Of a stretch of 64,000 nt of DNA, positions 1 through 64,000 are shown piece by piece. Source of the stretch: Curtobacterium sp. ISL-83 (lineage in GTDB: Bacteria > Actinomycetota > Actinomycetes > Actinomycetales > Microbacteriaceae); assembly GCF_018613895.1 (NCBI RefSeq), contig NZ_JAGGPH010000003.1:62001-126000 (forward strand), read 5' to 3'. A program made the translations under genes and the position numbers. Numbering within the stretch: position 1 is the first letter of the stretch; every line of letters begins with the position of its first letter. Below the pieces are notes generated by a model, which was not told the origin of the DNA, ran no database searches, and was given only the letters and a program-made list of their open reading frames with translations.

Positions 1-52
1 ATCCGCGCGCGGGGGAGTGGTCGGCACGGTCCCAGCGTAGGCCAGGCGTGCA

Positions 53-78
53 ATTACGCTACGACCGAGTAGCGTAAT
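53..78. promoter_or_regulatory. Inverted-repeat operator upstream of the SDR gene
   Basis: A perfect 10-base inverted repeat (attacgctac / gtagcgtaat) with a 6-base spacer lies 45 bases before the SDR start. It is AT-rich against its surroundings and has the size of a TetR or MarR operator. The regulator is not in the window; it may lie to the left of position 1, and that is inference. Confidence 0.6.
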
Positions 79-123
79 GCGTGCCGAGTGTCGCTGAGCA
101 GCGGCCGGGCAGAGGAGCAGGAC

Positions 124-843
124 ATGCAGATCGACAACGCCGTGATCGTCATCACGGGCGCTTCATCCGGCATCGGGGCGGCCACCGCGCGGGCTGCCTG
201 GGCCGCCGGGGCCCGGGTCGTCCTGGCCGCGCGACGGACCGACCGCCTCCAGGCACTTGTCGCGGAACTCCCGGGAGCCGTCGCGGTGCGGTGCGACGTC
301 ACGGACGCGGCCCAGGTCGCGGCACTCGCACAGGCGGCGGTCGAGGCGTTCGGGCGCATCGACGTCCTCGTCAACAACGCCGGACAGGGCCTGCAGGCCG
401 AGATCGAGGAGATCGCGTTGGATGACCTCCGCGCGGTGCTCGAACTGAACCTGGTGGCACCGTTGGCGACCATGCAGGCCGTGCTGCCCGCGATGCGCCG
501 ACAGGGGGCCGGCAGCATCGTCAACATCAGTTCCGGGACGACGTTCGCCGACGTGCCGGGGACCGCGGGCTACGTCGCGTCGAAGATCGCCCTCGAGCGC
601 CTCTCGGCGATCGCACGCAACGAGCTCGAGGGGACCGGCATCACGGTGTCGACGCTGATCCCGTTCGCGACCGACACCGAGTTCCTCTCGGCGATCCGGG
701 CGGGCCGCGCCGACGCCGAGGCGATGACGGCCGGCGCCGTGTTCGACCCGCCGGAGCGCGTCGCCGAGGCGGTCCTCGAGCTGGTCGCGACCGGCGTGGC
801 ACGGATGGACCTGGTGCCCGCGGCCTACGGTGGCTCGCGCTGA
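124..843 (+). CDS. Short-chain dehydrogenase/reductase (SDR)
   Basis: This is a 239-residue classical SDR, the usual length for the family. It carries the NAD(P)-binding TGASSGIG motif near residue 10, NNAG, the catalytic serine in NISSGT, and the YVASK tyrosine/lysine pair. It is a cytosolic NAD(P)-dependent oxidoreductase whose substrate cannot be read from sequence. The start at 124 was chosen because AGAGGAGCAGGAC gives a good Shine-Dalgarno and the TGASSGIG motif then sits at the expected distance; an upstream in-frame ATG at 88 lacks this. The palindrome at 53-78 suggests repressor control. Confidence 0.9.
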   Translation: MQIDNAVIVITGASSGIGAATARAAWAAGARVVLAARRTDRLQALVAELPGAVAVRCDVTDAAQVAALAQAAVEAFGRIDVLVNNAGQGLQAEIEEIALDDLRAVLELNLVAPLATMQAVLPAMRRQGAGSIVNISSGTTFADVPGTAGYVASKIALERLSAIARNELEGTGITVSTLIPFATDTEFLSAIRAGRADAEAMTAGAVFDPPERVAEAVLELVATGVARMDLVPAAYGGSR

Positions 844-949
844 CCATCCCGGTCGGCGCGGGACGACCCCGGCAGCTGTGAGATCGCCCGGCTCGGGCCC
901 CCGGGACAGCCAGAAGCCGCTTCCGTGTGCGTCGCCTGCGAGCGCGCCC

Positions 950-993
950 CCTCGCACGGTGCGAGGATGAGCGACGGCCGCCGCCCGGGCGGC
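950..993 (+). other. Two adjacent hairpins in the kup leader
   Basis: Stem 950-956/960-966 (cctcgca / tgcgagg, 3-base loop) is followed by a self-complementary GC stretch at 980-993 that ends just before the Shine-Dalgarno. They could occlude ribosome binding. Kup genes in some bacteria carry c-di-AMP riboswitches, but I could not match that consensus here. Confidence 0.35.
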
Positions 994-1004
994 CGGAGAC
1001 GGAA

Positions 1005-2963
1005 GTGACGAGCGTGACCGAGACCCGCTCTCAGGCATCGACCACCGACGCAACGGACGACGGCGGACACGGACCGACGCGGGGCGTCACCGTGCTGGCG
1101 CTCGCCGCGCTCGGCGTGGTGTTCGGCGACATCGGTACGAGCCCGCTGTACGCACTGCGCACGGTGTTCACGATCGACAACGGCCTCGTGAAGGCCAACC
1201 AGGAGGACGTCTACGGCGTCATCTCGATGATGTTCTGGAGCATCACCGTGATCGTGTCGATCAAGTACGTCCTGATCCTCATGCGCGCCGACAACGACGG
1301 CGAGGGCGGGGTGATGGCGCTCGCCGCGCTCGCCCGGCGGCTGTACGCCAAGCGCCGCGGGGGAGCGGTCATCTTCCTGGTCATCGGGATCGTGGGGGTC
1401 TCGCTGTTCTACGGCGACTCGGTCATCACGCCCGCCGTGTCCGTGCTCTCCGCGGTCGAGGGCCTCGGGACCGCCGCTCCGTCGATCGGGCACCTCGTCG
1501 TCCCGATCTCGGCCGTCATCCTGGTCATCCTGTTCGCCGCGCAGCGGTTCGGCACCGGCAAGGTCGGCAACCTGTTCGGGCCGGTGATGGTCCTCTGGTT
1601 CGTCGTCATCGCCGCCGCCGGTGTGCCGCACATCATCGCGCGTCCGGGTGTCCTCCAGGGGCTCTCGCCGACGTGGGCGATCGCCTTCCTGTTCGCGCAC
1701 CCGTACATCACGTTCGTCGCGATGGGCGCGGTCGTGCTGGTCATCACCGGTGCCGAGGCCCTGTACGCGGACATGGGGCACTTCGGGCGCCCCGCGATCC
1801 TCCGCGCGTGGTTCTTCGTGGTGTTCCCGGCCCTGGTCCTGAACTACCTCGGGCAGGCGTCCCTCGTCCTGAGCGACCCGACCGCGGCGAAGGACCCGTT
1901 CTTCCTGCTGTTCCCGAACGCACTGCAGATCCCGGTCGTCGTCCTCGCGACCGCCGCGACCGTGATCGCCAGCCAGGCCGTCATCTCCGGTGCGTTCTCG
2001 CTCACCCGTCAGGCCGTCCAGCTCGGGCTGCTCCCGCCGCTGACGATCCGCCAGACGTCGCGTCGCGAGAGCGGCCAGATCTACCTGCCCGCGGTGAACC
2101 TGCTGCTGTTCATCGGCGTGCTCCTGATCATGTTGGCGTTCCGGTCGTCCGCGAACCTGGCCACGGCCTACGGCGTCTCGGTCACCGGCGCACTCGTCGT
2201 GGACAGCCTGCTCCTGCTCCTCGTGGTGAAGCCGCTCTGGCGGTGGAAGACCTGGAAGGTCGTCACGGCCGCGGTCGTGTTCGGCGGTCTCGAGCTCACC
2301 TTCCTCGCCGGCAACCTGTCCAAGATCCTGCACGGCGGGTGGGTGCCGCTCCTGATCGCCCTCGCCGTCATCACGGTGATGACGACGTGGCGCCGTGGTC
2401 GGCAGCTCGTGCAGGACGAACGGAAGGCCCGCGAGGGCTCGCTCGCCGACTTCATCGAGCGGGTGAACGGTGAACACATCCCGCGCGTGGCCGGGGTCGC
2501 GGTGTTCCCGCACCCGAACAAGGAGACCACCCCGCTCGCACTCCGTGCCAACGTCGAGTACAACCACGTCATGCACCGGACCGTGCTGATCGTGTCCGTC
2601 CTGACCGCGAACGTGCCGCACGTGCCGCACGCGAAGGCGTTCTTCCGCGACGACCTCGGCTACGAGGACGACGGCATCGACCACATCACGATCAAGTTCG
2701 GGTTCTCGGACGATCAGGACCTGCCGAAGGCACTGCACGCCGCCTGCCTGACCGAGGTGCTCGACATCGACCCGGAGGAGATGGAGCGCGCGTCGTTCTT
2801 CATCTCCCGCGGTGCCCTCCGACCGACCCCGGGGCACCACGGCATGGCCGGCTGGCGCAAGAAGCTCTTCGTCGGGCTCGCCCACAACGCCGCCGACCCG
2901 GCAGCGCGCTTCAACCTGCCCGCGCAGCGCACGGTGACGATGGGCAGCGACGTCGAGATCTGA
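1005..2963 (+). CDS. kup: Kup-type low-affinity potassium transporter
   Basis: This 652-residue protein has the Kup signature GDIGTSPLYAL near the N-terminus, about 12 hydrophobic segments and a hydrophilic C-terminal domain, matching the family's usual 620-680 residues. It would carry out proton-coupled K+ uptake across the cytoplasmic membrane. I chose GTG 1005 because GGAGA at 995-999 is correctly spaced. An in-frame ATG at 927 would add 26 arginine-rich residues that do not look like Kup, and GTG 1014 is also possible. The leader 844-1004 holds two strong hairpins (950-966 and 980-993), so control by RNA structure is conceivable. Confidence 0.95.
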   Translation: MTSVTETRSQASTTDATDDGGHGPTRGVTVLALAALGVVFGDIGTSPLYALRTVFTIDNGLVKANQEDVYGVISMMFWSITVIVSIKYVLILMRADNDGEGGVMALAALARRLYAKRRGGAVIFLVIGIVGVSLFYGDSVITPAVSVLSAVEGLGTAAPSIGHLVVPISAVILVILFAAQRFGTGKVGNLFGPVMVLWFVVIAAAGVPHIIARPGVLQGLSPTWAIAFLFAHPYITFVAMGAVVLVITGAEALYADMGHFGRPAILRAWFFVVFPALVLNYLGQASLVLSDPTAAKDPFFLLFPNALQIPVVVLATAATVIASQAVISGAFSLTRQAVQLGLLPPLTIRQTSRRESGQIYLPAVNLLLFIGVLLIMLAFRSSANLATAYGVSVTGALVVDSLLLLLVVKPLWRWKTWKVVTAAVVFGGLELTFLAGNLSKILHGGWVPLLIALAVITVMTTWRRGRQLVQDERKAREGSLADFIERVNGEHIPRVAGVAVFPHPNKETTPLALRANVEYNHVMHRTVLIVSVLTANVPHVPHAKAFFRDDLGYEDDGIDHITIKFGFSDDQDLPKALHAACLTEVLDIDPEEMERASFFISRGALRPTPGHHGMAGWRKKLFVGLAHNAADPAARFNLPAQRTVTMGSDVEI

Positions 2964-2970
2964 CGCCGTT

Positions 2971-3004
2971 CGCTCCCGGCCATACGACGCGGTGACTGGG
3001 AGCG
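2971..3004 (+). terminator. Weak stem-loop after kup
   Basis: Seven-base arms cgctccc (2971-2977) and gggagcg (2998-3004) lie 8 bases after the kup stop codon with a 20-base loop. There is no U tract. It is the only candidate terminator between kup and the FNT gene. Confidence 0.35.
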
Positions 3005-3022
3005 CTGCTCGTCCGCGCCGCC

Positions 3023-3059
3023 TACCGTTCCGGCCATGACCGACGAACGACGCCCATGA
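3023..3059 (+). promoter_or_regulatory. Leaderless -10 box and 7-codon mini-ORF produced by a 20-bp tandem duplication
   Basis: TACCGT at 3023-3028 sits 7 bases before ATG 3036, the leaderless spacing seen at many genes here. ATG 3036 opens a 7-codon ORF (MTDERRP) whose TGA at 3057-3059 overlaps the FNT start ATG 3056. Bases 3036-3055 and 3056-3075 are a direct duplication, 19 of 20 identical, of the first codons of the FNT gene. Because 20 is not a multiple of 3, the first copy is out of frame with the gene. Confidence 0.7.
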
Positions 3060-3928
3060 CCGACGAACGACGCCGCGAACTCGGCACGTCCGACGCCCCC
3101 GTCGAGGACGAGCTGATCGAGTCCTTCGACGCCACCGTCGAGGAGGGCGCCGAACGACTCCAGCGGACCCTCCGGGCCGTCGTCATCACCGGCTTCTTCG
3201 GCGGGCTCGAGGTCGGTCTCGGCGTGATGGCGTACCTCGCCGTGCTGACGGAGACCGGGAACCACCTGCTCGCCGGGTTCGCGTTCGGCATCGGGTTCAT
3301 CGCCCTGCACCTGGCCCACAGCGAGCTCTTCACCGAGAACTTCCTGATGCCCGTCGCCGCGGTCGTCGCACGCGAGGGCACCGTGCTGCAGCTGGTCAAG
3401 CTCTGGGGCGGCACCCTCGTCGCGAACCTGGTGGGCGGCTGGTTCTTCATGTGGCTGGTCGTGCAGGCCTTCCCGCAGTGGCACCCCACGTTGTCCGAGG
3501 CGGCACACCACTACGTGGACGCGCCGTTCGGCCTGCAGAGCATCGTGCTCGCGGTGCTCGGCGGCAGCACCATCACCCTGATGACGCGGATGCAGCAGGG
3601 CACGGACTCCGACCCGGCGAAACTCGTCGCGGCCGTGGCGGGTGGGTTCCTGCTCGCGGGGCTGCAGTTGTTCCACTCGATCCTGGACTCGTTGCTGATC
3701 TTCGGCGCGATCCAGTCCGGCGCGAACCTGACCTACGGGCAGTGGCTCGGCTGGTTCGGGTACACCCTGCTGTTCAACCTGCTCGGCGGGCTCGTCCTCG
3801 TGACGGCGCTGCGCCTCCTCCGCACGAAGGAGCTCATGCAGAGTCGCCGCCGGGAGGCCCGTGACCGGCCCGAGCGCGCCGCGAACGAACAGACCGGGGC
3901 CGGCCCCGACACCGACGCCGGCCGCTGA
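3056..3928 (+). CDS. Formate/nitrite transporter (FNT) family channel, YfdC-like
   Basis: This 290-residue integral membrane protein has about six hydrophobic segments. An N-terminal acidic helix (ELIESFDATVEEG) leads into the first membrane span, and LHLAHSELFTENF resembles the FNT channel core. Family members pass small monovalent anions such as formate, nitrite or hydrosulfide; the YfdC-like branch has no settled substrate. The C-terminal tail after about residue 255 is charged and cytosolic. The start is unusual: ATG 3056 overlaps the stop of a mini-ORF made from a duplicate of its own first 20 bases, so expression may depend on reinitiation. The transporter call is firm, the substrate unknown. 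Confidence 0.88.
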   Translation: MTDERRRELGTSDAPVEDELIESFDATVEEGAERLQRTLRAVVITGFFGGLEVGLGVMAYLAVLTETGNHLLAGFAFGIGFIALHLAHSELFTENFLMPVAAVVAREGTVLQLVKLWGGTLVANLVGGWFFMWLVVQAFPQWHPTLSEAAHHYVDAPFGLQSIVLAVLGGSTITLMTRMQQGTDSDPAKLVAAVAGGFLLAGLQLFHSILDSLLIFGAIQSGANLTYGQWLGWFGYTLLFNLLGGLVLVTALRLLRTKELMQSRRREARDRPERAANEQTGAGPDTDAGR

Positions 3929-3970
3929 CGCACCCGACCGCGCGTCCGCCAGGTGTGACGGTCCCCGGGC

Positions 3971-4010
3971 AACCCCGCGCAACCCGGCGGAACCCGGCGG
4001 AACCCGGCGC
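3971..4010. repeat. 10-bp tandem repeat, four copies
   Basis: Units of aacccggcgg at 3981, 3991 and 4001 (last base differs), preceded by a diverged copy at 3971. The array lies between the FNT stop and the convergent small gene at 4023-4337. It has no evident function. Confidence 0.6.
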
Positions 4011-4022
4011 GCGCCAGCGCCG

Positions 4023-4337
4023 TCAGCGCGCCAGGACCGTGAGACGTCCCGCCCCCACCGGCAGGACACCCGCCCGGTACTCGAGCACGACGCCGTCGTG
4101 GTCGCCCGGGGCCACCCGGACGCTCGCGGCACCGAAGCGCCACACCCGGTTGTACAGGTAGACCCCGATCTCGGTCCCGCCGTCCACGGGAACCGCCCAC
4201 GTCCCGGTGCCCCACTGCGCCGGGTGTCCGACGCCGTCGATGGTGACGGTCGGCCGCGCGAACCAGGTCGCCCAGGGTCGTCGGAGGCGCAGCTCGACGC
4301 GGCGCTTGGTCGTCCCGGACGGCAGCGATGGATCCAC
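4023..4337 (-). CDS. Small hypothetical protein, predicted beta-sandwich
   Basis: This 104-residue protein would start at GTG 4337 (MDPSLPSGTTKRRVEL) and end at TGA 4023. It alternates hydrophobic and polar residues in beta-strand style (VTIDGVG, TWAVPVDGGTEIGVYLYNRVW, RLTVLAR) and has no signal peptide or membrane segment. I do not recognise the family; an immunoglobulin-like or PEGA-like fold is a guess. No clear Shine-Dalgarno precedes it. Its protein-like composition in this frame, compared with the arginine-rich extension upstream, is the main argument for the gene and for this start. Confidence 0.6.
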   Translation of the reverse strand: MDPSLPSGTTKRRVELRLRRPWATWFARPTVTIDGVGHPAQWGTGTWAVPVDGGTEIGVYLYNRVWRFGAASVRVAPGDHDGVVLEYRAGVLPVGAGRLTVLAR

Positions 4338-4525
4338 GACTGACGAACCTAGCGCGCCCCGACGGCGGGGCCCCGCACAGCAGAACGCGTTTTCCGGACG
4401 GTTCCTCCTAACGGCACCCGACCCGCGTGCCGATACCCCCACGCACACGGCATCCCCGCCGCCACGCCCGCACGATCCGTGACCGGTCCGTCCGGCACGG
4501 GCTCGCACCCAGGAGGCTCACCGCA

Positions 4526-5365
4526 ATGAGGACCCCGATCGTCGTCGCCGTCACCGCCGCCCTCGTCACCGCCGGCGCCGTCACCGCGGTGACACCCGCC
4601 CCGTCGTCCGCCGCCACCGTGCCACCGTCGTCCCGCGCGACCGCCACCGTCACGAACCCGACGACGCTGCCGGTCGGGAACACCACGACGAACGGCCGGG
4701 TGTGGAAGCAGTCGTACCGACAGGACTTCACCACCGCTGCTCCGCTCGGTTCCGTCGGCACGAAGTACCCCGGGATGGGCACCTACAGCGGGTTCGGCGA
4801 CACCAGCGGCAAGGGGCGGTACGCGCCGGACAAGGTCCTCAGCGTGCGTGGTGGGGTCCTCGACTTCGCGGTGCACTCCGAGCACGGGCAGCCCCTGGTC
4901 GCCGCGGTGATGCCGGACGGGTACGCGCCGCACACGACGGGCCGGGTGACGATCCGCTACAAGACGACGAAGACGGACGGCTACAAGTTCGTGGGCATGC
5001 TCTGGCCGTCGAGCGACGACTGGAACGAGGGCGAGGTCGACTGGCCCGAGTCGGACCTCGGTGACCGTCCACGTCCCGCCTCGGCGGTCCCCGGCACGGA
5101 GACCCCGCTCGGGATGCGCTTCGAGCCCGGCACGCAGATGTTCGCCCCGACCGACACCACCGGCTGGCACGACGCGACGACCGAGTGGGACAAGGGCGTC
5201 GTCCGCTTCTACTGGGACGGCAAGCTGGTCGCGTCCACGACCAAGGCGGTGCCGAAGACCGCCTTCCGCGTCACCCTGCAGGCCGAGACGACGATCGGCA
5301 GCGAGCCGGTGCCGACGAACGCGGTCGGGCACGTCGACATCGACTGGATCTCGATCTGGAACTGA
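4526..5365 (+). CDS. Secreted GH16-type glycosidase (beta-glucanase-like)
   Basis: This 279-residue protein starts at ATG 4526 behind a perfect AGGAGG (4511-4516). Residues 1-30 are a signal peptide with cleavage after an AxA-type site. The rest is one jelly-roll domain with GEVDWPE at residues 169-175. E170, D172 and E175 fit the GH16 ExDxxE catalytic pattern, so it is probably active on a beta-glucan outside the cell. The same domain forms the C-terminal half of the gene at the right end of the window; both share TTEWDKG and VRFYWDGKLVASTTKAVP. The substrate is not determinable, and an uncharacterised GH16-like lectin is the alternative. Confidence 0.8.
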   Translation: MRTPIVVAVTAALVTAGAVTAVTPAPSSAATVPPSSRATATVTNPTTLPVGNTTTNGRVWKQSYRQDFTTAAPLGSVGTKYPGMGTYSGFGDTSGKGRYAPDKVLSVRGGVLDFAVHSEHGQPLVAAVMPDGYAPHTTGRVTIRYKTTKTDGYKFVGMLWPSSDDWNEGEVDWPESDLGDRPRPASAVPGTETPLGMRFEPGTQMFAPTDTTGWHDATTEWDKGVVRFYWDGKLVASTTKAVPKTAFRVTLQAETTIGSEPVPTNAVGHVDIDWISIWN

Positions 5366-5372
5366 CCGGTCG

Positions 5373-5807
5373 TCAGTCCAGGCAGAACTCGTTGCCCTCG
5401 ACGTCCTGCATGACGATGCACGACTCGTTGATGCCGTCGGCGGTCATGCGACGGAACTGCGTGCCGCCGAGCGCGACGAGCCGGTCGCGCTCGGCGTCGA
5501 GTGCGGCGAGCCGCTCCGCCCCGGCGAGCCCGGTGCCCACCCGGACGTCCAGGTGCACGCGGTTCTTCACGACCTTGCCCTCGGGGACCCGCTGGAAGTA
5601 GAGCCGCGGGCCGACGCCGTTCGGGTCGACGCACGCGAACGCCGCCCCCTGCTGCTCGGGCGGGAGCGCCTGGTCGAACGCGTGCCACGAGTCGAACCCG
5701 GGCGGGGGCGGCGGGACCACGTAGCCGAGGACCTCGCACCAGAACCGCGCGACCCGTTCCGGGTCAGCGCAGTCGAACGTCACCTGCACCTGCCGCACCG
5801 TTGCCAT
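5373..5807 (-). CDS. Glyoxalase-fold (VOC) protein
   Basis: This 144-residue protein has one VOC domain: VQVTFDCADPERVARFWCEVLGY at the start, a DPNGVGPRLYFQRVPE middle and NRVHLDVRVG/DVEGNEFCLD at the end. It belongs to the actinobacterial glyoxalase-like group, cytosolic, and may bind metal through the terminal acidic residues. ATG 5807 is preceded by GAGG and by TATCGT 7 bases upstream, so it may be leaderless. It is convergent with the GH16 gene, with a 7-base gap. The reaction is unknown. Confidence 0.8.
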   Translation of the reverse strand: MATVRQVQVTFDCADPERVARFWCEVLGYVVPPPPPGFDSWHAFDQALPPEQQGAAFACVDPNGVGPRLYFQRVPEGKVVKNRVHLDVRVGTGLAGAERLAALDAERDRLVALGGTQFRRMTADGINESCIVMQDVEGNEFCLD

Positions 5808-5832
5808 GGACCTCACGATAGGCCGGTGGCCG

Positions 5833-5888
5833 GACGGGAGGCACGGATCACCGGACCCGCCCCGGTTCCGTGATCCGCGCCTCCCGTC
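5833..5888. repeat. Intergenic palindrome, copy A
   Basis: Arms 5833-5851 and 5870-5888 pair over 19 bases with one mismatch. The outer part is gacgggaggc...gcctcccgtc, the motif shared by the other copies. Unlike those, this copy sits between two divergent starts (5807 and 5925), so it cannot be a simple terminator. Confidence 0.7.
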
Positions 5889-5924
5889 TGAACGCCGCGA
5901 CGGCGGCGCACGTAGGCTCGCCGC

Positions 5925-6188
5925 ATGGCTGACTTCACCGATTCCCAGGCCGCCGTGATCCGCATCGAGCGGGCCGAGGAGGGGCGCTGGGACCTGACCC
6001 TCATCAGTGACGCCGGCGTGCGGATGGGGCACGGCGTGTACCTGTTCGACGCGTCGCAGGACGACGACGAGGACGAGCTCGAGGCGGCCGCCGAGTTCGT
6101 GCGTGACCAGGGCCTGTCGTTCGAGCGCGACGCCGTCGTCGCGGACGGCCCGGACGCGTTCTGGGCACCGCTCGTCCCGGTCGCCTGA
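5925..6188 (+). CDS. Small acidic hypothetical protein
   Basis: This 87-residue protein (MADFTDSQAAVIRIERAEEG...) has an acidic run at DASQDDDEDELEAAAEF around residues 43-59 and no signal peptide or membrane segment. ATG 5925 has TAGGCT at 5913-5918, six bases upstream, and no Shine-Dalgarno, fitting leaderless expression. I do not recognise a family. It is divergent from the VOC gene, with palindrome A between them. Confidence 0.7.
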   Translation: MADFTDSQAAVIRIERAEEGRWDLTLISDAGVRMGHGVYLFDASQDDDEDELEAAAEFVRDQGLSFERDAVVADGPDAFWAPLVPVA

Positions 6189-6218
6189 GCGGTCGGTCCG
6201 CGCCGCCGGGTTCCCGGG

Positions 6219-6632
6219 TCAGGCGAGCGCCGACGCCTCGAACCCGATCAGCCACGTGACACCGACGGCGTCCTGGACGATGCCGTCCCAGTCGCCCCAC
6301 GGCCGCTCCTGGAGCGGGTCGACGACCGTGCCGCCCTCGGCCAGTGCGTCGAACCACCCGCGGAGGACCTCGGGTTCCGCGGCGCCGAGCAGGGAGAACA
6401 GCAGGCCGGACGCTGCGAACGGTGCCTCACCGTCAGCGGCGTCGGCGGCGAAGAGCTGCAGGTCGCCCGCGAGCTGGCCGTGCGCGACGGCGTCGGCGGG
6501 GCCGTCCGTGCGGGAGAAGTCGGCGTAGGTGGCGATCCGGAGGTCGCCGCCGAACACCCGCTGCCAGTGCTCGAGTGCCTGCCGCGCAGTGCCGGCGAAC
6601 TGGAAGTAGGGCGAGGGCCCGTGCACGTTCAT
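6219..6632 (-). CDS. PhnB-like VOC family protein
   Basis: This 137-residue protein starts MNVHGPSPYFQFAGTARQALEHWQ, a hallmark of the PhnB/3-demethylubiquinone-methyltransferase-like VOC subgroup. The typical QERPWGDWDGIVQDAVGVTWLI block lies near the C-terminus. These are small cytosolic glyoxalase-fold dimers of mostly unknown substrate. ATG 6632 is preceded at 6 bases by TATCGT (6639-6644, minus strand), a leaderless arrangement; an upstream in-frame extension is proline/arginine-rich and unlikely to be coding. Confidence 0.85.
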   Translation of the reverse strand: MNVHGPSPYFQFAGTARQALEHWQRVFGGDLRIATYADFSRTDGPADAVAHGQLAGDLQLFAADAADGEAPFAASGLLFSLLGAAEPEVLRGWFDALAEGGTVVDPLQERPWGDWDGIVQDAVGVTWLIGFEASALA

Positions 6633-6770
6633 GCCCGGACGATACCGCTGGCTGCGGCCCGGCGGGGCGGCCCCGGCGGCTCGTGCGGGTTTGCTCGGCC
6701 CGTGCGAGGTCGTTCCCGCGCACGGAGCCGTCACCCTCGCACCAGCCGGAGCACCTCACGGTGGGGCGCC

Positions 6771-6983
6771 GCGTTGCGCGCCGTTGCGCAACGCCGCACG
6801 CGCCGGAGGCCGGCTGCGTTCCCGGGGCGGGACGTGCCTCCCGGCCGGTGTCCGGACGCCGACGCGGCCGTCGTACGGCCCCGTCGACCCGTCGCGGGCG
6901 CCGTGCGCAGCACGTCGGGACACCCGCCGACACCGCGGGTTCCGCCGTCGGCGTCACAGGAGACGGCGTATTCGAGATACCGT
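6771..6983 (+). promoter_or_regulatory. Helicase upstream region: hairpin and leaderless -10 box
   Basis: The 357-base gap 6633-6989 holds no convincing gene. It contains a 9-bp stem (gcgttgcgc 6771-6779 / gcgcaacgc 6786-6794) and TACCGT at 6978-6983, six bases before ATG 6990. With no Shine-Dalgarno present, leaderless expression is likely. An untranslated leader starting near the hairpin is the alternative. Confidence 0.45.
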
Positions 6984-6989
6984 TTGACC

Positions 6990-8780
6990 ATGAGCACGGA
7001 CACCGTTACCACCACCGAAGCAGCCGACGACGGGCCCGTGGTGACCTTCGCCGACCTCGGCCTGAGCGACGCTGTGCTCAAGGCCGTCAAGGACATCGGC
7101 TACGAGACCCCTTCGGCCATCCAGGAAGCCACCATCCCCACGCTGCTCGCCGGCCGCGACGTCGTCGGCCTGGCGCAGACCGGAACCGGCAAGACCGCGG
7201 CCTTCGCGCTGCCGATCCTGTCCCGCATGGAAGCCGGCAGCAAGGTGCCACAGGCCCTCGTGCTGTCCCCGACGCGCGAGCTCGCGCTGCAGGTCTGCGA
7301 GGCCTTCGAGCAGTTCGCCTCGCACATCCGTGGCGTGCACGTGCTGCCCGTCTACGGCGGTCAGGCGTACGGCGTGCAGCTGTCCGCCCTGCGCCGCGGC
7401 GTCGACGTCGTCGTCGGCACGCCCGGCCGCATCATGGACCACATCGCGAAGGGCACGCTCGACCTGTCCCAGCTGAAGTACCTCGTGCTCGACGAGGCCG
7501 ACGAGATGCTCAAGATGGGCTTCGCCGAGGACGTCGAGACGATCCTCGCCGAGACGCCGAAGGAGAAGCAGGTCGCGCTGTTCTCGGCGACCATGCCGTC
7601 GCAGATCCGCCGCATCTCGCAGCAGTACCTGAACGACCCGGCCGAGATCACCGTCAAGACCAAGACGACCACGTCGGCCAACACCACGCAGCGCTACCTG
7701 ATGGTGTCGTACCCGCAGAAGGTCGACGCACTCACCCGCATCCTCGAGGTCGAGGACTTCGAGGGCATGATCGTCTTCGTCCGCACGAAGAGCGAGACCG
7801 AGAACCTCGCCGAGAAGCTCCGCGCCCGCGGGTACGCCGCCGCCGCCATCAGCGGTGACGTCGCCCAGGTGCAGCGCGAGCGGACCGTCAACCAGCTCAA
7901 GTCCGGCAAGCTCGACATCCTGGTCGCCACGGACGTCGCCGCCCGCGGCCTGGACGTCGACCGCATCACGCACGTCGTGAACTTCGACATCCCCGTCGAC
8001 ATCGAGTCCTACGTGCACCGCATCGGCCGCACCGGGCGTGCCGGCCGCAAGGGCGACGCGATCAGCTTCGTCACCCCGCGCGAGCGCCGCCTGCTCGCCG
8101 CGATCGAGAAGACCACGCGCCAGCCGCTCACCCAGATGACGCTGCCGACGATCGACGACGTCAACGAGACGCGCCTGACCCGCTTCGACGACGCCATCAC
8201 CGCGGCGCTCGAGCAGCAGGACCGCATCAGCGCGTTCCGCGACATCATCGCGCACTACGTCGAGCACCACGACGTCCCGGCCGACGACGTCGCCGCCGCG
8301 CTCGCCGTCGTGTCGCAGGGCGAGGACCCGCTGCTGCTCGACCCGAAGTCGGACGAGCTCCGGAACCAGGTCGACCGCGACAGCCGCCGCGCCGAGCGCC
8401 CGCAGCGCGACGACGACCGCGGCGCCCGGTCGGACCGCGGCCCGCGTCGTTCGGTGCCGATGACCGCCTACCGGATCGAGGTCGGCCGCCGTCACCGCGT
8501 CGAACCGCGTCAGATCGTCGGCGCGCTCGCGAACGAGGGCGGACTGCGCCGCGACGACTTCGGCTCGATCCAGATCCGCCCGGACTTCTCCGTGGTGGAA
8601 CTGCCCGTCGACATGGACCCGGGCGTGCTCGACCGTCTGGCCCAGACCCGGATCAGCGGCAAGCTCATCGAGATCAAGGCCGACCGCCGCAGCGGAGGTG
8701 CGCGTCGTCCCGAGGGCGACCGAGACCGCGCTCCCCGGTACGACCGCGACGAGCGCTCCGAGCGCAAGCCGCGGTACTGA
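6990..8780 (+). CDS. deaD: DEAD-box ATP-dependent RNA helicase, DeaD/CsdA type
   Basis: This 596-residue protein unwinds structured RNA, acting in ribosome assembly and mRNA turnover, often in the cold. It has the Q motif (FADLGLSDAVLKAV), motif I AQTGTGKT at 62-69, PTRELALQ, TPGRIMDH, DEAD at 168-171, SAT at 199-201, TDVAARGLDV and HRIGRTGRAGRKG from 343. After an Arg/Asp-rich linker a DbpA-type RNA-binding domain follows at about 490-565, then a charged tail. ATG 6990 was chosen because the family N-terminus begins just after it. A perfect palindrome terminator follows. Confidence 0.95.
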   Translation: MSTDTVTTTEAADDGPVVTFADLGLSDAVLKAVKDIGYETPSAIQEATIPTLLAGRDVVGLAQTGTGKTAAFALPILSRMEAGSKVPQALVLSPTRELALQVCEAFEQFASHIRGVHVLPVYGGQAYGVQLSALRRGVDVVVGTPGRIMDHIAKGTLDLSQLKYLVLDEADEMLKMGFAEDVETILAETPKEKQVALFSATMPSQIRRISQQYLNDPAEITVKTKTTTSANTTQRYLMVSYPQKVDALTRILEVEDFEGMIVFVRTKSETENLAEKLRARGYAAAAISGDVAQVQRERTVNQLKSGKLDILVATDVAARGLDVDRITHVVNFDIPVDIESYVHRIGRTGRAGRKGDAISFVTPRERRLLAAIEKTTRQPLTQMTLPTIDDVNETRLTRFDDAITAALEQQDRISAFRDIIAHYVEHHDVPADDVAAALAVVSQGEDPLLLDPKSDELRNQVDRDSRRAERPQRDDDRGARSDRGPRRSVPMTAYRIEVGRRHRVEPRQIVGALANEGGLRRDDFGSIQIRPDFSVVELPVDMDPGVLDRLAQTRISGKLIEIKADRRSGGARRPEGDRDRAPRYDRDERSERKPRY

Positions 8781-8809
8781 GGCGCTGATCCAGCCCGGAC
8801 GGGCTGATC

Positions 8810-8855
8810 GCAGACGGGAGGGGCGGTGCCGGCTGGCACCGCCCCTCCCGTCTGC
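8810..8855 (+). terminator. Intergenic palindrome, copy B, probable helicase terminator
   Basis: A perfect 21-bp stem (8810-8830 / 8835-8855) with loop ggct lies 30 bases after the helicase stop. The core cggtgcc-ggct-ggcaccg matches copies C and D, loop included. There is no clear U tract, but the stem is strong enough for termination in high-GC DNA. Confidence 0.8.
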
Positions 8856-9001
8856 TGCGTGCGGGCCGGTGAGCCGCTCCGTTGCGGGGTCACGCACACC
8901 CGCCGCACGATCCCCGGTCCATGTTCCGACGGTCAGTCGCGCGGTGATTCGATGCTCAGAGCCGCGGTGCAACCCCCGCGGACGAGGACAGGGGATCGAA
9001 C

Positions 9002-10315
9002 GTGTTCAGAGCAGTACTGACCGCCGCAGCCGCGGTGGCGCTCGTCATCGGGGGAGTCGCGCCCGCCTCGGCCGCCACAGCCGCCTCGGTGCCCGGAGCA
9101 CCGACCGCGGTCGCCGTCGCCGCATCGGCCGACGGCGCGACCGTGACCTGGAACGCGCCCCGGACCGGCGCGAAGGTCACCGGCTGGCGCGTCGCCGTCA
9201 CGCCCGCCGAGCGTCAGCCGGACCACGGCGTCGACCGGCTGCCGGCATCGGCCCGGTCGGACCGGTTCGGTGCCCTCGGCGCCACCACCACCTACCGCTT
9301 CACCGTCCGGGCCGTCGGTGCCCGTGGCACGGGCCCCGCCGTGACGGTGCAGTACCACGCGCCGGCCCCCGTGCAGACGGTGGAGTCCCTGTACGGCCTC
9401 GACGCGGCGGACAACGTCGTGCGGTTCCCGACCAGCGGCTCCGAGGCACCGACGACCGTCGCGCCGGACGGGCAGGGCTTCACGGCGGACGACGTCGGCG
9501 ACGTGTTCGTGCCCTCGGCGGACGGGACGTCGATCCTGGAGTACCCGGCCGACGGCAGTGCCCCGAGGACGCTCGCGGCCGGCCTGCACCTCACGGCGGA
9601 CCTCCGCTCGGACGTCGCCGGCAACCTGTACTGGGTCGACGCGGTGTCACACGCCATCACGAAGCTCCCGGTGACCGGAGCCGCGCCCGTGCGGGTGCTC
9701 CCCTCGGCCGGTGCACAGTGGGTCGTCGGGCGGGACGGCACCGTCTCGACGGCCAAGCAGGGCTCCACGTCGACCACGGTCGTGCAGGTCAGCCCGCTCG
9801 GGAAGACCACCACCCGTGCGATCCCGGAGACCGGGTACCGGTCGCTCGCAGCAGTCCTGCCGGACGGCGCCGGGAACCTGTACTTCGACTACTTCTCCAC
9901 GGGTGCGTCCGGCTACAGCGGCTGGATGGCACTGCCGGCGGGCGCGACCGACGTCGTCTCCGCCGAACCGCGCACCGCGTTCGAGTACGGCGCCACGAAC
10001 GGCGACGGACTGCTGATCGGGCAGTCCGCCGGCTGGTGTGCCGCCCCGGCCGACGCGCGTCCCGGCGGCTGCACGGCGGACAAGACCGTCACGCACCTGG
10101 TCTCGCGCCTGGCCGACGGCACGACCACGGAGCAGACCACCAGTGGTGTGACGTCCGAGGGACGCGGCGTGCACCTCGGTGCCGCGGACGAGGCAGGGGA
10201 CCTGTTCTTCACCGTGGGCAGCGGGCCGACGCCCGGCCTCTGGCGCCTGTCGGCCACGGGGGGCGCCGCACGCCAGCTCGCGACGACGCAGTACCAGCGG
10301 TTGCTCGTCATCTGA
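9002..10315 (+). CDS. Secreted protein with Fn3 domain and beta-propeller-like repeats
   Basis: This 437-residue protein starts at GTG 9002 after an AGGGGAT Shine-Dalgarno. Residues 1-24 form a signal peptide (AVALVIGGVAPASA). Residues about 28-118 are a fibronectin type III domain (PGAPTAVAVAASADGATVTW). The remainder has repeated NHL/propeller-like strands such as GLDAADNVVRFP, GNLYWVDAVSHAITKLPV and GNLYFDYF. There is no anchor, so it is probably released or bound to surface glycan. No catalytic motif is visible; a binding or scaffold role is inference. Confidence 0.75.
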   Translation: MFRAVLTAAAAVALVIGGVAPASAATAASVPGAPTAVAVAASADGATVTWNAPRTGAKVTGWRVAVTPAERQPDHGVDRLPASARSDRFGALGATTTYRFTVRAVGARGTGPAVTVQYHAPAPVQTVESLYGLDAADNVVRFPTSGSEAPTTVAPDGQGFTADDVGDVFVPSADGTSILEYPADGSAPRTLAAGLHLTADLRSDVAGNLYWVDAVSHAITKLPVTGAAPVRVLPSAGAQWVVGRDGTVSTAKQGSTSTTVVQVSPLGKTTTRAIPETGYRSLAAVLPDGAGNLYFDYFSTGASGYSGWMALPAGATDVVSAEPRTAFEYGATNGDGLLIGQSAGWCAAPADARPGGCTADKTVTHLVSRLADGTTTEQTTSGVTSEGRGVHLGAADEAGDLFFTVGSGPTPGLWRLSATGGAARQLATTQYQRLLVI

Positions 10316-10326
10316 GCTGACCACCC

Positions 10327-10436
10327 GACGGACGGGAGGCGCGGTGCCAGCTGGCACTTGGGCCCACGCCGGCCGGTTCCGGGCAGACGCGCCAGCGGCT
10401 GTCCGGCCGTGCCCGGTGGGGAGCCTCCCGTCCGTC
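10327..10436. repeat. Intergenic palindrome, copy C, split form
   Basis: Outer arms gacggacgggaggc (10327-10340) and gcctcccgtccgtc (10423-10436) pair perfectly over 14 bases but are 82 bases apart. The inner palindrome gtgccagctggcac (10344-10357) remains next to the left arm, so the right arm seems displaced by about 65 extra bases. It lies between two convergent genes. Confidence 0.65.
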
Positions 10437-10470
10437 CCGGCGCACGTGCGCAGGCCGGCCGGCCGATCCC

Positions 10471-11400
10471 TCAGGCCGCCAGGCCGGTCACCGTGCGCTC
10501 GCAGACCTCGTTCCAGAGGGTGGGCTCGAGCCCGAAGTGCGCCCGGGCGGCCGAGTCGTCGAGCACGTAGGGCGCGTTCCACTGGTACGAGAGCTCCGAC
10601 AGTTCGCGCATGAACGGCACGACCAGGCCCATCGCCCGGATCATCCCCGCCGGCAGTCGTCGGATCGTCACCGGCGGCTTCCCGGCCACCCGCAGCATGT
10701 CCGTGAGCGCCTCGGCCTGCGACCGCGGGGCGTTGGACGGCACGTTCCACGTCCGACCGTGCGCGGTCTCGTCGAGCGCGGCCGCGACGAGGGTCCGGGC
10801 GACGTCGCCCACGTCGGTGAAGCTGTGGGGCTGGTCCGTGCGGCCGATCATGGTGACCGCTCCACCCCGCAGCGCCGTCGGGAGGACCCGGGTCACGTGG
10901 CCGTTCGCGCCGATGCCCGGTCCGACGTAGTCCGCCGGTCGGACCTCGACCGCACGGAGTCGTCCGGCGGTGTGGGCGGCCAGTGCGTCGGCCCACATCC
11001 GCGCGCGGAGGACGCCCTTGTGGTCGGTGGCGGCGTCCGGAAGGCCCTCGTGCATCGGGCCGTCGACGGGACCGTACGGGTACAGGTTCCCGGTGATCGC
11101 GTAGACGGCGCCGCTCCGTTCCGCGGCCGTGAGCAGCGCGGCGGCGAGCGGCGGCCAGACCCGGTCCCACTGCGTGTAGTCGCCCGGGTTGGCGCAGTTG
11201 TACAGCGCCGCGGCCCCGTCGGCGACCCGGGTGAGGGCCGTCGCGTCGGTCGCGTCGAGGGCCAGGTGCGTCACCCCGTCCAGCCCGGTGTGTCGGCCGG
11301 AGCGGGTGACGACGACGACCTCGGCACCGCGGTCGACGAGCCGGGTGGCGACGGCACGGCCCACCGGGCCAGCACCGACGACGACGTGACGATCGGACAT
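10471..11400 (-). CDS. NAD-dependent epimerase/dehydratase-like protein
   Basis: This 309-residue protein has an N-terminal Rossmann motif VVGAGPVGRAVATRLVDRGAEVVVVTRSG and a NAD-dependent epimerase-like body (VRPADYVGPG, HSFTDVGDVARTLVAAA). A clear catalytic YxxxK is not obvious, so it may be an NmrA-like atypical SDR. ATG 11400 is preceded by GGAGG (11405-11409 on the minus strand). It is divergent from a TetR gene, with palindromic operators in between, so it is very probably that regulator's target. Confidence 0.82.
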   Translation of the reverse strand: MSDRHVVVGAGPVGRAVATRLVDRGAEVVVVTRSGRHTGLDGVTHLALDATDATALTRVADGAAALYNCANPGDYTQWDRVWPPLAAALLTAAERSGAVYAITGNLYPYGPVDGPMHEGLPDAATDHKGVLRARMWADALAAHTAGRLRAVEVRPADYVGPGIGANGHVTRVLPTALRGGAVTMIGRTDQPHSFTDVGDVARTLVAAALDETAHGRTWNVPSNAPRSQAEALTDMLRVAGKPPVTIRRLPAGMIRAMGLVVPFMRELSELSYQWNAPYVLDDSAARAHFGLEPTLWNEVCERTVTGLAA

Positions 11401-11420
11401 GGTTCCTCCAGAGCTGTTTG

Positions 11421-11483
11421 CGAGAGCACCGCTCTCGCTCTCAGTGTGGACGCGATCGGAGCCAATTGCAAGAGCAGTGCTCT
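11421..11483. promoter_or_regulatory. TetR operators between epimerase and TetR genes
   Basis: Two palindromes share a GAGAGC/GCTCTC core: cgagagc-acc-gctctcg (11421-11437) and agagca-g-tgctct (11471-11483). A third half site, gcactgctctc, lies just downstream at about 11493. They occupy the divergent promoter region. Confidence 0.75.
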
Positions 11484-11521
11484 CGATTGTGTGCACTGCT
11501 CTCCCGTGCCACGCTGGTCTC

Positions 11522-12325
11522 ATGGCGGAGAAGGCACCCACGGCGCGGGAACGCGCGCGCGCCAGCGTGCACGCGAGCATCCTGGCGGCGGCGCGTGAGC
11601 GACTGACCGTCGAGGGGCCGGCGCAGCTGAGCCTGCGCGCCGTCGCCCGTGACGTGGGGATGGTGTCGTCCGCCGTGTACCGGTACTTCCCCAGCCGAGA
11701 CGACCTGTTGACGGCGCTCCTCGTGCTCGACTACGACGAGCTCGGGAGCGCCGTCGAGACGGCCGAGGCACGCCACGACCGCCGCGCGGTGGGAGCACGG
11801 TGGGTCGCCGCCTGCCGTGCGATCCGTGCGTGGGCGCTCGGGCACCCCGGTGACTTCGCGCTGCTCTACGGCTCCCCGGTCCCCGGGTACGTCGCGCCGC
11901 AGGAGACGATCGTGCCCGCGGTCCGGACGACGCGTGTGCTCGTCCGGGTGGTCGTGGACGCCTGGGCAGCCCGAGCGGATGGGCACGGGCACGGGCGCGG
12001 GCACGATCCCGACGGCGGGCGGGGCGCCCGGTCGGCACCCGCCACCGCCCCCGGAGCGGTCGCCACCGCCGTGGCCGACGCTGCACGCTGGGCGCGGAAC
12101 GAGGGGTTCGGCGACGACCTGCCGGACGAAGTCGTGCTCCGGACGGTCATGGCGTGGACGACGGTGTTCGGGGTGCTGTCGTTCGAGCTCTTCGGGCACG
12201 CCGTGGGCTCGGTGTCCGACGGCGACGCCTACTTCGACGAGGTCGTGGCACGGCTCGCCGACGACCTCGGCTTCGCGGCGGACTTCGGAGCACCCGCGCT
12301 CCGCTCGGGGGCCGTCGGCTCCTGA
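11522..12325 (+). CDS. TetR family transcriptional regulator
   Basis: This 267-residue repressor has an N-terminal HTH (LSLRAVARDVGMVSSAVYRYFPSRDDLLTALL) followed by a TetR_C-type ligand domain. A His/Gly/Asp-rich low-complexity insert (GHGHGRGHDPDGG, about residues 160-173) interrupts the ligand domain and lengthens the protein beyond the usual 200 residues. ATG 11522 has CACGCT six bases upstream and no Shine-Dalgarno. It probably represses itself and the divergent epimerase through the palindromes at 11421-11483. Confidence 0.9.
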   Translation: MAEKAPTARERARASVHASILAAARERLTVEGPAQLSLRAVARDVGMVSSAVYRYFPSRDDLLTALLVLDYDELGSAVETAEARHDRRAVGARWVAACRAIRAWALGHPGDFALLYGSPVPGYVAPQETIVPAVRTTRVLVRVVVDAWAARADGHGHGRGHDPDGGRGARSAPATAPGAVATAVADAARWARNEGFGDDLPDEVVLRTVMAWTTVFGVLSFELFGHAVGSVSDGDAYFDEVVARLADDLGFAADFGAPALRSGAVGS

Positions 12326-12392
12326 GGTCGCCGAGCGCTGTCCTCCCCACGATGTCCGTACTCGGCGTTCGTCCCCAGATCGGGGCGCGGCG

Positions 12393-12422
12393 CTGACACG
12401 GAGGCCCCCGCTGCGGTAGACA
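12393..12422 (+). promoter_or_regulatory. Candidate sigma-70-type promoter of the GT2 operon
   Basis: CTGACA (12393-12398), an 18-base spacer and TAGACA (12417-12422) lie 50 bases before the GT2 start. This is the only reasonable -35/-10 pair I see in the 146-base gap. Confidence 0.4.
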
Positions 12423-12471
12423 ATCCTGTACGTGCCCACCCACCAGGGCGCGACCATCAGGAAGGGTGTCG

Positions 12472-14493
12472 ATGACCGCGCTCGACGTCACCCGACAGGA
12501 CCGCCGTCGGCTCACCACCGGCACGTCCCGTCGGCGCCTCGTCACCGTGCGCGTCGCGGCACTCCTCGCGTCGCTCGCGGGCCTGGACTACATCGTCTGG
12601 CGCTGGACCGCCTCGGTGAACTGGCACTCGTGGTGGATCGCCGTCCCGCTCATCCTGGCCGAGACGTACAGCGTCATCGACTCGCTGCTCTTCGCGCTCG
12701 GGGCCTGGCGACTGCGGGAACGCGGCGAGCCCCCCACGAAGCCGGGTTCCGATGTCACGGTGGACGTCTTCATCACGACCTACAACGAGCCCGTCGAGAT
12801 GGTCGAGCGGACCGCGCGTGCCGCCAAGGCGATCACGCACCCGCACACGACGTGGATCCTCGACGACGGGAACCGCCCCGAGATGCGCGCAGCGGCCGAC
12901 GCGCTCGGGGTCGGCGTCATCACCCGGGGTGCGGACTGGGTGGACCGCCCGCGGCACGCGAAGGCGGGCAACCTCAACAACGCCCTGCTCGCGACCCAGG
13001 GCGAGTTCCTGCTCATCCTCGACGCCGACCAGGTCCCGGAACCGGAGATCCTCGACCGCACGCTCGGCTACTTCAAGGACCCGCGGATGGCCCTCGTGCA
13101 GACGCCGCAGTGGTTCGAGAACGTCTCCGCAGCGGACCTCCTCGGCAGCCAGGCGCCCCTGTTCTACGGGCCGATCCAGCAGTCGAAGGACGGCTGGAAC
13201 GCCGCGTTCTTCTGCGGGTCGAACGCTATCCTCCGGCGGGAAGCCCTGATGCAGCTCGGTGTGACACGTTACGTACGCGAAGTCGAGGCGTCCGTGCAGC
13301 GCACGATCAAGACGTCCCGGACGCTGCTCGGCCGAGCGCGCGAGACCGAGACGGACCCGCGGGTGCTCGCCGCCCTCGACGAAGCAGCAGCGGTCGTCGA
13401 CCACGCGCGCGACCAGGTCGCGGCCGGCGAACCGCTCGGTGACGTCACCTTCCACTTCCAGCGCGGCATCGATGCGATCTCCTACCGCTTCGCCGCGGAC
13501 GACCTGGCGTCGGTGCGACAGGACCTGCAGGAGCTCGCCGCGATGTCCACCGAGCCCGACACGTTCGCCGGTCTCGACGACGCCGCGCTCGACGTCCTGG
13601 GGCGGCGCGACGCCTCGCCGGTGGCAGCGATCGAGGCCATCGCCGTGCTCGCCAGGGCCCTCGACGTCAACCGTGACGACGAAGCGCAGCCGATCATGCC
13701 GCTGGCGACCATCTCCGTGACCGAGGACATGGCCACCGCGATGCGCCTGCACGGCCTCGGGTGGAAGTCGGCGTACCACGACGAGATCCTGGCGGTCGGG
13801 CTCGCCCCGGAGGACCTGCCGACCATGCTCGTGCAACGGCTCCGGTGGGCACAGGGCACCATGCAGGTGTTCTTCCGCGAGAACCCGCTCCTGCAGAAGG
13901 GCCTGTCCTGGGGGCAGCGCCTGATGTACTTCTCGACCATGTGGAGCTACCTGTCCGGCTTCGCGGCGATCGTCTACATCGCGGCACCGGTCCTCTGCCT
14001 GTCGTTCGGGGTCATCCCGGTCCAGGCGTACAGCGTCGACTTCTTCGCCCGCCTCATCCCGTTCCTCATCCTCAACCAGCTGCTGTTCTGGGTGGTCGCG
14101 GCCGGCCGCCCCACCTGGCGGGGGCAGCAGTACTCGCTCGCGCTCTTCCCGGTCTGGATCGAAGCCGTCACCAGTGCGTTCGAGAACGTCTTCCGGGGCA
14201 AGCCCCTGGGGTTCCGGGTCACGCCCAAGGTGCGCGACAGGACCGAGCAGAAGCCCCGCTGGGACCTCGTGAAACCGCAGCTGTACGCGATGGGTGCGCT
14301 CGCCGCCGCCCTGGTCATGATCGGCATCCGGTACCTGTCCGGGCAGGCGTCGGGCATCGCGCCCCTCGTGAACACCGCCTGGGTCGTCTTCGACCTGTTC
14401 ATCTTCAGCATCGTGATCCGGGCCGTCCGCTACCGGGGACCCGTGGACGTCCAGTCCGAGCACGTATCGAGCACCGCAGGAGGACCACTGTGA
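12472..14493 (+). CDS. Processive GT2 polysaccharide synthase, cellulose-synthase-like
   Basis: This 673-residue membrane glycosyltransferase polymerises a beta-linked polysaccharide from a nucleotide sugar while exporting it. Two N-terminal membrane spans lead into the catalytic domain: DDG at 131-133, DAD at 184-186, FFCGSNAILRREAL near 245-258, TED at 417-419 and QRLRW at 455-459, then about six C-terminal spans. Roughly 150 residues separate the acceptor FCGS block from TED, where BcsA-type enzymes have about 20; this insert holds charged helices. No PilZ domain is seen. ATG 12472 fits AGGAAGG better than GTG 12466. It overlaps the next gene by 4 bases. The polymer is unknown. Confidence 0.9.
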   Translation: MTALDVTRQDRRRLTTGTSRRRLVTVRVAALLASLAGLDYIVWRWTASVNWHSWWIAVPLILAETYSVIDSLLFALGAWRLRERGEPPTKPGSDVTVDVFITTYNEPVEMVERTARAAKAITHPHTTWILDDGNRPEMRAAADALGVGVITRGADWVDRPRHAKAGNLNNALLATQGEFLLILDADQVPEPEILDRTLGYFKDPRMALVQTPQWFENVSAADLLGSQAPLFYGPIQQSKDGWNAAFFCGSNAILRREALMQLGVTRYVREVEASVQRTIKTSRTLLGRARETETDPRVLAALDEAAAVVDHARDQVAAGEPLGDVTFHFQRGIDAISYRFAADDLASVRQDLQELAAMSTEPDTFAGLDDAALDVLGRRDASPVAAIEAIAVLARALDVNRDDEAQPIMPLATISVTEDMATAMRLHGLGWKSAYHDEILAVGLAPEDLPTMLVQRLRWAQGTMQVFFRENPLLQKGLSWGQRLMYFSTMWSYLSGFAAIVYIAAPVLCLSFGVIPVQAYSVDFFARLIPFLILNQLLFWVVAAGRPTWRGQQYSLALFPVWIEAVTSAFENVFRGKPLGFRVTPKVRDRTEQKPRWDLVKPQLYAMGALAAALVMIGIRYLSGQASGIAPLVNTAWVVFDLFIFSIVIRAVRYRGPVDVQSEHVSSTAGGPL

Positions 14494-14903
14494 CCGCCGC
14501 ACGCACGTCGTTCGAGATCGCCGCGACCGTCGGGTCTCTGGACGAGGTCCAGGACCGCTTCGCCGCGTGGTGGGACGGACTCGGCATCGACGACGTGCGG
14601 CTCCGCTTCGGCCTCGAAACCGCGTTGGCCGAGGTCGCGGCGAACATCGTCGAGCACACCCTCCGGACCGACCGCGAAGCCGGACGGCGCTACACGGTCG
14701 AGCTCGACGCGACCGAACACGAACTCATCGCCGTGCTCAGCGACAACGGTCGGCCTGTCGACGTCGACCTCAGCGCGGTGACGATGGCGGACGTGCACGA
14801 AGAGAGCGGACGCGGTCTCGCGCTGGCGATCGCCGCGCTCGACCGGCTGGAGCACCGGCACGAGGGCGGACGGAACATCTGGACGCTTGCGTGCGCCCGT
14901 TGA
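14490..14903 (+). CDS. RsbW-like anti-sigma/serine kinase-type ATPase (HATPase_c_2)
   Basis: This 137-residue single-domain GHKL ATPase has an N box ETALAEVAANIVEH, a G1-like box DNGRPVD and a G2-like box ESGRGLALAIAALD. Relatives phosphorylate anti-anti-sigma factors or act as phosphatase/kinase partners. GTG 14490 overlaps the synthase stop (GTGA) and has AGGAGGA just upstream, so it is translationally coupled. No anti-sigma antagonist or sigma factor is nearby. A post-translational switch on polysaccharide synthesis is inference. Confidence 0.85.
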   Translation: MTAARTSFEIAATVGSLDEVQDRFAAWWDGLGIDDVRLRFGLETALAEVAANIVEHTLRTDREAGRRYTVELDATEHELIAVLSDNGRPVDVDLSAVTMADVHEESGRGLALAIAALDRLEHRHEGGRNIWTLACAR

Positions 14904-17404
14904 GGCGCCGCACGGTCCGAGCGGTCGCACTCCTCGTCGCCATCGCGAGCCTGGTCCTGGGTGGCGTGCTGCCGGCTTCCGCTGCGGCCGCCGGGTCTCC
15001 TTCCGACCGGCCCAGCGCGGGGACGACGTGGTTCGGTCCGGACCTCGACTGGGGTGCGGACGCTCCCGACGGGTACGCCGGACGGCTGGGGGCGGTCCCG
15101 TCGATCTACGGCGTCGAGATCGGCTACCCGGTCGACCGCACTGCGGAGCGGCAGCTGCTCCGGTCCGCCCGTGCCGCTGCGACCCAGGGCGCGGTGCTCA
15201 CGGTCAGCCTGGAGCCGAGCGTGTCCCTCGGCAGTCTCACCGCTGCCGACGCCCGTCGCGCGAACCACCTGTTCGAGCAGCTGCACGCGCAGTACGACAC
15301 CACCGTCCTCGTCCGCTTCGCGCCGCAGATGAACGGCACGTGGGTGCGGTGGGGGCAGCAGCCGACGCAGTTCCTCCGGGCCTTCCGCGGGTTGGCGTCG
15401 ACCGTGCACGCCGGCACCTCGAAGGCCGCCATGGTGTGGGCGCCCTCCTACGGCGCCGGGTACCCGTTCGGTGACTCGGCCGGGCGGCTGCGCGACCTGT
15501 CCGCCGCCGACGTGGCCAGGCTCGACACGAACGGTGACGGGCAGCTCACCGCGGCGGACGACCCGTACGCGCCGTACTGGCCAGGGGCGTCGAGCGTCGA
15601 CTGGGTGGGTCTGTCGATGTTCTCGTTCGGCAAGGGCAAGGCCACGCAGGCAGCCGGCAGCGAGGTGTCCCTCTCCCGCAACGAGGTCCCGGCCGCCGGC
15701 GAGGTCCAATCGCGCTTCGACGAGACCTGGGGGTACCAGCGACGGCAGCCCGAGGGCACGTTCTACGACCGGTTCGCCGCCGGCGAGGACCTGCCGATGC
15801 TCCTGGACACCGGTGCGCTGTACGACCCCTCGTTGCGCGGTGCCGACCAGCTGCAGGTCGAGCAGGGCTGGTGGCGGCAGGTCATCGCGGCCGTGCGGGA
15901 CAAGCCGCTCGTCCAGGGCATCACGATCATCGAGGCGCATCGGCGTGAACCCGAGGCCGGCAACCGCATCGTCGACTGGCGGCTCACCGGGGTGCCGGCG
16001 ATCGCGCACGCCTTCCGCGCCGACCTGCGGCAGGCGGACCGGTTCGTGTTCGGTCCGGTGACCGAGCGGGTGACCGCGAAGGACGGCGCGGCGGCGACGA
16101 ACCAGCAGTACGACACCGGCGGCGACCAGATGGCGTGGATCGTCTGGTGCGCGGCCGGCCTGGCCGCGGTGTTCCTGCTCAGCGGGCTGGTCGGCCGGCT
16201 CATCCCGAGCTGGCGCTACCCCGACGACGGGAAGCCGGGGCGCGACCTGCGTCTCGACCTGTTCCGCGGGTTCATCATCCTGGCCGTGGTGATCACGCAC
16301 ATCGAGATCGGTGGCCCGTACTCGTACCTCACGCTGCACGCCGTCGGTGCGATCACGGGCGCGGAGATGTTCGTGTTCCTGTCCGGGATGGTCCTCGGCA
16401 TGACGTACCCGTTCGCGATCAAGAAGTTCGGCGAGTGGGCCGCTGCGGTCGGTGCGTGGAAGCGCGCCCGGAAGCAGTACCTCGTCACCCTCGGGGTGAT
16501 CGCGGTGGTCTTCGCGATGAGCTTCATCCCGTTCCTGCACACCGACGCGATCACGACCTTCACCGACCGGGGGACGGGCACCGGCGGTGTCAGCGCCGAG
16601 GGTCGGGTCTACGACCTGTACCCGAACGCCGTTCAACTGCTCGCGTACCCGCCGCCCTGGTACGCGATCCGGCAGTTCCTGCTGCTCGAGATGGGCCCGT
16701 GGCCGTTCAACATCATGGGGTTGTTCGTGGTGCTGAGCCTGTTGATCCCCGCGTTCATGTGGGTGATCCGGCGGGGGTTCTGGTGGGCGCTGCTCATCGT
16801 GAGCTGGGCGCTGTACGTGTTCCAGGCGCTCAACCCGGCGTTCCGTCCGCTCAACTCGCAGTTCGAGGCCGTCTTCCCGCTCCTCACCTGGCAGGTGGTC
16901 TTCACGCACGGACTCGTCCTCGGGTACTACCGGCGGCAGATCGTGGGTGCGCTGACCGGACGGCTCGGCAAGGTGCTCATCGGGGTCGGGATCGGCGGGT
17001 ACGCCCTGTTCCTGGTGTACGTGTGGGCCGGCCACCACTTCGGGTTCACCCCGGCGCCGTTCCCGTCCGGCCTGTACGAGACGCTCTACAACAACGCCTA
17101 CCAGCGGGTCGACCTGCAGTGGGGGCGTCTGGTCGACATCGCGTTCTTCGCGATCGTGTCGTACGCGATCCTCACGGTGTTCTGGAAGCCGATCGCCGGG
17201 GTCATCGGCTGGCTGTGGATCCCGATCGGGCAGGCGAGTCTCTACGTCTTCGTCTGGCAGGTCTTCTTCGCGCTCGCGATCGCGTCGATCCCGGGGTTGG
17301 ACTGGAACGACTTCTGGATCGGCTTCGCCACCCACTCGCTGCTGATCCTGCTCGCGTGGTACATGGTGCGGAAGCGCTTCCTGTTCTCGATCATCCCGCG
17401 CTGA
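14891..17404 (+). CDS. GH26-like domain fused to an OpgC-type acyltransferase
   Basis: This 837-residue protein has a signal peptide at residues 1-31, a GH26-like domain at about 40-380 and, from residue 414, about ten membrane spans of OpgC/acyltransferase-3 type (LDLFRGFIILAVVITHIEIG). In GH26 the acid/base and nucleophile are Glu. Here the equivalent positions read PQMNGTW (Gln146) and MLLDTGA (Asp306), so hydrolysis is doubtful and glycan binding more likely. A calcium-loop motif DTNGDGQLTAAD lies at 212-223. OpgC adds succinyl groups to glucans. GTG 14891 overlaps the ATPase end; TTG 14900 is an alternative. It is the last gene of the operon, followed by palindrome D. Confidence 0.83.
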   Translation: MRPLRRRTVRAVALLVAIASLVLGGVLPASAAAAGSPSDRPSAGTTWFGPDLDWGADAPDGYAGRLGAVPSIYGVEIGYPVDRTAERQLLRSARAAATQGAVLTVSLEPSVSLGSLTAADARRANHLFEQLHAQYDTTVLVRFAPQMNGTWVRWGQQPTQFLRAFRGLASTVHAGTSKAAMVWAPSYGAGYPFGDSAGRLRDLSAADVARLDTNGDGQLTAADDPYAPYWPGASSVDWVGLSMFSFGKGKATQAAGSEVSLSRNEVPAAGEVQSRFDETWGYQRRQPEGTFYDRFAAGEDLPMLLDTGALYDPSLRGADQLQVEQGWWRQVIAAVRDKPLVQGITIIEAHRREPEAGNRIVDWRLTGVPAIAHAFRADLRQADRFVFGPVTERVTAKDGAAATNQQYDTGGDQMAWIVWCAAGLAAVFLLSGLVGRLIPSWRYPDDGKPGRDLRLDLFRGFIILAVVITHIEIGGPYSYLTLHAVGAITGAEMFVFLSGMVLGMTYPFAIKKFGEWAAAVGAWKRARKQYLVTLGVIAVVFAMSFIPFLHTDAITTFTDRGTGTGGVSAEGRVYDLYPNAVQLLAYPPPWYAIRQFLLLEMGPWPFNIMGLFVVLSLLIPAFMWVIRRGFWWALLIVSWALYVFQALNPAFRPLNSQFEAVFPLLTWQVVFTHGLVLGYYRRQIVGALTGRLGKVLIGVGIGGYALFLVYVWAGHHFGFTPAPFPSGLYETLYNNAYQRVDLQWGRLVDIAFFAIVSYAILTVFWKPIAGVIGWLWIPIGQASLYVFVWQVFFALAIASIPGLDWNDFWIGFATHSLLILLAWYMVRKRFLFSIIPR

Positions 17405-17423
17405 CGCTGACGCTGCTGGCGCA

Positions 17424-17471
17424 GACGGACTGGAGGCGCGGTGCCAGCTGGCACCGCGCCTCCAGTCCGTC
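17424..17471 (+). terminator. Intergenic palindrome, copy D, operon terminator
   Basis: A perfect 22-bp stem (17424-17445 / 17450-17471) with loop agct. It is the cleanest copy of the family. It ends the polysaccharide operon and also faces the convergent Gfo/Idh/MocA gene, so it can serve both strands. Confidence 0.85.
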
Positions 17472-17492
17472 GTCAGTCGGGTCGTCGGCCTG

Positions 17493-18602
17493 TTACCCGG
17501 AGACGGGCGCGGCGGCGGGCGCGAGCGCCGCGCGCACCGATGCCCACGCCGCGAGCCGTTCCCGGACCGCGTCGTGCCGCTCGGCGCGGAGCGCCTCGGC
17601 GTGAGCCGCTTCGAGGACCTCGTCGATGACGATCCGTCGACCGCTCCGGGCGGAGGCGATCGCCGCCTCCACCATCGTCAGGCTCATCACGTTGCCGTGC
17701 ACCTCGCCGTCCGGGACCTCACCCGAGCGGACCGCGTGCACGAACGCGGCCAGTGAACCCGCGATCTCGTTGCCGACGCTCGTCGCGTCGGCCGGCGCCC
17801 CGGGCACGCCGTCGAGGTCGCTCGACGGGTCGTGGTCGCCGTCCCACAGTGCCGTGCCCGCCGCACCCGAGGCGCGCCAGTCGCCGTTCCACGAGGTCTC
17901 CGCACCCGGAGCGCACCACGAGCCGTCGTAGACGTACCGGACGTCGTCCTCGAACGTGAACACGGCGGCAGCGGCGGCGTCTCCGCGGTACCAGGACCAC
18001 GACGGGTTCCAGGACTCGCAGTACACCGACACCGGATCGCGTTCCAGCACGTAGCGGGCGGAGTCGAACGCGTGGATCGCCATGTCGAGGAGCAGGACGT
18101 CGTCCATCGCCTCGCGGAAGCCGCCGAAGTGCGGGGCCTTCGCGAAGCGGGTGTTCAGCCCGCCCAGGGCGCCGAGCCCACGGACGTGCTGCCGGAACGC
18201 GACGAGCTGGTCGTTGTAGCGCCGTGACTGGGACACCATGAACAGCTGGCCGGTCGCCTCGGCCGCGGCGGCGAGGGACAGCGCCTCGGCGACGGTCTGC
18301 GCGGCGGGCTTCTCACCCAGGACCGGCAGCCCGGCGTGCAGGGCCTCGAGCGTCACCGGGTGGTGCGCGACCGGGACGGTGATGTCGAGCACCGCCTCGG
18401 CGCCGGTCTCGCGGGCGAGGGCGGTGAGGTCCCGACCGACCGGGATCGACGCGTCGCCGGCGAGTTCGGCTCCGGCGCGCGCGGCGTCGAGGTCGAGGTC
18501 GACGATGCCGACGAGCTCGACGTCCGGGTCGGCGGCGACGGTGCTGAGCCACGCGCGGCCCATCCCGCCCGCGCCGACCTGCACGACGCGCAGGGCGGTC
18601 AC
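17493..18602 (-). CDS. Gfo/Idh/MocA family oxidoreductase, ThuB-like
   Basis: This 369-residue NAD(P)-dependent sugar dehydrogenase-like protein has a Rossmann motif VVQVGAGGMGRAWL, the GEKPAAQTVAEA signature (the usual EKP) and a C-terminal alpha/beta domain with DMAIHAFDSARY. GTG 18602 overlaps the ThuA stop by 4 bases. In rhizobia ThuB acts with ThuA on trehalose- or sucrose-type disaccharides, giving 3-keto derivatives; the same role here is inferred from gene order. Confidence 0.88.
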   Translation of the reverse strand: MTALRVVQVGAGGMGRAWLSTVAADPDVELVGIVDLDLDAARAGAELAGDASIPVGRDLTALARETGAEAVLDITVPVAHHPVTLEALHAGLPVLGEKPAAQTVAEALSLAAAAEATGQLFMVSQSRRYNDQLVAFRQHVRGLGALGGLNTRFAKAPHFGGFREAMDDVLLLDMAIHAFDSARYVLERDPVSVYCESWNPSWSWYRGDAAAAAVFTFEDDVRYVYDGSWCAPGAETSWNGDWRASGAAGTALWDGDHDPSSDLDGVPGAPADATSVGNEIAGSLAAFVHAVRSGEVPDGEVHGNVMSLTMVEAAIASARSGRRIVIDEVLEAAHAEALRAERHDAVRERLAAWASVRAALAPAAAPVSG

Positions 18603-19411
18603 GCTTGCGCCCCGGCTGCTGCGGGCTCGTCCACGGGTGCGTCGTCGAACGGGCCGCGGTAGTGCTGCCCGTCGAAGTACTCACCCAGCTCGTAGCGGCG
18701 GAGCGTCGGGATCTCGCGCTCGCGTTCGGGCCGTGCCCACTCGGTGGCGTTCGCGATCACGCGGCGGACGTCGGGGTGGTGGTAGACGGGGAAGTCCTGG
18801 TCACCGGGGGAGAAGTAGAAGATCTTCCCGAAGCCGCGGCGGTACGTCATGCCGCTCCGGAACACCTCGCCGCCGGTGAAGCCCGAGATGAAGACGAGCT
18901 CGTCGGGGGTCGGGACGTCGAAGTACTCGCCGTACATCTCCTGTTCCGGGATGACGATGGGGTTCGGGACGCCGCGCGTGATCGGGTGCTGGGGGTTCAC
19001 GGTCCAGACGAGTTCCTGGTCGTGCTCGCTCCGCCAGCGCAGCGTGCACGTCGTGCCCATGAGCTTGCCGAAGATCTTCGACCAGTGGCCGGAGTGCAGC
19101 ACGATGAGGCCCATGCCGGAGAGCACGTGCTTGTGCACGCGGTCCACGACGGCGTCGTCGACGTCCTGGTGCGCCGCGTGGCCCCACCACGTCAGGACGT
19201 CCGTCTCGGCGAGGACCTCGTCGGTCAGCCCGTGCTCGGGGTCCTGCATCGTGACGGTGCGGACGACGGCGTCCGGCAGGTGTTCGCGGATGCCCGCGGC
19301 GATCGCGCCGTGCATGCCCTCGGGGTAGCGCTCGGCGACGTGCTGCTCGACCTGCTCGTGGACGTTCTCGCCCCAGACGGTGATGCGCAAGCGGGTGGTG
19401 GTGTCGCTCAT
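18599..19411 (-). CDS. thuA: ThuA-like trehalose utilisation protein
   Basis: This 270-residue protein has the ThuA glutamine-amidotransferase-like fold: LRITVWGENVHEQ at the start, VLTWWGHAAHQDV, GMGLIVLHSGHWSKIFGKLMG, RRGFGKIFYFSPGDQDFP and HHPDVRRVIANATEWA at the end. ThuA proteins act with ThuB in disaccharide breakdown. ATG 19411 lies 121 bases after the permease stop, a gap that could hold a processing site but shows no strong promoter. Its stop overlaps the start of the ThuB-like gene. Confidence 0.9.
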   Translation of the reverse strand: MSDTTTRLRITVWGENVHEQVEQHVAERYPEGMHGAIAAGIREHLPDAVVRTVTMQDPEHGLTDEVLAETDVLTWWGHAAHQDVDDAVVDRVHKHVLSGMGLIVLHSGHWSKIFGKLMGTTCTLRWRSEHDQELVWTVNPQHPITRGVPNPIVIPEQEMYGEYFDVPTPDELVFISGFTGGEVFRSGMTYRRGFGKIFYFSPGDQDFPVYHHPDVRRVIANATEWARPEREREIPTLRRYELGEYFDGQHYRGPFDDAPVDEPAAAGAQA

Positions 19412-19532
19412 GTCGTTGGTTCTTCTTCCCTGTTCGGGGTGGTTCCTGGTGTGATCGGTTCGTTCGGCGCCGTCCTGCGGCGGGTCCGGCGCGGCCTCCG
19501 GCGCGGTGGGTCCGGCGCGCTCTCGAGCGCGG

Positions 19533-20423
19533 TCACTTCACCGCTCCGCCGAGGGCGCCCGCCGAGATGTACCGCTGGGCGAAGATCAGGAGCACGGCCG
19601 CCGGGAGGGACGCCAGGACCGACGTCGCCATCACCGGACCCCAGTCGGTCACGTTCGACCCGATGTAGTTGTAGATGCCGAGGGTGATGGGCCGGACCGC
19701 GGTCGTCGACGTCAGGGTGAGCGCGATGAGGAAGTCGCCCCACGCCCCGAGGAACGTGAACAGCGCCGCCGTGACGATGGCGTTCCGGCTGATCGGGACG
19801 ACGATCGACACGAACGCCCGGAAGTCGCTCGCCCCGTCGACCAGGGCGGCCTCGACCAGGCTCGGCGGGATCGACTCCATGAACGCCCGCATGAGCAGGA
19901 TCGCGAAGGGGACCTGGACGGCGCTGTCCGCCAGGATCAGCCCGATGTAGCTGTTGAGCAGTCCGACGGAGTTGAACAACGTGTACAGGGCGTTCGCGAT
20001 GACGATCGCCGGGATCATCTGCGTGATGAGCAGCACGAGCAGGAAGACCCGCGTGCCGCGCATCCGGAACCGGGCGAGTCCGTACGCGGCCGGTGTCGCG
20101 ACGAGCAGGGTGAGCACGACGGTCCCCAGCCCGATGATCATGCTCGAGACGAAGTTCTGCCCCTGTTGCTCGAACGCCGCCTGGTACCCGGCGAAGGTCG
20201 GGCTGAACGGGAACCACGTCGCCGTGGCCGCGCCCGAGGTCGCCTGCAGGCTCGTGTTCACCATCCAGTAGACGGGGAACACCATGATCGCCAGGAACAC
20301 GATGCCGAGGATCGTCAGCGGGATGCCCTTGACGCTGCCGCGCGGCCGGGGGGCCTTCGTGCTCCGCCGGGTCGTGATCGCGCGGGTGGCGGTGACGGTC
20401 TGGTTCGCGAGTCCGACGCTCAT
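19533..20423 (-). CDS. Carbohydrate ABC transporter permease (MalG-type)
   Basis: This 296-residue permease has six membrane spans and the EAA loop EAALVDGASDFRAFVSIVVPISRNA, which docks the ATPase. It pairs with the permease at 20420-21373, overlapping it by ATGA. ATG 20423 was chosen over longer upstream reading because of this coupling and the family N-terminus. The sequence FARFRM/PAAYGLARF is typical of the MalG class. Confidence 0.92.
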   Translation of the reverse strand: MSVGLANQTVTATRAITTRRSTKAPRPRGSVKGIPLTILGIVFLAIMVFPVYWMVNTSLQATSGAATATWFPFSPTFAGYQAAFEQQGQNFVSSMIIGLGTVVLTLLVATPAAYGLARFRMRGTRVFLLVLLITQMIPAIVIANALYTLFNSVGLLNSYIGLILADSAVQVPFAILLMRAFMESIPPSLVEAALVDGASDFRAFVSIVVPISRNAIVTAALFTFLGAWGDFLIALTLTSTTAVRPITLGIYNYIGSNVTDWGPVMATSVLASLPAAVLLIFAQRYISAGALGGAVK

Positions 20424-21373
20424 TCGTCGACCGCCTTCCTGGAGATCGCGATGTACACCATCGCGAAGACGAACGAGACGACGATGAGCACGTTGCTCAC
20501 CGCGGCTCCGATGCCGAACTGGAAGTTGATGAAGGACTGGTGGTACGCGTTGGTCGCCAGGGTCTGCGTCGAGTTCGCCGGTCCTCCGCCGGTGAGCCCG
20601 AGGATGATGTCGACGACCTTCAGGGTGTAGACGACCCCGAGCACGATCACGACGCTGACCACCGACCGGATGCTCGGCCAGGTGATGTACCGGAAGGCCT
20701 TGAACCCGGTGGCGCCGTCGAGCGAGGCGGCCTCGTACAGCTCCGGCGGCACGGACTGCAGGCCGCTGTAGAGGATGGTCGTGTTGAACGGGATGCCGAG
20801 CCACACGTTGACGCCGATCACGGCGATCAGGGCCAGGCTCGGGCTGACCAGCCACGGCACCGGGGCGATGCCCACGACACCGAGCAGCTGGTTCAGCGCG
20901 CCGCTGTCCTGGTCGAGCAGCCACTTCCACACCGCGCTCGAGGCGATGAGCGGCAGGAGCCACGGCAGGAGCAGCAGCCCGCGCAGGAACCCCGAGAGCG
21001 GGAAGTGCCGCCGGAAGAACAGCGCGAGGGCGAGGCCGATGACGAACTGCAGGATGATCGACCCGGCGGTGAACAGCGCCGTGTTCACGACGCTCGTCGC
21101 GAAGACCGAGCTCTGGAACACCGAGATGTAGTTGCCGAGCCCGACCCAGGGGGCCTCACCCGTGAAGAACGTCTTGGTCGTGTAGTCCTGGAAGGACATC
21201 ACGATGTTCTTCGCCACGGGGTAGCCGAAGAACAGGGCCACGAACACCGCGGCCGGGACGACGAACAACCACCTGGTGGCCGCGGCCCGTCGCCGGGCCC
21301 GGCGTTGGCCGGGTCGTGGTGGTGGGGTCACGGGCAGGGACGTCCGTGGCCGGGTCTGTGTTGAGGCGCTCAC
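20420..21373 (-). CDS. Sugar ABC transporter permease (MalF-type)
   Basis: This 317-residue permease has six spans and the EAA loop YEAASLDGATGFKAFRYITWP. The N-terminus is a basic cytosolic tail. GTG 21373 is preceded by GAGAGGAACCGG on the minus strand. It forms the membrane channel with the MalG-type partner. The binding-protein gene lies 59 bases upstream, so all three are one transcript. Confidence 0.92.
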   Translation of the reverse strand: MSASTQTRPRTSLPVTPPPRPGQRRARRRAAATRWLFVVPAAVFVALFFGYPVAKNIVMSFQDYTTKTFFTGEAPWVGLGNYISVFQSSVFATSVVNTALFTAGSIILQFVIGLALALFFRRHFPLSGFLRGLLLLPWLLPLIASSAVWKWLLDQDSGALNQLLGVVGIAPVPWLVSPSLALIAVIGVNVWLGIPFNTTILYSGLQSVPPELYEAASLDGATGFKAFRYITWPSIRSVVSVVIVLGVVYTLKVVDIILGLTGGGPANSTQTLATNAYHQSFINFQFGIGAAVSNVLIVVSFVFAMVYIAISRKAVDE

Positions 21374-21432
21374 GCCGGTTCCTCTCCTTCACCGCCGGGG
21401 GGAGCCGGCCGGACGGCCGGCTCCCGGTGTTG

Positions 21433-22662
21433 CTACTGGCTCTGCGACTGCGCCTGCTTGAGCGCTGCCTCCGGGTCGGCCTTGCCGGTGAGGGCGAGCT
21501 GCACGGCGGTGTAGATCTTCGTGGCGGCCTTGGGCCAGTCGGGTCCGAGCTCCCCGGTCCGGGCACGGGCCGTCTGCACGGTCGTGACGAACGAGGCGAC
21601 CTGCGGGTGGCTCTTCGCCCAGGTGGCGCCGGCGTCGATGTTCGTCGGCACGTTGCCCGTGACCCCGGCGATGACGTTCTGCATCTTCACGGTGTTGAGG
21701 CACCCGACGAACTTGCCGGCGAGCTGCATGGTGTCCTTGTTGCCCGTCTGCGGGACGGTGAACGCCTCGCCGCCGAGCGGTGCGACGGTCGCGCCGCCGG
21801 TCCGGGTCGGGATCGGGACGCTGTCGAACTCCAGGCCCTTGGCGGCGTTCAGCAGGGGGAGCTGCCACGGGCCGTTGATCATCATGGCTGCCTTGCCGGC
21901 GATGAACTGGCTGTTCACGTCCGCCTGCGCCCAGTTGATCGAGCTCTTCGACAACGAGCCGTCGCTCTGCAGCTTCTCGACGAACTGGAGTGCCTGCGCG
22001 GCCTCCGCCGTGGCGATGTTCTTCTCGTCGCCACCGTTCGACCAGAACATCGGCAGGAACTGCCACGTGCCCTCGTAGGTGTTGATGTTGCTCATCGCGA
22101 ACCCGTAGGTCTTCCCGCTGGTGAGCTTCTTCGCGGCGGCCTGGAGTTCGTCCCACGTCTTCGGCGGCTGGACGCCGGCGGCCGCGAGCATCTTCTTGTT
22201 GTAGTAGAGCGCGATCGAGTTCGTGACCGGCTGCAGCCCGTAGAGCGCGCCCTTGTAGGTGTTGGCGGCCTTGACGCCGGGGACGTCACCGTTCGCGTTC
22301 AGCCCGTAGGTCGACAGGTCGGACAGTGCTCCGGACGAGGCGATCTGCTGGACGTCGGGGTTGTCGAGCATCAGCACGTCCGGCAGCGTCTTCGAGGAGG
22401 CCTGCTGCAGCACCTTGGCGATGAGTCCGGCGCCGGCGACGTGGTTGATGGTGACCTTCGCACCGACCGTCTTCGCGCACTGCTGGTACACGGGGTTGTA
22501 GCTGGCGGCGTAGTAGTCCTCGATCGTGAGGGTCTTCCCGCCGGAGGCCGCCGACCCGGAACCGGAGCACCCGGTCAGGACGAGCGGGATCGCGGCGACC
22601 ATCGCGACGGCGCCGACGAGGGCGCGCAGCCTGCGCGCCGGGGAGGGGAATCTAGGCTTCAT
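21433..22662 (-). CDS. Extracellular sugar-binding lipoprotein of an ABC importer
   Basis: This 409-residue SBP family 1 protein has a lipobox LTGC (Cys about 32) after a basic, hydrophobic signal peptide, then a mature region with DVLMLDNPDVQQ, ALYYNKKMLAAAGVQPPKTWDEL and GPWQLPLL, typical of oligosaccharide-binding proteins. It is anchored outside the cell and delivers sugar to the two permeases. It is the first gene of the minus-strand thu-like operon and is divergent from a LacI gene, with operators at 22758-22789. No ATPase gene follows. Confidence 0.93.
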   Translation of the reverse strand: MKPRFPSPARRLRALVGAVAMVAAIPLVLTGCSGSGSAASGGKTLTIEDYYAASYNPVYQQCAKTVGAKVTINHVAGAGLIAKVLQQASSKTLPDVLMLDNPDVQQIASSGALSDLSTYGLNANGDVPGVKAANTYKGALYGLQPVTNSIALYYNKKMLAAAGVQPPKTWDELQAAAKKLTSGKTYGFAMSNINTYEGTWQFLPMFWSNGGDEKNIATAEAAQALQFVEKLQSDGSLSKSSINWAQADVNSQFIAGKAAMMINGPWQLPLLNAAKGLEFDSVPIPTRTGGATVAPLGGEAFTVPQTGNKDTMQLAGKFVGCLNTVKMQNVIAGVTGNVPTNIDAGATWAKSHPQVASFVTTVQTARARTGELGPDWPKAATKIYTAVQLALTGKADPEAALKQAQSQSQ

Positions 22663-22757
22663 TGCGTAGCTCTTCTCTTGACGGGTGCATGGTCAGGCAC
22701 GCATCGACGAAGCCGCGGACGTCATCGTCGCTGTGTTCCTTGGGGCGAGAAGCTAAC

Positions 22758-22789
22758 AGAAAAGCGCTTCACCTGTAAAGCGCTTTTCT
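22758..22789. promoter_or_regulatory. Twin LacI-family operators
   Basis: Two copies of the palindrome AAGCGCTT (22762-22769 and 22778-22785), centres 16 bases apart, form arms of a larger inverted repeat (22758-22769 / 22778-22789). On the minus strand TTTACA overlaps the right site, a possible -35 for the binding-protein gene. The adjacent LacI is the natural ligand. Confidence 0.8.
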
Positions 22790-22893
22790 CCATATGGGTG
22801 GAAGCTATGGTGGAGAGAGCTCGGCGGACCCGACCGCGCGGCAGCACGCGTGCCGCCCGAGCGCGACCCACCACCACCCGAGCAAGGAACGAC

Positions 22894-23928
22894 ATGGCCA
22901 CGATGCAGCAGGTCGCCGACCGGGCCGGCGTCTCGATCGCCACCGTGTCCTTCGTGGTGAACGGCACCAAGTACGTGACGCCGGCGACCACGGCCCGGGT
23001 CACCGCCGCGATGCGGGAGCTGAAGTTCCGCAACAACGTCGTCGCGCGGGCGCTCGCGAGCCGCCGCACCCGGATCATCGCCCTGCTCTTCCCGACGACC
23101 GGCAACCGCTTCAGCCCGACGACGTCGGACTTCTTCATGAGCGCGGCCGAACGCGCGTCGGAGCGCGGTTACCACCTGGTGCTCTGGCCGGTCGACCCGG
23201 CGGGGGACGACCTCGACGACCTCGTGTCCGGCGGCCTCGTCGACGGCGTGATCCTGATGGAGGTCCGGATGGACGACCCGCGGGTCGCCAAGCTCACCGA
23301 CCTCGACGTCCCGTTCACCCTGATCGGCCGGACGCGGGACAGCAGCGGCCTGCCGTACGTCGACATCGACTTCGAGACGACGATCGAGGACAGCCTCGAC
23401 CACCTGGAGGACCTCGGGCACCGTCGGTTCGGGTTCGTCCTCGAGAACCTCGACGACACCCCGATGGCGGGCTACGCGCCGCACCTCCGCGCGCAGAGCA
23501 CCTTCGAGCGCGCGATGGTCGACCGCGGGCTCGAGGGCGCGGTCGTCTACGCCGGCCCGGGGAGCGAGGGAGGGCGGGAGGCCGCGCGCGAGCTGCTCGA
23601 GGTCGCGCCGGACGTCTCCGCGGTGCTCATCATGAAGGACGACTCGTCCGCGGGGCTGCTGGTGGGCCTGTACGCGGCCGGACGACGGATCCCGGAGGAC
23701 GTCTCCGTGCTGAGCATCGCGTCATCCGGTGCGGCGGGGGACCAGCACTACCCACGGCTGTCCACCATGGTGGCCCCGGGTCGCGAACTCGGCACCCGCG
23801 CGGCCGACGCGCTCATCGACCAGCTCGACGGCACGAGCGTCGAACTCCCGCACTTCCTGCTGCCCTGCGTGCTGCGCTCCGCCGAGTCCACGGCCGAGGC
23901 TCCCACCGAACCGCACCGCGGCCCGTGA
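22894..23928 (+). CDS. LacI family transcriptional regulator of the thu-like operon
   Basis: This 344-residue repressor has an N-terminal HTH (MQQVADRAGVSIATVSFVVNG, with the hinge ALASRRTRIIALLFP) followed by a periplasmic-binding-protein-like sensor domain. ATG 22894 follows AAGGAA. A long in-frame extension upstream has no protein-like features and includes the operator, so it was excluded. It probably represses the divergent importer until the sugar is present. Its stop codon lies inside palindrome E. Confidence 0.92.
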   Translation: MATMQQVADRAGVSIATVSFVVNGTKYVTPATTARVTAAMRELKFRNNVVARALASRRTRIIALLFPTTGNRFSPTTSDFFMSAAERASERGYHLVLWPVDPAGDDLDDLVSGGLVDGVILMEVRMDDPRVAKLTDLDVPFTLIGRTRDSSGLPYVDIDFETTIEDSLDHLEDLGHRRFGFVLENLDDTPMAGYAPHLRAQSTFERAMVDRGLEGAVVYAGPGSEGGREAARELLEVAPDVSAVLIMKDDSSAGLLVGLYAAGRRIPEDVSVLSIASSGAAGDQHYPRLSTMVAPGRELGTRAADALIDQLDGTSVELPHFLLPCVLRSAESTAEAPTEPHRGP

Positions 23929-23974
23929 CGGACGGGAGGCCCGCGGCGGGGTCGCCACGAGCCTCCAGTCCGTC
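23927..23974 (+). terminator. Intergenic palindrome, copy E
   Basis: Arms 23927-23940 and 23961-23974 pair over 14 bases with one mismatch. The left arm has the gggaggc form and the right the gcctccag form, i.e. a hybrid of two variants seen elsewhere. It begins within the LacI stop codon and ends the LacI transcript. Confidence 0.65.
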
Positions 23975-24007
23975 ATCCGGCCGCGTCGAGCGACCGCGGT
24001 CACGTGA

Positions 24008-24163
24008 TCAGTGGCGCCGCGGGTCCCGCGCGGTGTCGGTGAAGAAGTCCTCGTAGAGTCCGGTGCCGTCCTGCAGCTCACCGAACTTCCACTGCTTGCG
24101 CATCCGACGGAACGTCTCGATGCGCACCGGGTCGATGCCCGGTTGCGATTCGTACTGGCCCAT
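24008..24163 (-). CDS. 51-residue conserved-looking hypothetical protein
   Basis: MGQYESQPGIDPVRIETFRRM... is a 51-residue, mixed-charge, aromatic-rich protein (KQWKFGE, LYEDFF) with no signal or membrane segment. ATG 24163 follows the excellent Shine-Dalgarno GGGGAGGAACC, which is the main evidence for this short gene and for rejecting the longer in-frame extension. I do not recognise a family. It may be transcribed from the region around 24246. Confidence 0.65.
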   Translation of the reverse strand: MGQYESQPGIDPVRIETFRRMRKQWKFGELQDGTGLYEDFFTDTARDPRRH

Positions 24164-24245
24164 GGGTTCCTCCCCGTGCTCCGGCCCCCGATCGGGGGTG
24201 TTCGGGGTCGACGCTACGGACGGGACGGGTCGGCGTCCGGCAAGA

Positions 24246-24264
24246 TAGGTAGGGAAGTTACCTA
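24246..24264. promoter_or_regulatory. AT-rich inverted repeat before the 51-residue gene
   Basis: taggta (24246-24251) and tacctA (24259-24264) pair with a 7-base spacer. The overlapping agtta-cc-taact is a second small palindrome. It lies 83 bases upstream of the 51-residue gene and just beyond the 3' end of the MarR gene. It may be a MarR-type operator/promoter. Confidence 0.4.
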
Positions 24265-24320
24265 ACTGCGCTTGTTGGACAAACCGCCGGAGGGTGCGCC
24301 CGCCCGCCCGTAGCCTGCCG

Positions 24321-24767
24321 TCAGGAGTTGGGGGCGCCGTAGTCGAGGGCCGCGATGACGCGGTCGATGACACGGACGTACTTCACTCGTTCGCGCTCGG
24401 AGAAGGAGGACAACAGCTCGTGCAGATGCTCGGTGGTGCTGTCCATCGCGGCGGCGTAGTCGCGGCGGGTGTCCTCGCTCAGCTCGATGAAGCGGCTGCG
24501 TCCGTCGTCGGGGTTCGGGACGCGACAGAGGTGTCCGGCTCGCTCCAGGCGGTCGACGGTCCCGGTCACGGCCGGTCCGCTCAGTCCGAGGTGCGTCGCG
24601 AGGTCCTTCACCCGGACCTGGCGTTCGGTGGCCTCGGCCCGCGCCACGAACTGCAGCACGGTGAGGTCCGCGCCCGTGACACCGAGGCGGTCGCGCAGAC
24701 GGTGTCGGAGCGCGCTCATGGCCGTCTCCAGGCGGGTCAGCGCCGCGGTCAGGTCGATCTCGCTCAT
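24321..24767 (-). CDS. MarR family transcriptional regulator
   Basis: This 148-residue winged-helix protein has LTVLQFVARAEATERQVRVKDLATHLGLSGPAVTGTVDRLERAG and the wing VPNPDDGRSRFIELSEDTR. MarR proteins are dimeric repressors responding to small molecules. ATG 24767 was chosen on family length. It is divergent from the AraC gene. Its target may be either neighbour. Confidence 0.9.
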   Translation of the reverse strand: MSEIDLTAALTRLETAMSALRHRLRDRLGVTGADLTVLQFVARAEATERQVRVKDLATHLGLSGPAVTGTVDRLERAGHLCRVPNPDDGRSRFIELSEDTRRDYAAAMDSTTEHLHELLSSFSERERVKYVRVIDRVIAALDYGAPNS

Positions 24768-24840
24768 TCGGTCGCCCCCTCGGTGCGCCTCGACTCGGGC
24801 AAACCCTACGCTGCCGTCATCCCTCAACCGTATCCACATA

Positions 24841-24856
24841 ACGAACGGGTGTTCGT
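24841..24856. promoter_or_regulatory. Palindrome between MarR and AraC genes
   Basis: acgaac-gggt-gttcgt, 6-base perfect arms, lies 33 bases before the AraC start in the divergent promoter region. It is a candidate operator for MarR or for AraC autoregulation. Confidence 0.5.
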
Positions 24857-24888
24857 CATCCGGACAACCGGGCGGAAGGCCGCGTCCC

Positions 24889-25869
24889 GTGGCTGAGACG
24901 ATCCCGTTCCCCGCCCAAGCCGACGATGTCGAGCCGGTCCGCTTCGAGTACGCCGGCGCCGACCCGGACGGTGCGGTCCGTGACCTCGGCGGGGTGTACG
25001 ACGGTCGCCACCTCCTGGCGCGTCGGACCGCTGCCGAGTTCGGGTACCGGTACACGGCCATCGGCGACACCGACCTGACGATCCGGCGCTCCCAGATGCA
25101 CGGGTTGATGCGTGGGGTGGTGCCGCCGAGCGACGACCACGTCGTGACGTGGATGACCGACGGTTCGGGGGACTTCGACGTCGACGGGATCCGCGTCGAC
25201 CTGCCGGTCGACGAGCCGATGCTCGTGCCGGCCGGCTGCGAGGTCGTCTTCGCCGTGACCGATTCCGACCAGCGCTTCGTCCACCTGGACCGGGACTTCG
25301 TGCAGCGCATCGCGGCCGTCCGGTTCGCGCTCGACGACCGACCCCTGCGCTTCGACCCGCGCCGCGCGCCCGTGCCCGAGGCGCTCCGGCCGTGGCAGGG
25401 AGCCCTGGCCGCCCTGACCCGCGCGCTGCGGTCGGCCGGCCCCGAGTCCGCCGAGTGGGACGCTGCCAAGACGGCTGCCGTGCAGGTGTTCCTCGACATG
25501 TTCCCGCCGCAGCTCGACCGGCTGCCGGCCGTGCTCGGGCTGGCGAAGAACGCTCGTCTCCGCGCGGCGGTCGAGCACGTGCACGCGCACGCTGCCGAGG
25601 ACGTCACCGTCGCGGAGCTGTCCGCGGTCGCCGGGCTGAGCGTCCGGTCGGTGCAGGAGTCGTTCCGGCGGGTCTTCGACGTCTCGCCGCTGACCTACCT
25701 GCGACAGGTCCGGTTGGACCGGGTCCGCGACGAGCTCCTCATGCTCGACCCGTCCGCCGGGGCCGTCGGCGACGTCGCCCGACGGTGGGGCTTCGCGCAC
25801 CTCGGTCGGTTCTCGGCGGCGTACCACGAGCGGTTCGGGGAGTACCCGAAGCAGACGCTGCGGCGCTGA
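24889..25869 (+). CDS. AraC family transcriptional regulator
   Basis: This 326-residue protein has an N-terminal cupin-like ligand domain (about 1-190, with GSGDFDVDGIRVDLPVDEP and LVPAGCEVVFAV) and a C-terminal double HTH (VTVAELSAVAGLSVRSVQESFRRVFDVSPLTYLRQVRLDRVRDEL, then VARRWGFAHLGRFSAAYHERFGEYP). GTG 24889 follows GGAAGG; the reading frame further upstream lacks protein character. It lies divergent from MarR and is followed by palindrome F. No obvious target operon is adjacent. Confidence 0.9.
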   Translation: MAETIPFPAQADDVEPVRFEYAGADPDGAVRDLGGVYDGRHLLARRTAAEFGYRYTAIGDTDLTIRRSQMHGLMRGVVPPSDDHVVTWMTDGSGDFDVDGIRVDLPVDEPMLVPAGCEVVFAVTDSDQRFVHLDRDFVQRIAAVRFALDDRPLRFDPRRAPVPEALRPWQGALAALTRALRSAGPESAEWDAAKTAAVQVFLDMFPPQLDRLPAVLGLAKNARLRAAVEHVHAHAAEDVTVAELSAVAGLSVRSVQESFRRVFDVSPLTYLRQVRLDRVRDELLMLDPSAGAVGDVARRWGFAHLGRFSAAYHERFGEYPKQTLRR

Positions 25870-25898
25870 CGGGCTGGTCGGGCCGGCCACGAGTCGGA

Positions 25899-25934
25899 CG
25901 GGAGGCTCGGAACGCCGCCGTCACGCGCCTCCCG
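25899..25934. terminator. Intergenic palindrome, copy F, degenerate
   Basis: cgggaggc (25899-25906) and gcctcccg (25927-25934) pair perfectly over 8 bases; the outer ggac on the left and gcga on the right no longer match. It lies between the convergent AraC and LacI genes and probably terminates one or both. Confidence 0.5.
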
Positions 25935-25984
25935 GCGATCCATGGCCGAGCCGTGGCCGGGCCGGGGTCGGCCCGGTGGCGCCC

Positions 25985-27025
25985 TCAGCGCCGGGTGTCG
26001 GTGGGCACCACGGCCGTGCTCTGCCGCACGCGGAGCGTCGTGGCGAGCCGCACGTGGGCCGACGTCGGCTCCCCGCGCAGCATGGTCAGGAGCATCGCGA
26101 CGGCCCGGCCGCCGAGCTCGGTGAGCGGCTGCGCCACCGTGGTGAGCGGCGGCGTGGTCATCGAGGCCTGCGGGACGTCGTCGAAGCCGACGACGGACAA
26201 GTCCTCCGGGACGCGGAGGCCGAGTTCGGCCGCGGCACGGAGCACACCGACCGCCGAGGAGTCGTTCGCCGCGAAGACCGCGGTGGGGCGGTCCGGTTCG
26301 GCGAGGAGTGTGCGGGCGACCTCGGCGGACTGGTCCTCCTGGTAGCCACCGGCACGGACCAGGCGCTCGTCGACCGTGATGCCGGCGTCACGCAGGGCCT
26401 GTCGGTACCCGGCCTCGCGGAGTTGGGCGGACGCCAGGTCGGCACGACCGTGCACGTGCGCGATCCGGGTGTGCCCGAGGGCCAACAGGTGCTCGACCGC
26501 GCTGCGGGCCCCGCCCTCGTTGTCGGCGTCGACGGTGGCGTGTCCCTCCGGACCGGTGTGCGGGTCGATGGCGACGACCGGGATCGACGAGCTCGAGAGC
26601 GCGGTGGTCGGGGTGACGACGATCGCGCCGTCGATGAGCGTGCCCGAGAGCCGGGAGAGCGACCGGCGTTCCCAGCCCGGTTGGTCCGCGCCGGTGACCA
26701 GGCCGGCGTAGGCGAGCAGCTCGTAGCCGGTGCCGGAGGCCGCGCGGGAGATGCCGCGGAGGAGCTCGGTCGAGAACGGCTCGAACTCCGGCACGAGGAT
26801 GCCGACGACCCCCGTCCGTGAACTCCGCAGGCTCCTGGCGACCAGGGAGGTCTCGTAGCCGAGTTCGTCCACGACCTGCTGCACGCGGAGCATGGTGGCC
26901 GCCGCGACACCGTCACGGTTGTTGATCACCTTCGACACCGTCGGGATCGAGACACCGGCGGCGCGTGCGACATCGGCGATCGTCACCCGCCCCACGCTGG
27001 GCTGTGATCCGAAGGCCGTCTCCAT
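25985..27025 (-). CDS. LacI family regulator of the second sugar importer
   Basis: This 346-residue repressor has the HTH VTIADVARAAGVSIPTVSKVINNRDGV, the hinge ARSLRSSRTGVVGILVPEFEP and a sensor domain ending in GFDDVPQASMTTPPLTTVAQPLTELG. METAFG at ATG 27025 is the preferred start; GTG 27031, two codons upstream, is possible, and neither has a clear Shine-Dalgarno. It is divergent from the importer with GH3 glycosidase, whose promoter carries matching palindromes. Confidence 0.92.
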   Translation of the reverse strand: METAFGSQPSVGRVTIADVARAAGVSIPTVSKVINNRDGVAAATMLRVQQVVDELGYETSLVARSLRSSRTGVVGILVPEFEPFSTELLRGISRAASGTGYELLAYAGLVTGADQPGWERRSLSRLSGTLIDGAIVVTPTTALSSSSIPVVAIDPHTGPEGHATVDADNEGGARSAVEHLLALGHTRIAHVHGRADLASAQLREAGYRQALRDAGITVDERLVRAGGYQEDQSAEVARTLLAEPDRPTAVFAANDSSAVGVLRAAAELGLRVPEDLSVVGFDDVPQASMTTPPLTTVAQPLTELGGRAVAMLLTMLRGEPTSAHVRLATTLRVRQSTAVVPTDTRR

Positions 27026-27064
27026 GTGCACACCGTACCGCTGGCGCGCGCTCCATCACGAATA

Positions 27065-27114
27065 GAAAACGTTATCGATATCGATTGACAAGCCCCCGGT
27101 CCGCCTGGCACGCT
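27065..27114 (+). promoter_or_regulatory. Promoter with overlapping LacI-type palindromes
   Basis: gaaaacgttatc (27065-27076) is a near-perfect palindrome about AACGTT, and atcgatatcgat (27074-27085) is perfect. A consensus -35 TTGACA starts at 27085, inside the second palindrome, and CACGCT at 27109-27114 is the likely -10 at 18 bases. LacI binding here would block the polymerase. Confidence 0.75.
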
Positions 27115-27169
27115 CTCCGCAGCGGCAGTCGATGTCGCTGAGTCAACGACGACACCGAGGAGTTCCACG

Positions 27170-28471
27170 ATGACGAGGAAGATCCGCGCCGCGACAGCCA
27201 TCGCGCTGATCGGGGCAACCGCGCTGCTGGCCACCGGCTGTTCCGCCGGCGGCAACGGCGCATCAGGAGACGGCAACGGCAAGGTCTCGATGACCTTCTG
27301 GCACAACTCCACCACCGGTCCCGGCAAGGCGTTCTGGGAGACGACGGTCAAGGACTTCGAGAAGCAGCACCCGAACGTCACGATCAAGATCCAGGCGATC
27401 CAGAACGAGGACCTCGACGGCAAGCTGCAGACCGCCCTGAACTCCGGTTCGGCGCCCGACGTGTTCCTGCAGCGCGGCGGCGGCAAGATGAGCGCGATGG
27501 CGAAGGCCGGGCAGCTCATGGACATCAGCGGCTCGATCGGGAAGACCGCGAAGTCCGAGATCAGCGACGGCACCTTCAAGGGCTACCAGCTGGACGGCAA
27601 GACCTACGCGATGCCCGTCGACGTCAACCCCGAGGGCATCTGGTACAGCCAGGACCTCTTCAAGCAGGCCGGCATCCAGGGCACGCCCACCACCATGGAC
27701 GAGCTCAACGCCGACATCGCCAAGCTGAAGGCCGCGAACATCCAGCCCGTCGCCGTCGGCGCGAAGGACGCCTGGCCCGCCGCGCACTGGTACTACAACT
27801 TCGCCCTGCGCGACTGCAGCGAGTCGACCCTGAACCAGGCCGCGAAGACGCTGAAGTTCACGAACAGCTGCTGGAAGCAGGCCGGGCAGGACACGAAGAC
27901 GTTCTTCGACACGAAGCCCTTCAACGACGGCTACCTGACCACTGCCGCACAGCAGGGCGCAGGCAGCTCGGCCGGCCTCATCGCCAACCACAAGGCCGCC
28001 ATGGAGCTCATGGGTGCGTGGGACCCGGGCGTGATCTCGTCCCTGACCCCGAACGCCAAGCAGCTGCCCGACCTCGGCTTCTTCCCGTTCCCGTCGGTCT
28101 CCGGCGGCAAGGGTGACAGCGCCTCCATGATGGGCGCCGTCGACGGCTACTCCTGCTCGGCCAAGGCCCCGCAGAAGGAGTGCACGGAGTTCCTGAACTA
28201 CATGACCGAGCAGCCCGTGCAGGAGGCCTACTACAAGGCCTTCGACGCGATCCCGGCCAACAAGTCCGCGCAGACCGTCGTGACCGAGCCGTACCTGAAG
28301 ACCGTCCTCGCGGCGTACAACAAGGCACCGTTCGTCTCGAACTACCTGGACACCGTGTACGGGCAGAACGTCGGCAACGCGCTCAACACCAGCGTCGTCA
28401 ACCTGCTCGCCGGCAAGGGTTCGGTCTCGGACATCGTGAGCACCGTCAACCAGGCCGCGGCCAAGGGGTAG
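27170..28471 (+). CDS. Extracellular sugar-binding lipoprotein, second ABC importer
   Basis: This 433-residue SBP family 1 protein has signal peptide and lipobox LATGC (Cys24), a Gly/Asn-rich linker and MTFWHNSTTGPGKAFWETTVKDFEKQHPNVTIKIQ, the usual N-lobe start. The later DVFLQRGGG and GVISSLTPNAKQLPDLGFFPFP fit xylo- or cello-oligosaccharide binding proteins, though specificity is inference. ATG 27170 follows GAGGAG. First gene of a four-gene operon. Confidence 0.93.
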   Translation: MTRKIRAATAIALIGATALLATGCSAGGNGASGDGNGKVSMTFWHNSTTGPGKAFWETTVKDFEKQHPNVTIKIQAIQNEDLDGKLQTALNSGSAPDVFLQRGGGKMSAMAKAGQLMDISGSIGKTAKSEISDGTFKGYQLDGKTYAMPVDVNPEGIWYSQDLFKQAGIQGTPTTMDELNADIAKLKAANIQPVAVGAKDAWPAAHWYYNFALRDCSESTLNQAAKTLKFTNSCWKQAGQDTKTFFDTKPFNDGYLTTAAQQGAGSSAGLIANHKAAMELMGAWDPGVISSLTPNAKQLPDLGFFPFPSVSGGKGDSASMMGAVDGYSCSAKAPQKECTEFLNYMTEQPVQEAYYKAFDAIPANKSAQTVVTEPYLKTVLAAYNKAPFVSNYLDTVYGQNVGNALNTSVVNLLAGKGSVSDIVSTVNQAAAKG

Positions 28472-28479
28472 CGGAACCG

Positions 28480-29508
28480 ATGGCCACCTCCCTCGCTCCC
28501 CGTCCGCCCCGCTCGGGCGCGCGGACCGAGTCGGGGACCAGCACGACCGGGGCCGGCGACACCACGTCGCCGGCCCCGGTCCGCCGGTCCCGGACCCGCC
28601 GCATCGACGCCCGCGGTCGCGTCGAGATCGCGCTGCTGGCCGGACCGGCGACGATCATGTTCGTCGCGTTCGTCATCCTGCCCGTGATCCTGGCCGCGTA
28701 CTACGGCTTCTACAAGTGGCAGGGCTACGGTCCGCCGACCGACTTCGTCGGGCTGGGCAACTACAAGATCATCTTCACCGACCCCGACTTCCGCGGCGTG
28801 CTCTGGCACAACGGCATCATCGTCGTCGGGTCGCTCCTGGTGCAGGGCCCGATCGCGATCATCCTCGCCCTGCTCCTCAACCAGCGGATCCGCGGCCGTG
28901 GCCTGATCCGCGTGCTCATCTTCCTGCCGTACGTCATCTCCGAGGTGATCGTCGGCACCGGGTGGAGCCTGATGCTGCAGGGCAACGGTGCGGTCAACGA
29001 CCTGCTCCGCACCGTCGGTCTCGGTGGCCTCCGCACCGACTGGCTGTCGAACCCCGACATCGCGATCTGGACCCTGCTCGGGATCATCTCGTGGAAGTAC
29101 ATCGGCTTCGCGGTCATCCTGTTCCTCGCCGGCCTGCAGAGCATCCCGGACGAGCTCTTCGAGGCGGCGCAGCTCGACGGTGCCAGCTACTGGCAGATCC
29201 AGCGACGGATCACCCTGCCGCTCCTCGGCCCGACCGTCCGCATCTGGGTGTTCCTGTCGATCATCGGCTCGCTGCAGCTGTTCGACCTCGTCTACATCAT
29301 CTGGGGCCAGTACATCGCCTCGACCGCTGGCACCTCGACCATGGCGACGTACATGGTCGCCAACGGCCGGAACTCGGGCAACTACGGGTACGGCAACGCC
29401 GTCGCCGTCGTGATCTTCGTGCTCTCGCTCACGATCGCCCTGGTCTACCAACGCTTCGTCCTGCGCCGTGACACCGCCGGGGCCCTCACCGAGAAGAGCA
29501 GCCGATGA
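28480..29508 (+). CDS. Sugar ABC transporter permease (MalF-type), second importer
   Basis: This 342-residue permease starts at ATG 28480, nine bases after the binding-protein stop. A Ser/Thr/Pro-rich N-terminal tail of about 45 residues precedes six membrane spans. The EAA loop is FEAAQLDGASYWQIQRRITLPLLG. It overlaps the next permease by ATGA. Confidence 0.92.
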   Translation: MATSLAPRPPRSGARTESGTSTTGAGDTTSPAPVRRSRTRRIDARGRVEIALLAGPATIMFVAFVILPVILAAYYGFYKWQGYGPPTDFVGLGNYKIIFTDPDFRGVLWHNGIIVVGSLLVQGPIAIILALLLNQRIRGRGLIRVLIFLPYVISEVIVGTGWSLMLQGNGAVNDLLRTVGLGGLRTDWLSNPDIAIWTLLGIISWKYIGFAVILFLAGLQSIPDELFEAAQLDGASYWQIQRRITLPLLGPTVRIWVFLSIIGSLQLFDLVYIIWGQYIASTAGTSTMATYMVANGRNSGNYGYGNAVAVVIFVLSLTIALVYQRFVLRRDTAGALTEKSSR

Positions 29509-30401
29509 CCGCCACCAGCGTCCGGGCCGCCGCACGCCAGCGTCCCCCGTCGCGCCGCCGCCCCGCCGACGACGCTCCCTCAACCCGGCCGCAGCGGAAC
29601 CTCGGCACCTACTTCATCGCGCTCGTCTTCATCGCGGTGTGCGTGGCCCCGGTCGCCTACATCGTGATCGGCGGGTTCCGCACGAACTCGCAGATCACGT
29701 CGAGCCCGGCCGGGTTCCCGTCGCCGTGGGACTTCGGCAACTACGCCGCGGTGCTCAGCAGCGGCGTGTTCTGGCAGGAGCTCGGCAACTCCGCGATCGC
29801 CGCCGTCACCACCACGATCGGCGTCGTGGTCCTCGGCCTGATGGTGAGCTTCGTGCTCGCCCGGTACGAGTTCCGCGGCCGCGGTGCGCTCTACAGCCTG
29901 TTCGCCGCCGGTCTGATGTTCCCCATCACCGTCGCGATCACGCCGCTGTACCTCCTGGTGAAGGACCTCGGCCTGACGAACACCCTGGCCGGGGTGATCC
30001 TGCCGCAGATCGCCTTCGCGCTGCCGACGACCGTGATCATCCTGGTGCCGTTCCTCCGCGCGATCCCCGAGGAGCTCGAGGAGGCCGCGTCGATCGACGG
30101 CGCGAGCAAGCTCGGCTTCTTCTTCCGGATGGTCGTGCCGCTGTCGCTGCCGGGCGTGGTCACCACGGGCATCCTCGCCTTCATCGGCAGCTGGAACAGC
30201 TACATCCTGCCGCTGTTCATCCTGAACGACGCGGGGAGCTACACGCTGCCGCTCGGGGTGCAGGCGTTCTCGTCGCAGTACTCGGTGGACACCGCCCGGG
30301 TGCTGGCGTTCACGTCGCTGTCGATGATCCCGGCGCTGATCTTCTTCGCCGTCTTCCAGAAGCGCATCGTCGGAGGTCTCACCGGGGCGGTCAAGGGATG
30401 A
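29505..30401 (+). CDS. Carbohydrate ABC transporter permease (MalG-type), second importer
   Basis: This 298-residue permease has six spans and EAA loop EEAASIDGASKLGFFFRMVVPLSLP. It starts within the previous stop (ATGA) and ends within the next start (ATGA), so all three are translationally coupled. Together with the 28480 permease it forms the membrane channel. No ATPase gene is present in the operon. Confidence 0.92.
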   Translation: MTATSVRAAARQRPPSRRRPADDAPSTRPQRNLGTYFIALVFIAVCVAPVAYIVIGGFRTNSQITSSPAGFPSPWDFGNYAAVLSSGVFWQELGNSAIAAVTTTIGVVVLGLMVSFVLARYEFRGRGALYSLFAAGLMFPITVAITPLYLLVKDLGLTNTLAGVILPQIAFALPTTVIILVPFLRAIPEELEEAASIDGASKLGFFFRMVVPLSLPGVVTTGILAFIGSWNSYILPLFILNDAGSYTLPLGVQAFSSQYSVDTARVLAFTSLSMIPALIFFAVFQKRIVGGLTGAVKG

Positions 30402-32902
30402 CCACCACGCACGCGACCACCGGCGCGACCGCCAGCACCACCACGAACACGACCGGTCCGGACGCGACCACCGGCACGACCGCCACCGGCCTGCCGGACG
30501 CGGCCACGGGCCTCCCGTCCGACCGCGTCACCGCCCTGCTGGCGGAGATGACCCTCGAGGAGAAGACCGCGCAACTGGTCGGCTACTGGCTCGACCAGAA
30601 CGGCGTCGTCGCCCCGATGCAGGGCGAGATGGCCGCGGCCCAGGACGGCGCGAGCCTGACCGAGATCACCCGCGACGGCATCGGCCAGTTCACCCGCGTC
30701 TACGGCACCCGCCCCGTCGAACCCGACGAGCGCGCCGCCTGGCTCTGGGGGGAGCAGCGTCGCCTCAAACGGGAGACGCGGCTCGGGATCCCGGCGCTCG
30801 TGCACGAGGAGTGCCTGACCGGGCTCGCCGCGTGGAAGGCCGCGACGTTCCCGACCCCGCTCGCGTGGGGTGCGGCCTTCGACCCGGAACTCGTCGAACA
30901 GGTCGGAGCGGTCATCGGCCGCTCGATGCGGGAACTCGGCGTGCACCAGGGCCTCGCACCCGTGCTCGACGTCATCCGCGACCCCCGCTGGGGTCGGGTC
31001 GACGAGTGCATCGGCGAGGACCCGTACCTCGTCGGCACGATCGGCACCGCGTACGTCCGCGGCCTGCAGAGCGCGGGCGTCGACGCGACGCTCAAGCACT
31101 TCCTCGGCTACTCGGCATCGGCTGCCGGACGCAACCACGCGCCCGTGCACGCCGGGTCCCGCGAACTGGCGGACGTCTTCCTGCCGCCGTTCGAGATGGC
31201 GCTGCTCGACGGCGGTGCCCGCTCGGTGATGAACTCGTACGCCGAGATCGACGGGGTGCCCGTCGCCGCGAACGCCGCGCTCCTGACCGACCTGCTGCGC
31301 GACCGACTCGGCTTCGACGGCACCGTCGTCGCCGACTACTTCTCGATCGCGTTCCTCGAGGTGATGCACGGCTCAGCCGCGGACCGGGGCGAGGCCGCCG
31401 CCATGGCGCTCGAGGCCGGGATCGACGTCGAACTGCCGACCGGGGACGCGTACCTGGCGCCCCTCGTCGAGCGCGTGCGCGACGGCTCCGTGCCCGAAGC
31501 GCTGGTCGACCGCGCCGTGCTCCGGGTGCTGCGGCAGAAGGAGCGGCTCGGGCTGCTCGACCCCGACGTGTTCGAGGACGAGCCGCCGACCGACGTCGAC
31601 CTGGACTCCCCGGAGCACCAGGACCTGGCACGTCGGCTCGCGGCACGATCGCTCGTGCTGCTGGCGAACGACGGGGTGCTGCCGCTGGCGGGAGCACAGC
31701 AGGACGACGCAGCGCCTGCGTCGGCGTCCGTCGCCGCCCGCCCGCGCGTCGCCGTGATCGGCCCGAACGCCGACCGCGCCGAGGCCCTGCAGGGCTGCTA
31801 CTCCTTCGCGAACCACGTGCTCGCCACGCACCCCGACCTCCCGCTCGGCTTCGCGATCCCCACGGTCCGCGAAGCGCTCGAGCCCCTGACCGACGTCCGC
31901 TACGCCCCCGGCTGCACGGTCACCGGTGACGACCGCTCGGGCTTCGACGCCGCCGTCCGTGCCGCCACCGCCTCCGACGTCGCCGTGGTCGTCGTCGGGG
32001 ACCAGGCCGGGCTCTTCGGGCGCGGCACCGTCGGCGAGGGCAACGACTCGGAGTCCCTCGACCTGCCCGGCGTCCAGCGGGAGCTCGTCGAGGCGGTCGT
32101 CGCGACCGGCACCCCGACCGTGCTCGTGCTGCTGACCGGGCGCCCGTACGCGATCGGGTGGGCGCTCGACGGCGACCAGCCGCGGCCCGCAGCGGTCGTG
32201 CAGGCGTTCTTCCCGGGTGAGGGCGGCGGCCTCGCGATCGCCGACCTGCTCACCGGACGTGCCGACCCGTCGGGACGCCTGCCCGTCTCGATGCCGCGGT
32301 CGGCCGGTGCGCAGCCGTACTCGTACCTGCACCCGCGACTCGGCGGTCCGTCCGACGTCACCGCGACGGACTCCACGCCCGTCCGGCCGTTCGGCTTCGG
32401 GCTCACCTACACGACGTTCGAGCACGCCGACCTCGTCGTCGACGAGTCCGTGACGACCGACGGCACGTTCGAGGCGTCCGTGACGGTCCGCAACACCGGG
32501 ACCCGCGCGGGCGAGGACGTCGTGCAGCTCTACGGACACGACGTCCACGCGTCCGTCACGCGGCCGGTCGTGCAGCTGCTCGGCTACGCGCGGGTGGCGC
32601 TCGCCGCGGGGGAGTCGGTCCGCGTGCGGTTCCGCGTCCCCGTCCAGCGCTTCGCCTTCACCGACCGCGCGATGCGCAAGGTCGTCGAACCGGGGGACGT
32701 GCAGGTGTGGGTCGCGTCCCACGCGGGGGCGTCACGGCCTGGAGGCGCGGTCGACTCCGGTGGGATCGTCGCGTCCGGCGACGGTCCGGCCCGGCACCCC
32801 GTTCCCGGGTCGGCGACGGAGCGGGCGACGCTCCGCGTCACCGGAGCCGTTCACGAGGTCGGGATCGCCGACCCGCGGCTCGTGACCTGGTCGGCGGAGT
32901 GA
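30398..32902 (+). CDS. GH3 beta-glycosidase (beta-glucosidase/beta-xylosidase)
   Basis: This 834-residue enzyme lacks a signal peptide, so it probably cleaves imported oligosaccharides in the cytosol. It has the GH3 N-domain (MTLEEKTAQLVGYW, DPRWGRVDECIGEDPYLVG, LKHFLGYS), with the nucleophile Asp in FDGTVVADYFS, the C-domain (GEGNDSESLDLPGVQRELV) and a C-terminal Fn3-like domain (GTRAGEDVVQLYGHD). The first 45 residues are Thr/Ala-rich and not part of GH3. Near the C-terminus a Gly/Ser-rich stretch (about 778-805) contains an arm of the intergenic repeat motif. Start overlaps the permease stop. Confidence 0.92.
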   Translation: MTTTHATTGATASTTTNTTGPDATTGTTATGLPDAATGLPSDRVTALLAEMTLEEKTAQLVGYWLDQNGVVAPMQGEMAAAQDGASLTEITRDGIGQFTRVYGTRPVEPDERAAWLWGEQRRLKRETRLGIPALVHEECLTGLAAWKAATFPTPLAWGAAFDPELVEQVGAVIGRSMRELGVHQGLAPVLDVIRDPRWGRVDECIGEDPYLVGTIGTAYVRGLQSAGVDATLKHFLGYSASAAGRNHAPVHAGSRELADVFLPPFEMALLDGGARSVMNSYAEIDGVPVAANAALLTDLLRDRLGFDGTVVADYFSIAFLEVMHGSAADRGEAAAMALEAGIDVELPTGDAYLAPLVERVRDGSVPEALVDRAVLRVLRQKERLGLLDPDVFEDEPPTDVDLDSPEHQDLARRLAARSLVLLANDGVLPLAGAQQDDAAPASASVAARPRVAVIGPNADRAEALQGCYSFANHVLATHPDLPLGFAIPTVREALEPLTDVRYAPGCTVTGDDRSGFDAAVRAATASDVAVVVVGDQAGLFGRGTVGEGNDSESLDLPGVQRELVEAVVATGTPTVLVLLTGRPYAIGWALDGDQPRPAAVVQAFFPGEGGGLAIADLLTGRADPSGRLPVSMPRSAGAQPYSYLHPRLGGPSDVTATDSTPVRPFGFGLTYTTFEHADLVVDESVTTDGTFEASVTVRNTGTRAGEDVVQLYGHDVHASVTRPVVQLLGYARVALAAGESVRVRFRVPVQRFAFTDRAMRKVVEPGDVQVWVASHAGASRPGGAVDSGGIVASGDGPARHPVPGSATERATLRVTGAVHEVGIADPRLVTWSAE

Positions 32903-32924
32903 CCCGAAGCCGGTGAGCTCGGCT

Positions 32925-32969
32925 CCGCCGCCGCGCCCGTTCGCGGACTACGCGCGGGGGCGGCGGCGG
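32925..32969. terminator. GC stem-loop between convergent GH3 and reductase genes
   Basis: Arms 32925-32939 and 32955-32969 pair in 14 of 15 positions. The right arm overlaps the last codons of the reductase gene (CGG-rich arginine codons), so part of the match may be compositional. Confidence 0.4.
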
Positions 32970-33559
32970 TAGCGGACGTGGGTGGCGAGCGGGGAGTGGA
33001 GCACCTCGACCGGCTCGAAGTCGAACGACTGCGAACCGTCGAAGATCCGCTCCCCGCTGCCGAGCAGGACCGGCACGATGTCGAGCGTGAGCTCGTCGAT
33101 CACGTCCGCGGCCAACGCCTGCCGGACGGTGGAGGCGCCTCCAGCGATGTCCACACCGTTGCCGTCGGCGACCTCGAGCGCCTGCGCGTACGCGGCGTCG
33201 AAGCCGTCGGTGACGAAGTGGAACGTCGTCCCGCCCTCCATCACGATCGGGTCGCGCGCATGGTGCGTGAGGACGAAGACCGGTGCGTGGTACGGCGGCT
33301 CGGCGCCCCACCAGCCGTCCCAGGCGTCGTCCCACTCACCGCGGATGGGTCCGAACATGTTCCGGCCCATCACGTAGGCGCCGCGCGGGCGCATCAACCA
33401 CGCGGCCGCGGCCTCGTCGTCGGCGGTGGCGCCGGGTGCGCCCATGTGCCAGCCGTGCAGCTCACCGCCGCGCTTGCCGAGCGGGTGCTCGCTGCTCTGG
33501 TCGGGCCCGGCGACGAATCCGTCGAGCGAGATCGACATGTGGCAGGTGGTGTCGGACAT
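32948..33559 (-). CDS. RibD C-domain / dihydrofolate reductase family protein
   Basis: This 203-residue protein has SISLDGFVAGPDQS at the N-terminus, VMGRNMFGP, and GGASTVRQALAADVIDELTLDIVPVLLGSGERIF at the C-terminus, the standard RibD_C signature of NADPH-dependent reductases. Its substrate is unknown; many actinobacterial members are orphan reductases. ATG 33559 follows GAGGAGACG. It is divergent from the NmrA-like gene. Confidence 0.9.
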   Translation of the reverse strand: MSDTTCHMSISLDGFVAGPDQSSEHPLGKRGGELHGWHMGAPGATADDEAAAAWLMRPRGAYVMGRNMFGPIRGEWDDAWDGWWGAEPPYHAPVFVLTHHARDPIVMEGGTTFHFVTDGFDAAYAQALEVADGNGVDIAGGASTVRQALAADVIDELTLDIVPVLLGSGERIFDGSQSFDFEPVEVLHSPLATHVRYRRRPRA

Positions 33560-33637
33560 CGGCGTCTCCTCGGGGTGGACGGGTTCGGGGTACACGCGGT
33601 GGTGCGGCAGCCGCCAGCCTAGGCCCGACGCCTCGCG

Positions 33638-33643
33638 TAGCGT
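33638..33643 (+). promoter_or_regulatory. Leaderless -10 box of the NmrA-like gene
   Basis: TAGCGT lies 7 bases before ATG 33651 and no Shine-Dalgarno is present, so the transcript probably begins at the start codon. Confidence 0.5.
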
Positions 33644-33650
33644 CGACGCC

Positions 33651-34547
33651 ATGACCACCACCGTCCTCGTCGCCGGCGCCACCGGTGATCTCGGCGGGCG
33701 CATCGTCCGCTCGCTCCTCGAGCACGACGTCCGCGTCCGTGTCCTCACCCGACCCGAGAACACGTCGGCCGACGGGCTGTTCTCCGATGACCGGGTCGAG
33801 ATCGTCCGCGCCGCGTACACCGACCCCGCTGGCCTCCGCACGGCGCTCGACGGCGTCGAGGTCGTCGTCTCAGCGGTCAGCGGCACGCGGTCCGTGATCG
33901 TCGACGCGCAGCGGGCCCTGTTGGCAGCTGCCGTCGCCGCGGGCGTCCCGCGGTTCGTCCCGTCGGACTACTCCGCTGACTACCGCTCGATCACCCCGGG
34001 CACGAACCGCAACTTCGAGCTGCGCCGCGAGTTCGCCGCGGACGTCGACGCGGCGCCGATCCGGGGGACCAGTGTCCTGAACGGCGCGTTCACCGACATG
34101 CTCACCGGGCAGGCGCCGCTCATCCTGTTCGACCGCCGGAGGGTCCTGTTCTGGTCCTCGGCGGACCAGGTGCTGGACTTCACGACGAAGGACGACGTCG
34201 CGAGGACGACCGCCCGGGTCGCCCTCGACTCGGGTGCACCCCGGGTCGTGGAGGTCGCTGGTGACCGGGTCACCGCGAGGAGCGTCGCCGCGACGATGTC
34301 CCGGCTGACGGGCACCCGGTTCGGGCTGCAGTGGGCGGGGACCGCCGGCACGCTCTCCGCCATGGCGAAGGTCGGGCGACGCCTGGGTCGGGACGACGAC
34401 GAGCCGTTCCCGGCGTGGCAGGGGATGCAGTACTTCGTGAGCATGTTCAGCGGCGAGGCGGAACTCCGCCACGTCGACAACGACCGCTACGGGCAGGAGT
34501 CCTGGACGAGCGTGCGAGACGTGCTCGCTGCGCACCTGGGCGCGTGA
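33651..34547 (+). CDS. NmrA-like NAD(P)-binding protein
   Basis: This 298-residue atypical SDR has VLVAGATGDLGGRIVRSLLEHDVRVRVLTR at the N-terminus, then VPSDYSADYRSITPGTN, typical of NmrA/isoflavone-reductase-like proteins that bind NAD(P) and sense redox state or reduce small molecules. No YxxxK triad is visible. ATG 33651 is leaderless. Confidence 0.85.
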   Translation: MTTTVLVAGATGDLGGRIVRSLLEHDVRVRVLTRPENTSADGLFSDDRVEIVRAAYTDPAGLRTALDGVEVVVSAVSGTRSVIVDAQRALLAAAVAAGVPRFVPSDYSADYRSITPGTNRNFELRREFAADVDAAPIRGTSVLNGAFTDMLTGQAPLILFDRRRVLFWSSADQVLDFTTKDDVARTTARVALDSGAPRVVEVAGDRVTARSVAATMSRLTGTRFGLQWAGTAGTLSAMAKVGRRLGRDDDEPFPAWQGMQYFVSMFSGEAELRHVDNDRYGQESWTSVRDVLAAHLGA

Positions 34548-34560
34548 CGGTGCGAACGCG

Positions 34561-35079
34561 CTAGGCCCGCACCGTGCCGGGACCGGGCTCGTCCGCGTCA
34601 GCCTCGGCATCGTCCGGGTGGGCCAGGACGGTCACGGCCTCGTCGAGCAGGGCGTTCGCCAGGTCGTCCAGCACGGCCGCCAGGTCCTGTCCGTGTGCGT
34701 CGCTGACGGCCAGGAGGAGCGTGGAGAGTCGGCCGCGAGCGTCGTCCACCACGCGGGTGCCGGCCGGGGTGAGCCGGATCAGTGAACCGCGGCGGTCTGC
34801 CGGGTTCGGTCGGCGCTCGACGAGCCCGGAGGCCGTGAGCCGGTCGACCATGTTCGTGACGGCTCCGGAGGTCAGGCCGAGGAAGCCGGCGAGCTCGGTG
34901 GGGGTCGAGTACCCGGTGTCGCTGATGAGCATGAGCGCCCGGAAGCCGGTCTCGTGCACGCCCGCCCGCGCGCTGAGCTGTGCGACGAGGCTCGCGTGCG
35001 CCCGCGTGACGGCGTCGAACGACACGAGGAGTCCGTCGGCGGCAGCGTCGCCGAGGTGAGGATCGCGCTCTTCCGGCAC
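34561..35079 (-). CDS. MarR family transcriptional regulator
   Basis: This 172-residue winged-helix protein has TGYSTPTELAGFLGLTSGAVTNMVDRLTASGLVERRPNPADRRGSLIRLT and an acidic C-terminal tail (HPDDAEADADEPG). GTG 35079 follows GGGAGG, which lies in a half copy of the intergenic repeat (35081-35096). It is convergent with the NmrA-like gene (13-base gap) and divergent from the SipW cassette. Targets unknown. Confidence 0.88.
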   Translation of the reverse strand: MPEERDPHLGDAAADGLLVSFDAVTRAHASLVAQLSARAGVHETGFRALMLISDTGYSTPTELAGFLGLTSGAVTNMVDRLTASGLVERRPNPADRRGSLIRLTPAGTRVVDDARGRLSTLLLAVSDAHGQDLAAVLDDLANALLDEAVTVLAHPDDAEADADEPGPGTVRA

Positions 35080-35322
35080 CGTGCCTCCCGTCCGTCCTGC
35101 GGCAGCCCCTGCCGCTCGCTCGTGGTGAGTGGCATCGCCGCGTGCTCACGGTACCGGGCGTCCGGGCTCTGACGGGTGCCCCACGGCGGGGGTGCGGCCG
35201 TGTCCCCCTCTCTGGGGACCTCGGGGGACTGGCGAAGTGCGTGAAGGACTGGCTATCTTGATGATCAAGCAATTCGGTACTCGAAATTGCAGATCGTCTT
35301 CCTACGAACAACGAGGTATCCC
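35080..35322. other. Upstream region of the SipW cassette
   Basis: This 243-base region has no gene. It holds a half copy of the intergenic repeat (35081-35096), a perfect palindrome cttgat-g-atcaag (35257-35269) with TATCTT overlapping it at 35254-35259, and an AT-rich stretch to 35320. The palindrome is the best candidate for an operator of the cassette. Confidence 0.5.
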
Positions 35323-35976
35323 GTGTCGAACCAGCACCGCATCTCCCCGCTGAAGCGTCTCCGCTTCGCCCCCGTGGCGCTCCTCGCGGGCATCTTCGCC
35401 GCCGTCCTGCTCTCCCTGTCGCTGACCGGCACCCTCTCCGGGTTCGCCGCGAGCATCACCAACAGCAGCAACTCCGCCGGCAGCGGCACCCTGATCATGC
35501 AGGAGCAGAACGCCGGCGCGACCGTCACCTGCAACAGCACGGACAACGGTTCGGTCTCCACGAACTCCGCCACCTGCGCGACCATCAACAAGTTCGGCGG
35601 CAGCACGACGATGACGCCGGGCAACACGGTGAACACCGCGATCTCGATCAAGAACACCGGCACCGCGACCGCCTCCACCTTCACGCTCGCTCCGGGCACG
35701 ACCTGCACCCAGTCGGCCAACGGCACGGCGAACGGCACCGCGACCGACCTGTGCGCCAAGATGAACCTCGTGATCACCTCCGGTGCGACGACCGTCTTCT
35801 CCGGCACGCTCGCCAGCTTCGCCGCTGCACCGGCCTCGGCCTTCACGATGCCCACCGCCCCGGCCGCCGGCGCCTCCGTCCCCTTCAACTTCGCGGTGAC
35901 GCTCAACTCCAGCGCCGGCAACACCTACCAGGGCCTCGCCGCTTCGGTGCCGATGACCTGGACCTTCACCGCCTGA
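35323..35976 (+). CDS. TasA/camelysin-like protein with SipW-type signal
   Basis: This 217-residue secreted protein starts at GTG 35323 behind GAGG. Residues about 15-40 are hydrophobic (FAPVALLAGIFAAVLLSLSLTGTLSGFAA) and are followed by SITNSSNSAGSG, resembling SipW-dependent signal peptides. The mature part is Thr/Ser/Asn-rich beta-sandwich material (NTAISIKNTGTATASTFTL) with a few Cys, like TasA/camelysin. In Bacillus such proteins form biofilm fibres. It is followed by a stem-loop and then by its likely processing peptidase. The role as surface fibre is inference. Confidence 0.75.
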   Translation: MSNQHRISPLKRLRFAPVALLAGIFAAVLLSLSLTGTLSGFAASITNSSNSAGSGTLIMQEQNAGATVTCNSTDNGSVSTNSATCATINKFGGSTTMTPGNTVNTAISIKNTGTATASTFTLAPGTTCTQSANGTANGTATDLCAKMNLVITSGATTVFSGTLASFAAAPASAFTMPTAPAAGASVPFNFAVTLNSSAGNTYQGLAASVPMTWTFTA

Positions 35977-35999
35977 TCCACCCCGCTCGTCCCACCCCC

Positions 36000-36038
36000 G
36001 GGCGGCGCTTCGACCAGCACCACGTCGAAGCGTCGCCC
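36000..36038 (+). other. Stem-loop between the TasA-like and SipW genes
   Basis: Arms 36000-36013 and 36025-36038 pair over 14 bases including one G-T wobble, with an 11-base loop. It sits 24 bases after the first stop codon and 38 before the sipW start. It could be a partial terminator or RNA stabiliser that keeps the first gene's mRNA in excess over sipW. Confidence 0.6.
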
Positions 36039-36075
36039 ACCCCCGTGACCGACCCGGACACCTCGGAAGCAGATC

Positions 36076-36957
36076 ATGAGCCAGACCACCGCCGTCCCGC
36101 TGAGCGGGATCCTTCCCCGCCCGGTGCTGCGCGGCCGGTCCGTCACACGCTCCGAGACCGTCCTCGCCTGGTCCGTCGCCGCCGTCGCGGCCGTCCTGCT
36201 GGCCGCAGCAGTGTTGTTCCTCACCGCCGGCGGCAAGATGTTCGTCGTCGAGACCCCGTCGATGGGCGAAGCGGCCCCCGTCGGGACCCTGGTGCTCGAC
36301 CTGCCGGTCGACGCGGCCTCGCTGCATGTCGGGGACATCGTCTCCTACCGGGTGCCGGCCAACCCCGACGTCACGTACACCCACCGCGTCATCGCCGTCG
36401 GACCCACCGGCATCCACACCCGCGGTGACGTCAACGGCGCGGTCGACCCGTGGACGCTGACCCAGGAGAACCTGGTGGGCAGCCCGGTCCTGATGGTCCC
36501 GCACATCGGGTGGCTGTTCCGCGCCGCACCGATCCTGCTCGTCGGCACGCTCCTGATCCTCGTGCTGACCAGCCCCTTCGCCGATCGCGTCACCCGCGGG
36601 TCACTCCGCATCGCCGGAGGCGCCCTCACCGCCGCGTACGCCGCCTTCGTGCTCAAGCCGTTCGTGGCCGTCACGACCATCACGAACACCGCCACCCCGC
36701 ACCAGGTGCACGCGACCGTGATCTCCTCGGGCATGTTCCCCGTGCGCATCGACGCCCACGGCGGCAGCAGCGTGCACCTGGTCAGCGGCCAGGTGGGTCG
36801 GGTCACGATCGACCAGCTCTCGGCGAACGGGCACTACGACCTCACCTCCTCGATCGACCTCGACCCGGCCGGCTGGGCGCTCCTGATCGGCATCTGCCTG
36901 ATCCCGCTCGTGCTGTGCCTGGCGATCGGTCGGGTGCACCCGGTTCGGGCATCATGA
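36076..36957 (+). CDS. sipW: SipW-type signal peptidase I
   Basis: This 293-residue membrane peptidase of the ER/archaeal type has nucleophile Ser62 in TPSMGEA, His103 in THRVIAV (in place of the bacterial Lys) and GDVNGAVDPW around 117-126. An N-terminal span precedes the catalytic domain and two to three C-terminal spans follow, with an extracytoplasmic beta domain (ATPHQVHATVISSG). It would mature the two neighbouring proteins. ATG 36076; its TGA overlaps the next ATG. Confidence 0.88.
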   Translation: MSQTTAVPLSGILPRPVLRGRSVTRSETVLAWSVAAVAAVLLAAAVLFLTAGGKMFVVETPSMGEAAPVGTLVLDLPVDAASLHVGDIVSYRVPANPDVTYTHRVIAVGPTGIHTRGDVNGAVDPWTLTQENLVGSPVLMVPHIGWLFRAAPILLVGTLLILVLTSPFADRVTRGSLRIAGGALTAAYAAFVLKPFVAVTTITNTATPHQVHATVISSGMFPVRIDAHGGSSVHLVSGQVGRVTIDQLSANGHYDLTSSIDLDPAGWALLIGICLIPLVLCLAIGRVHPVRAS

Positions 36958-37817
36958 AGCCCGTGAGGTTCGAACGGCTCCGCGACGGCAAGGTCATCGC
37001 GCTGCTGCTCGTCGTCGCACTCGCCGTCGTCGTGCTCCTGGCCCAGTTCGCGCCGACCCGGTCCGCGTTCAACGCGAAGCTCACCGACAACGGCGACTCC
37101 GCCGGAACCGCCCAGTACTTCACCTGCTCCGCAGCCGTCGGGGCGGACATCGGCTCCGCAGTGTTCGCCTACCGCCTCGGGGAGGCCTCGAACGCGACGA
37201 ACGCGACCGACCAGTCCGCCAACCGTGCGAACGGCACCTACCAGGGCACCATGACCGCGTCGACGCCGTCGCCGAACGCCTGCCCCCGCGACGCCGGGAC
37301 CTCGTACCTGCTGAACGGTTCGACGAGCTTCGTGGCCACGCCGACCGCCGTCACGAACCCCACCACCTTCAGCGAGGAGGTCTGGTTCCGCACCACCGTC
37401 GCCGGCGGCATGCTCATCGGCTTCGGCAGCAACCAGACCGCCTCCTCCGGCCAGCACGACCGGCAGATCTACATCAACACGAGCGGCCAGCTCGTCTTCG
37501 GCGCCTACAGCGGCACCACCCAGGTCGTCACCTCACCCAAGGCCTACAACGACGGCGCATGGCACCACGTGGTGTCGACGATGTCCGCGAGCACCGGCAT
37601 GCGGCTGTACGCCGACGGGGCGCTCGTGGCGTCGAACGCGACCTACACCGCGCCCGAGAACGCCACCGGGTACTGGCGCATCGGGTACGACACGATCAGC
37701 GGGTGGCCCGGGGCGCCGAGCAACTACTACTTCACGGGATCGATGCGGTACGCGGCGGTGTACAGCACGGTGCTGACGGCGGCGCAGGTCAGCGCGCACG
37801 CGACCGCGGGGCGGTGA
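36954..37817 (+). CDS. SipW-dependent secreted LamG/concanavalin-like protein
   Basis: This 287-residue protein has an N-terminal hydrophobic span (VIALLLVVALAVVVLLAQFAP) followed by SAFNAKLTDNGDSAGTA, closely parallel to the first gene's FAASITNSSNSAGSG after its own span. Residues about 70-285 form one LamG-like jelly roll (YQGTMTASTP, FSEEVWFRTTVAGG, WHHVVSTMSASTGMRLYADG, YWRIGYDTISGWPG). It probably binds glycan at the surface. Translationally coupled to sipW (ATGA). Confidence 0.85.
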   Translation: MKPVRFERLRDGKVIALLLVVALAVVVLLAQFAPTRSAFNAKLTDNGDSAGTAQYFTCSAAVGADIGSAVFAYRLGEASNATNATDQSANRANGTYQGTMTASTPSPNACPRDAGTSYLLNGSTSFVATPTAVTNPTTFSEEVWFRTTVAGGMLIGFGSNQTASSGQHDRQIYINTSGQLVFGAYSGTTQVVTSPKAYNDGAWHHVVSTMSASTGMRLYADGALVASNATYTAPENATGYWRIGYDTISGWPGAPSNYYFTGSMRYAAVYSTVLTAAQVSAHATAGR

Positions 37818-37867
37818 CCGTCCGGCAGTGACGGTGCGATCGCTGTCTGCCGCGGTGCTCGGTCAGC

Positions 37868-37978
37868 CTGGAGGCGCGGCTTCCGTCCGGCAGGCTGCTG
37901 ACGTGATCCATCGGCGCGTGCCGCCTGCAGTCCTGCGGGTGCTCACGGCCGAGAAGAGGAGCCGCGACGCGCCTCCAG
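37868..37978. repeat. Intergenic palindrome, copy H, split form
   Basis: ctggaggcgcg (37868-37878) and cgcgcctccag (37968-37978) pair perfectly over 11 bases across an 89-base interior. As in copy C, the arms belong to the dispersed family but are pushed apart. It lies between the convergent LamG and SDR genes. Confidence 0.6.
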
Positions 37979-37996
37979 CGGGCGCGACCGACGGGC

Positions 37997-38740
37997 TCAG
38001 CTCGGGAGCGCGCTTCGTCGTCCGCCGTTCGCGGACACGACCGCGCCGTTGACGTAGCTGCTGCGCGACTGGACGAGGAACAGCACGACCTCGGCGATCT
38101 CGGCCGGGTCGCCGATGCGGCCTCGGGCGGTCGTCTTGTCCAACGCATCACCGGCGGCCGCGAGCATCGATTCCGTTCCGAGCGTGCGGACCGGGCCGGA
38201 CGCGACGGCGTTCACACGGATGCCGTGAGCGCCGAACTCCGTGGCCCAGTAGTGCGTGAAGACGTCGAGGGCGGCCTTCGATGCCCCGTACACCGCCCCG
38301 ACCGACGAGGAGGTCGTCGCCGCCCCCGAGCTGATGTTCACGATGGCGCCGTGGTCCTGCTCGATCATGTGCGGGACGAGGGCTGCGACCAGCTGGAAGG
38401 GTGCGCGAGCGTTGATGGCGAAGTGCCGGTCGACGCTGTCGACCGTGGTGCCGAGGGTGGAGGCGAGTTCGAAGATGCCAGCGTTGTTGACGAGGATGTC
38501 GACCGCGCCCGCCTCGCGCGCCAAGCGCTCGACGTCCCGAGCATCCGCGAGGTCCGCAGCCACGAAGCGCGCCGAGCCTCCGTTGCCGGTGATCGACGCG
38601 ACCAGCTCCGCTCCCCGCTCGGGGTTGCGCCCGTGCACGATGACGGTGGCACCGTGCTGCGCGAGCAGCTCTGCCACCGCTCGGCCGATGCCTGATGTTG
38701 CTCCGGTGACGAGGGCTGTCTGCCCGGTGAGATCCGACAC
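37997..38740 (-). CDS. Short-chain dehydrogenase/reductase (SDR)
   Basis: This 247-residue classical SDR has TGATSGIG, NNAG, NISSGAATTSS and YGASK, and the GDPAEIAEVVLFL C-terminal feature. GTG 38740 follows AAGGAGCAACC. It is downstream of a TetR gene on the same strand, and gtcccaa/ttgggac repeats lie between them, so TetR probably represses it. Substrate unknown. Confidence 0.92.
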   Translation of the reverse strand: MSDLTGQTALVTGATSGIGRAVAELLAQHGATVIVHGRNPERGAELVASITGNGGSARFVAADLADARDVERLAREAGAVDILVNNAGIFELASTLGTTVDSVDRHFAINARAPFQLVAALVPHMIEQDHGAIVNISSGAATTSSSVGAVYGASKAALDVFTHYWATEFGAHGIRVNAVASGPVRTLGTESMLAAAGDALDKTTARGRIGDPAEIAEVVLFLVQSRSSYVNGAVVSANGGRRSALPS

Positions 38741-38762
38741 GGTTGCTCCTTCTGGGTTGATT

Positions 38763-38790
38763 GTCCCAATCGTTGCACAGTTTTTGGGAC
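38763..38790. promoter_or_regulatory. TTGGGAC inverted repeat before SDR
   Basis: gtcccaa (38763-38769) and ttgggac (38784-38790) pair with a 14-base spacer. The same TTGGGAC occurs upstream of the TetR gene at 39529-39535, consistent with one regulator controlling both. Confidence 0.6.
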
Positions 38791-38904
38791 GCTCGACCCA
38801 TTTTCGCGAGCGGATGGGATCCGGGGAGCGCAGTGAGCGATCGTGCTCCGGTTCTGGATGGATGGACGAGCCGCGAGCACGGGACCGGTTCGGCCGCCGG
38901 GCAG

Positions 38905-39510
38905 TCAGTGTTGCTGCTCGCCCGCGAACGACTCGAGGTAGGCGAGGGCGGCGTTCATCGACGCTCGCATGGGCGTCGCCGTCTGCATCGTCTGCCCGAG
39001 GAGGGTGCCCCCCTGGAGCGCGGTGAGCAGCACCAGGGACAGTTCCTCGACATCAGCATCCGGGCGGAGGGCGCCCCGGTCGCGCATGGCTCCGATGCCG
39101 TCGCGGAGCAGCGACTGCAGACGCACGAACGCAGCGCAGAGCTCCTCGCGCGTCTGCTCGTCTCCAGGGCTCGCAGATCCTGCCAGCATGGCCAGCGTGC
39201 AGGCGCCGTAACCGCTGCCGTGATCCAGGTTCTCGACCGCGGCATCAGCCCACGCTCGGAGCGCATCCATGCTGTCGAGCGCCCGCAGCATCGGGTGTCC
39301 AGCCGCCATCTCCGACTCGGACTGGTGGTTGATGACGGCCCGCACGAGCGCCTGCTTGCTGCCGAAGTAATGGGACAGCTGCGATCCGCTGACGCCCGCG
39401 GCCTTGCGGACGTCATCGGAGCTGGTACCAGCCACGCCGAACCGACCGATGAGTGTCGCGGCGGTCTCGATGATGTGTGCCTTGGTGGCCTGGCCCTTGC
39501 TGGTGATCAC
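38905..39510 (-). CDS. TetR family transcriptional regulator
   Basis: This 201-residue protein has the HTH IETAATLIGRFGVAGTSSDDVRKAAGVSGSQLSHYFGSKQALVRAVI and a C-terminal ligand domain. GTG 39510 starts MITSKGQATK, the usual AcrR-like N-terminus. Shared TTGGGAC motifs upstream of it and of the SDR suggest autoregulation and control of the SDR. The ABC exporter is divergent and may also be a target. Confidence 0.88.
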   Translation of the reverse strand: MITSKGQATKAHIIETAATLIGRFGVAGTSSDDVRKAAGVSGSQLSHYFGSKQALVRAVINHQSESEMAAGHPMLRALDSMDALRAWADAAVENLDHGSGYGACTLAMLAGSASPGDEQTREELCAAFVRLQSLLRDGIGAMRDRGALRPDADVEELSLVLLTALQGGTLLGQTMQTATPMRASMNAALAYLESFAGEQQH

Positions 39511-39707
39511 GCCTCGAGACTAAGCCAGTTGGGACGAGCCACCCACTTGTCGAACTGCTGGTGCACGTCGCCGAACGGCCCCTCGGGAGGTGCCGAGCGC
39601 GAACCGCCGCACGGTGCGTGGCGGTCGAGCCGTATCCTGACTCCCTGCTCGCCGACGCCGGGGAGGACACCGAGATCCCGGGCCAGCCGCCCACGGAAGG
39701 AACCGCA

Positions 39708-41630
39708 ATGAGCATGGAAGGCGCGGCCTGGAGCTCGCTGTACAAGATCTCGACCGCCAGGGACGACAAGCACGGCTTCTCCCGTGCGTCCCTGCGACGG
39801 ATCATGACGTTCGCCGTGCCGTACCGGTCCAAGCTGCTGGTCTTCATCGCCCTCTCGGTCGTGGGTGCGTTCCTGGCGGTCGCGACGCCGGTGCTCGCCG
39901 GCCAGGTGGTCGACGTCATCGCCGCCCGGGGTGCGGCCAGCACGATCGTCCGGCTCGCCATCGTCATCGCACTCGTGGCCGTGGGGGACGCCGCCGTGTC
40001 ACTCGCGACGCGCTGGTACTCGGCGCGGATCGGCGAAGGTGTGATCCTCGACCTCCGCACCGCTGTCTTCAACCACGTGCAGAAGATGCCGATCGCGTTC
40101 TTCACCCGCACACGGACGGGCGCCCTGGTCAGCCGCCTCAACAACGACGTCATCGGTGCGCAGCAGGCGTTCAGCGGCACGCTGTCCGGCGTGGTCACGA
40201 ACCTCGTGGCGCTGATCCTCACCCTTGCGGTCATGCTCAGCACGTCCTGGCTCGTGACGGTCCTCGCCGTGGTCATGCTCCCGATCTTCCTGGTGCCCGC
40301 CCGCCGCATGGGCAGCCGCCTCGCCGCGCTGCGCCGCGAGGCCGCGGACCACAACGCCGCGATGAGCACGCAGATGACCGAGCGGTTCTCGGCCCCCGGC
40401 GCCACCCTCGTCAAGCTGTTCGGCCGGCCCGACGAGGAAGCCGAGGAGTTCCGCGTCCGCGCCGCCCGGGTCCGCGACATCGGCGTCCGGAGCGCGCTGC
40501 TGCAGTTCGTCTTCGTCACCGCACTCACCCTGGTCTCCGCGCTCGCCCTCGCGCTCGTGTACGGGCTCGGCGGTTCCCTCGCGCTCGGCGGCGCGCTGAA
40601 CACCGGTGACGTCGTCACCCTGGCGCTCCTCCTCACCCGCCTCTACGCGCCGCTCACGAGCCTCGCGAACGCGCGGGTGGAGATCATGAGCGCCGTGGTC
40701 AGCTTCGAGCGAGTCTTCGAGGTCCTGGACCTCGAACCGCTGATCCAGGAGAAGCCCGACGCCGTCACGGTGCCCGACGGCCCGGTCGCCGTGGAGTTCG
40801 ACGACGTCCGCTTCGCCTACCCGTCGGCGGACAAGGTGTCCCTCGCCTCGCTGGAAGAAGTGTCCACGCTGGACACCCGTGGCGGCGAGGAGGTCCTGCA
40901 CGGCATCTCCTTCCGGATCGAGCCGGGGCAGACCGTCGCCCTCGTCGGCACCTCCGGTGCCGGCAAGTCCACGATCGCGCAGCTCCTGTCGCGCCTCTAC
41001 GACGTCGACAGCGGCGCCGTCCGCCTGGCTGGCGCCGACGTCCGTGACGTCACCTTCGCCTCCATGCGGCACAGCCTGGGCATGGTGACACAGGACGGTC
41101 ACCTGTTCCACGAGACCATCGCCTCCAACCTGCGCCTCGCGCGGCCGGAGGCAACCGACGATGAGGTCTGGGACGCGGTCCGCCGCGCGCGGCTCGAGCC
41201 GCTCATCCGGTCCCTGCCGGACCAGCTCGACACCATGGTGGGGGAGCGTGGCTACCGGCTGTCCGGGGGTGAGCGCCAGCGGATGACCATCGCGAGGCTC
41301 CTGCTCGCGCAGCCACGCGTCGTCATCCTCGACGAGGCGACGGCGGCGCTGGACTCCACGTCCGAGGCCGCCGTGCAGGCGGCGCTCAGCGAGGCGCTCG
41401 CGGGACGGACGGCGATGGTGATCGCGCACCGCCTCTCCACCATCCGCAGCGCCGACATGATCCTGGTGGTCGAGGACGGGTCGATCGTCGAGCGCGGCAC
41501 GCACGAGGAGCTGCTGGCCGTCGGTGGGCGGTACGAGGAGTTGCACCGGACGCAGTTCGCGGTGCAGCAGGACGTCGCGGCGGACGAGGAGACGCTGAGC
41601 GGCGCCGAGTCCTCCGCCGGTTTCCAGTAG
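39708..41630 (+). CDS. ABC multidrug/lipid exporter, fused membrane and ATPase domains
   Basis: This 640-residue half-transporter has six membrane spans in residues about 30-330 and an ATPase with Walker A GTSGAGKST, signature LSGGERQR, Walker B VVILDEATAALD and switch AHRLST. It works as a homodimer to export lipids or drugs. An unusual stretch (PSADKVSLASLEEVSTLDTRGGEEVL) lies just before Walker A. ATG 39708 follows GGAAGGAA. It is divergent from the TetR gene. Confidence 0.93.
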   Translation: MSMEGAAWSSLYKISTARDDKHGFSRASLRRIMTFAVPYRSKLLVFIALSVVGAFLAVATPVLAGQVVDVIAARGAASTIVRLAIVIALVAVGDAAVSLATRWYSARIGEGVILDLRTAVFNHVQKMPIAFFTRTRTGALVSRLNNDVIGAQQAFSGTLSGVVTNLVALILTLAVMLSTSWLVTVLAVVMLPIFLVPARRMGSRLAALRREAADHNAAMSTQMTERFSAPGATLVKLFGRPDEEAEEFRVRAARVRDIGVRSALLQFVFVTALTLVSALALALVYGLGGSLALGGALNTGDVVTLALLLTRLYAPLTSLANARVEIMSAVVSFERVFEVLDLEPLIQEKPDAVTVPDGPVAVEFDDVRFAYPSADKVSLASLEEVSTLDTRGGEEVLHGISFRIEPGQTVALVGTSGAGKSTIAQLLSRLYDVDSGAVRLAGADVRDVTFASMRHSLGMVTQDGHLFHETIASNLRLARPEATDDEVWDAVRRARLEPLIRSLPDQLDTMVGERGYRLSGGERQRMTIARLLLAQPRVVILDEATAALDSTSEAAVQAALSEALAGRTAMVIAHRLSTIRSADMILVVEDGSIVERGTHEELLAVGGRYEELHRTQFAVQQDVAADEETLSGAESSAGFQ

Positions 41631-41653
41631 CCGATCGCCAGGTCCTGTCGAAG

Positions 41654-42622
41654 TCATGGTCGAACGAGGTCGCCGGACACGTCCCAAAGCCGTTCTGCTG
41701 CGTCGGGGTCGAGCGCCCACGCCTTGACGCCGTGGGGGTGATCGGCGAGCGAAGCGTCGTCGGGGACCGTGTAGGCCTCTTGCGCGTCGTCCAGGTAGTG
41801 CCCGCCGGTATGGGCGAACTCCGGACGGACCGCCGCGACGACAGTGGTCGCGGCGCCCTGCCCGACGGTCTTGTAGGAGAAGAGTCCGGCGGCTTCGGCG
41901 GCGTCCAGCGAAGCCTTCTGCCTCGGCGTGAAGTCCCGTTGGAGTCCGGTCACCACGCCGCCGGGGTTGACCGCGTTCGCGACGATCCCGTCCGACTCCC
42001 ACCGGCGGGTCGCTTCGACCGTGAAGAGCGAGTTCGCCGTCTTCGCCTGCGCGTACGCGAGTTGTGGATCGTAGGGGCGGTGGTCGAAGTGCAGGTCGTC
42101 GAAGTGAACTCCGTCGCGCATGTGTGCGGTGGAACTCAGCGACACGATGCGAGCGCCGCCGTGCTGTGCAGCGCCAGATGCGAGAGCACGATGCAGGCCC
42201 ACGGAGAGCGCGAAGTGCCCGAGGTGGTTGGTCGCGAACTGCAGCTCCCACGCTTCGGTTGTCCGCTGGAGGCCTCCGGTGACGATTCCGGCGTTGTTGA
42301 CGAGCAGATCGAGTGGTCCGTCCCATCGCTCCACGAACCGGGACACCGAGGCCTGGTCGGCGAGGTCGAGCGTCGCGACGTGGAGTTGTCCTCGCAACCC
42401 GGATGCCGCGAACTCGTTCGCTGCGCTGCGGCCAGCCGCTTCGTTCCGGACAGCCATCGTCACCTCAGCTCCGGCAGCGGCCAGCGCCCGTGCGGTCTCC
42501 CTGCCGAGCCCGGAGGACGCTCCGGTGACAATGACCCGGAGCCCGTCGAGGACGACATCGCGGAGCACGTCGTCAGCGGTGCTTGCGGGGGTGAAGGGCG
42601 TGACGATCAGGGAAGCAGACAT
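41654..42622 (-). CDS. SDR family oxidoreductase (retinol dehydrogenase-like)
   Basis: This 322-residue SDR has TGASSGLG, NNAGI, SSTAHMRDGVHFDDLHFDH and YAQAK, the pattern of the long RDH/WWOX-like actinobacterial SDRs. ATG 42622 has TATAGT seven bases upstream and no Shine-Dalgarno, so it is leaderless. It is divergent from a TetR gene and shares its operator. Confidence 0.92.
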   Translation of the reverse strand: MSASLIVTPFTPASTADDVLRDVVLDGLRVIVTGASSGLGRETARALAAAGAEVTMAVRNEAAGRSAANEFAASGLRGQLHVATLDLADQASVSRFVERWDGPLDLLVNNAGIVTGGLQRTTEAWELQFATNHLGHFALSVGLHRALASGAAQHGGARIVSLSSTAHMRDGVHFDDLHFDHRPYDPQLAYAQAKTANSLFTVEATRRWESDGIVANAVNPGGVVTGLQRDFTPRQKASLDAAEAAGLFSYKTVGQGAATTVVAAVRPEFAHTGGHYLDDAQEAYTVPDDASLADHPHGVKAWALDPDAAERLWDVSGDLVRP

Positions 42623-42629
42623 GCGTCTG

Positions 42630-42659
42630 ACTATACGCACTTGTCACAGTCTGTATAGT
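42630..42659. promoter_or_regulatory. Operator with leaderless -10 boxes, SDR/TetR
   Basis: actatac (42630-42636) and gtatagt (42653-42659) pair with a 16-base spacer. The left arm contains the minus-strand -10 TATAGT of the SDR, so binding would block its promoter. A direct gtgcg motif flanks each arm. Confidence 0.7.
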
Positions 42660-42686
42660 GCGTTTCCTCACTGGTAGAGTGTGGGC

Positions 42687-43268
42687 ATGCCTGAACGCGT
42701 TTCGTCGGCCGAAACCGGGGTTGCCCGACGAGACGCCGTCCTCGACTCCGCCATTCAGGTGTTCGTCCGGTTCGGGTACCGCAAGACCTCCATGGACGAC
42801 GTCGCACGGGCGGCGGGCCTGTCACGTCAGGGCTTGTACTTCCTGTTCGACTCGAAGCCCGTGCTGTTCCGCGAGGCCGTGGAGCGAGCACTCGAGCGCG
42901 ACCTCGTCGTCATCGCCGAGGTGCTCGAGGACGGGCGTCCACTCCAGGTCCGGCTCCTCGCTGCGTTCGAGCGCTGGGCTGGCTCCTTCATCGGACCACT
43001 GACTGAGCAGACGATGGGCACGCGCGATTTCGATCCCGCGCTGCTGGGCCCCGTGCTCGACACCGCTCCGCGGCGGTTCCGGGACCTCATCACCAGGGCG
43101 ATCACAGACGAGCACCCAACGGACGCCGCCGACCGCGCGAGCACACTGATCAGTGCTTCGATCGGTGTCAAGCACCAGACCTCATCGCGCGAGCTGTACG
43201 CCCAGTCGATCGAGATCGCGATCGACCTCATCGTCGGTCCGCGCCGAGCTCGAGGAGCCGCTCAGTGA
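42687..43268 (+). CDS. TetR family transcriptional regulator
   Basis: This 193-residue protein has the HTH SAIQVFVRFGYRKTSMDDVARAAGLSRQGLYFLFDSKPVLFREAV. ATG 42687 has TAGAGT six bases upstream; GTG 42681 in frame is less likely because it would overlap that box. It probably represses the divergent SDR and itself. Its stop lies 19 bases from the convergent zinc-ribbon SDR. Confidence 0.9.
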   Translation: MPERVSSAETGVARRDAVLDSAIQVFVRFGYRKTSMDDVARAAGLSRQGLYFLFDSKPVLFREAVERALERDLVVIAEVLEDGRPLQVRLLAAFERWAGSFIGPLTEQTMGTRDFDPALLGPVLDTAPRRFRDLITRAITDEHPTDAADRASTLISASIGVKHQTSSRELYAQSIEIAIDLIVGPRRARGAAQ

Positions 43269-43287
43269 GGGACGTACTCCGCGACGA

Positions 43288-44754
43288 TCACCACGAGCTC
43301 GGCGCGTAGTCCTTCAGGAAGACCCCGAACACGTCCTCGCCCGCCTCCCCGCGAACGATCGGGTCGTAGACCCGGGCTGCCCCGTCCACGAGATCGAGCG
43401 GCGCGTGGAACCCCTCCTCCGCCAGCCGGACCTTCGTCGGGTGCGGTCGTTCGTCGGTGATCCACCCGGTGTCGACGCTGGTCATCAGGATGCGATCGGT
43501 CTCGAACATCTCCTGCGCGCTCGTGCGCGTGAGCATGTTCACCGCGGCCTTCGCCATGTTCGTGTGCGGATGGCCCGGCCCCTTGTAGGCACGGCCGAAC
43601 ACGCCCTCCATCGCGCTGACGTTGACGACGTAGGTGCGACGCGCCTCGCTCGCCGCCATGGCGGGGCGGAGCTTGGAGATCAGGATGAACGGCGCCGTCG
43701 TGTTCGCGAGCTGGACCTCGAGCATCTCGAGCGGGTCCACCTCGTTGACGTGCTGGGTCCACGAGTTCTCGTCGTGGAGGTCCGGGATGAGACCGCCGGC
43801 ATCGATCGCGGTCCCCATCGCGTGCCGTTCGAGCGAGCTCGACCCCGGAGCCATCGCCTGCTCCGTGAGCTGGTCCGCACGGGCTGCGGCGGCTGCGAGG
43901 ATCGGGTGGGCGGTCACCGAACGCGCGAGCGCCTGCGGGTGCTGGTCGTTGGTGTGCCCGAAGGTGACCAACTCGGGGAGCGGTCCGTCGGGGAGCGGCG
44001 CGAGCTCCGCGTCGACGAGGGGCTGGTACGCCCCGGGGGAGCGGCGCACGGTCTGCGTCGCGTTGTTGATCAGGATGTCGAGGGGCCCGGCCGCCGCCAC
44101 GTCCTCGGCCAGCCCGATCACCTGTGCGGGGTCGCGCAGGTCGATGCCGACGACCTTCAGTCGCGACATCCAGTCGGCGGAATCCGGGAGGCTCGTGAAG
44201 CGTCGGACTGCATCTCGCGGGAAGCGTGTGGTGATGGTGGTGTGCGCACCGTCGCGCAGCAAGCGCAGTGCGATGTACATGCCGATCTTCGCTCGACCGC
44301 CGGTGAGCAGCGCCCGCTTGCCGGTCAGGTCGGTGCGGGCGTCACGCTTCGCGTGACTCATCGCAGCGCAGGAGGGGCAGAGCTGGTGGTAGAACGCGTC
44401 GACGACCGTGTACTGCTGCTTGCACATGTAGCAGGGGCGCGACTTCAGGAGGGTGCCCGCGGTGGACGCCGCCGTCGAGCTGGTGATCAGCACGCCGCGG
44501 GTCTCGTCGTCGATCCGGTCCGCGGCACCCGTGGCGGTCGCGGCGATCACACGGCGATCTGCGTCGGCGATGACCGCTCGCTTCTCGAGCCGGTGGGCGC
44601 GCTTCACTGCCTTGAACATCTTCGCCGTCGCCTGCCGCACGCGGATGAAGTCCGGATGCGTCTCGTCGATCGCGGTCAGCTGCTCGAGGACCCGGAGCGT
44701 CGTGTCCAGGTCCGCGGGGGCGATACCGGTGGGGTCGGGGAGCTCGGAGGTCAC
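43288..44754 (-). CDS. SDR-like protein with N-terminal zinc ribbon
   Basis: This 488-residue protein has an N-terminal helical region, a zinc-ribbon-like CxxC...CxxC (Cys108, 111, 126, 129) and a C-terminal SDR domain starting KRALLTGGRAKIGMY. It also has NNATQ and NVSAMEG. The catalytic YxxxK equivalent reads TNMAK, i.e. Thr in place of Tyr, so classical SDR chemistry may be lost. GTG 44754 has TAGAAT five bases upstream. It is divergent from the VOC/HxlR pair. I do not know a function for this architecture. Confidence 0.8.
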   Translation of the reverse strand: MTSELPDPTGIAPADLDTTLRVLEQLTAIDETHPDFIRVRQATAKMFKAVKRAHRLEKRAVIADADRRVIAATATGAADRIDDETRGVLITSSTAASTAGTLLKSRPCYMCKQQYTVVDAFYHQLCPSCAAMSHAKRDARTDLTGKRALLTGGRAKIGMYIALRLLRDGAHTTITTRFPRDAVRRFTSLPDSADWMSRLKVVGIDLRDPAQVIGLAEDVAAAGPLDILINNATQTVRRSPGAYQPLVDAELAPLPDGPLPELVTFGHTNDQHPQALARSVTAHPILAAAAARADQLTEQAMAPGSSSLERHAMGTAIDAGGLIPDLHDENSWTQHVNEVDPLEMLEVQLANTTAPFILISKLRPAMAASEARRTYVVNVSAMEGVFGRAYKGPGHPHTNMAKAAVNMLTRTSAQEMFETDRILMTSVDTGWITDERPHPTKVRLAEEGFHAPLDLVDGAARVYDPIVRGEAGEDVFGVFLKDYAPSSW

Positions 44755-44793
44755 ACGGGATTCTACGCCGGGCGTCCGATCCGCGAGTGCCCC

Positions 44794-44820
44794 TTGACCG
44801 GTCACTTGTGTTTTGCAAGT
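44794..44820 (+). promoter_or_regulatory. Promoter/operator of VOC-HxlR pair
   Basis: TTGACC at 44794-44799 is a good -35. acttg (44804-44808) and caagt (44816-44820) form an inverted repeat with a 7-base spacer just before TATCTG, next to ATG 44829. HxlR regulators bind such short palindromes. Confidence 0.45.
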
Positions 44821-44828
44821 ATCTGCCC

Positions 44829-45233
44829 ATGAGCCTCTTCATCAGCTGTCCGGTCGAGAGCGTCGAGCGCACGACCGCCTTCTACACCGCCCTCGGGTGG
44901 GCGCTCAACGCCGAGATGTCCGACCACAACGTGTCGTGCTTCGCGATCGCCCCGGACCAGTACGTGATGCTCACCAGCCGTGAGGCGTACGCCGCCGTCG
45001 GGGGTGTCGAGGAACTCATCGGCGGACCCGACACCCCGTCGAAGGTGACGGTCTCGTTCGACCTCAGCAGCCGCGAAGCCGTCGACGAGCTCGTCGAGCG
45101 CGCCGGCGCCGCTGGCGGTCGGGTCGGCGACACCGACGACTACCCCTTCATGTACCAGCGGCAGTTCGACGACCCGGACGGCTACCACTACTCGCCGTTC
45201 TGGATGAAGCCGGACGTCGACGCGACCGCGTGA
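44829..45233 (+). CDS. Glyoxalase-fold (VOC) protein
   Basis: This 134-residue VOC protein has MSLFISCPVESVERTTAFYTALGW, FDDPDGYHYSPFWMKPD and a conserved acidic pair near the end. It is close to the lactoylglutathione-lyase-like group often paired with HxlR regulators. Its TGA overlaps the HxlR GTG by 4 bases, so they are coupled. Substrate unknown. Confidence 0.88.
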   Translation: MSLFISCPVESVERTTAFYTALGWALNAEMSDHNVSCFAIAPDQYVMLTSREAYAAVGGVEELIGGPDTPSKVTVSFDLSSREAVDELVERAGAAGGRVGDTDDYPFMYQRQFDDPDGYHYSPFWMKPDVDATA

Positions 45234-45511
45234 GCGACCTCGCTGCGGCACTCGGCGTCGTCGGGCCGCGGTGGGCGCTGCTCATCGTGGAGCGCCTGCT
45301 CGACGGTCCCCAGCGCTACGGCGACCTGCACCGCGACCTCGGCGTGCCGACGAACATCCTCGCGACCCGCCTCCGCGAGCTCGAGACGGCTGGCGTGCTG
45401 ACCCGATTGCCCCTCCGGCACAACACCCGGGCCTACGCGTTGACCGAGCGCGGGCAGGCCCTGCGCGACGCGATCCTCGCGCTCGGACGGTGGGGTGCCG
45501 CTGCGGAGTAG
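45230..45511 (+). CDS. HxlR family transcriptional regulator
   Basis: This 93-residue winged-helix protein has GPRWALLIVERLLDGPQRYGDLHRDLGVPTNILATRLRELETAGVLTRLP and YALTERGQALRDAI. It lacks cysteine, so it does not sense redox by thiol chemistry. It probably controls itself and the upstream VOC gene. Confidence 0.92.
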   Translation: MSDLAAALGVVGPRWALLIVERLLDGPQRYGDLHRDLGVPTNILATRLRELETAGVLTRLPLRHNTRAYALTERGQALRDAILALGRWGAAAE

Positions 45512-45528
45512 CCCGCGGACGGCACAGA

Positions 45529-46026
45529 TCAGTGAGAGTCGATCATGCCTCCTCCGACGAAGGTGGAGTGCACCGTGTCGTCGGTGAGGTTGCAGGTGTA
45601 CATGGCCCACGGGTCGGTGTGACCGTCCGTGAACTGCTTGATGGGGTAGACGAGCATGTAGGTCCCGCGAACAGTCCTCCCGACCGGGTGCTCGGTGAAC
45701 TGCAACACGACGTTCGCGTCATCAGCGCCGATGTTGCACTCGTCGTAGATGTGCTGGGCCAACGGTGAGACGGTCGGTGTGGCCGCTGCCGGCGCCGGCG
45801 GTGTTGCCCGCGTCGGCGTCGGTGCCTGTGCCGGTGCCGGTGCCGGTGGTGCTGTCGGTGTGGGGGAGGCCGTCGCGGGCGTCGAGCGCGGCGTGGCGCT
45901 CGCTGTCGGACGCGGTGCGGGCGGCGATGACTGAGCGGTGGGTGCTGCTGCAGCGCACCCGGCGAGGGCAGCCATGACGGCGCACGCTGCTGCCGTCGTG
46001 AGGGCGAAGCGGGGAAGGGTGTTCAT
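45529..46026 (-). CDS. Secreted lipoprotein with Pro/Ala/Thr-rich linker
   Basis: This 165-residue protein starts at ATG 46026 with a signal peptide and lipobox LAGC (Cys about 24). A Pro/Ala/Thr-rich linker (about 30-88) leads to a small C-terminal domain, ending HIYDECNIGADDANVVLQFTEHPVG...MYTCNLTDDTVHSTFVGGG. Two Cys in that domain may form a disulphide. I do not recognise the family; a cell-surface role is likely. Confidence 0.75.
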   Translation of the reverse strand: MNTLPRFALTTAAACAVMAALAGCAAAAPTAQSSPPAPRPTASATPRSTPATASPTPTAPPAPAPAQAPTPTRATPPAPAAATPTVSPLAQHIYDECNIGADDANVVLQFTEHPVGRTVRGTYMLVYPIKQFTDGHTDPWAMYTCNLTDDTVHSTFVGGGMIDSH

Positions 46027-46221
46027 GAGCGGCGACTCCTTGCGTCGGTTGCGGGGTGCTCCTGATGAGGAGTGTCGGGAGTTGCCGTGTCCTGACAGAT
46101 CACCGCTGGCGGGTGCGCACGCCGTGATCGGTCACGGGTACTCCTGACCGGGCCTGCCGGCCTGCGTGCCGTGCCTCCAGATCTGATGCCGGCGTCGTCC
46201 GAGCCCCAGTAGCTTGGGAGG

Positions 46222-46704
46222 GTGTCCCTCACCGTTCGCGCCGCGCAGGTCGCTGATGCGGCCGGAATAGCTGCCGTCCACGTCCAGGCGTGGCGTGAGG
46301 CGTACGCGCACCTGATGCCTGCGGACTTCCTCGCGTCGCTCGACGAGCAACGGCGAGCGTCCGGATGGCGGCAGATCCTCGCTGATGGGATCACGGACGT
46401 GTTCGTCGCGATCGACGGGACGACGACCATCGGGTGGGCTTCAGCCGGACCGGGACGGGACCACGACGCCGCTCGTGCTCGCGAACTCGAAGGCATCTAC
46501 GTCCTCGCTTCCGCGTACGGCACGGGAGCCGGGCAGCGGTTGCTCGACGCTGCGGTGGGAAACACGGGGGCGTACTTGTGGATGGCCGACGACAATCCCC
46601 GGGCGGAAGCCTTCTACCGTCGCAACGGGTTCGAACGTGACGGCGCCGTCAAACAGGAGTCCTTCGGGCCTGTCAGCCTTCCCGTCGTCCGCCTGAGCCG
46701 CTGA
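46222..46704 (+). CDS. GNAT family N-acetyltransferase
   Basis: This 160-residue GNAT has LTVRAAQVADAAGIAAVHVQAWREAY, the acetyl-CoA motif YVLASAYGTGAGQRLLDAA and DDNPRAEAFYRRNGFERDGAVK. GTG 46222 has TAGCTT six bases upstream; the GGGAGG directly adjacent is too close to act as Shine-Dalgarno. Substrate unknown. Confidence 0.9.
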   Translation: MSLTVRAAQVADAAGIAAVHVQAWREAYAHLMPADFLASLDEQRRASGWRQILADGITDVFVAIDGTTTIGWASAGPGRDHDAARARELEGIYVLASAYGTGAGQRLLDAAVGNTGAYLWMADDNPRAEAFYRRNGFERDGAVKQESFGPVSLPVVRLSR

Positions 46705-46740
46705 CCCTGCGGGCAGGCGGCCCGCGCCGACTGTCGGGCG

Positions 46741-47367
46741 TCAGGTCCACTCGCCGGCCGGCACCTCCAGGGCTGCTCGCCCGTGCTCGGTGAGCGGGAT
46801 GGCGGCCAACGCCGTCAGGCCCACCGTCGTCAGCTTCGTCCGAGCGACACCGGATCCGCCGAGGATCGCCATCCCCTCGATCAGGGCGACGAAGTAGGCA
46901 CCGAGGGCTTCCGCGTCGGCGTCCGCCTGGATCTCGCCCGCCTCTTGCCCGTCGCGGATGCAGGCCTGGTAGTGCCCTTGCATGTCGTCGAAGGTCTTCA
47001 GGACCGATGCGGCGACGTCGGGGTCGCTGCTCGAGAGCTCCATCGCGGCCTTCGCGAAGAGCGATGGCTGCTCGCGAGCCGATCCGTAGGTGACCGCGAC
47101 CTTCAGTAGCTGGGTGCGGATCCGGACGAGGGGGCTGTCCCCGTGGTGGAGCGCCTCGAGCGCAGCGACCGCGTCTGCCGTGTCGCTGAGCAGGACTCGC
47201 ATGAACAGCTCCTTCTTGCCACCGAACGCGTTGTACAGGCTCTGTCGCCCGAGCCCCGTCGCTGCGACGAGATCGTCGATCGAGGTGCCGGCGTACCCGG
47301 TCCTCGAGAAGGCCTGGTTGGCCGACGCGATGACCTCGTCTTCGTTGAACGCGCGTGGCCTCGGCAT
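46741..47367 (-). CDS. TetR family transcriptional regulator of the MFS efflux gene
   Basis: This 208-residue protein has the HTH ASANQAFSRTGYAGTSIDDLVAATGLGRQSLYNAFGGKKELFMRVL and a C-terminal ligand domain of the YxaF/LmrA-like class. ATG 47367 follows CAGGAGTCC. It is divergent from an MFS transporter, with direct repeats of TTGACTGAT in between. Confidence 0.92.
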   Translation of the reverse strand: MPRPRAFNEDEVIASANQAFSRTGYAGTSIDDLVAATGLGRQSLYNAFGGKKELFMRVLLSDTADAVAALEALHHGDSPLVRIRTQLLKVAVTYGSAREQPSLFAKAAMELSSSDPDVAASVLKTFDDMQGHYQACIRDGQEAGEIQADADAEALGAYFVALIEGMAILGGSGVARTKLTTVGLTALAAIPLTEHGRAALEVPAGEWT

Positions 47368-47404
47368 GCGGACTCCTGTTCGCGGTGAGCGCACCGCATC
47401 GGTT

Positions 47405-47452
47405 GTTGACTGATTGGTCCAGAACGGCGTACAGTTCTTGACTGATCAATCA
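47405..47452. promoter_or_regulatory. TTGACTGAT operator repeats, TetR/MFS
   Basis: TTGACTGAT occurs at 47405-47413 and 47438-47446. The second forms the palindrome ttga-ctga-tcaa (47438-47449). They lie in the divergent promoter region, and the second also resembles a -35 for the MFS gene. Confidence 0.7.
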
Positions 47453-47543
47453 TAAACCGTGTTCGGCTGCGGCGCAGTCCCCGTGCGATCGCGCACGGCG
47501 GACGCCGTCCGCAGGGACACCACTTCGAAGGAGCCGACGAACC

Positions 47544-48779
47544 ATGACTGCACACCCTCGATCAGACGGCTGGCCGATCCCGCAACGGCGGGCGTGGACG
47601 GCCATCGCCGCGATCTCGTTCGGATCGCTGGCCCTCGTGATCTCGGAACTGCTCCCGGTGGGCATGCTCTCCGACATCGCTGGCGGACTGCGGGTCTCGG
47701 AGGGCACTGTGGGCCTGACCGTCTCGATGCCGGCGCTCGTCGCGGCGGTGTCCGCCCTCGTGCTGAACGCCACGACCGGGCGCCTCGACCGCCGACACCT
47801 GCTCCTCACGTTCGGCGTCCTGTTCCTCGCCGCCAACGCGCTGTCGGCGCTCGCTCCGAACTTCGCCGTGCTCTTGATCGCACGTGGCCTGCTCGGCGTG
47901 GCGATCGGCGGGTTCTGGTCACAAGCGGGAGGCCTCGCCACCCGGATCACACACCAGCGCGTCGTCGGGCGTGCGACCGCCTACATCTTCAGCGGGATCT
48001 CGGTCGGCAGTGTGATCGGTGTCCCGGCCACCCAGTTCCTCGCGACGGTCGTCGACTGGCGAGCGGTGTTCTGGTTCGCCACCGCGTTCGCTGCCATCGT
48101 CGTCGCCGCGCAGGTCGTCGCGTTGCCGGCGATCCCCGGGCCCGGGAAGGCCTCGCTCGCAGCGCTTCCCCGGCTCGTGTCCCGCGGACCGGTGATCATG
48201 CTCGTCCTCGGGACGGTGTTCGCCATGGTGGGGCAGTACGCGGCGTACACGTTCATCGAGCCGTACTACTCCGGGACGTTGCGCACGCCTCAGGCGCTGA
48301 TGAGCACGATCCTCGTGCTCTACGGCCTCGGCGGCATCGTGGGCAACTTCGTCGGCGGCGCACTCGCGTCGCGGGCCACTCGCCTGGCGACCATCGTCGT
48401 CCCCGCCGCCCTGGCCGTGGTCCTCGCGGCGACGCAACTGCTCACGGCCGCGCCGGTCGGACCGGTCGTGGTCACCGTCCTGTGGGGCTTGGTGGCCGGC
48501 GCCGCTCCCGTGACCCTGCAGAACTGGGCGTTCCGAGCTGCACCGGACGCCCCGGACGGCGTCTCCGCGATCCTCGCGTCGTTCCTCCAGGCCGCCATCG
48601 CGGTCGGGGCGGCCGTCGGAGGCGCGATCGTGAACGCCGGTGGGGTGTCAGCGGCCATGTGGTCGGGTGCCGCCCTGGTGCTGGTCGCAGCCGTGATCGG
48701 GGCCTTCGCGCGGTTCGCGCCGACGCCTGCGACGGTCACGGCCGACGTGGCACCGAAGGTCGACGAGCTCGCTCGCTGA
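47544..48779 (+). CDS. MFS transporter, 12-span DHA1 type
   Basis: This 411-residue efflux-type MFS protein starts at ATG 47544 behind GAAGGAG. It has about 12 membrane spans, TTGRLDRRHLLLTFGVLFLAANALSALA and the RGLLGVAIGGFWSQAGGLATRI block of AraJ/NepI-like exporters. It is divergent from and probably regulated by the TetR gene. Substrate unknown. Confidence 0.92.
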   Translation: MTAHPRSDGWPIPQRRAWTAIAAISFGSLALVISELLPVGMLSDIAGGLRVSEGTVGLTVSMPALVAAVSALVLNATTGRLDRRHLLLTFGVLFLAANALSALAPNFAVLLIARGLLGVAIGGFWSQAGGLATRITHQRVVGRATAYIFSGISVGSVIGVPATQFLATVVDWRAVFWFATAFAAIVVAAQVVALPAIPGPGKASLAALPRLVSRGPVIMLVLGTVFAMVGQYAAYTFIEPYYSGTLRTPQALMSTILVLYGLGGIVGNFVGGALASRATRLATIVVPAALAVVLAATQLLTAAPVGPVVVTVLWGLVAGAAPVTLQNWAFRAAPDAPDGVSAILASFLQAAIAVGAAVGGAIVNAGGVSAAMWSGAALVLVAAVIGAFARFAPTPATVTADVAPKVDELAR

Positions 48780-48846
48780 CCCGTGGGCAGCGGCGCGGCG
48801 CCTCGACCCCGCCACGTCGTTGCCCTTCCGTCGCGGAGGGCAGCGG

Positions 48847-49500
48847 TCACGTCGCGCGGTTCGGGGATGGGCGACCACTCGGCGGGGCGCTCGGTCCGGT
48901 ACGGAGGCGGGCGACGACCGCGGCATGGGGCCGGGGCTTCGGCTGGGACCCGGTCCGCGTGTGCGTCTCCACGGCATCGAAACCGGCCCTGTCCAGCTCG
49001 GCGTGCATCTCGTCGAGCGACCACCGGTAGGCGGTGGTCACGGCGTGGTCGAATGCCTCGGTGTCCGGACCGACGAAGAAGCCCACCAGCAGCTCGCCGC
49101 CCGGTCGGAGCACCCGGGCGAACTCGTGCAGCGGAACACGGAGGTCGCCAGGCTCGTGGTGGATGAGGGAGTACCACGCCAGGATTCCCCCGACGCTGCC
49201 GGGTGCGGCATCGATGTCCTCGAGGTTCCCCAACTCGAACCGTGCAGCGGGGTGGTGCCGGCGGGCGGAGTCGATGAACTCCGGCACACGGTCGATTCCT
49301 CGGACGTCCAGTCCGCTCGCCGTGAGGTGCGCGGTCCAGTGACCGGGTCCGCACCCCGCGTCGAGCAGAGTGCCCTCGACGCGCTCGGCCCAGCCCGTCA
49401 CGAGGTGCACATCCGACGGGTGGACACTCGCCATGGAGCTGAGGCGTGCGATGTACTCACCAGCGCGCCGCGAGTACGCGTCCTGCACCTCGTTCGTCAC
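48847..49500 (-). CDS. SAM-dependent methyltransferase
   Basis: This 217-residue class I methyltransferase has motif I LLDAGCGPGHWTAHL and FARVLRPGGELLVGFF. I chose GTG 49500 (MTNEVQDAYSRRAGEYI) because TAAGGT lies seven bases upstream (49508-49513); GTG 49509 would overlap that box. It has a basic, Pro-rich C-terminal tail. Substrate unknown. Confidence 0.88.
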   Translation of the reverse strand: MTNEVQDAYSRRAGEYIARLSSMASVHPSDVHLVTGWAERVEGTLLDAGCGPGHWTAHLTASGLDVRGIDRVPEFIDSARRHHPAARFELGNLEDIDAAPGSVGGILAWYSLIHHEPGDLRVPLHEFARVLRPGGELLVGFFVGPDTEAFDHAVTTAYRWSLDEMHAELDRAGFDAVETHTRTGSQPKPRPHAAVVARLRTGPSAPPSGRPSPNRAT

Positions 49501-49580
49501 GAGGAGCACCTTACGGCGGTCGCCGTCCTGTGAGCGCCGGGTCAGGGACGCGATCCGGGCCTTCCCGTACGCTCCGTCTC

Positions 49581-50060
49581 GTGCCCGCGATCCAGACCCT
49601 CGCTCCGGGGACGCCCCTCGCCGACCGGATCGTCCGCGAGTACTTGTCCGACGTTGCGTCGCGCTGGTACGGACGGTCAGCGAGCCCCGAGGAGGTCGAC
49701 CAGGCGCTCCGTGACGAACCGTACGACGATCTGAAAGGCAGCACCGGGGTGTTCCTCGCCGCGATGGAAGACGGACTCCCGATCGGTTGCACCGGGATCC
49801 GCTTCCTCGACGGCGTGGCGGAACTCACGAAGGTCTTCACGGTCCCGAGCCATCGGGGTCGTGGCGTCGGTACACGCATGCTCCGTGCTGCCGAAGGGGT
49901 GTGCCGAGCACGGGCGATCCACACCGTCCGGCTCGACACGCGCGCCGAGCTCCCGGAAGCCTGCGCCCTCTACGAGCGGAACGGCTTCGAGCGGATCGAC
50001 GCCTTCAACGACGACCCGTACTCGGACCGCTGGTACAGCAAGCGGCTCTTCGTTCGGTGA
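49581..50060 (+). CDS. GNAT family N-acetyltransferase
   Basis: This 159-residue GNAT has VFTVPSHRGRGVGTRMLRAAEGV (acetyl-CoA loop) and LPEACALYERNGFERIDAF. GTG 49581 has TACGCT seven bases upstream and no Shine-Dalgarno. It lies between the methyltransferase and the threonine aldolase operon and is convergent with the latter by a 4-base gap. Confidence 0.9.
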   Translation: MPAIQTLAPGTPLADRIVREYLSDVASRWYGRSASPEEVDQALRDEPYDDLKGSTGVFLAAMEDGLPIGCTGIRFLDGVAELTKVFTVPSHRGRGVGTRMLRAAEGVCRARAIHTVRLDTRAELPEACALYERNGFERIDAFNDDPYSDRWYSKRLFVR

Positions 50061-50064
50061 CCGA

Positions 50065-51153
50065 CTACTGGGTGACCCCGAGCTCGGCGTCGATCTCCGA
50101 CGCGAGCGCCGCCACGAAGTCGTCGATGTCCTGCTCCGAGGTGTCGAACGAGCACATCCAGCGCACCTCGTTGCGGCTGGCGTCCCAGTCGTAGAAGCGG
50201 AAGTGCTTCCGGAGGCGGTCGGCGACACCGGCGGGCAGGGTCGCGAAGACGCCGTTCGCCTGGGTCTCCTGGCTGAACCCGACGCCACGGATCGTGCCGT
50301 CCGCGACGCCAGCCTCGAGCGCGCTCCGGAGGCGAGCTGCCATCGCGTTCGCGTGGCCGGCGGAGCGCAGGTACAGGTCGTCGGTGAGCAGCGCGATGAG
50401 CTGTGCCGAGACGAACCGCATCTTCGACGAGAGCTGCATGTTGAGCTTGCGGAGGTAGTGCAGACCCTCCGACGCGTCCGGGTTCAGGACCACGATCGCC
50501 TCGCCGTAGAGCATCCCGTTCTTGGTGCCGCCGAAGCTCAGCACGTCGACGCCGGCATCGGTGGTGAACTCGCGCAGCGGCACACCGAGCGACGCGGCGG
50601 CGTTCGAGATGCGCGCGCCGTCCATGTGCAGCTTCATGCCGAGCGGGTGGACGTGGTCCGCGATCGCCCGGATCTCGTCGACCGTGTACGCGGTCCCGAG
50701 CTCGGTGGTCTGCGTGATCGACACGGCCAGCGGCTGCGGACGGTGCTCGTCGCCCCAGCCCCAGGCTTCGCGGTCGATGAGCTCCGGCGTCAGCTTGCCG
50801 TCCGGCGTCTCGACCGTCAGCAGCTTGATGCCGGCGACGCGCTCCGGAGCGCCGGCCTCGTCGGTGTGGATGTGGGCGGTCGAGGTGCAGACTACGGCTC
50901 CCCAGCGCGGCAGCATCGACTGCAGCCCGACGACGTTCGCGCCGGTGCCGTTGAACACCGGGAACACCTGCGCCTGCTCGCCGAAGTGCTCGCGGAAGAC
51001 CTCGTGGACGCGTGCCGTGTAGACGTCCTCGCCGTAGGCGATCTGGTGGCCGTTGTTCGCGGCCGCGATCGCGTCGAGGATCTCGGGGTGCACCCCGGCG
51101 TAGTTGTCGGAGGCGAAGCCCCGCAGGTCCAGGTCGTGGAGTTGGAGGGTCAC
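50065..51153 (-). CDS. ltaE: Low-specificity L-threonine aldolase
   Basis: This 362-residue PLP enzyme cleaves threonine/allothreonine to glycine and acetaldehyde, or acts on other beta-hydroxy amino acids. It has FNGTGANVVGLQSML, HMDGARISNAAASLG and the PLP lysine in SFGGTKNGM. GTG 51153 overlaps the stop of the upstream SDR, the last of three coupled genes beginning with the DUF6421-type protein. The true substrate in this operon may differ from threonine. Confidence 0.9.
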   Translation of the reverse strand: MTLQLHDLDLRGFASDNYAGVHPEILDAIAAANNGHQIAYGEDVYTARVHEVFREHFGEQAQVFPVFNGTGANVVGLQSMLPRWGAVVCTSTAHIHTDEAGAPERVAGIKLLTVETPDGKLTPELIDREAWGWGDEHRPQPLAVSITQTTELGTAYTVDEIRAIADHVHPLGMKLHMDGARISNAAASLGVPLREFTTDAGVDVLSFGGTKNGMLYGEAIVVLNPDASEGLHYLRKLNMQLSSKMRFVSAQLIALLTDDLYLRSAGHANAMAARLRSALEAGVADGTIRGVGFSQETQANGVFATLPAGVADRLRKHFRFYDWDASRNEVRWMCSFDTSEQDIDDFVAALASEIDAELGVTQ

Positions 51154-51833
51154 TGCTTCATCCTAGGTTCGGAGGGTTCGAGCGGGATCCGGGCGCCGTT
51201 CACCGCGGCCGGCTCGGTGTCCCAGAGGCGGACGACCTCGTCACCGAGGCGCGCTTCGAGGCCCGCGAGCGTCTGCACGACGAAGATCGCGGCGGCCGCC
51301 TGCGGAGCGGACTTCCGGAACCCCTGGGCGATCGCCCGGACCCAGGCGTCGGCCGCGGCCTTCGCGGCTGCGTAGTTCGCACCTCCGGCCGGGGGGGAGG
51401 CGACGGCGGTGGACGACACGATCGCGAGTCGGCCGGCGGGGGAGGCGACGAGGTCGTCGAAGAACTCCCGCGTGGTGTTCCGTAGCGTGCGGAAGGCGCG
51501 GTCGAAGAAGTCCCAGTCCTCGTCCGACTGTCCCGCCAGGCCCCCGCCCCCGCGCCAGCCGCCCACCAGGTGCACCAGTCCGTCGACGCGGCCCGACTCC
51601 TGGCGGATCTGCGCTGCCAGGGCGGCGACCGCATCGCGGTCGGAGAGGTCGCACGTGCGTGTGGTGACGCCCGGGACCGACGCGCGGAGTGCCTCCAGTG
51701 CGTCTGCCCTGGTGCCCACTGCGATCACCGCCGCTCCGGCCGCCGTCAGGGCTCGCGCGACGGCCTCGCCGCTGGCGCTGGTCGCACCAGCGACCAGCAC
51801 CAGTCGGCCCACGAGTGGTCCGTTCGCGGTCAC
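51150..51833 (-). CDS. SDR family oxidoreductase
   Basis: This 227-residue SDR has LVAGATSASGEAVARAL (a modified glycine motif), LVHLVGGWRGGGG in place of NNAG, VSSTAVASPP and NYAAAKAA with the catalytic Tyr/Lys. GTG 51833 overlaps the DUF6421-type gene by 4 bases, and its stop overlaps the aldolase start, so the three are translationally coupled. Substrate unknown. Confidence 0.88.
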   Translation of the reverse strand: MTANGPLVGRLVLVAGATSASGEAVARALTAAGAAVIAVGTRADALEALRASVPGVTTRTCDLSDRDAVAALAAQIRQESGRVDGLVHLVGGWRGGGGLAGQSDEDWDFFDRAFRTLRNTTREFFDDLVASPAGRLAIVSSTAVASPPAGGANYAAAKAAADAWVRAIAQGFRKSAPQAAAAIFVVQTLAGLEARLGDEVVRLWDTEPAAVNGARIPLEPSEPRMKQ

Positions 51834-53296
51834 GCGGCCACGCCGGCCGGTTCGGCCATGCCACTCAGGCCGGTGATGCCGGCCGTCGACTCGATGACCT
51901 TCGCCATCTTCTTGTTGAGCGCCTCGTAGAACATCGACAGCGGGAACTCGTCGTCCAGCACCGCATCGGTGTAGCCCTTCGGCGGCCCGGCGAGCGTCTC
52001 CCCAGGCAGACCACGCGCCCAACTGGAGGCTGGGTGCGGCGTGAGCGTCCGGCTCACCATCTCGTAGGCGGCCAGCCAGTGCGCGGCCTTCGGCCGGTCG
52101 ATGGAGCGCCAGTAGAGGTCGTTGATCGCATCGCTCAGCGCGATGACGACGTCCGGCACCTCGTCCCAGTCGATCGTGAGCTGCGTGTCGGTCCAGTGCA
52201 GGACACCGTGCTGGTGCATCCACGCGAACAGCAGCTGGCCGCCGAGCCCGTCGTAGTTCCGAACGCGGCTGCCGGTGATCGCGAAGCGGAAGATGCGGTC
52301 GAAGATCACCGCGTACTGCACGAGTCGCGCGTGGTCGCGGATCGACCGCTGCGCCTCCGACAGCTCGGGATCGGGCATCGCCGACAGTGTGCGTTCCAGG
52401 CGCACCGACTCGCGGAACGCGGTGAGGTCGCACCGCAGCTCCTCGAGCGAGTACAGGAAGTACGGCATCCGCTGCTTGATCATGAACGGGTCGAACGGCA
52501 GGTCACCGCGCATGTGCGAGCGGTCGTGGATGATGTCCCACATCACGAAGACCCGCTCGGTGAGCTGTTGGTCGTCGAGCATCGCGGCCGCGTCGTCCGG
52601 GAGCTCGAGCTTCGTGATCTCCGCGGCTGCGCGGACGACCCGGCGGTACCTGGCTGCTTCGCGGTCCTGGAAGATCGCGCCCCACGTGAACGACGGGATC
52701 TCGCGCATCGCCACCGTCTCGGGGAACAGCACCGCCGAGTTCGTGTCGTAGCCGGGCGTGAAGTCGACGAACCGCAGCGCGACGAACAGCTTGTTGCCGT
52801 AGTCGCCAGCCTCGAGCGCAGCGATGAACTCCGGCCAGATGACCTCGACGAGGACGGCCTCGACCAGGCGGTCGGAGCTGCCGTTCTGCGTGTACATCGG
52901 GAAGACGACCAGGTGCCCGAGCCCGTCGACGCGGTGCTGCTGCGGCTGGAACTCGTTCAGCGAGTCGAGGAAGTCCGGCACCCCGAACCCCTCCGCTGCC
53001 CATCGCTCGAAGTCGCGCTGCACGGCGTCGAGGAACGCCGCATCGTGCGGGAAGAACGGCGCGAGTTCGGCGATCGCGGGGACGATCGTGGCGACGTGTT
53101 CCCCCGCGGCCGGGTGGTCGGACGCATCCGGGACGGAGCCGTCCTGTGTCTGCAGCGGCCGCAGCGCGACGACGGCCTGCTTCAGGCGGAGCCATGCGGG
53201 GTGCTGGGCGACCTCGCGCACCGAGCGGACGTCCTCGACGACCTCGGGTTCTCCGACGATGGCGTCCTGCGTGAACTTCTGGACGAACTGAGACAT
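51830..53296 (-). CDS. DUF6421-type protein of unknown function
   Basis: This 488-residue soluble protein has no signal or membrane segment. I recall the family as DUF6421 but cannot verify it here. HDRSH at 257-261 and EELRCD at 285-290 resemble a degenerate metallopeptidase pair (HExxH plus EExRxD, as in M49), with Asp in place of the catalytic Glu. The C-terminal third is Trp/His-rich (HHGVLHWTDTQL). ATG 53296 follows GGGAGGTTCGAC. First of three coupled genes with an SDR and a threonine aldolase. No function is assigned. Confidence 0.75.
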   Translation of the reverse strand: MSQFVQKFTQDAIVGEPEVVEDVRSVREVAQHPAWLRLKQAVVALRPLQTQDGSVPDASDHPAAGEHVATIVPAIAELAPFFPHDAAFLDAVQRDFERWAAEGFGVPDFLDSLNEFQPQQHRVDGLGHLVVFPMYTQNGSSDRLVEAVLVEVIWPEFIAALEAGDYGNKLFVALRFVDFTPGYDTNSAVLFPETVAMREIPSFTWGAIFQDREAARYRRVVRAAAEITKLELPDDAAAMLDDQQLTERVFVMWDIIHDRSHMRGDLPFDPFMIKQRMPYFLYSLEELRCDLTAFRESVRLERTLSAMPDPELSEAQRSIRDHARLVQYAVIFDRIFRFAITGSRVRNYDGLGGQLLFAWMHQHGVLHWTDTQLTIDWDEVPDVVIALSDAINDLYWRSIDRPKAAHWLAAYEMVSRTLTPHPASSWARGLPGETLAGPPKGYTDAVLDDEFPLSMFYEALNKKMAKVIESTAGITGLSGMAEPAGVAA

Positions 53297-53508
53297 GTCG
53301 AACCTCCCGTCATTGGGCCGGCGGCGGAAGCCGCGGAAGGGATCGGGCGTGGAAGCCAGATCCTTCTAGGAGCCTAATGAAATGCCGCAGACGCATTCTT
53401 GCCCGTCACGGCGTATTCCTGCGTCGTGGTTCGGAGCGCGCAATGAACCGTGGGGTTCGCGCAATGGTTCCACCGTGGCCGTCGATCCGCCTCCGCGGGT
53501 GGTCGAGA
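53297..53508. other. Intergenic region before DUF6421-type and FAD genes
   Basis: The 212-base gap shows no gene. gcgcaatg and ccgtgg repeat twice within 53438-53478, and the minus strand near 53375 has ATTAGGCTCCTAG, a possible promoter element for the DUF6421-type gene. Confidence 0.4.
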
Positions 53509-54750
53509 TCACTGCTGCTCGCGCGCGCGGTACGCCGCGGCGTCCTCCCGCCAGCGCTGTGCTTCCACATCGAAGTCCGGGATCGCGTCGATGTCCGGGC
53601 CGCCGACAGCGTAGTGCTCGACGATCGCGGCATTGGCGGCTTGTCCGATCCGGGCGCCCCGGGACACCATCCGCGCCTCGTACTCGTGCACCGCATCTCC
53701 GAGGGGTGTTCCTTCGTCGACTGCGGAGAGAACGGCCCGGGCGAGCTCCGCACCGTCGAGGAGTGCGAGGTTGACGCCGTTGCCTCCGAAGGGTGACATC
53801 ACGTGTGCGGCGTCGCCGAGGAGTGTGATGCCGTCTCGGTGTTGCCATTCGGTCGGTGTCGGGAGGGCGAAGATCGGCCGGTTCGGCAGCGTGCCCTCGC
53901 TCTCGTCGATGATGCGGAGGAGGGTGGGGGAGAAGTCTGCGAAGCGTTCGCGGAGCGCCTGACGGACGCGATCCGTGTCGGTCGTCTGCGTTCCGTTCGC
54001 GTCCACCACCCCGCCGCGGCCGTCGGCGATCCCGAGGCCGGCGGATGCGAGCCAGTCGAGCTCGGCGCGCATCGAGATGTACCCGCGGACGACGTCGCCG
54101 CTGTTGCGCTGAAGCACGAGCGTTCGGCCGTCACCGTTCGCCCACATGTGTCCGTCGCCGACGAGCGCCGCGATCTCGGGGTGCTGTTCGGACACGCGTG
54201 TGAACAGCGCGTCGACGAACGTGACGCCGGTGTACGCCGGGACGGCATCCGTGAGTGCGGCCCGGACGCGGGACCATGCTCCGTCCGCGCCGATGACGAG
54301 GTCGGCCGAGTCGGTCGCGCCGTCCTCGAAGGTGATGACGCCGGCTTCGACCGCGGCGACCCGGGCGCCCCAGCGGATCGTGCCCGGGAGGAGGGACTCG
54401 GCCAGCATCCGTCGCAGCTGGGCGCGGTCGATCTCCGGCGCCGCCGTCTCCCCGGCGTCGGGGGCCTGCTCGGCCAGGACGGTGCCCGCAGGGTCGAGCA
54501 GGCGATGCGCCTGTCCCTCGGGTCGAGCCAGTGCCGCGAACTCCCGCGTCAACCGCGCGTCCTCGATCGCGATCTGTCCGCTGTCCGCGTGCAGGTCGAG
54601 CGTCCCGCCCTGGTCGCGGGCGTCGAGTGAGGCATCGGCGTCGTACACCGTCACGGACAGGCCGCCGAGTTGGAGGACGCGGGCGGCGAGCAGGCCGCCG
54701 GGGCCTGCTCCGACGACGGCGATCGTTGGGTTGGTTCTGAAGTGGGTCAT
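53509..54750 (-). CDS. FAD-dependent monooxygenase (TetX/PHBH-like)
   Basis: This 413-residue flavoprotein has the FAD motif IAVVGAGPGGLLAARVL, a central LVIGADGAWSRVRAAL and GDAAHVMSPFGGNGVNLAL, the class A hydroxylase pattern that hydroxylates aromatics or antibiotics such as tetracycline. ATG 54750 is preceded by GGAGCC. It is divergent from a TetR gene, with strong operators between, so it is probably inducible by its substrate. Confidence 0.9.
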   Translation of the reverse strand: MTHFRTNPTIAVVGAGPGGLLAARVLQLGGLSVTVYDADASLDARDQGGTLDLHADSGQIAIEDARLTREFAALARPEGQAHRLLDPAGTVLAEQAPDAGETAAPEIDRAQLRRMLAESLLPGTIRWGARVAAVEAGVITFEDGATDSADLVIGADGAWSRVRAALTDAVPAYTGVTFVDALFTRVSEQHPEIAALVGDGHMWANGDGRTLVLQRNSGDVVRGYISMRAELDWLASAGLGIADGRGGVVDANGTQTTDTDRVRQALRERFADFSPTLLRIIDESEGTLPNRPIFALPTPTEWQHRDGITLLGDAAHVMSPFGGNGVNLALLDGAELARAVLSAVDEGTPLGDAVHEYEARMVSRGARIGQAANAAIVEHYAVGGPDIDAIPDFDVEAQRWREDAAAYRAREQQ

Positions 54751-54769
54751 GAGTGGCTCCGATCTGTAC

Positions 54770-54833
54770 TTACCGAACGATCGTTCGGTAAACGAGACTC
54801 TACTTACCGAACGATCGTTCGGCAAGTAGAGTC
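54770..54833. promoter_or_regulatory. Two strong TetR palindromes, FAD/TetR
   Basis: ttaccgaacga/tcgttcggtaa (54770-54791) is a perfect 22-base palindrome. The second, centred at 54814.5, pairs from 54796 to 54833 (38 bases) with one mismatch. Centres are 34 bases apart. The second contains TAGAGT (54827-54832), the leaderless -10 of the TetR gene. Confidence 0.9.
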
Positions 54834-54838
54834 GTCGC

Positions 54839-55408
54839 ATGGCCGACACGACCTCGCGGAGGAGCGGAAACGAGACGAGGGCGGAGATCCTCCGCACAGC
54901 CCTCGAGCAGTTCACGGAGCGCGGGTACGAGGGCACCTCGATCCGGGACCTCGCCGAGGCCCTCGGCATCACGAAATCGTCGTTGTACTACCACTTCGCC
55001 AACAAGGAAGCGATCGTCCGGGCTCTCCTCGACGGTCGACGGAACGAGATCGACGAGCTGATCGCGTGGGTCGACGAGCAGGAACCCGGCTCGGATCTCC
55101 TGCGACGGGCCGCGCTGCGGTGGGTCGAGTCCACTGGCCGCGAACGCGTGCAGGGCATGCGGTTCGCCCACGCCAACCGGCCGATCATGCAGAAACTGGC
55201 CGCCGAAGGGGACGACCGTCGGTCGTGGTTCGATGCCGTCGTCGACCGAGTGCTGCCACACGGGACATCGCGAGCTGAGCGGCTCCGCGCGCAGATGGCC
55301 TTCGACACCGTGAGCGCTGCCCTCTTCGCTGCCCAGGGAACTGCCGCATCGGACGACGACGTGCTCGAAGCTGCTCGGGAAGCCACCATCAGGTTGACAG
55401 CGCAGTAG
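54839..55408 (+). CDS. TetR family transcriptional regulator of the FAD monooxygenase
   Basis: This 189-residue protein has the HTH ALEQFTERGYEGTSIRDLAEALGITKSSLYYHFANKEAIVRALL. ATG 54839 has TAGAGT six bases upstream inside the operator, so it is leaderless and autorepressed. The divergent monooxygenase shares the operators. Confidence 0.93.
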   Translation: MADTTSRRSGNETRAEILRTALEQFTERGYEGTSIRDLAEALGITKSSLYYHFANKEAIVRALLDGRRNEIDELIAWVDEQEPGSDLLRRAALRWVESTGRERVQGMRFAHANRPIMQKLAAEGDDRRSWFDAVVDRVLPHGTSRAERLRAQMAFDTVSAALFAAQGTAASDDDVLEAAREATIRLTAQ

Positions 55409-55482
55409 AGGTCCCTGCTCGGACCGGTGTTCCGGACGTCACAGGGGTGGACCGCTGACACGGGGTGTCGTAGACATGCCCC

Positions 55483-56295
55483 ATGGGGAATCCGAACGGG
55501 CTCGGCGAGTACCTCCGCATCCGCCGCGGCCTGGTCCGTCCCGGGGACGTCGGCATCCCCGTCGGGCAGGAAGTCCGGCGCGTCCAGGGGCTGCGTCGAG
55601 AGGAGGTCGCGATCCTCGCGGGCATCAGCACCGAGTACTACCTCCGGCTCGAGCAGGGGCGTGAGACGCATCCGTCCGACCAGGTACTCCGCGCGCTCGC
55701 CCGGGCGCTGCAGCTCGACGGGCCGTCGACCGCGTACCTGTGGGACCTCGTCCACGCCGCCGAGCTGGTCCCGGTGCGAGCCGGGGGTGCGGCCGACGGC
55801 GACGTGCAGACGCTCATCGACTCGTGGACGGGCACCGCGGCGGTGGTGCACAACCGGTACCTGGACGTCCTCGCGACCAACGCCCTGGCCCGGGAGCTCA
55901 GCCCCAACTACCGGGTCGGTGTGAACAACCTCGTCTCGCTCCTCACCGACCCCGCCGACCGGGCCTTCCACGAGGACTGGGAGGGGCTGAGCGCTCGGTC
56001 CACCGCACTACTGCGCTCGATGATCGGTCACCGGGCGGGCGACGCGCGCCTCGCCGCACTGGTGGCCGAGCTCTCCGCCGCGAGCACGTCCTTCCGCGAA
56101 GCGTGGGAGCGGAACGACGTCACCTCCTCGACGGCGGGGGTGCACGTGCTCCGCCATCCGAGGGCAGGGCGACTCGTGCTCCGCTTCGTCCGGTTGCCCG
56201 TCCCCGACACGGACGGGCACACGATCTGGACCTACCATGCCGAGCCGGGCACCCCGAGTGCCGCGGCGCTGTCGAGCCTCCTCCCGGCGAGCTGA
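55483..56295 (+). CDS. MmyB-like helix-turn-helix regulator
   Basis: This 270-residue protein has an N-terminal XRE HTH (VQGLRREEVAILAGISTEYYLRLEQGRETHPSDQVLRALARAL) and a MmyB-like ligand domain (LVPVRAGGAADGD, VHVLRHPRAGRLVLRF, TYHAEPGTPSAAAL). MmyB proteins bind fatty-acid-like or other ligands. ATG 55483; no clear Shine-Dalgarno. Followed on the same strand by SDR, hydrolase and MFS genes, which may be its targets. Confidence 0.9.
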   Translation: MGNPNGLGEYLRIRRGLVRPGDVGIPVGQEVRRVQGLRREEVAILAGISTEYYLRLEQGRETHPSDQVLRALARALQLDGPSTAYLWDLVHAAELVPVRAGGAADGDVQTLIDSWTGTAAVVHNRYLDVLATNALARELSPNYRVGVNNLVSLLTDPADRAFHEDWEGLSARSTALLRSMIGHRAGDARLAALVAELSAASTSFREAWERNDVTSSTAGVHVLRHPRAGRLVLRFVRLPVPDTDGHTIWTYHAEPGTPSAAALSSLLPAS

Positions 56296-56366
56296 CCCGG
56301 CCGACGCCCCTCGGTGGTAGTGGCGGGGCCAGGCTGCGGTCTCCACCACAGCGCTACGTTCGCGCC

Positions 56367-57155
56367 ATGGAACTCAACCTGAGCGGCAAGGTCGCCGTCG
56401 TCACCGGCGCGAGCAAGGGGATCGGACTCGCTGTCACGAGAGCGCTCGTGGACGAAGGCGTCCGCGTCGTCGCGGGGGCACGCACCATCACGGACGAACT
56501 CGTCGCGCTCGCCGACTCCGGCCAGGTGCTGGCCGTCTCCGTCGACCTCTCGGAGGCAAGAGGACCTGCTGCACTCGTCGGTCACTGTGAGCGGTTCGGC
56601 GGACTCGACATCCTCGTCAACAACGTGGGCGCGGTCACTCCGCGCACCGCCGGCTTCCTCGCCGTCACCGACGAGGACTGGTCCCGGACGCTCGGGCTCA
56701 CGCTCATGGCGATGGTGCGGACCACCCGCGCTGCGGTGCCGTTCCTGCTCGAGCGCGGTGCGGGGAACGTCGTGACGATCGCCTCCGTCAACGCCTACCT
56801 GCCGGACCCCGGGGTCGTGGACTACGCCGCCACGAAGGCGGCCGTGTGGAACCTGTCCAAGTCGTTGTCCAAGGAGTACGGACCGCAGGGACTCCGGTTC
56901 AACACGATCAGCCCAGGGCCGGTGTCGACGCCGCTGTGGCTCGGCAAGGGCGGTGTCGCCGAGACCATCGCTGCTGCGACCGGGGTGTCGCCCGAGGAGG
57001 TGCGCGAGCAGGCCGTCGCGGGAGGTCCCTCCACCGGCCGGTTCACCGAACCGGAGGAGGTCGCCGACCTCGTCCTCCTCCTCGCCAGCGCGCGGGCGGG
57101 CAACGTCACCGGCGCGGACTTCCTCATCGACGGCGGACTCACCAAGGAACTCTGA
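56367..57155 (+). CDS. Short-chain dehydrogenase/reductase (SDR)
   Basis: This 262-residue SDR has TGASKGIG, NNVGA, IASVNAYLPD and YAATK, and GFLIDGGL-type C-terminus (ADFLIDGGLTKEL). ATG 56367 has TACGTT six bases upstream, leaderless. A hydrolase and an MFS exporter follow on the same strand. Substrate unknown. Confidence 0.92.
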   Translation: MELNLSGKVAVVTGASKGIGLAVTRALVDEGVRVVAGARTITDELVALADSGQVLAVSVDLSEARGPAALVGHCERFGGLDILVNNVGAVTPRTAGFLAVTDEDWSRTLGLTLMAMVRTTRAAVPFLLERGAGNVVTIASVNAYLPDPGVVDYAATKAAVWNLSKSLSKEYGPQGLRFNTISPGPVSTPLWLGKGGVAETIAAATGVSPEEVREQAVAGGPSTGRFTEPEEVADLVLLLASARAGNVTGADFLIDGGLTKEL

Positions 57156-57200
57156 CCGTTCGGACCCGGACGGAACTCGAACCCACCAGCAGGAGCACTC

Positions 57201-58028
57201 ATGCCCAAGACACCCGTCGTCTTCATCCACGGCCTCTGGATCCACGCCACAGCGTGGCAACCGTGGATCGACCTGTTCGCCGAACACGGGTACGAAGCGA
57301 GCGCGCCGGGGTGGCCAGGCGACTCCGACACGGTCGAGGCCACCCGAGCGGATGCCGATCGGCTCAACGACGTCGGCATCGAAGCGATCTGTCGCCACTA
57401 CGCGGACCACATCGAGACGCTCACCGCCAAGCCGATCGTCGTCGGACACTCCTTCGGCGGCCTCATCGCCCAAGAGCTCCTCGCGAACGGGTTCGCAACC
57501 GCTGCGGTCGCGATCGACCCAGCCCCGATCAAGGGAGTCAAGAGCCTGCCGTTCTCGCAGCTCCGCTCTGGCCTGCCGGTGCTCGGGAACCCGGCGAACA
57601 AGCACCGGACGGTGTCCTTGACGGCGAGTCAGTTCCGGTACGGATTCGGGAACGCCATCAGCGAGGCTGAGTCTGACGCCCTCCACGCGGCGTGGACGAT
57701 CCCCGGCCCGGGACGCCCCTTGTTCGAGGACGCGACCGCGAACTTCGTCCGGAACTCGCCGGCGACGGTCGACACCCACTCCGCCGTGCGCGGGCCGCTC
57801 CTCCTCATGTCCGGCACCGAGGACCACACCGTCCCGAAGTCCGTGACCCAGGCTGTCCACCGTCTGTACGCCGACAACCAGGAGTCCGTGACCGAGTACC
57901 GGGAGTTCGAGGGACGCGGGCACTCCCTCACGATCGACTCCGGCTGGCGCGAGGTCGCGGACGCGACCCTCGAGTGGTTGGCATCGAAGGACCTCCACAG
58001 CGCGCCGACAGCCGTCGACGCGAGCTGA
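57201..58028 (+). CDS. Alpha/beta hydrolase
   Basis: This 275-residue enzyme has FIHGLWIHATAWQP, nucleophile GHSFGG, Asp in SGTEDHTVP and His in GRGHSL, the complete triad. It probably cleaves a lipid or small ester. ATG 57201 follows AGGAGCA. It lies between an SDR and a DHA2 MFS exporter in the same direction; a small catabolic/export cassette is inference. Confidence 0.92.
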   Translation: MPKTPVVFIHGLWIHATAWQPWIDLFAEHGYEASAPGWPGDSDTVEATRADADRLNDVGIEAICRHYADHIETLTAKPIVVGHSFGGLIAQELLANGFATAAVAIDPAPIKGVKSLPFSQLRSGLPVLGNPANKHRTVSLTASQFRYGFGNAISEAESDALHAAWTIPGPGRPLFEDATANFVRNSPATVDTHSAVRGPLLLMSGTEDHTVPKSVTQAVHRLYADNQESVTEYREFEGRGHSLTIDSGWREVADATLEWLASKDLHSAPTAVDAS

Positions 58029-58048
58029 CCCCTGGGAGGAGCGCGTCA

Positions 58049-59458
58049 ATGCCCAGCCGACGGACGGCGCTCGCCGTGGCCATCCTCGCGTCGTTCATCG
58101 CCTTCCTGGACGGCTCGATCGTCAACGTCGCACTGCCGGCCATCGCCGCCGAACTGGGCGGCGAGGTCGGGACCCAGCAGTGGGTGCTCGACGGGTACCT
58201 CCTCACGCTCGGTTCCCTCATCCTGCTGACCGGCTCCCTGGCCGACTCCCTGGGCCGGGTCGCCGTCCTCCGTATCGGGTTGTGCGTGTTCGGCCTGGCA
58301 TCCGTGGCGTGCGCGCTCGCGCCCAGCGCCGGACTGCTCATCGGTGCCCGCGCGGTCCAGGGCGTCGGAGCGGCGTTGCTCGTCCCGACGTCGCTGGCGC
58401 TGATCACAGCGGCGTTCCCCGGCGACGAGCGGGGAAAGGCGATCGGTGCGTGGACCGCGTGGACGAGCACCGCGTTCGTCGTCGGGCCGCTCCTGGGCGG
58501 AGGCCTCGTCGACACCGTCGGATGGCGTGCGGTGTTCGCGATCAACGTGGTGCCGATCGTCGTGGCCCTCGTCCTCCTCCGTGGTGCCCGCGACGCGACC
58601 GGCGGACGAACGCGGAGGATCGACGTGCCGGGGGCTGCGCTTGTCGCCGTCGGACTCTCCGGCTCGGTCTTCGCTCTCATCGAGCAGGGCGGGTCGGGGT
58701 GGCTGCAGCCACTCGTGATCGTGCCGCTCTGCGTGGGCATCGTCAGTCTCGGAGCGTTCCTGTGGTGGGAGCGCCGTGCGCCGGCGCCCTTGTTGCCGCT
58801 CGGGCTCTTCCGGGACCGGGACTTCCGGTACGGGAACCTGGTGACCGCGGTGATCTACGCCGGGATCTCGCTCGGGCTGCTCGTGCTGGTGTTGTACCTG
58901 CAGGAAACTGCGCACTACCCGGCGACCCTCGCGGGCCTCGCAACGCTGCCGGTCGCGGTCGTCTCGCTGTTCCTCTCGCGCCGGATCGGTGCCGCCGCCG
59001 GCCGTCACGGCTCTCGCTGGTTCGTCGCAGCGGGCTGCACCATCGCCGCCGGCGGCTTCCTCCTCATGCTCGGTGCGCGGCCTCCCGTGCAGTTCTGGTG
59101 GCAGCTGCTGCCGGGGCTGCTCGTGTACGGCATCGGATTGGCCACCACCGTCTCACCGCTGACGACTGCGGTGCTCTCCGCGGTGCCCGTGGAGCGAGCG
59201 GGTGTCGCGTCTGCCGTCAACAACGCGGTCGCTCGGATCGCAGGGCTCCTCGCGATCGCGTTCCTCAGCACCGTCACCGGTCCTGTCGTGGACACGGCCG
59301 GCCTCCACCGGGCCCTCGTGGTGACCGCCGGGCTGTTCCTCGTCGGCGCCGTCATCGCCGCCGTCGGGTTCAGTCACCGAGTCCCGCGTGCCGACATCCC
59401 GGCGGCTGCCGTCGCGAACTGCAACGACCGCGGTGTCGTCGGCAGCATCCGCTCCTGA
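58049..59458 (+). CDS. MFS transporter, 14-span DHA2 type
   Basis: This 469-residue exporter has about 14 membrane spans, the antiporter motif DSLGRVAVLRIGLCVFGLASV, GARAVQGVGAALLVPTSLALI and the loop PVERAGVASAVNNAVARI of the EmrB/QacA family. ATG 58049 follows GGGAGGAG, 20 bases after the hydrolase. Drug or metabolite export is inferred from family. Confidence 0.92.
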   Translation: MPSRRTALAVAILASFIAFLDGSIVNVALPAIAAELGGEVGTQQWVLDGYLLTLGSLILLTGSLADSLGRVAVLRIGLCVFGLASVACALAPSAGLLIGARAVQGVGAALLVPTSLALITAAFPGDERGKAIGAWTAWTSTAFVVGPLLGGGLVDTVGWRAVFAINVVPIVVALVLLRGARDATGGRTRRIDVPGAALVAVGLSGSVFALIEQGGSGWLQPLVIVPLCVGIVSLGAFLWWERRAPAPLLPLGLFRDRDFRYGNLVTAVIYAGISLGLLVLVLYLQETAHYPATLAGLATLPVAVVSLFLSRRIGAAAGRHGSRWFVAAGCTIAAGGFLLMLGARPPVQFWWQLLPGLLVYGIGLATTVSPLTTAVLSAVPVERAGVASAVNNAVARIAGLLAIAFLSTVTGPVVDTAGLHRALVVTAGLFLVGAVIAAVGFSHRVPRADIPAAAVANCNDRGVVGSIRS

Positions 59459-59480
59459 ACAGCGCACACGACGTGCCCGA

Positions 59481-59609
59481 TCAGCCGACCATCGTGTGCG
59501 TCGGGTTGAGACCGGCGCACACCGCGATGCAGATGTACGCCGCCACCACCGCGTCGACGACGCGCAACGCCCGCTCCCTCCAGCGAACCCCGAAGGCACC
59601 GGTGATCGC
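59481..59609 (-). other. Possible coding remnant in frame with the MmyB-like gene
   Basis: Immediately after the TAG stop of the next gene (59610-59612), the same frame continues for 42 codons to TGA, giving a plausible amphipathic/hydrophobic peptide (LRVVDAVVAAYICIAVCAG). It has no start codon of its own in the early part. It may be a decayed gene or a readthrough extension. Confidence 0.25.
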
Positions 59610-60488
59610 CTACTGGACGCTGATGCGTGGCGTCCGGGTTTCTCCGCTCCGGGCCAGGAGGTCGAGCGCGCTGGCCGCAGCTGTTCCCGGACGCGCGGTG
59701 TACATCAGCATCCGGTGCCCGGAGTCGTCCGGCGGCGTCAGCACTTCGAAGTCCAGGTCGAATCCACCGACTTCCGGGTGCTGGAACGACTTCGACCCGG
59801 ACACGCAGTTCTTCACCGGGTGCTTCGCCCACAGGTTCCCGAACTCCGGGCTCTTGACCGTCAGCTCGCCGACGAGCGCAGTCAGCTCGGCGTCCTCCGG
59901 ACTCTTCCCGCCGAGGACCCGGAGTGATGACACCGCACGGACTGCTTCCTCCTGCCACCGCGTGTAGAGCTCGCGGGTGTGCGCGTCGAGGAACAGCAGG
60001 CGGGTCATGTTCGGCCGGTCAGCGATGCGCTCCGGGCTGTCGAAGTCGAGGTGACCGGCGACGAGACGATGTCCGAGAGCATTCCATCCGAGGACTTCGC
60101 TGCGCTTGCCGATGATCACCGCAGGTGTCCCCGCGAGCGATGTGATGAGCCGGATCGTCCCTGCGCGTGCGTGGTCGGGCTTCGACGCCGTCTTCCGCTT
60201 CGGTGTCGAATGCTCGGGGCGCGCGAGGTTGAAGAGGTGCGCGCGTTCGTCTGCATTCAAGTTCAGTGCGCGGGCGATTGAGGCGATCACCGCCTCGGAA
60301 GCGTTCGTGCTCAGCCCCTGTTCGAGCCGTGAGTAGTAGGTCGGGCTGACGCCGGCGAGCATCGCCAACTCCTCGCGTCGAAGCCCCGGTACCCGACGCA
60401 CACCGTAACCCTGCAGCCCGACGTCTTCGGGCTGCAGGGCGGCGCGACGGACGCGAAGGAAGTTCCCCAGTTCGCTCGGACCGTTCAT
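59610..60488 (-). CDS. MmyB-like helix-turn-helix regulator
   Basis: This 292-residue protein has the HTH VPGLRREELAMLAGVSPTYYSRLEQGLSTNASEAVIASIARAL and the MmyB-like ligand domain (VEVLGWNALGHRLVAGHLDF, GFDLDFEVLTPPDDSGHRMLMY). ATG 60488. A 3-codon mini-ORF (ATG 60496) overlaps this start by ATGA. It is divergent from an MFS exporter, and the perfect palindrome at 60521-60541 between them is its likely operator. Confidence 0.9.
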   Translation of the reverse strand: MNGPSELGNFLRVRRAALQPEDVGLQGYGVRRVPGLRREELAMLAGVSPTYYSRLEQGLSTNASEAVIASIARALNLNADERAHLFNLARPEHSTPKRKTASKPDHARAGTIRLITSLAGTPAVIIGKRSEVLGWNALGHRLVAGHLDFDSPERIADRPNMTRLLFLDAHTRELYTRWQEEAVRAVSSLRVLGGKSPEDAELTALVGELTVKSPEFGNLWAKHPVKNCVSGSKSFQHPEVGGFDLDFEVLTPPDDSGHRMLMYTARPGTAAASALDLLARSGETRTPRISVQ

Positions 60489-60520
60489 CCACTCATTGTG
60501 GGGCGCCTAGACCGTCCTGT

Positions 60521-60541
60521 CCTGTCACTGGCAGTGACAGG
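60521..60541. promoter_or_regulatory. MmyB-type operator, perfect palindrome
   Basis: cctgtcactg-g-cagtgacagg is a perfect 10-base inverted repeat with one-base centre, 33 bases before the MmyB-like start and 100 before the MFS start. Palindromes of this type lie between MmyB regulators and their targets. Confidence 0.8.
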
Positions 60542-60640
60542 CGCGGCGGGGTGTGGCTGTTCCTTCGTCGCGTCGCAACAGTTGCTGCAGGCGATCACCG
60601 CCGCGAATCCGATCCGCCCGCGAACGAAGGAAGGGTCACC

Positions 60641-62110
60641 GTGACCACGGAACAAGCAGCACAGCAGACGACGCCCGCACCGCCGACCGAACCGGTCATG
60701 ACCGCGAAGCAGCGCGTCGCACTGGTCGTCCTCCTCACCGCGAGCTTCACCCTCGCCGTCGACTTCTCGATCCTGAACGTCGCTCTGCCGACCATCGGGG
60801 CCGATGTCGGGTTCGCGCTCGAGAACCTGCAGTGGATCGCAACCGCATTCGCGCTCTGCGCTGCAGGGTTCACGCTCCTGATGGGACGGGTCGCAGACAT
60901 CGTCGGCCGGCGCCGCATGTTCCTGATCGGCATGGTGCTGCTCGGAGCCGGGTCCCTCGCTGGTGGTCTCGCCACCACCCCGACGCTCCTGCTCGTCGCC
61001 CGTGTCGCACAGGGGTTCGCGACAGCCATCGTCGTCCCCGCGGCGCTCGCCCTCCTGCTGAGCGCCTTCCCGGAAGGCAAAGCGCGCGACAAAGCGCTCG
61101 GGCTCAACGGCTCGCTGATGGCTGCCGGGTTCACCACCGGTGCGATCCTCGGTGGACTACTCACTGACCTGCTGTCATGGCGGTGGGCGTTCCTGATCAA
61201 CGTCCCCGTCGCCATCGGTGTGCTCGTTGTGGCACCGATGGTCCTCAAGCACAGTCGCGCCGCCCAGCGGACGCGCCTCGACGTTCCGGGAGCCATCACG
61301 GTGACGCTTGGCCTCCTCGCGTTGGTCTTCGGTCTCACGACCGCCGCTGAAACCTCGTGGACCGATGCCGTCGTCCTGAGCTCCTTCGCGGTCGCCGTCG
61401 CGCTCTTCGTGGCATTCGCATTCATCGAACGACGTGCCGCGTTCCCACTCGTCCCACTGAGCATCCTCCGACGCTCAAGCGTCTCCTGGGGCAACCTCGC
61501 CGGAATGCTCGCGTTCGTGACAGAGACGTCCCTGGTGTTCCTGCTCACGCTCTACCTGCAGAAGGTCCTCGTTTACACCCCGCTCCAAGCAGGGCTCTCG
61601 TTCGCGGTGCTCGGCATCGGCACTGTCATCGGCGGTCTCGTCGGCCCCCGCGTGATCGGACGCTTCGGGAACAAGGCCGCCATCGTCGGCGGGTTCCTCG
61701 TGCAGGGAGCGGCGACGCTTCCGCTGGTCCTCATCGGCGCTGCCGCGTCGTCCATCTGGTTGGTCCTCGTTGCGACGTTCATCGGGGGAGTGGCGAACCT
61801 GGTCGTCATCGTCGGCTTCATGGTCACCGCGACGTCAGGACTCCCCGACGATGAGCAGGGTCTCGCGACCGGGCTCACGACCATGAGTCAGCAAATCGGC
61901 ATCACGATGGGCACACCGATCATGAGCGCGGTCTTCACCGCGGTCACGTTGGCGAGCACCGCTCCGAAAGGCGAAGCGGTCCTCGCCGGTGTCACGACTG
62001 CCATCTGGGTCAACGGTGGGATCTGCATCGCCGCCGCTGTCACCGTGGTGTTCCTCCTGCAACGCCGGGAAACGGATCGAGGAAAAGGCCGGGCACGCCC
62101 GGCATGCTGA
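60641..62110 (+). CDS. MFS transporter, 14-span DHA2 type
   Basis: This 489-residue exporter has about 14 spans, GRVADIVGRRRMFLIGMVLLGAG, ARVAQGFATAIVVPAALALLL and TSGLPDDEQGLATGLTTMSQQIGITMG. GTG 60641 follows GAAGGAAGG. It is divergent from an MmyB-like regulator and shares its operator. By eye its third codon positions are less GC-rich than in the neighbours to the left. Confidence 0.92.
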   Translation: MTTEQAAQQTTPAPPTEPVMTAKQRVALVVLLTASFTLAVDFSILNVALPTIGADVGFALENLQWIATAFALCAAGFTLLMGRVADIVGRRRMFLIGMVLLGAGSLAGGLATTPTLLLVARVAQGFATAIVVPAALALLLSAFPEGKARDKALGLNGSLMAAGFTTGAILGGLLTDLLSWRWAFLINVPVAIGVLVVAPMVLKHSRAAQRTRLDVPGAITVTLGLLALVFGLTTAAETSWTDAVVLSSFAVAVALFVAFAFIERRAAFPLVPLSILRRSSVSWGNLAGMLAFVTETSLVFLLTLYLQKVLVYTPLQAGLSFAVLGIGTVIGGLVGPRVIGRFGNKAAIVGGFLVQGAATLPLVLIGAAASSIWLVLVATFIGGVANLVVIVGFMVTATSGLPDDEQGLATGLTTMSQQIGITMGTPIMSAVFTAVTLASTAPKGEAVLAGVTTAIWVNGGICIAAAVTVVFLLQRRETDRGKGRARPAC

Positions 62111-62200
62111 CCTGCTCTGTGTGGATCAATCGATGGTCGAACTGGACAGGTGGCCGTCTCGGACCGCGTCAGGAAACGGCCGAGCCCTCCCACACGTCCG

Positions 62201-62419
62201 TCATCGGCGACCGTGAGTGAGCACGATCGCTGCCTGCACAGCCCAGGTCAGGAGTCCGGCGAACCCGAGCAGGACGCCCGACAGGAAGACGACACCCGCG
62301 CCGATGTTCGGATCGCCCGCGGCCGTGTTCGCGTTCGACGACCCTCCGAGCGCGGTGAGGACGAACCCGCAGGCAAGCAGGATGGTGCTGGTCAGCGATG
62401 TGCTGGAGCGAGGGCGCAT
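62201..62419 (-). CDS. Small two-span membrane protein
   Basis: This 72-residue protein has two hydrophobic segments (TSTILLACGFVLTALGG and GAGVVFLSGVLLGFAGLLTWAVQAAIVLTHG). ATG 62419 has TAATTT six bases upstream (62426-62431, minus strand) and no Shine-Dalgarno, a clean leaderless start. I do not recognise a family. Confidence 0.65.
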   Translation of the reverse strand: MRPRSSTSLTSTILLACGFVLTALGGSSNANTAAGDPNIGAGVVFLSGVLLGFAGLLTWAVQAAIVLTHGRR

Positions 62420-62482
62420 TCTGCAAAATTAGCCGAGGAGAAGCGGTACATCGCTTTCGCAGCAGCAATCTCGTCTCGATGC

Positions 62483-62515
62483 ACGAAGGGCCACCCCGCC
62501 GGGGTGGCCCTTCGT
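62483..62515. terminator. Strong terminator before the GH16 gene end
   Basis: A perfect 15-bp stem (62483-62497 / 62501-62515) with a 3-base gcc loop, 12 bases after the GH16 stop on the minus strand. It is unrelated in sequence to the GGAGGCGCGG palindromes. Confidence 0.85.
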
Positions 62516-62526
62516 CACTCGACAGT

Positions 62527-64000
62527 TCAATCCCAGATGGAGATCCAGTCGATGTCCACGTGGCCGCTGCTCGACGCGGGGACGGTGCCCTCGCCGATGG
62601 CCGTCTCAGCCTGCAGAGTGACCCGGAACGGCGTGGTCGGCACGGCCTTCGTCGTGGATGCGACGAGCTTCCCGTCCCAGTAGAACCGGACGATGCCCTT
62701 GTCCCACTCGGTGGTCGCGACGTGGTAGCTGGTCGTGTCGGAGTCGGCGAACATCTGCGTGGAAGGTTGGAACGACATGCCGCCGTTCGAGAAGGTCCCG
62801 GGGACGGCGGAGGCGGGGCGGGGGGTTCCACCGAGGTCCGCTTCGGGCCAGTCGATCTCACCCTCGTTCCAGTTGTCGCTCGAGGGCCACATCATGCCGA
62901 CGAACTTGTACCCGTCGGTGTTCGTGGTCTTGTACCGGATGGAGACCCGGCCGGTGGTGTGCGGGGCGTAGTCGTCGGGCAGGACCGCGGCGACGAGCGG
63001 CTGCCCGTTCTCGGAGTGCAGCCAGAAGTCCAGGTTGCCGTTCGCGACGCTCAGGACCTTGCTCGGGCTGTACTTGCCCTGCCCGGACGTGTCGGAGTAC
63101 CCGTCGTAGGCGCCCATCGACGGGTACTTCGCGGCGACCTGTCCGAGTGCGGCGGGGGTGGTGAAGTCCTGTGCGTAGGTCTGCTTCCAGACGCGGCCGT
63201 TGGACGCGACCGAACCCGTCGGGAGCGCCGTCGACGTGTCGCCAGCGGGGGCGCTGCTGACCGGCGGGAGCGCCGGGGCGCCGCCGGGAGCGGTGACGCT
63301 CACCGTCTTGCAGCCGCCGACGCCGGTGTTCCCGCCCCGGCCGACGTTCACGCCGACGACGCACACGCTGTGGTTCCCGCCTGATGCCGGCACCGTGGCA
63401 CTGAAGCCGTGGTTCGGTCCCGCCGACGGGTACGCGCGGCCGACGTCGGGTCGCGCGGCGGAGGCGGTGACGGTCTGCACGGTGACGCCGTCAACGCGGA
63501 CCTGCACCGCGATGGGGGAGGCGGTGTCGGGATCGATCGCCCACCCGCTGAGGGCGATGCTCGACGCCGAGGTCGTGGCAGTGTCGAGCGCACCGATCGG
63601 GGATGCGTTCGGGACGGTGACGGTCGAGCAGCCCAGCGAGGCGCTCTTGGTCCCCGCCTTGGTGAACGCCGTGACGCACACCTGGTCCCGCCCGGCGGGG
63701 GCGTTGATGGTCGTGGCGAACCCGTGCGCGGCTCCGAGCGAGGGGTACGCCGCCGCGACGTCCCGACGCGCGGCGGAGGCGACGATGCTCGTCGCGGCAC
63801 CGTTGACGGTGATGGTGACCTTGGTCGATGCGGTGGTGCTGCTGTCCGCTGCCCACCCGCTGACCGTGACGCCGCCCCGGACCGGCGTGACGGCGTCGAG
63901 GTGCCCGCGAACGGCTGCGGTGGACGCGGTCGCCGCGTTGGCCGGGAGGGCGAACGCGGTACCGGTGAGGATGACGATGGACACGGATGCGGCAACGAAC
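62527..64000 (-). CDS. Secreted GH16-type protein with two N-terminal repeats, 5' partial
   Basis: The reading frame is open to the window edge; upstream of the in-frame GTG 63984 it continues into what looks like a signal peptide (SIVILTGTAFALPANA), so the start lies beyond 64000. Two tandem ~95-residue repeats (each with SGWA, AARxDVxxAYPSxGxxHGF and a Cys pair) precede a Ser/Ala/Pro linker and a GH16-type domain with GEIDWPE, homologous to the 4526-5365 gene. It is secreted and probably acts on beta-glucan, the repeats aiding surface or substrate binding. Confidence 0.85.
   Translation of the reverse strand, partial: FVAASVSIVILTGTAFALPANAATASTAAVRGHLDAVTPVRGGVTVSGWAADSSTTASTKVTITVNGAATSIVASAARRDVAAAYPSLGAAHGFATTINAPAGRDQVCVTAFTKAGTKSASLGCSTVTVPNASPIGALDTATTSASSIALSGWAIDPDTASPIAVQVRVDGVTVQTVTASAARPDVGRAYPSAGPNHGFSATVPASGGNHSVCVVGVNVGRGGNTGVGGCKTVSVTAPGGAPALPPVSSAPAGDTSTALPTGSVASNGRVWKQTYAQDFTTPAALGQVAAKYPSMGAYDGYSDTSGQGKYSPSKVLSVANGNLDFWLHSENGQPLVAAVLPDDYAPHTTGRVSIRYKTTNTDGYKFVGMMWPSSDNWNEGEIDWPEADLGGTPRPASAVPGTFSNGGMSFQPSTQMFADSDTTSYHVATTEWDKGIVRFYWDGKLVASTTKAVPTTPFRVTLQAETAIGEGTVPASSSGHVDIDWISIWD

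Follow-up and report, generated by a model that had tools for sequence, protein, structure and literature searches.

A putative STAS partner switch encoded with a BcsA-like glycosyltransferase in Curtobacterium and its relatives

Partner switches made of RsbW, RsbV and a PP2C phosphatase are classical anti-sigma systems, and RsbW-type kinases are known for their STAS substrates. The RsbU/RsbV/RsbW and SpoIIAA/SpoIIAB switches share their domains, the DSSGLG phospho-site and the kinase N-box with the loci described here, but no sigma partner passed the cut-off in our source genome, and the module is encoded together with an enzyme. Outside the sigma-factor setting, the STAS protein SypA and the serine kinase SypE serve a polysaccharide system of Vibrio fischeri; in the relevant passages of two reports, unphosphorylated STAS is the active output, an anti-sigma antagonist or stressosome role is called unlikely, and the target is reported as unknown (PMC8256260, PMC11112999). 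The HmpU/V/W proteins of Nostoc punctiforme, a phosphatase, a STAS protein and a kinase implicated in hormogonium development, likewise have STAS as output, with an effector described in the passages on Hmp as undefined (PMC6495340, PMC8256260). In Anabaena, one passage describes all4160 as a glycosyltransferase with an N-terminally fused STAS domain (PMC8256260). The locus that we describe is similar to SypA/SypE in layout, having STAS and a serine kinase with a polysaccharide system; as far as those passages describe it, SypE is a single dual kinase/phosphatase, whereas at our loci the kinase and the PP2C are two proteins, with a likely target co-encoded. The PP2C, STAS and kinase set of HmpU/V/W recurs at the GT2 loci of relatives, and whereas the passages on Hmp name no synthase target, a GT2 is co-encoded here (PMC6495340, PMC8256260). 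The locus also recalls the OpgH/OpgC periplasmic glucan system in placing an OpgC_C acyltransferase domain beside a putative GT2 glucan synthase, although the synthase is CelA-like rather than OpgH-like and the OpgC_C domain shares its polypeptide with a GH26-like one. A search of the open-access literature by title and abstract start, with most subscription papers outside its coverage, returned no description of this locus.

The reading that we favour, and judge slightly likelier to be right than wrong, is that of a putative BcsA-like beta-glucan synthase that would be set by a STAS partner switch and not by c-di-GMP, with OpgC and the GH26-like domain acting outside the cell and STAS supplied in trans in Curtobacterium. 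Unphosphorylated STAS would bind the synthase, likely at an insert just before its TED motif, and switch it on; the kinase would phosphorylate or hold STAS and thereby turn the synthase off, and the PP2C phosphatase would reset STAS upon a signal. Outside the cell, OpgC would acylate the glucan and the GH26-like domain would hold it. Curtobacterium would have lost the local STAS and phosphatase genes while kinase and insert stayed under purifying selection, its STAS coming from an unlinked STAS-kinase pair left by a second operon minus its synthase. If true, this would offer a gating mechanism for a BcsA-like synthase that lacks PilZ.

The window, 64,000 nucleotides long, lies on contig C28; the assembly measures 3.6 Mb and has an estimated completeness of 88.84%. 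Its closest named relatives are Curtobacterium (GT2 identity up to 91%), so the source very probably belongs to that genus. The preliminary description saw here an operon of three overlapping genes, and reading frames, overlaps and domains are all as it claimed (Table 1): GT2 and kinase overlap by GTGA, kinase and gene 3 by 13 bases, and an alternative in-frame GTG lies upstream of the GT2 ATG, at 12466. The palindrome that it took for the terminator at the end of the operon is present and perfect; it has no T tract and is absent from the terminator scan output, and we regard it as probably a two-way terminator. A sigma-70 promoter scan gave no sites, Rfam and PADLOC gave no matches, and none of the window's tandem repeats overlaps the operon. 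The triad is kept well beyond the source strain, and thereby survives one half of the refuting condition set in the preliminary description: GT2, kinase and gene 3 are consecutive in 37 of 38 main-clade loci (36 Curtobacterium, 2 Microbacteriaceae), more than chance would give; at the single exception, L060, the sequence ends soon after the kinase. An in-frame stop interrupts gene 3 at one locus, L057.

Table 1. Positions in the window of the operon genes and of the features discussed in the text.
Feature	Position	Strand	Details
GT2 synthase gene	12472-14493	+	673 aa; ATG start 12472
GT2 insert, ~147 residues (264-410), just before TED	13261-13701	+	phmmer against 7lby, AlphaFold model
FxVTxK-type gating-loop motif FRVTPK, residues 581-586	14212-14229	+	alignment
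RsbW/SpoIIAB-like serine kinase gene	14490-14903	+	137 aa; GTG start 14490
Gene 3, GH26-like domain + OpgC_C	14891-17404	+	GTG start 14891
Gene 3 codon 146, Gln at presumed acid/base position	15326-15328	+	alignment with GH26 relatives
Gene 3 codon 306, Asp at presumed nucleophile position	15806-15808	+	alignment with GH26 relatives
Perfect 24+24 nt palindrome	17424-17471	.	between two convergent genes

The first gene was proposed to encode a processive beta-glycan-type GT2, and BcsA/CelA-like matches by Pfam (Cellulose_synt and Glycos_transf_2), by phmmer (E 6.6e-62 against BcsA 7lby) and by fold agree with this. The top PDB match of its AlphaFold model by Foldseek is BcsA 9b8v (TMq 0.63); the model has a mean pLDDT of 71.7, with lower values across the second half of the insert. 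All four motifs named in the preliminary description, DDG (131-133), DAD (184-186), TED (417-419) and QRLRW (455-459), occur in the protein and do not vary across the 44 rows of a GT2 alignment; neither do F581, V583, T584, P585 and K586 of a motif that we take to be the FxVTxK gating loop of BcsA-type synthases. The protein thus has the D,D,D,QxxRW core and the BcsA fold that mark the BcsA/CelA class, and shares GT-A core motifs, TED, QxxRW, FxVTxK and fold with BcsA (7lby, 4hg6, 9b8v). It also differs from BcsA: a search of Pfam at E <= 0.1 found no PilZ domain, the score lies below the CelA equivalog cut-off (TIGR03030; 344.6 versus 699.1 bits), and the insert stands just before TED. The score against the MdoH model is below cut-off as well (29.7 versus 419 bits).

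The insert falls between BcsA residues 447 and 449, the GT2 stretches 32-263 and 411-647 corresponding by phmmer to 7lby 205-447 and 449-684. In the AlphaFold model it is mostly helical (256-292, 296-317, 322-358, 364-377 and 383-395), with block pLDDT of 69-88 for residues 271-340 and 38-63 for residues 341-410. The TED helix of BcsA is the finger helix beside the acceptor, so a protein docked on the insert would sit near the moving part. The insert could have another role, e.g. oligomerisation. As a candidate kinase dock, we considered and rejected an SPxxAxE segment near the insert end: of the 150 GT2 loci scored, 20 do not have the motif, although in 15 of these 20 a kinase lies next to the GT2, and it is kept in three STAS-bearing loci without an adjacent kinase. 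Most of those 15 kinase-adjacent loci have a looser SPxxA form, L018 and L171/L215 (the same gene represented twice) being without it. In the kinase-free lineages L158-L161 the SPxxAxE segment is gone and the insert is shorter; the segment as a kinase dock stays an idea, since two lineages are too few.

In the family sample the GT2 occurs in 36 of 199 genomes, the source genome included. Relatives have a gap of about 110 codons between GT2 and kinase that is occupied by a STAS protein with a DSSGLG phospho-site, and a SpoIIE-type PP2C phosphatase upstream or downstream of the GT2, on either strand; the STAS, kinase and SpoIIE plus GAF identities come from Pfam on example proteins, and GAF accompanies SpoIIE in both phosphatases scanned. 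By profile HMMs, STAS, kinase and PP2C share the GT2 locus in 41 of the 45 loci that lie outside the main Curtobacterium clade and extend at least 3.5 kb to each side, with genes counted anywhere and on either strand. Gene by gene, STAS is present in 44 of these loci, kinase in 43, PP2C in 41 and GH26/OpgC in 31, in a set that includes near-copies (L071 and L163 are almost identical, for example) and was scored with module HMMs built from loci of genome contigs, many of them also among the loci scored. Where a kinase occurs outside the main clade at a locus with full flanks (43 loci), STAS is always encoded too. The main-clade loci have the kinase in 38 of 38 cases (33 with full flanks), while STAS and PP2C are absent from the sequence around the GT2 in the same 38 (33 with full flanks), and the complete PP2C-STAS-kinase set is not present at the window locus. 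The window triad is therefore a cut-down version of this larger partner-switching locus, a point that the preliminary description missed. The arrangement extends to Frigoribacterium, Microbacterium, Nocardioides and Aeromicrobium; loci of Arthrobacter, Paenarthrobacter and Cryobacterium have no GH26/OpgC gene downstream. Among the 396 genomes of the phylum sample, full-length GT2 matches occur only in the source genome and in G467, which encodes the entire five-gene set.

The module accompanies the insert. Among the loci listed (30 loci for 41 matched stretches in the family sample), all 27 insert-bearing GT2 loci outside the main clade adjoin STAS, and 25 also have a downstream kinase. STAS, kinase and PP2C were found beside none of 19 insert-less CelA-like relatives (regions of 5.8-12.5 kb, E <= 1e-4), drawn from the phylum sample, in which 24 CelA-like matches have no insert; compared with the model span that they match, the aligned GT2 spans of the insert-less relatives fall short by 136-165 residues. 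At L114 the insert is present and neither STAS nor kinase lies within about 8 kb, with four STAS matches elsewhere in the genome; at L168 STAS is present and the kinase absent. Co-divergence of STAS or kinase with the insert specifically was also considered and rejected: in a distance comparison across 62 loci, STAS gave a partial correlation of 0.286 with the insert given the core and 0.253 with the core given the insert, and the kinase tracks the GT2 core more than the insert.

Two genomes of one genus (G133 and G186) encode a GT2 that runs on into a C-terminal STAS domain, scoring 26.3 and 22.9 bits in Pfam, barely above the cut-off of 22.6. This fusion resembles all4160, with STAS at the C terminus here and at the N terminus there, as the passage on all4160 has it. 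The fused STAS reads TPAGLA at the site, the phospho-Ser being replaced, and no kinase was found within roughly 4 kb on each side. The fusion is our strongest hint that unphosphorylated STAS may act directly on the synthase. Two further genomes (G173 and G118) encode a divergent STAS as a protein of its own after the GT2 (E 2e-9 and 1e-8), and no kinase was detected. The GT2 with its insert, co-encoded with the module and STAS-fused in two genomes, is a candidate target for partner switches with a STAS output, and together these features turn the STAS-output question into a binding assay. A wider proposal, which we put forward tentatively and rate at somewhat under an even chance, is that there is a class of processive GT2 enzymes switched by STAS docking on the pre-TED insert, so that the output of the partner switch would be a membrane-bound polysaccharide synthase and no sigma factor, and that lineages have moved between STAS beside the synthase, fused to it and supplied in trans by what is left of a defunct sister operon.

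The second gene had been called an RsbW-like regulatory ATPase. Pfam HATPase_c_2 matches it above cut-off (42.6 versus 27.4 bits), and the N-box (E48/N52/H56) and G107-R108-G109 are intact, bearing out that assignment; neither N-box nor GRG varies across the 49 main-clade rows. The kinase falls below the curated RsbW equivalog cut-offs (17.2 versus 145 bits and 15.1 versus 155.05 bits), its NCBIfam matches are RsbA/RsbW families, all weak and under cut-off, and phmmer against PDB gave weak matches only, the best being designed proteins. The preliminary description further supposed that the synthase is switched by phosphorylation or by partner binding. The link between kinase and synthase is upheld, whereas direct phosphorylation of the synthase appears less likely than a STAS-mediated switch, because relatives encode STAS between GT2 and kinase and usually have a PP2C nearby.

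Median dN/dS values in Curtobacterium are 0.13 for GT2, 0.185 for the insert, 0.35 for the kinase and 0.27 for gene 3; the corresponding values in STAS-bearing relatives are 0.14, 0.214, 0.37 and 0.23 (Microbacterium) and 0.09, 0.168, 0.14 and 0.17 (Frigoribacterium). The unlinked STAS and kinase discussed below have 0.16 and 0.38. The kinase ratio of 0.35 shows purifying selection on the Curtobacterium kinase, at the Microbacterium level and looser than in Frigoribacterium, where a ratio of only 0.14 makes some loosening in Curtobacterium possible. Such values bear on the idea that the switch is decaying in Curtobacterium, with only the kinase left over and the synthase now unregulated at the protein level. 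The loss of STAS and PP2C at the locus would fit that idea, as would a kinase ratio above those of the synthase and of the STAS-accompanied Frigoribacterium kinase, but kinases of STAS-bearing Microbacterium and of the unlinked pair have similar ratios, N-box and GRG do not vary in any of the 49 rows, and the insert ratio lies within the range of STAS-bearing relatives. We consider decay improbable.

The proposed source of STAS in Curtobacterium lies elsewhere in the genome. The source genome has four STAS matches, three of them in ORFs of 500-542 residues; the only short ORF, C8:5163-5498, encodes an RsbV-like STAS followed by a second kinase, unlinked to the window. All 7 distinct rows of unlinked Curtobacterium STAS carry the phospho-Ser of DSSGLG, as do 69 of 72 other STAS rows; the presumed phospho-site is the second Ser of the motif, Ser57 in the unlinked protein. 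The main-clade neighbourhood of the unlinked pair runs PEPC, (MFS), STAS, kinase, AraC, and that of G163 runs PEPC, PP2C (opposite strand), GT2 (57%), STAS (73%), kinase, AraC; among the 30 genomes compared, 7 have STAS directly after PEPC. This synteny identifies the unlinked pair as old and as what is left of a second operon, which retained the switch after loss of the synthase. In the STAS tree the unlinked STAS joins that of G163 (SH-aLRT 91). In the kinase tree the window kinase groups with the kinases of five-gene loci (99), and the unlinked kinases fall in a larger group that also contains G163 (96), not as its sisters. Of the source SpoIIE proteins, the one at C1:223856 comes closest to the phosphatase encoded next to the synthase of G163 (355 bits, against 114 for the next match; 46.5% over 434 residues).

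In a genus sample of 60 genomes, GT2 is found in 56 and an RsbV-like STAS in 55, unlinked in 53 once G163 and G249, whose STAS lies beside GT2, are left aside. This retention weighs against the idea that the Curtobacterium kinase works alone, by binding the synthase or its insert or by phosphorylating either, with no need of STAS. So does the fact that none of the 43 fully flanked wider loci with a kinase lacks STAS; RsbW-type kinases are, moreover, known for STAS substrates. What speaks for a kinase acting alone is its translational coupling to GT2 through the GTGA overlap in the window, its invariant active-site residues (49 of 49 rows) at a dN/dS of 0.35, and the lack of STAS at every one of the 38 main-clade loci. 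We think it unlikely, if less so than decay.

For co-occurrence we set aside G163 (linked operon), G249 (five-gene locus) and G248 (neither gene), leaving 57 main-clade genomes; the sole STAS match of G249 is the one in its intact five-gene locus L163, and G248 is the sister of G249 in the PEPC tree. GT2 and unlinked STAS occur together in 52 of the 57, two have neither (G220, G224), one has STAS only (G202) and two have GT2 only (G207, in 790 contigs, and G221, 73% complete). Fisher p is 0.011, and 0.002 without the two poor GT2-only assemblies; both values ignore kinship and involve few losses. In G220 and G224 AraC directly follows MFS, so the STAS-kinase pair is truly missing; G224 is estimated to be 65% complete though one contig, and the joint losses in the two genomes may be one event. 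Gene 3 has no match in G220, G224 or G202. G202 retains the pair without the GT2 operon; the unlinked pair may therefore have another target, and this genome counts against a strict dependence of the pair on GT2. Supply in trans from the unlinked pair is the likeliest source of STAS for the window synthase and the weakest step of the reading that we favour; taken by itself, we hold it to be plausible but somewhat less likely than not.

The same components could instead form an ordinary sigma-factor switch that is co-transcribed with the synthase by chance, in keeping with the classical anti-sigma role of RsbW, RsbV and PP2C and with the RsbA/RsbW identity of the sub-cut-off NCBIfam kinase matches. 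We searched for a SigB/F/G-type sigma factor, and none passed the cut-off in the source genome, a single genome of 88.84% estimated completeness, with a family cut-off so strict that only 1 of 14 control genomes passed it. Three clear matches lie below it, two RpoD-like and one FliA/WhiG-like (fragments scanned). Because the cut-off is strict and the assembly incomplete, the lack of such a partner is suggestive only. Against a sigma switch stand, besides this, the presence of the module following that of the GT2 insert, the STAS-GT2 fusion in two genomes, and two main-clade genomes in which the unlinked pair and the GT2 operon are both lacking. We give this explanation little credence, and infer from sequence comparison that the target of the switch would be the synthase rather than a sigma factor.

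Gene 3 was described as a GH26-like/OpgC fusion, and both halves hold up. OpgC_C (PF10129) covers residues 451-826 with 175.6 bits (cut-off 21.4; E 1.8e-51). The GH26-like domain, residues ~45-385, was undetected by Pfam in the window gene, and phmmer gave nothing better than E 0.014; the AlphaFold model has 16 PDB matches at E <= 0.001, all GH26 enzymes (by title, apart from a few that we presume to be so). We accept the GH26 fold because the structure model matches these enzymes. A GH26-only homologue, L160:7279-8772, matches PF02156 (E 3e-10). By alignment we take positions 146 and 306 to be the acid/base and nucleophile Glu sites of GH26. All 37 main-clade rows have Q at position 146 and D at position 306. 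The 28 other rows all have E at 146, and at 306 they have D (19), E (5), R (3) or Q (1). With both presumed catalytic Glu replaced, the fused GH26-like domain is probably non-catalytic in Curtobacterium and likely a putative glycan binder, in line with the earlier suggestion that it holds the glycan. Five GH26-only homologues near GT2 genes retain HEMNG and ET.

The partner-switching module encoded with the synthase in relatives, which pairs an RsbW-like kinase with a STAS protein and a SpoIIE-type phosphatase, has candidate unlinked counterparts in the assembly that contains the window. The STAS-kinase pair on contig C8, retained across the genus, is what remains of another operon that lost its synthase (compare locus L162), and the phosphatase on contig C1 is a candidate for the third part of a switch acting in trans. 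Two further STAS matches of equal score lie about 6 kb apart on C28, the window's contig (C28:110-328 and C28:6332-6550), in ORFs of 542 and 516 residues that may encode duplicated SulP-like transporters.

Features outside the operon
Feature	Coordinates	Remark
CelA-like GT2, STAS domain fused at C-terminus	L160:3944-6433	
CelA-like GT2, STAS domain fused at C-terminus	L161:3513-5927	
Unlinked STAS-kinase pair	L119:4744-5498	own genome, contig C8
SpoIIE-type phosphatase	C1:223856-224467	own genome; nearest to the phosphatase adjoining the synthase of relative G163

In both GT2-STAS fusions the phospho-Ser is substituted, and no kinase was found nearby. The helical insert before the TED motif, taken as the length between the motifs used, is shorter in the kinase-free loci L158-L161 (126-127 residues, versus 161-187 in the other rows listed), and these lineages also lack the SPxxA segment near its end.

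At L169 a single synthase is flanked by two switch pairs (STAS, kinase, PP2C, GT2, STAS, kinase). One Curtobacterium GH26/OpgC gene (L057:10435-12912) carries an in-frame stop, the preceding GT2 and kinase genes being open. In the window, minus-strand genes at 17493-21373, by eye resembling an oxidoreductase, a ThuA-like protein and sugar ABC permeases, converge on the operon, with the palindrome between.
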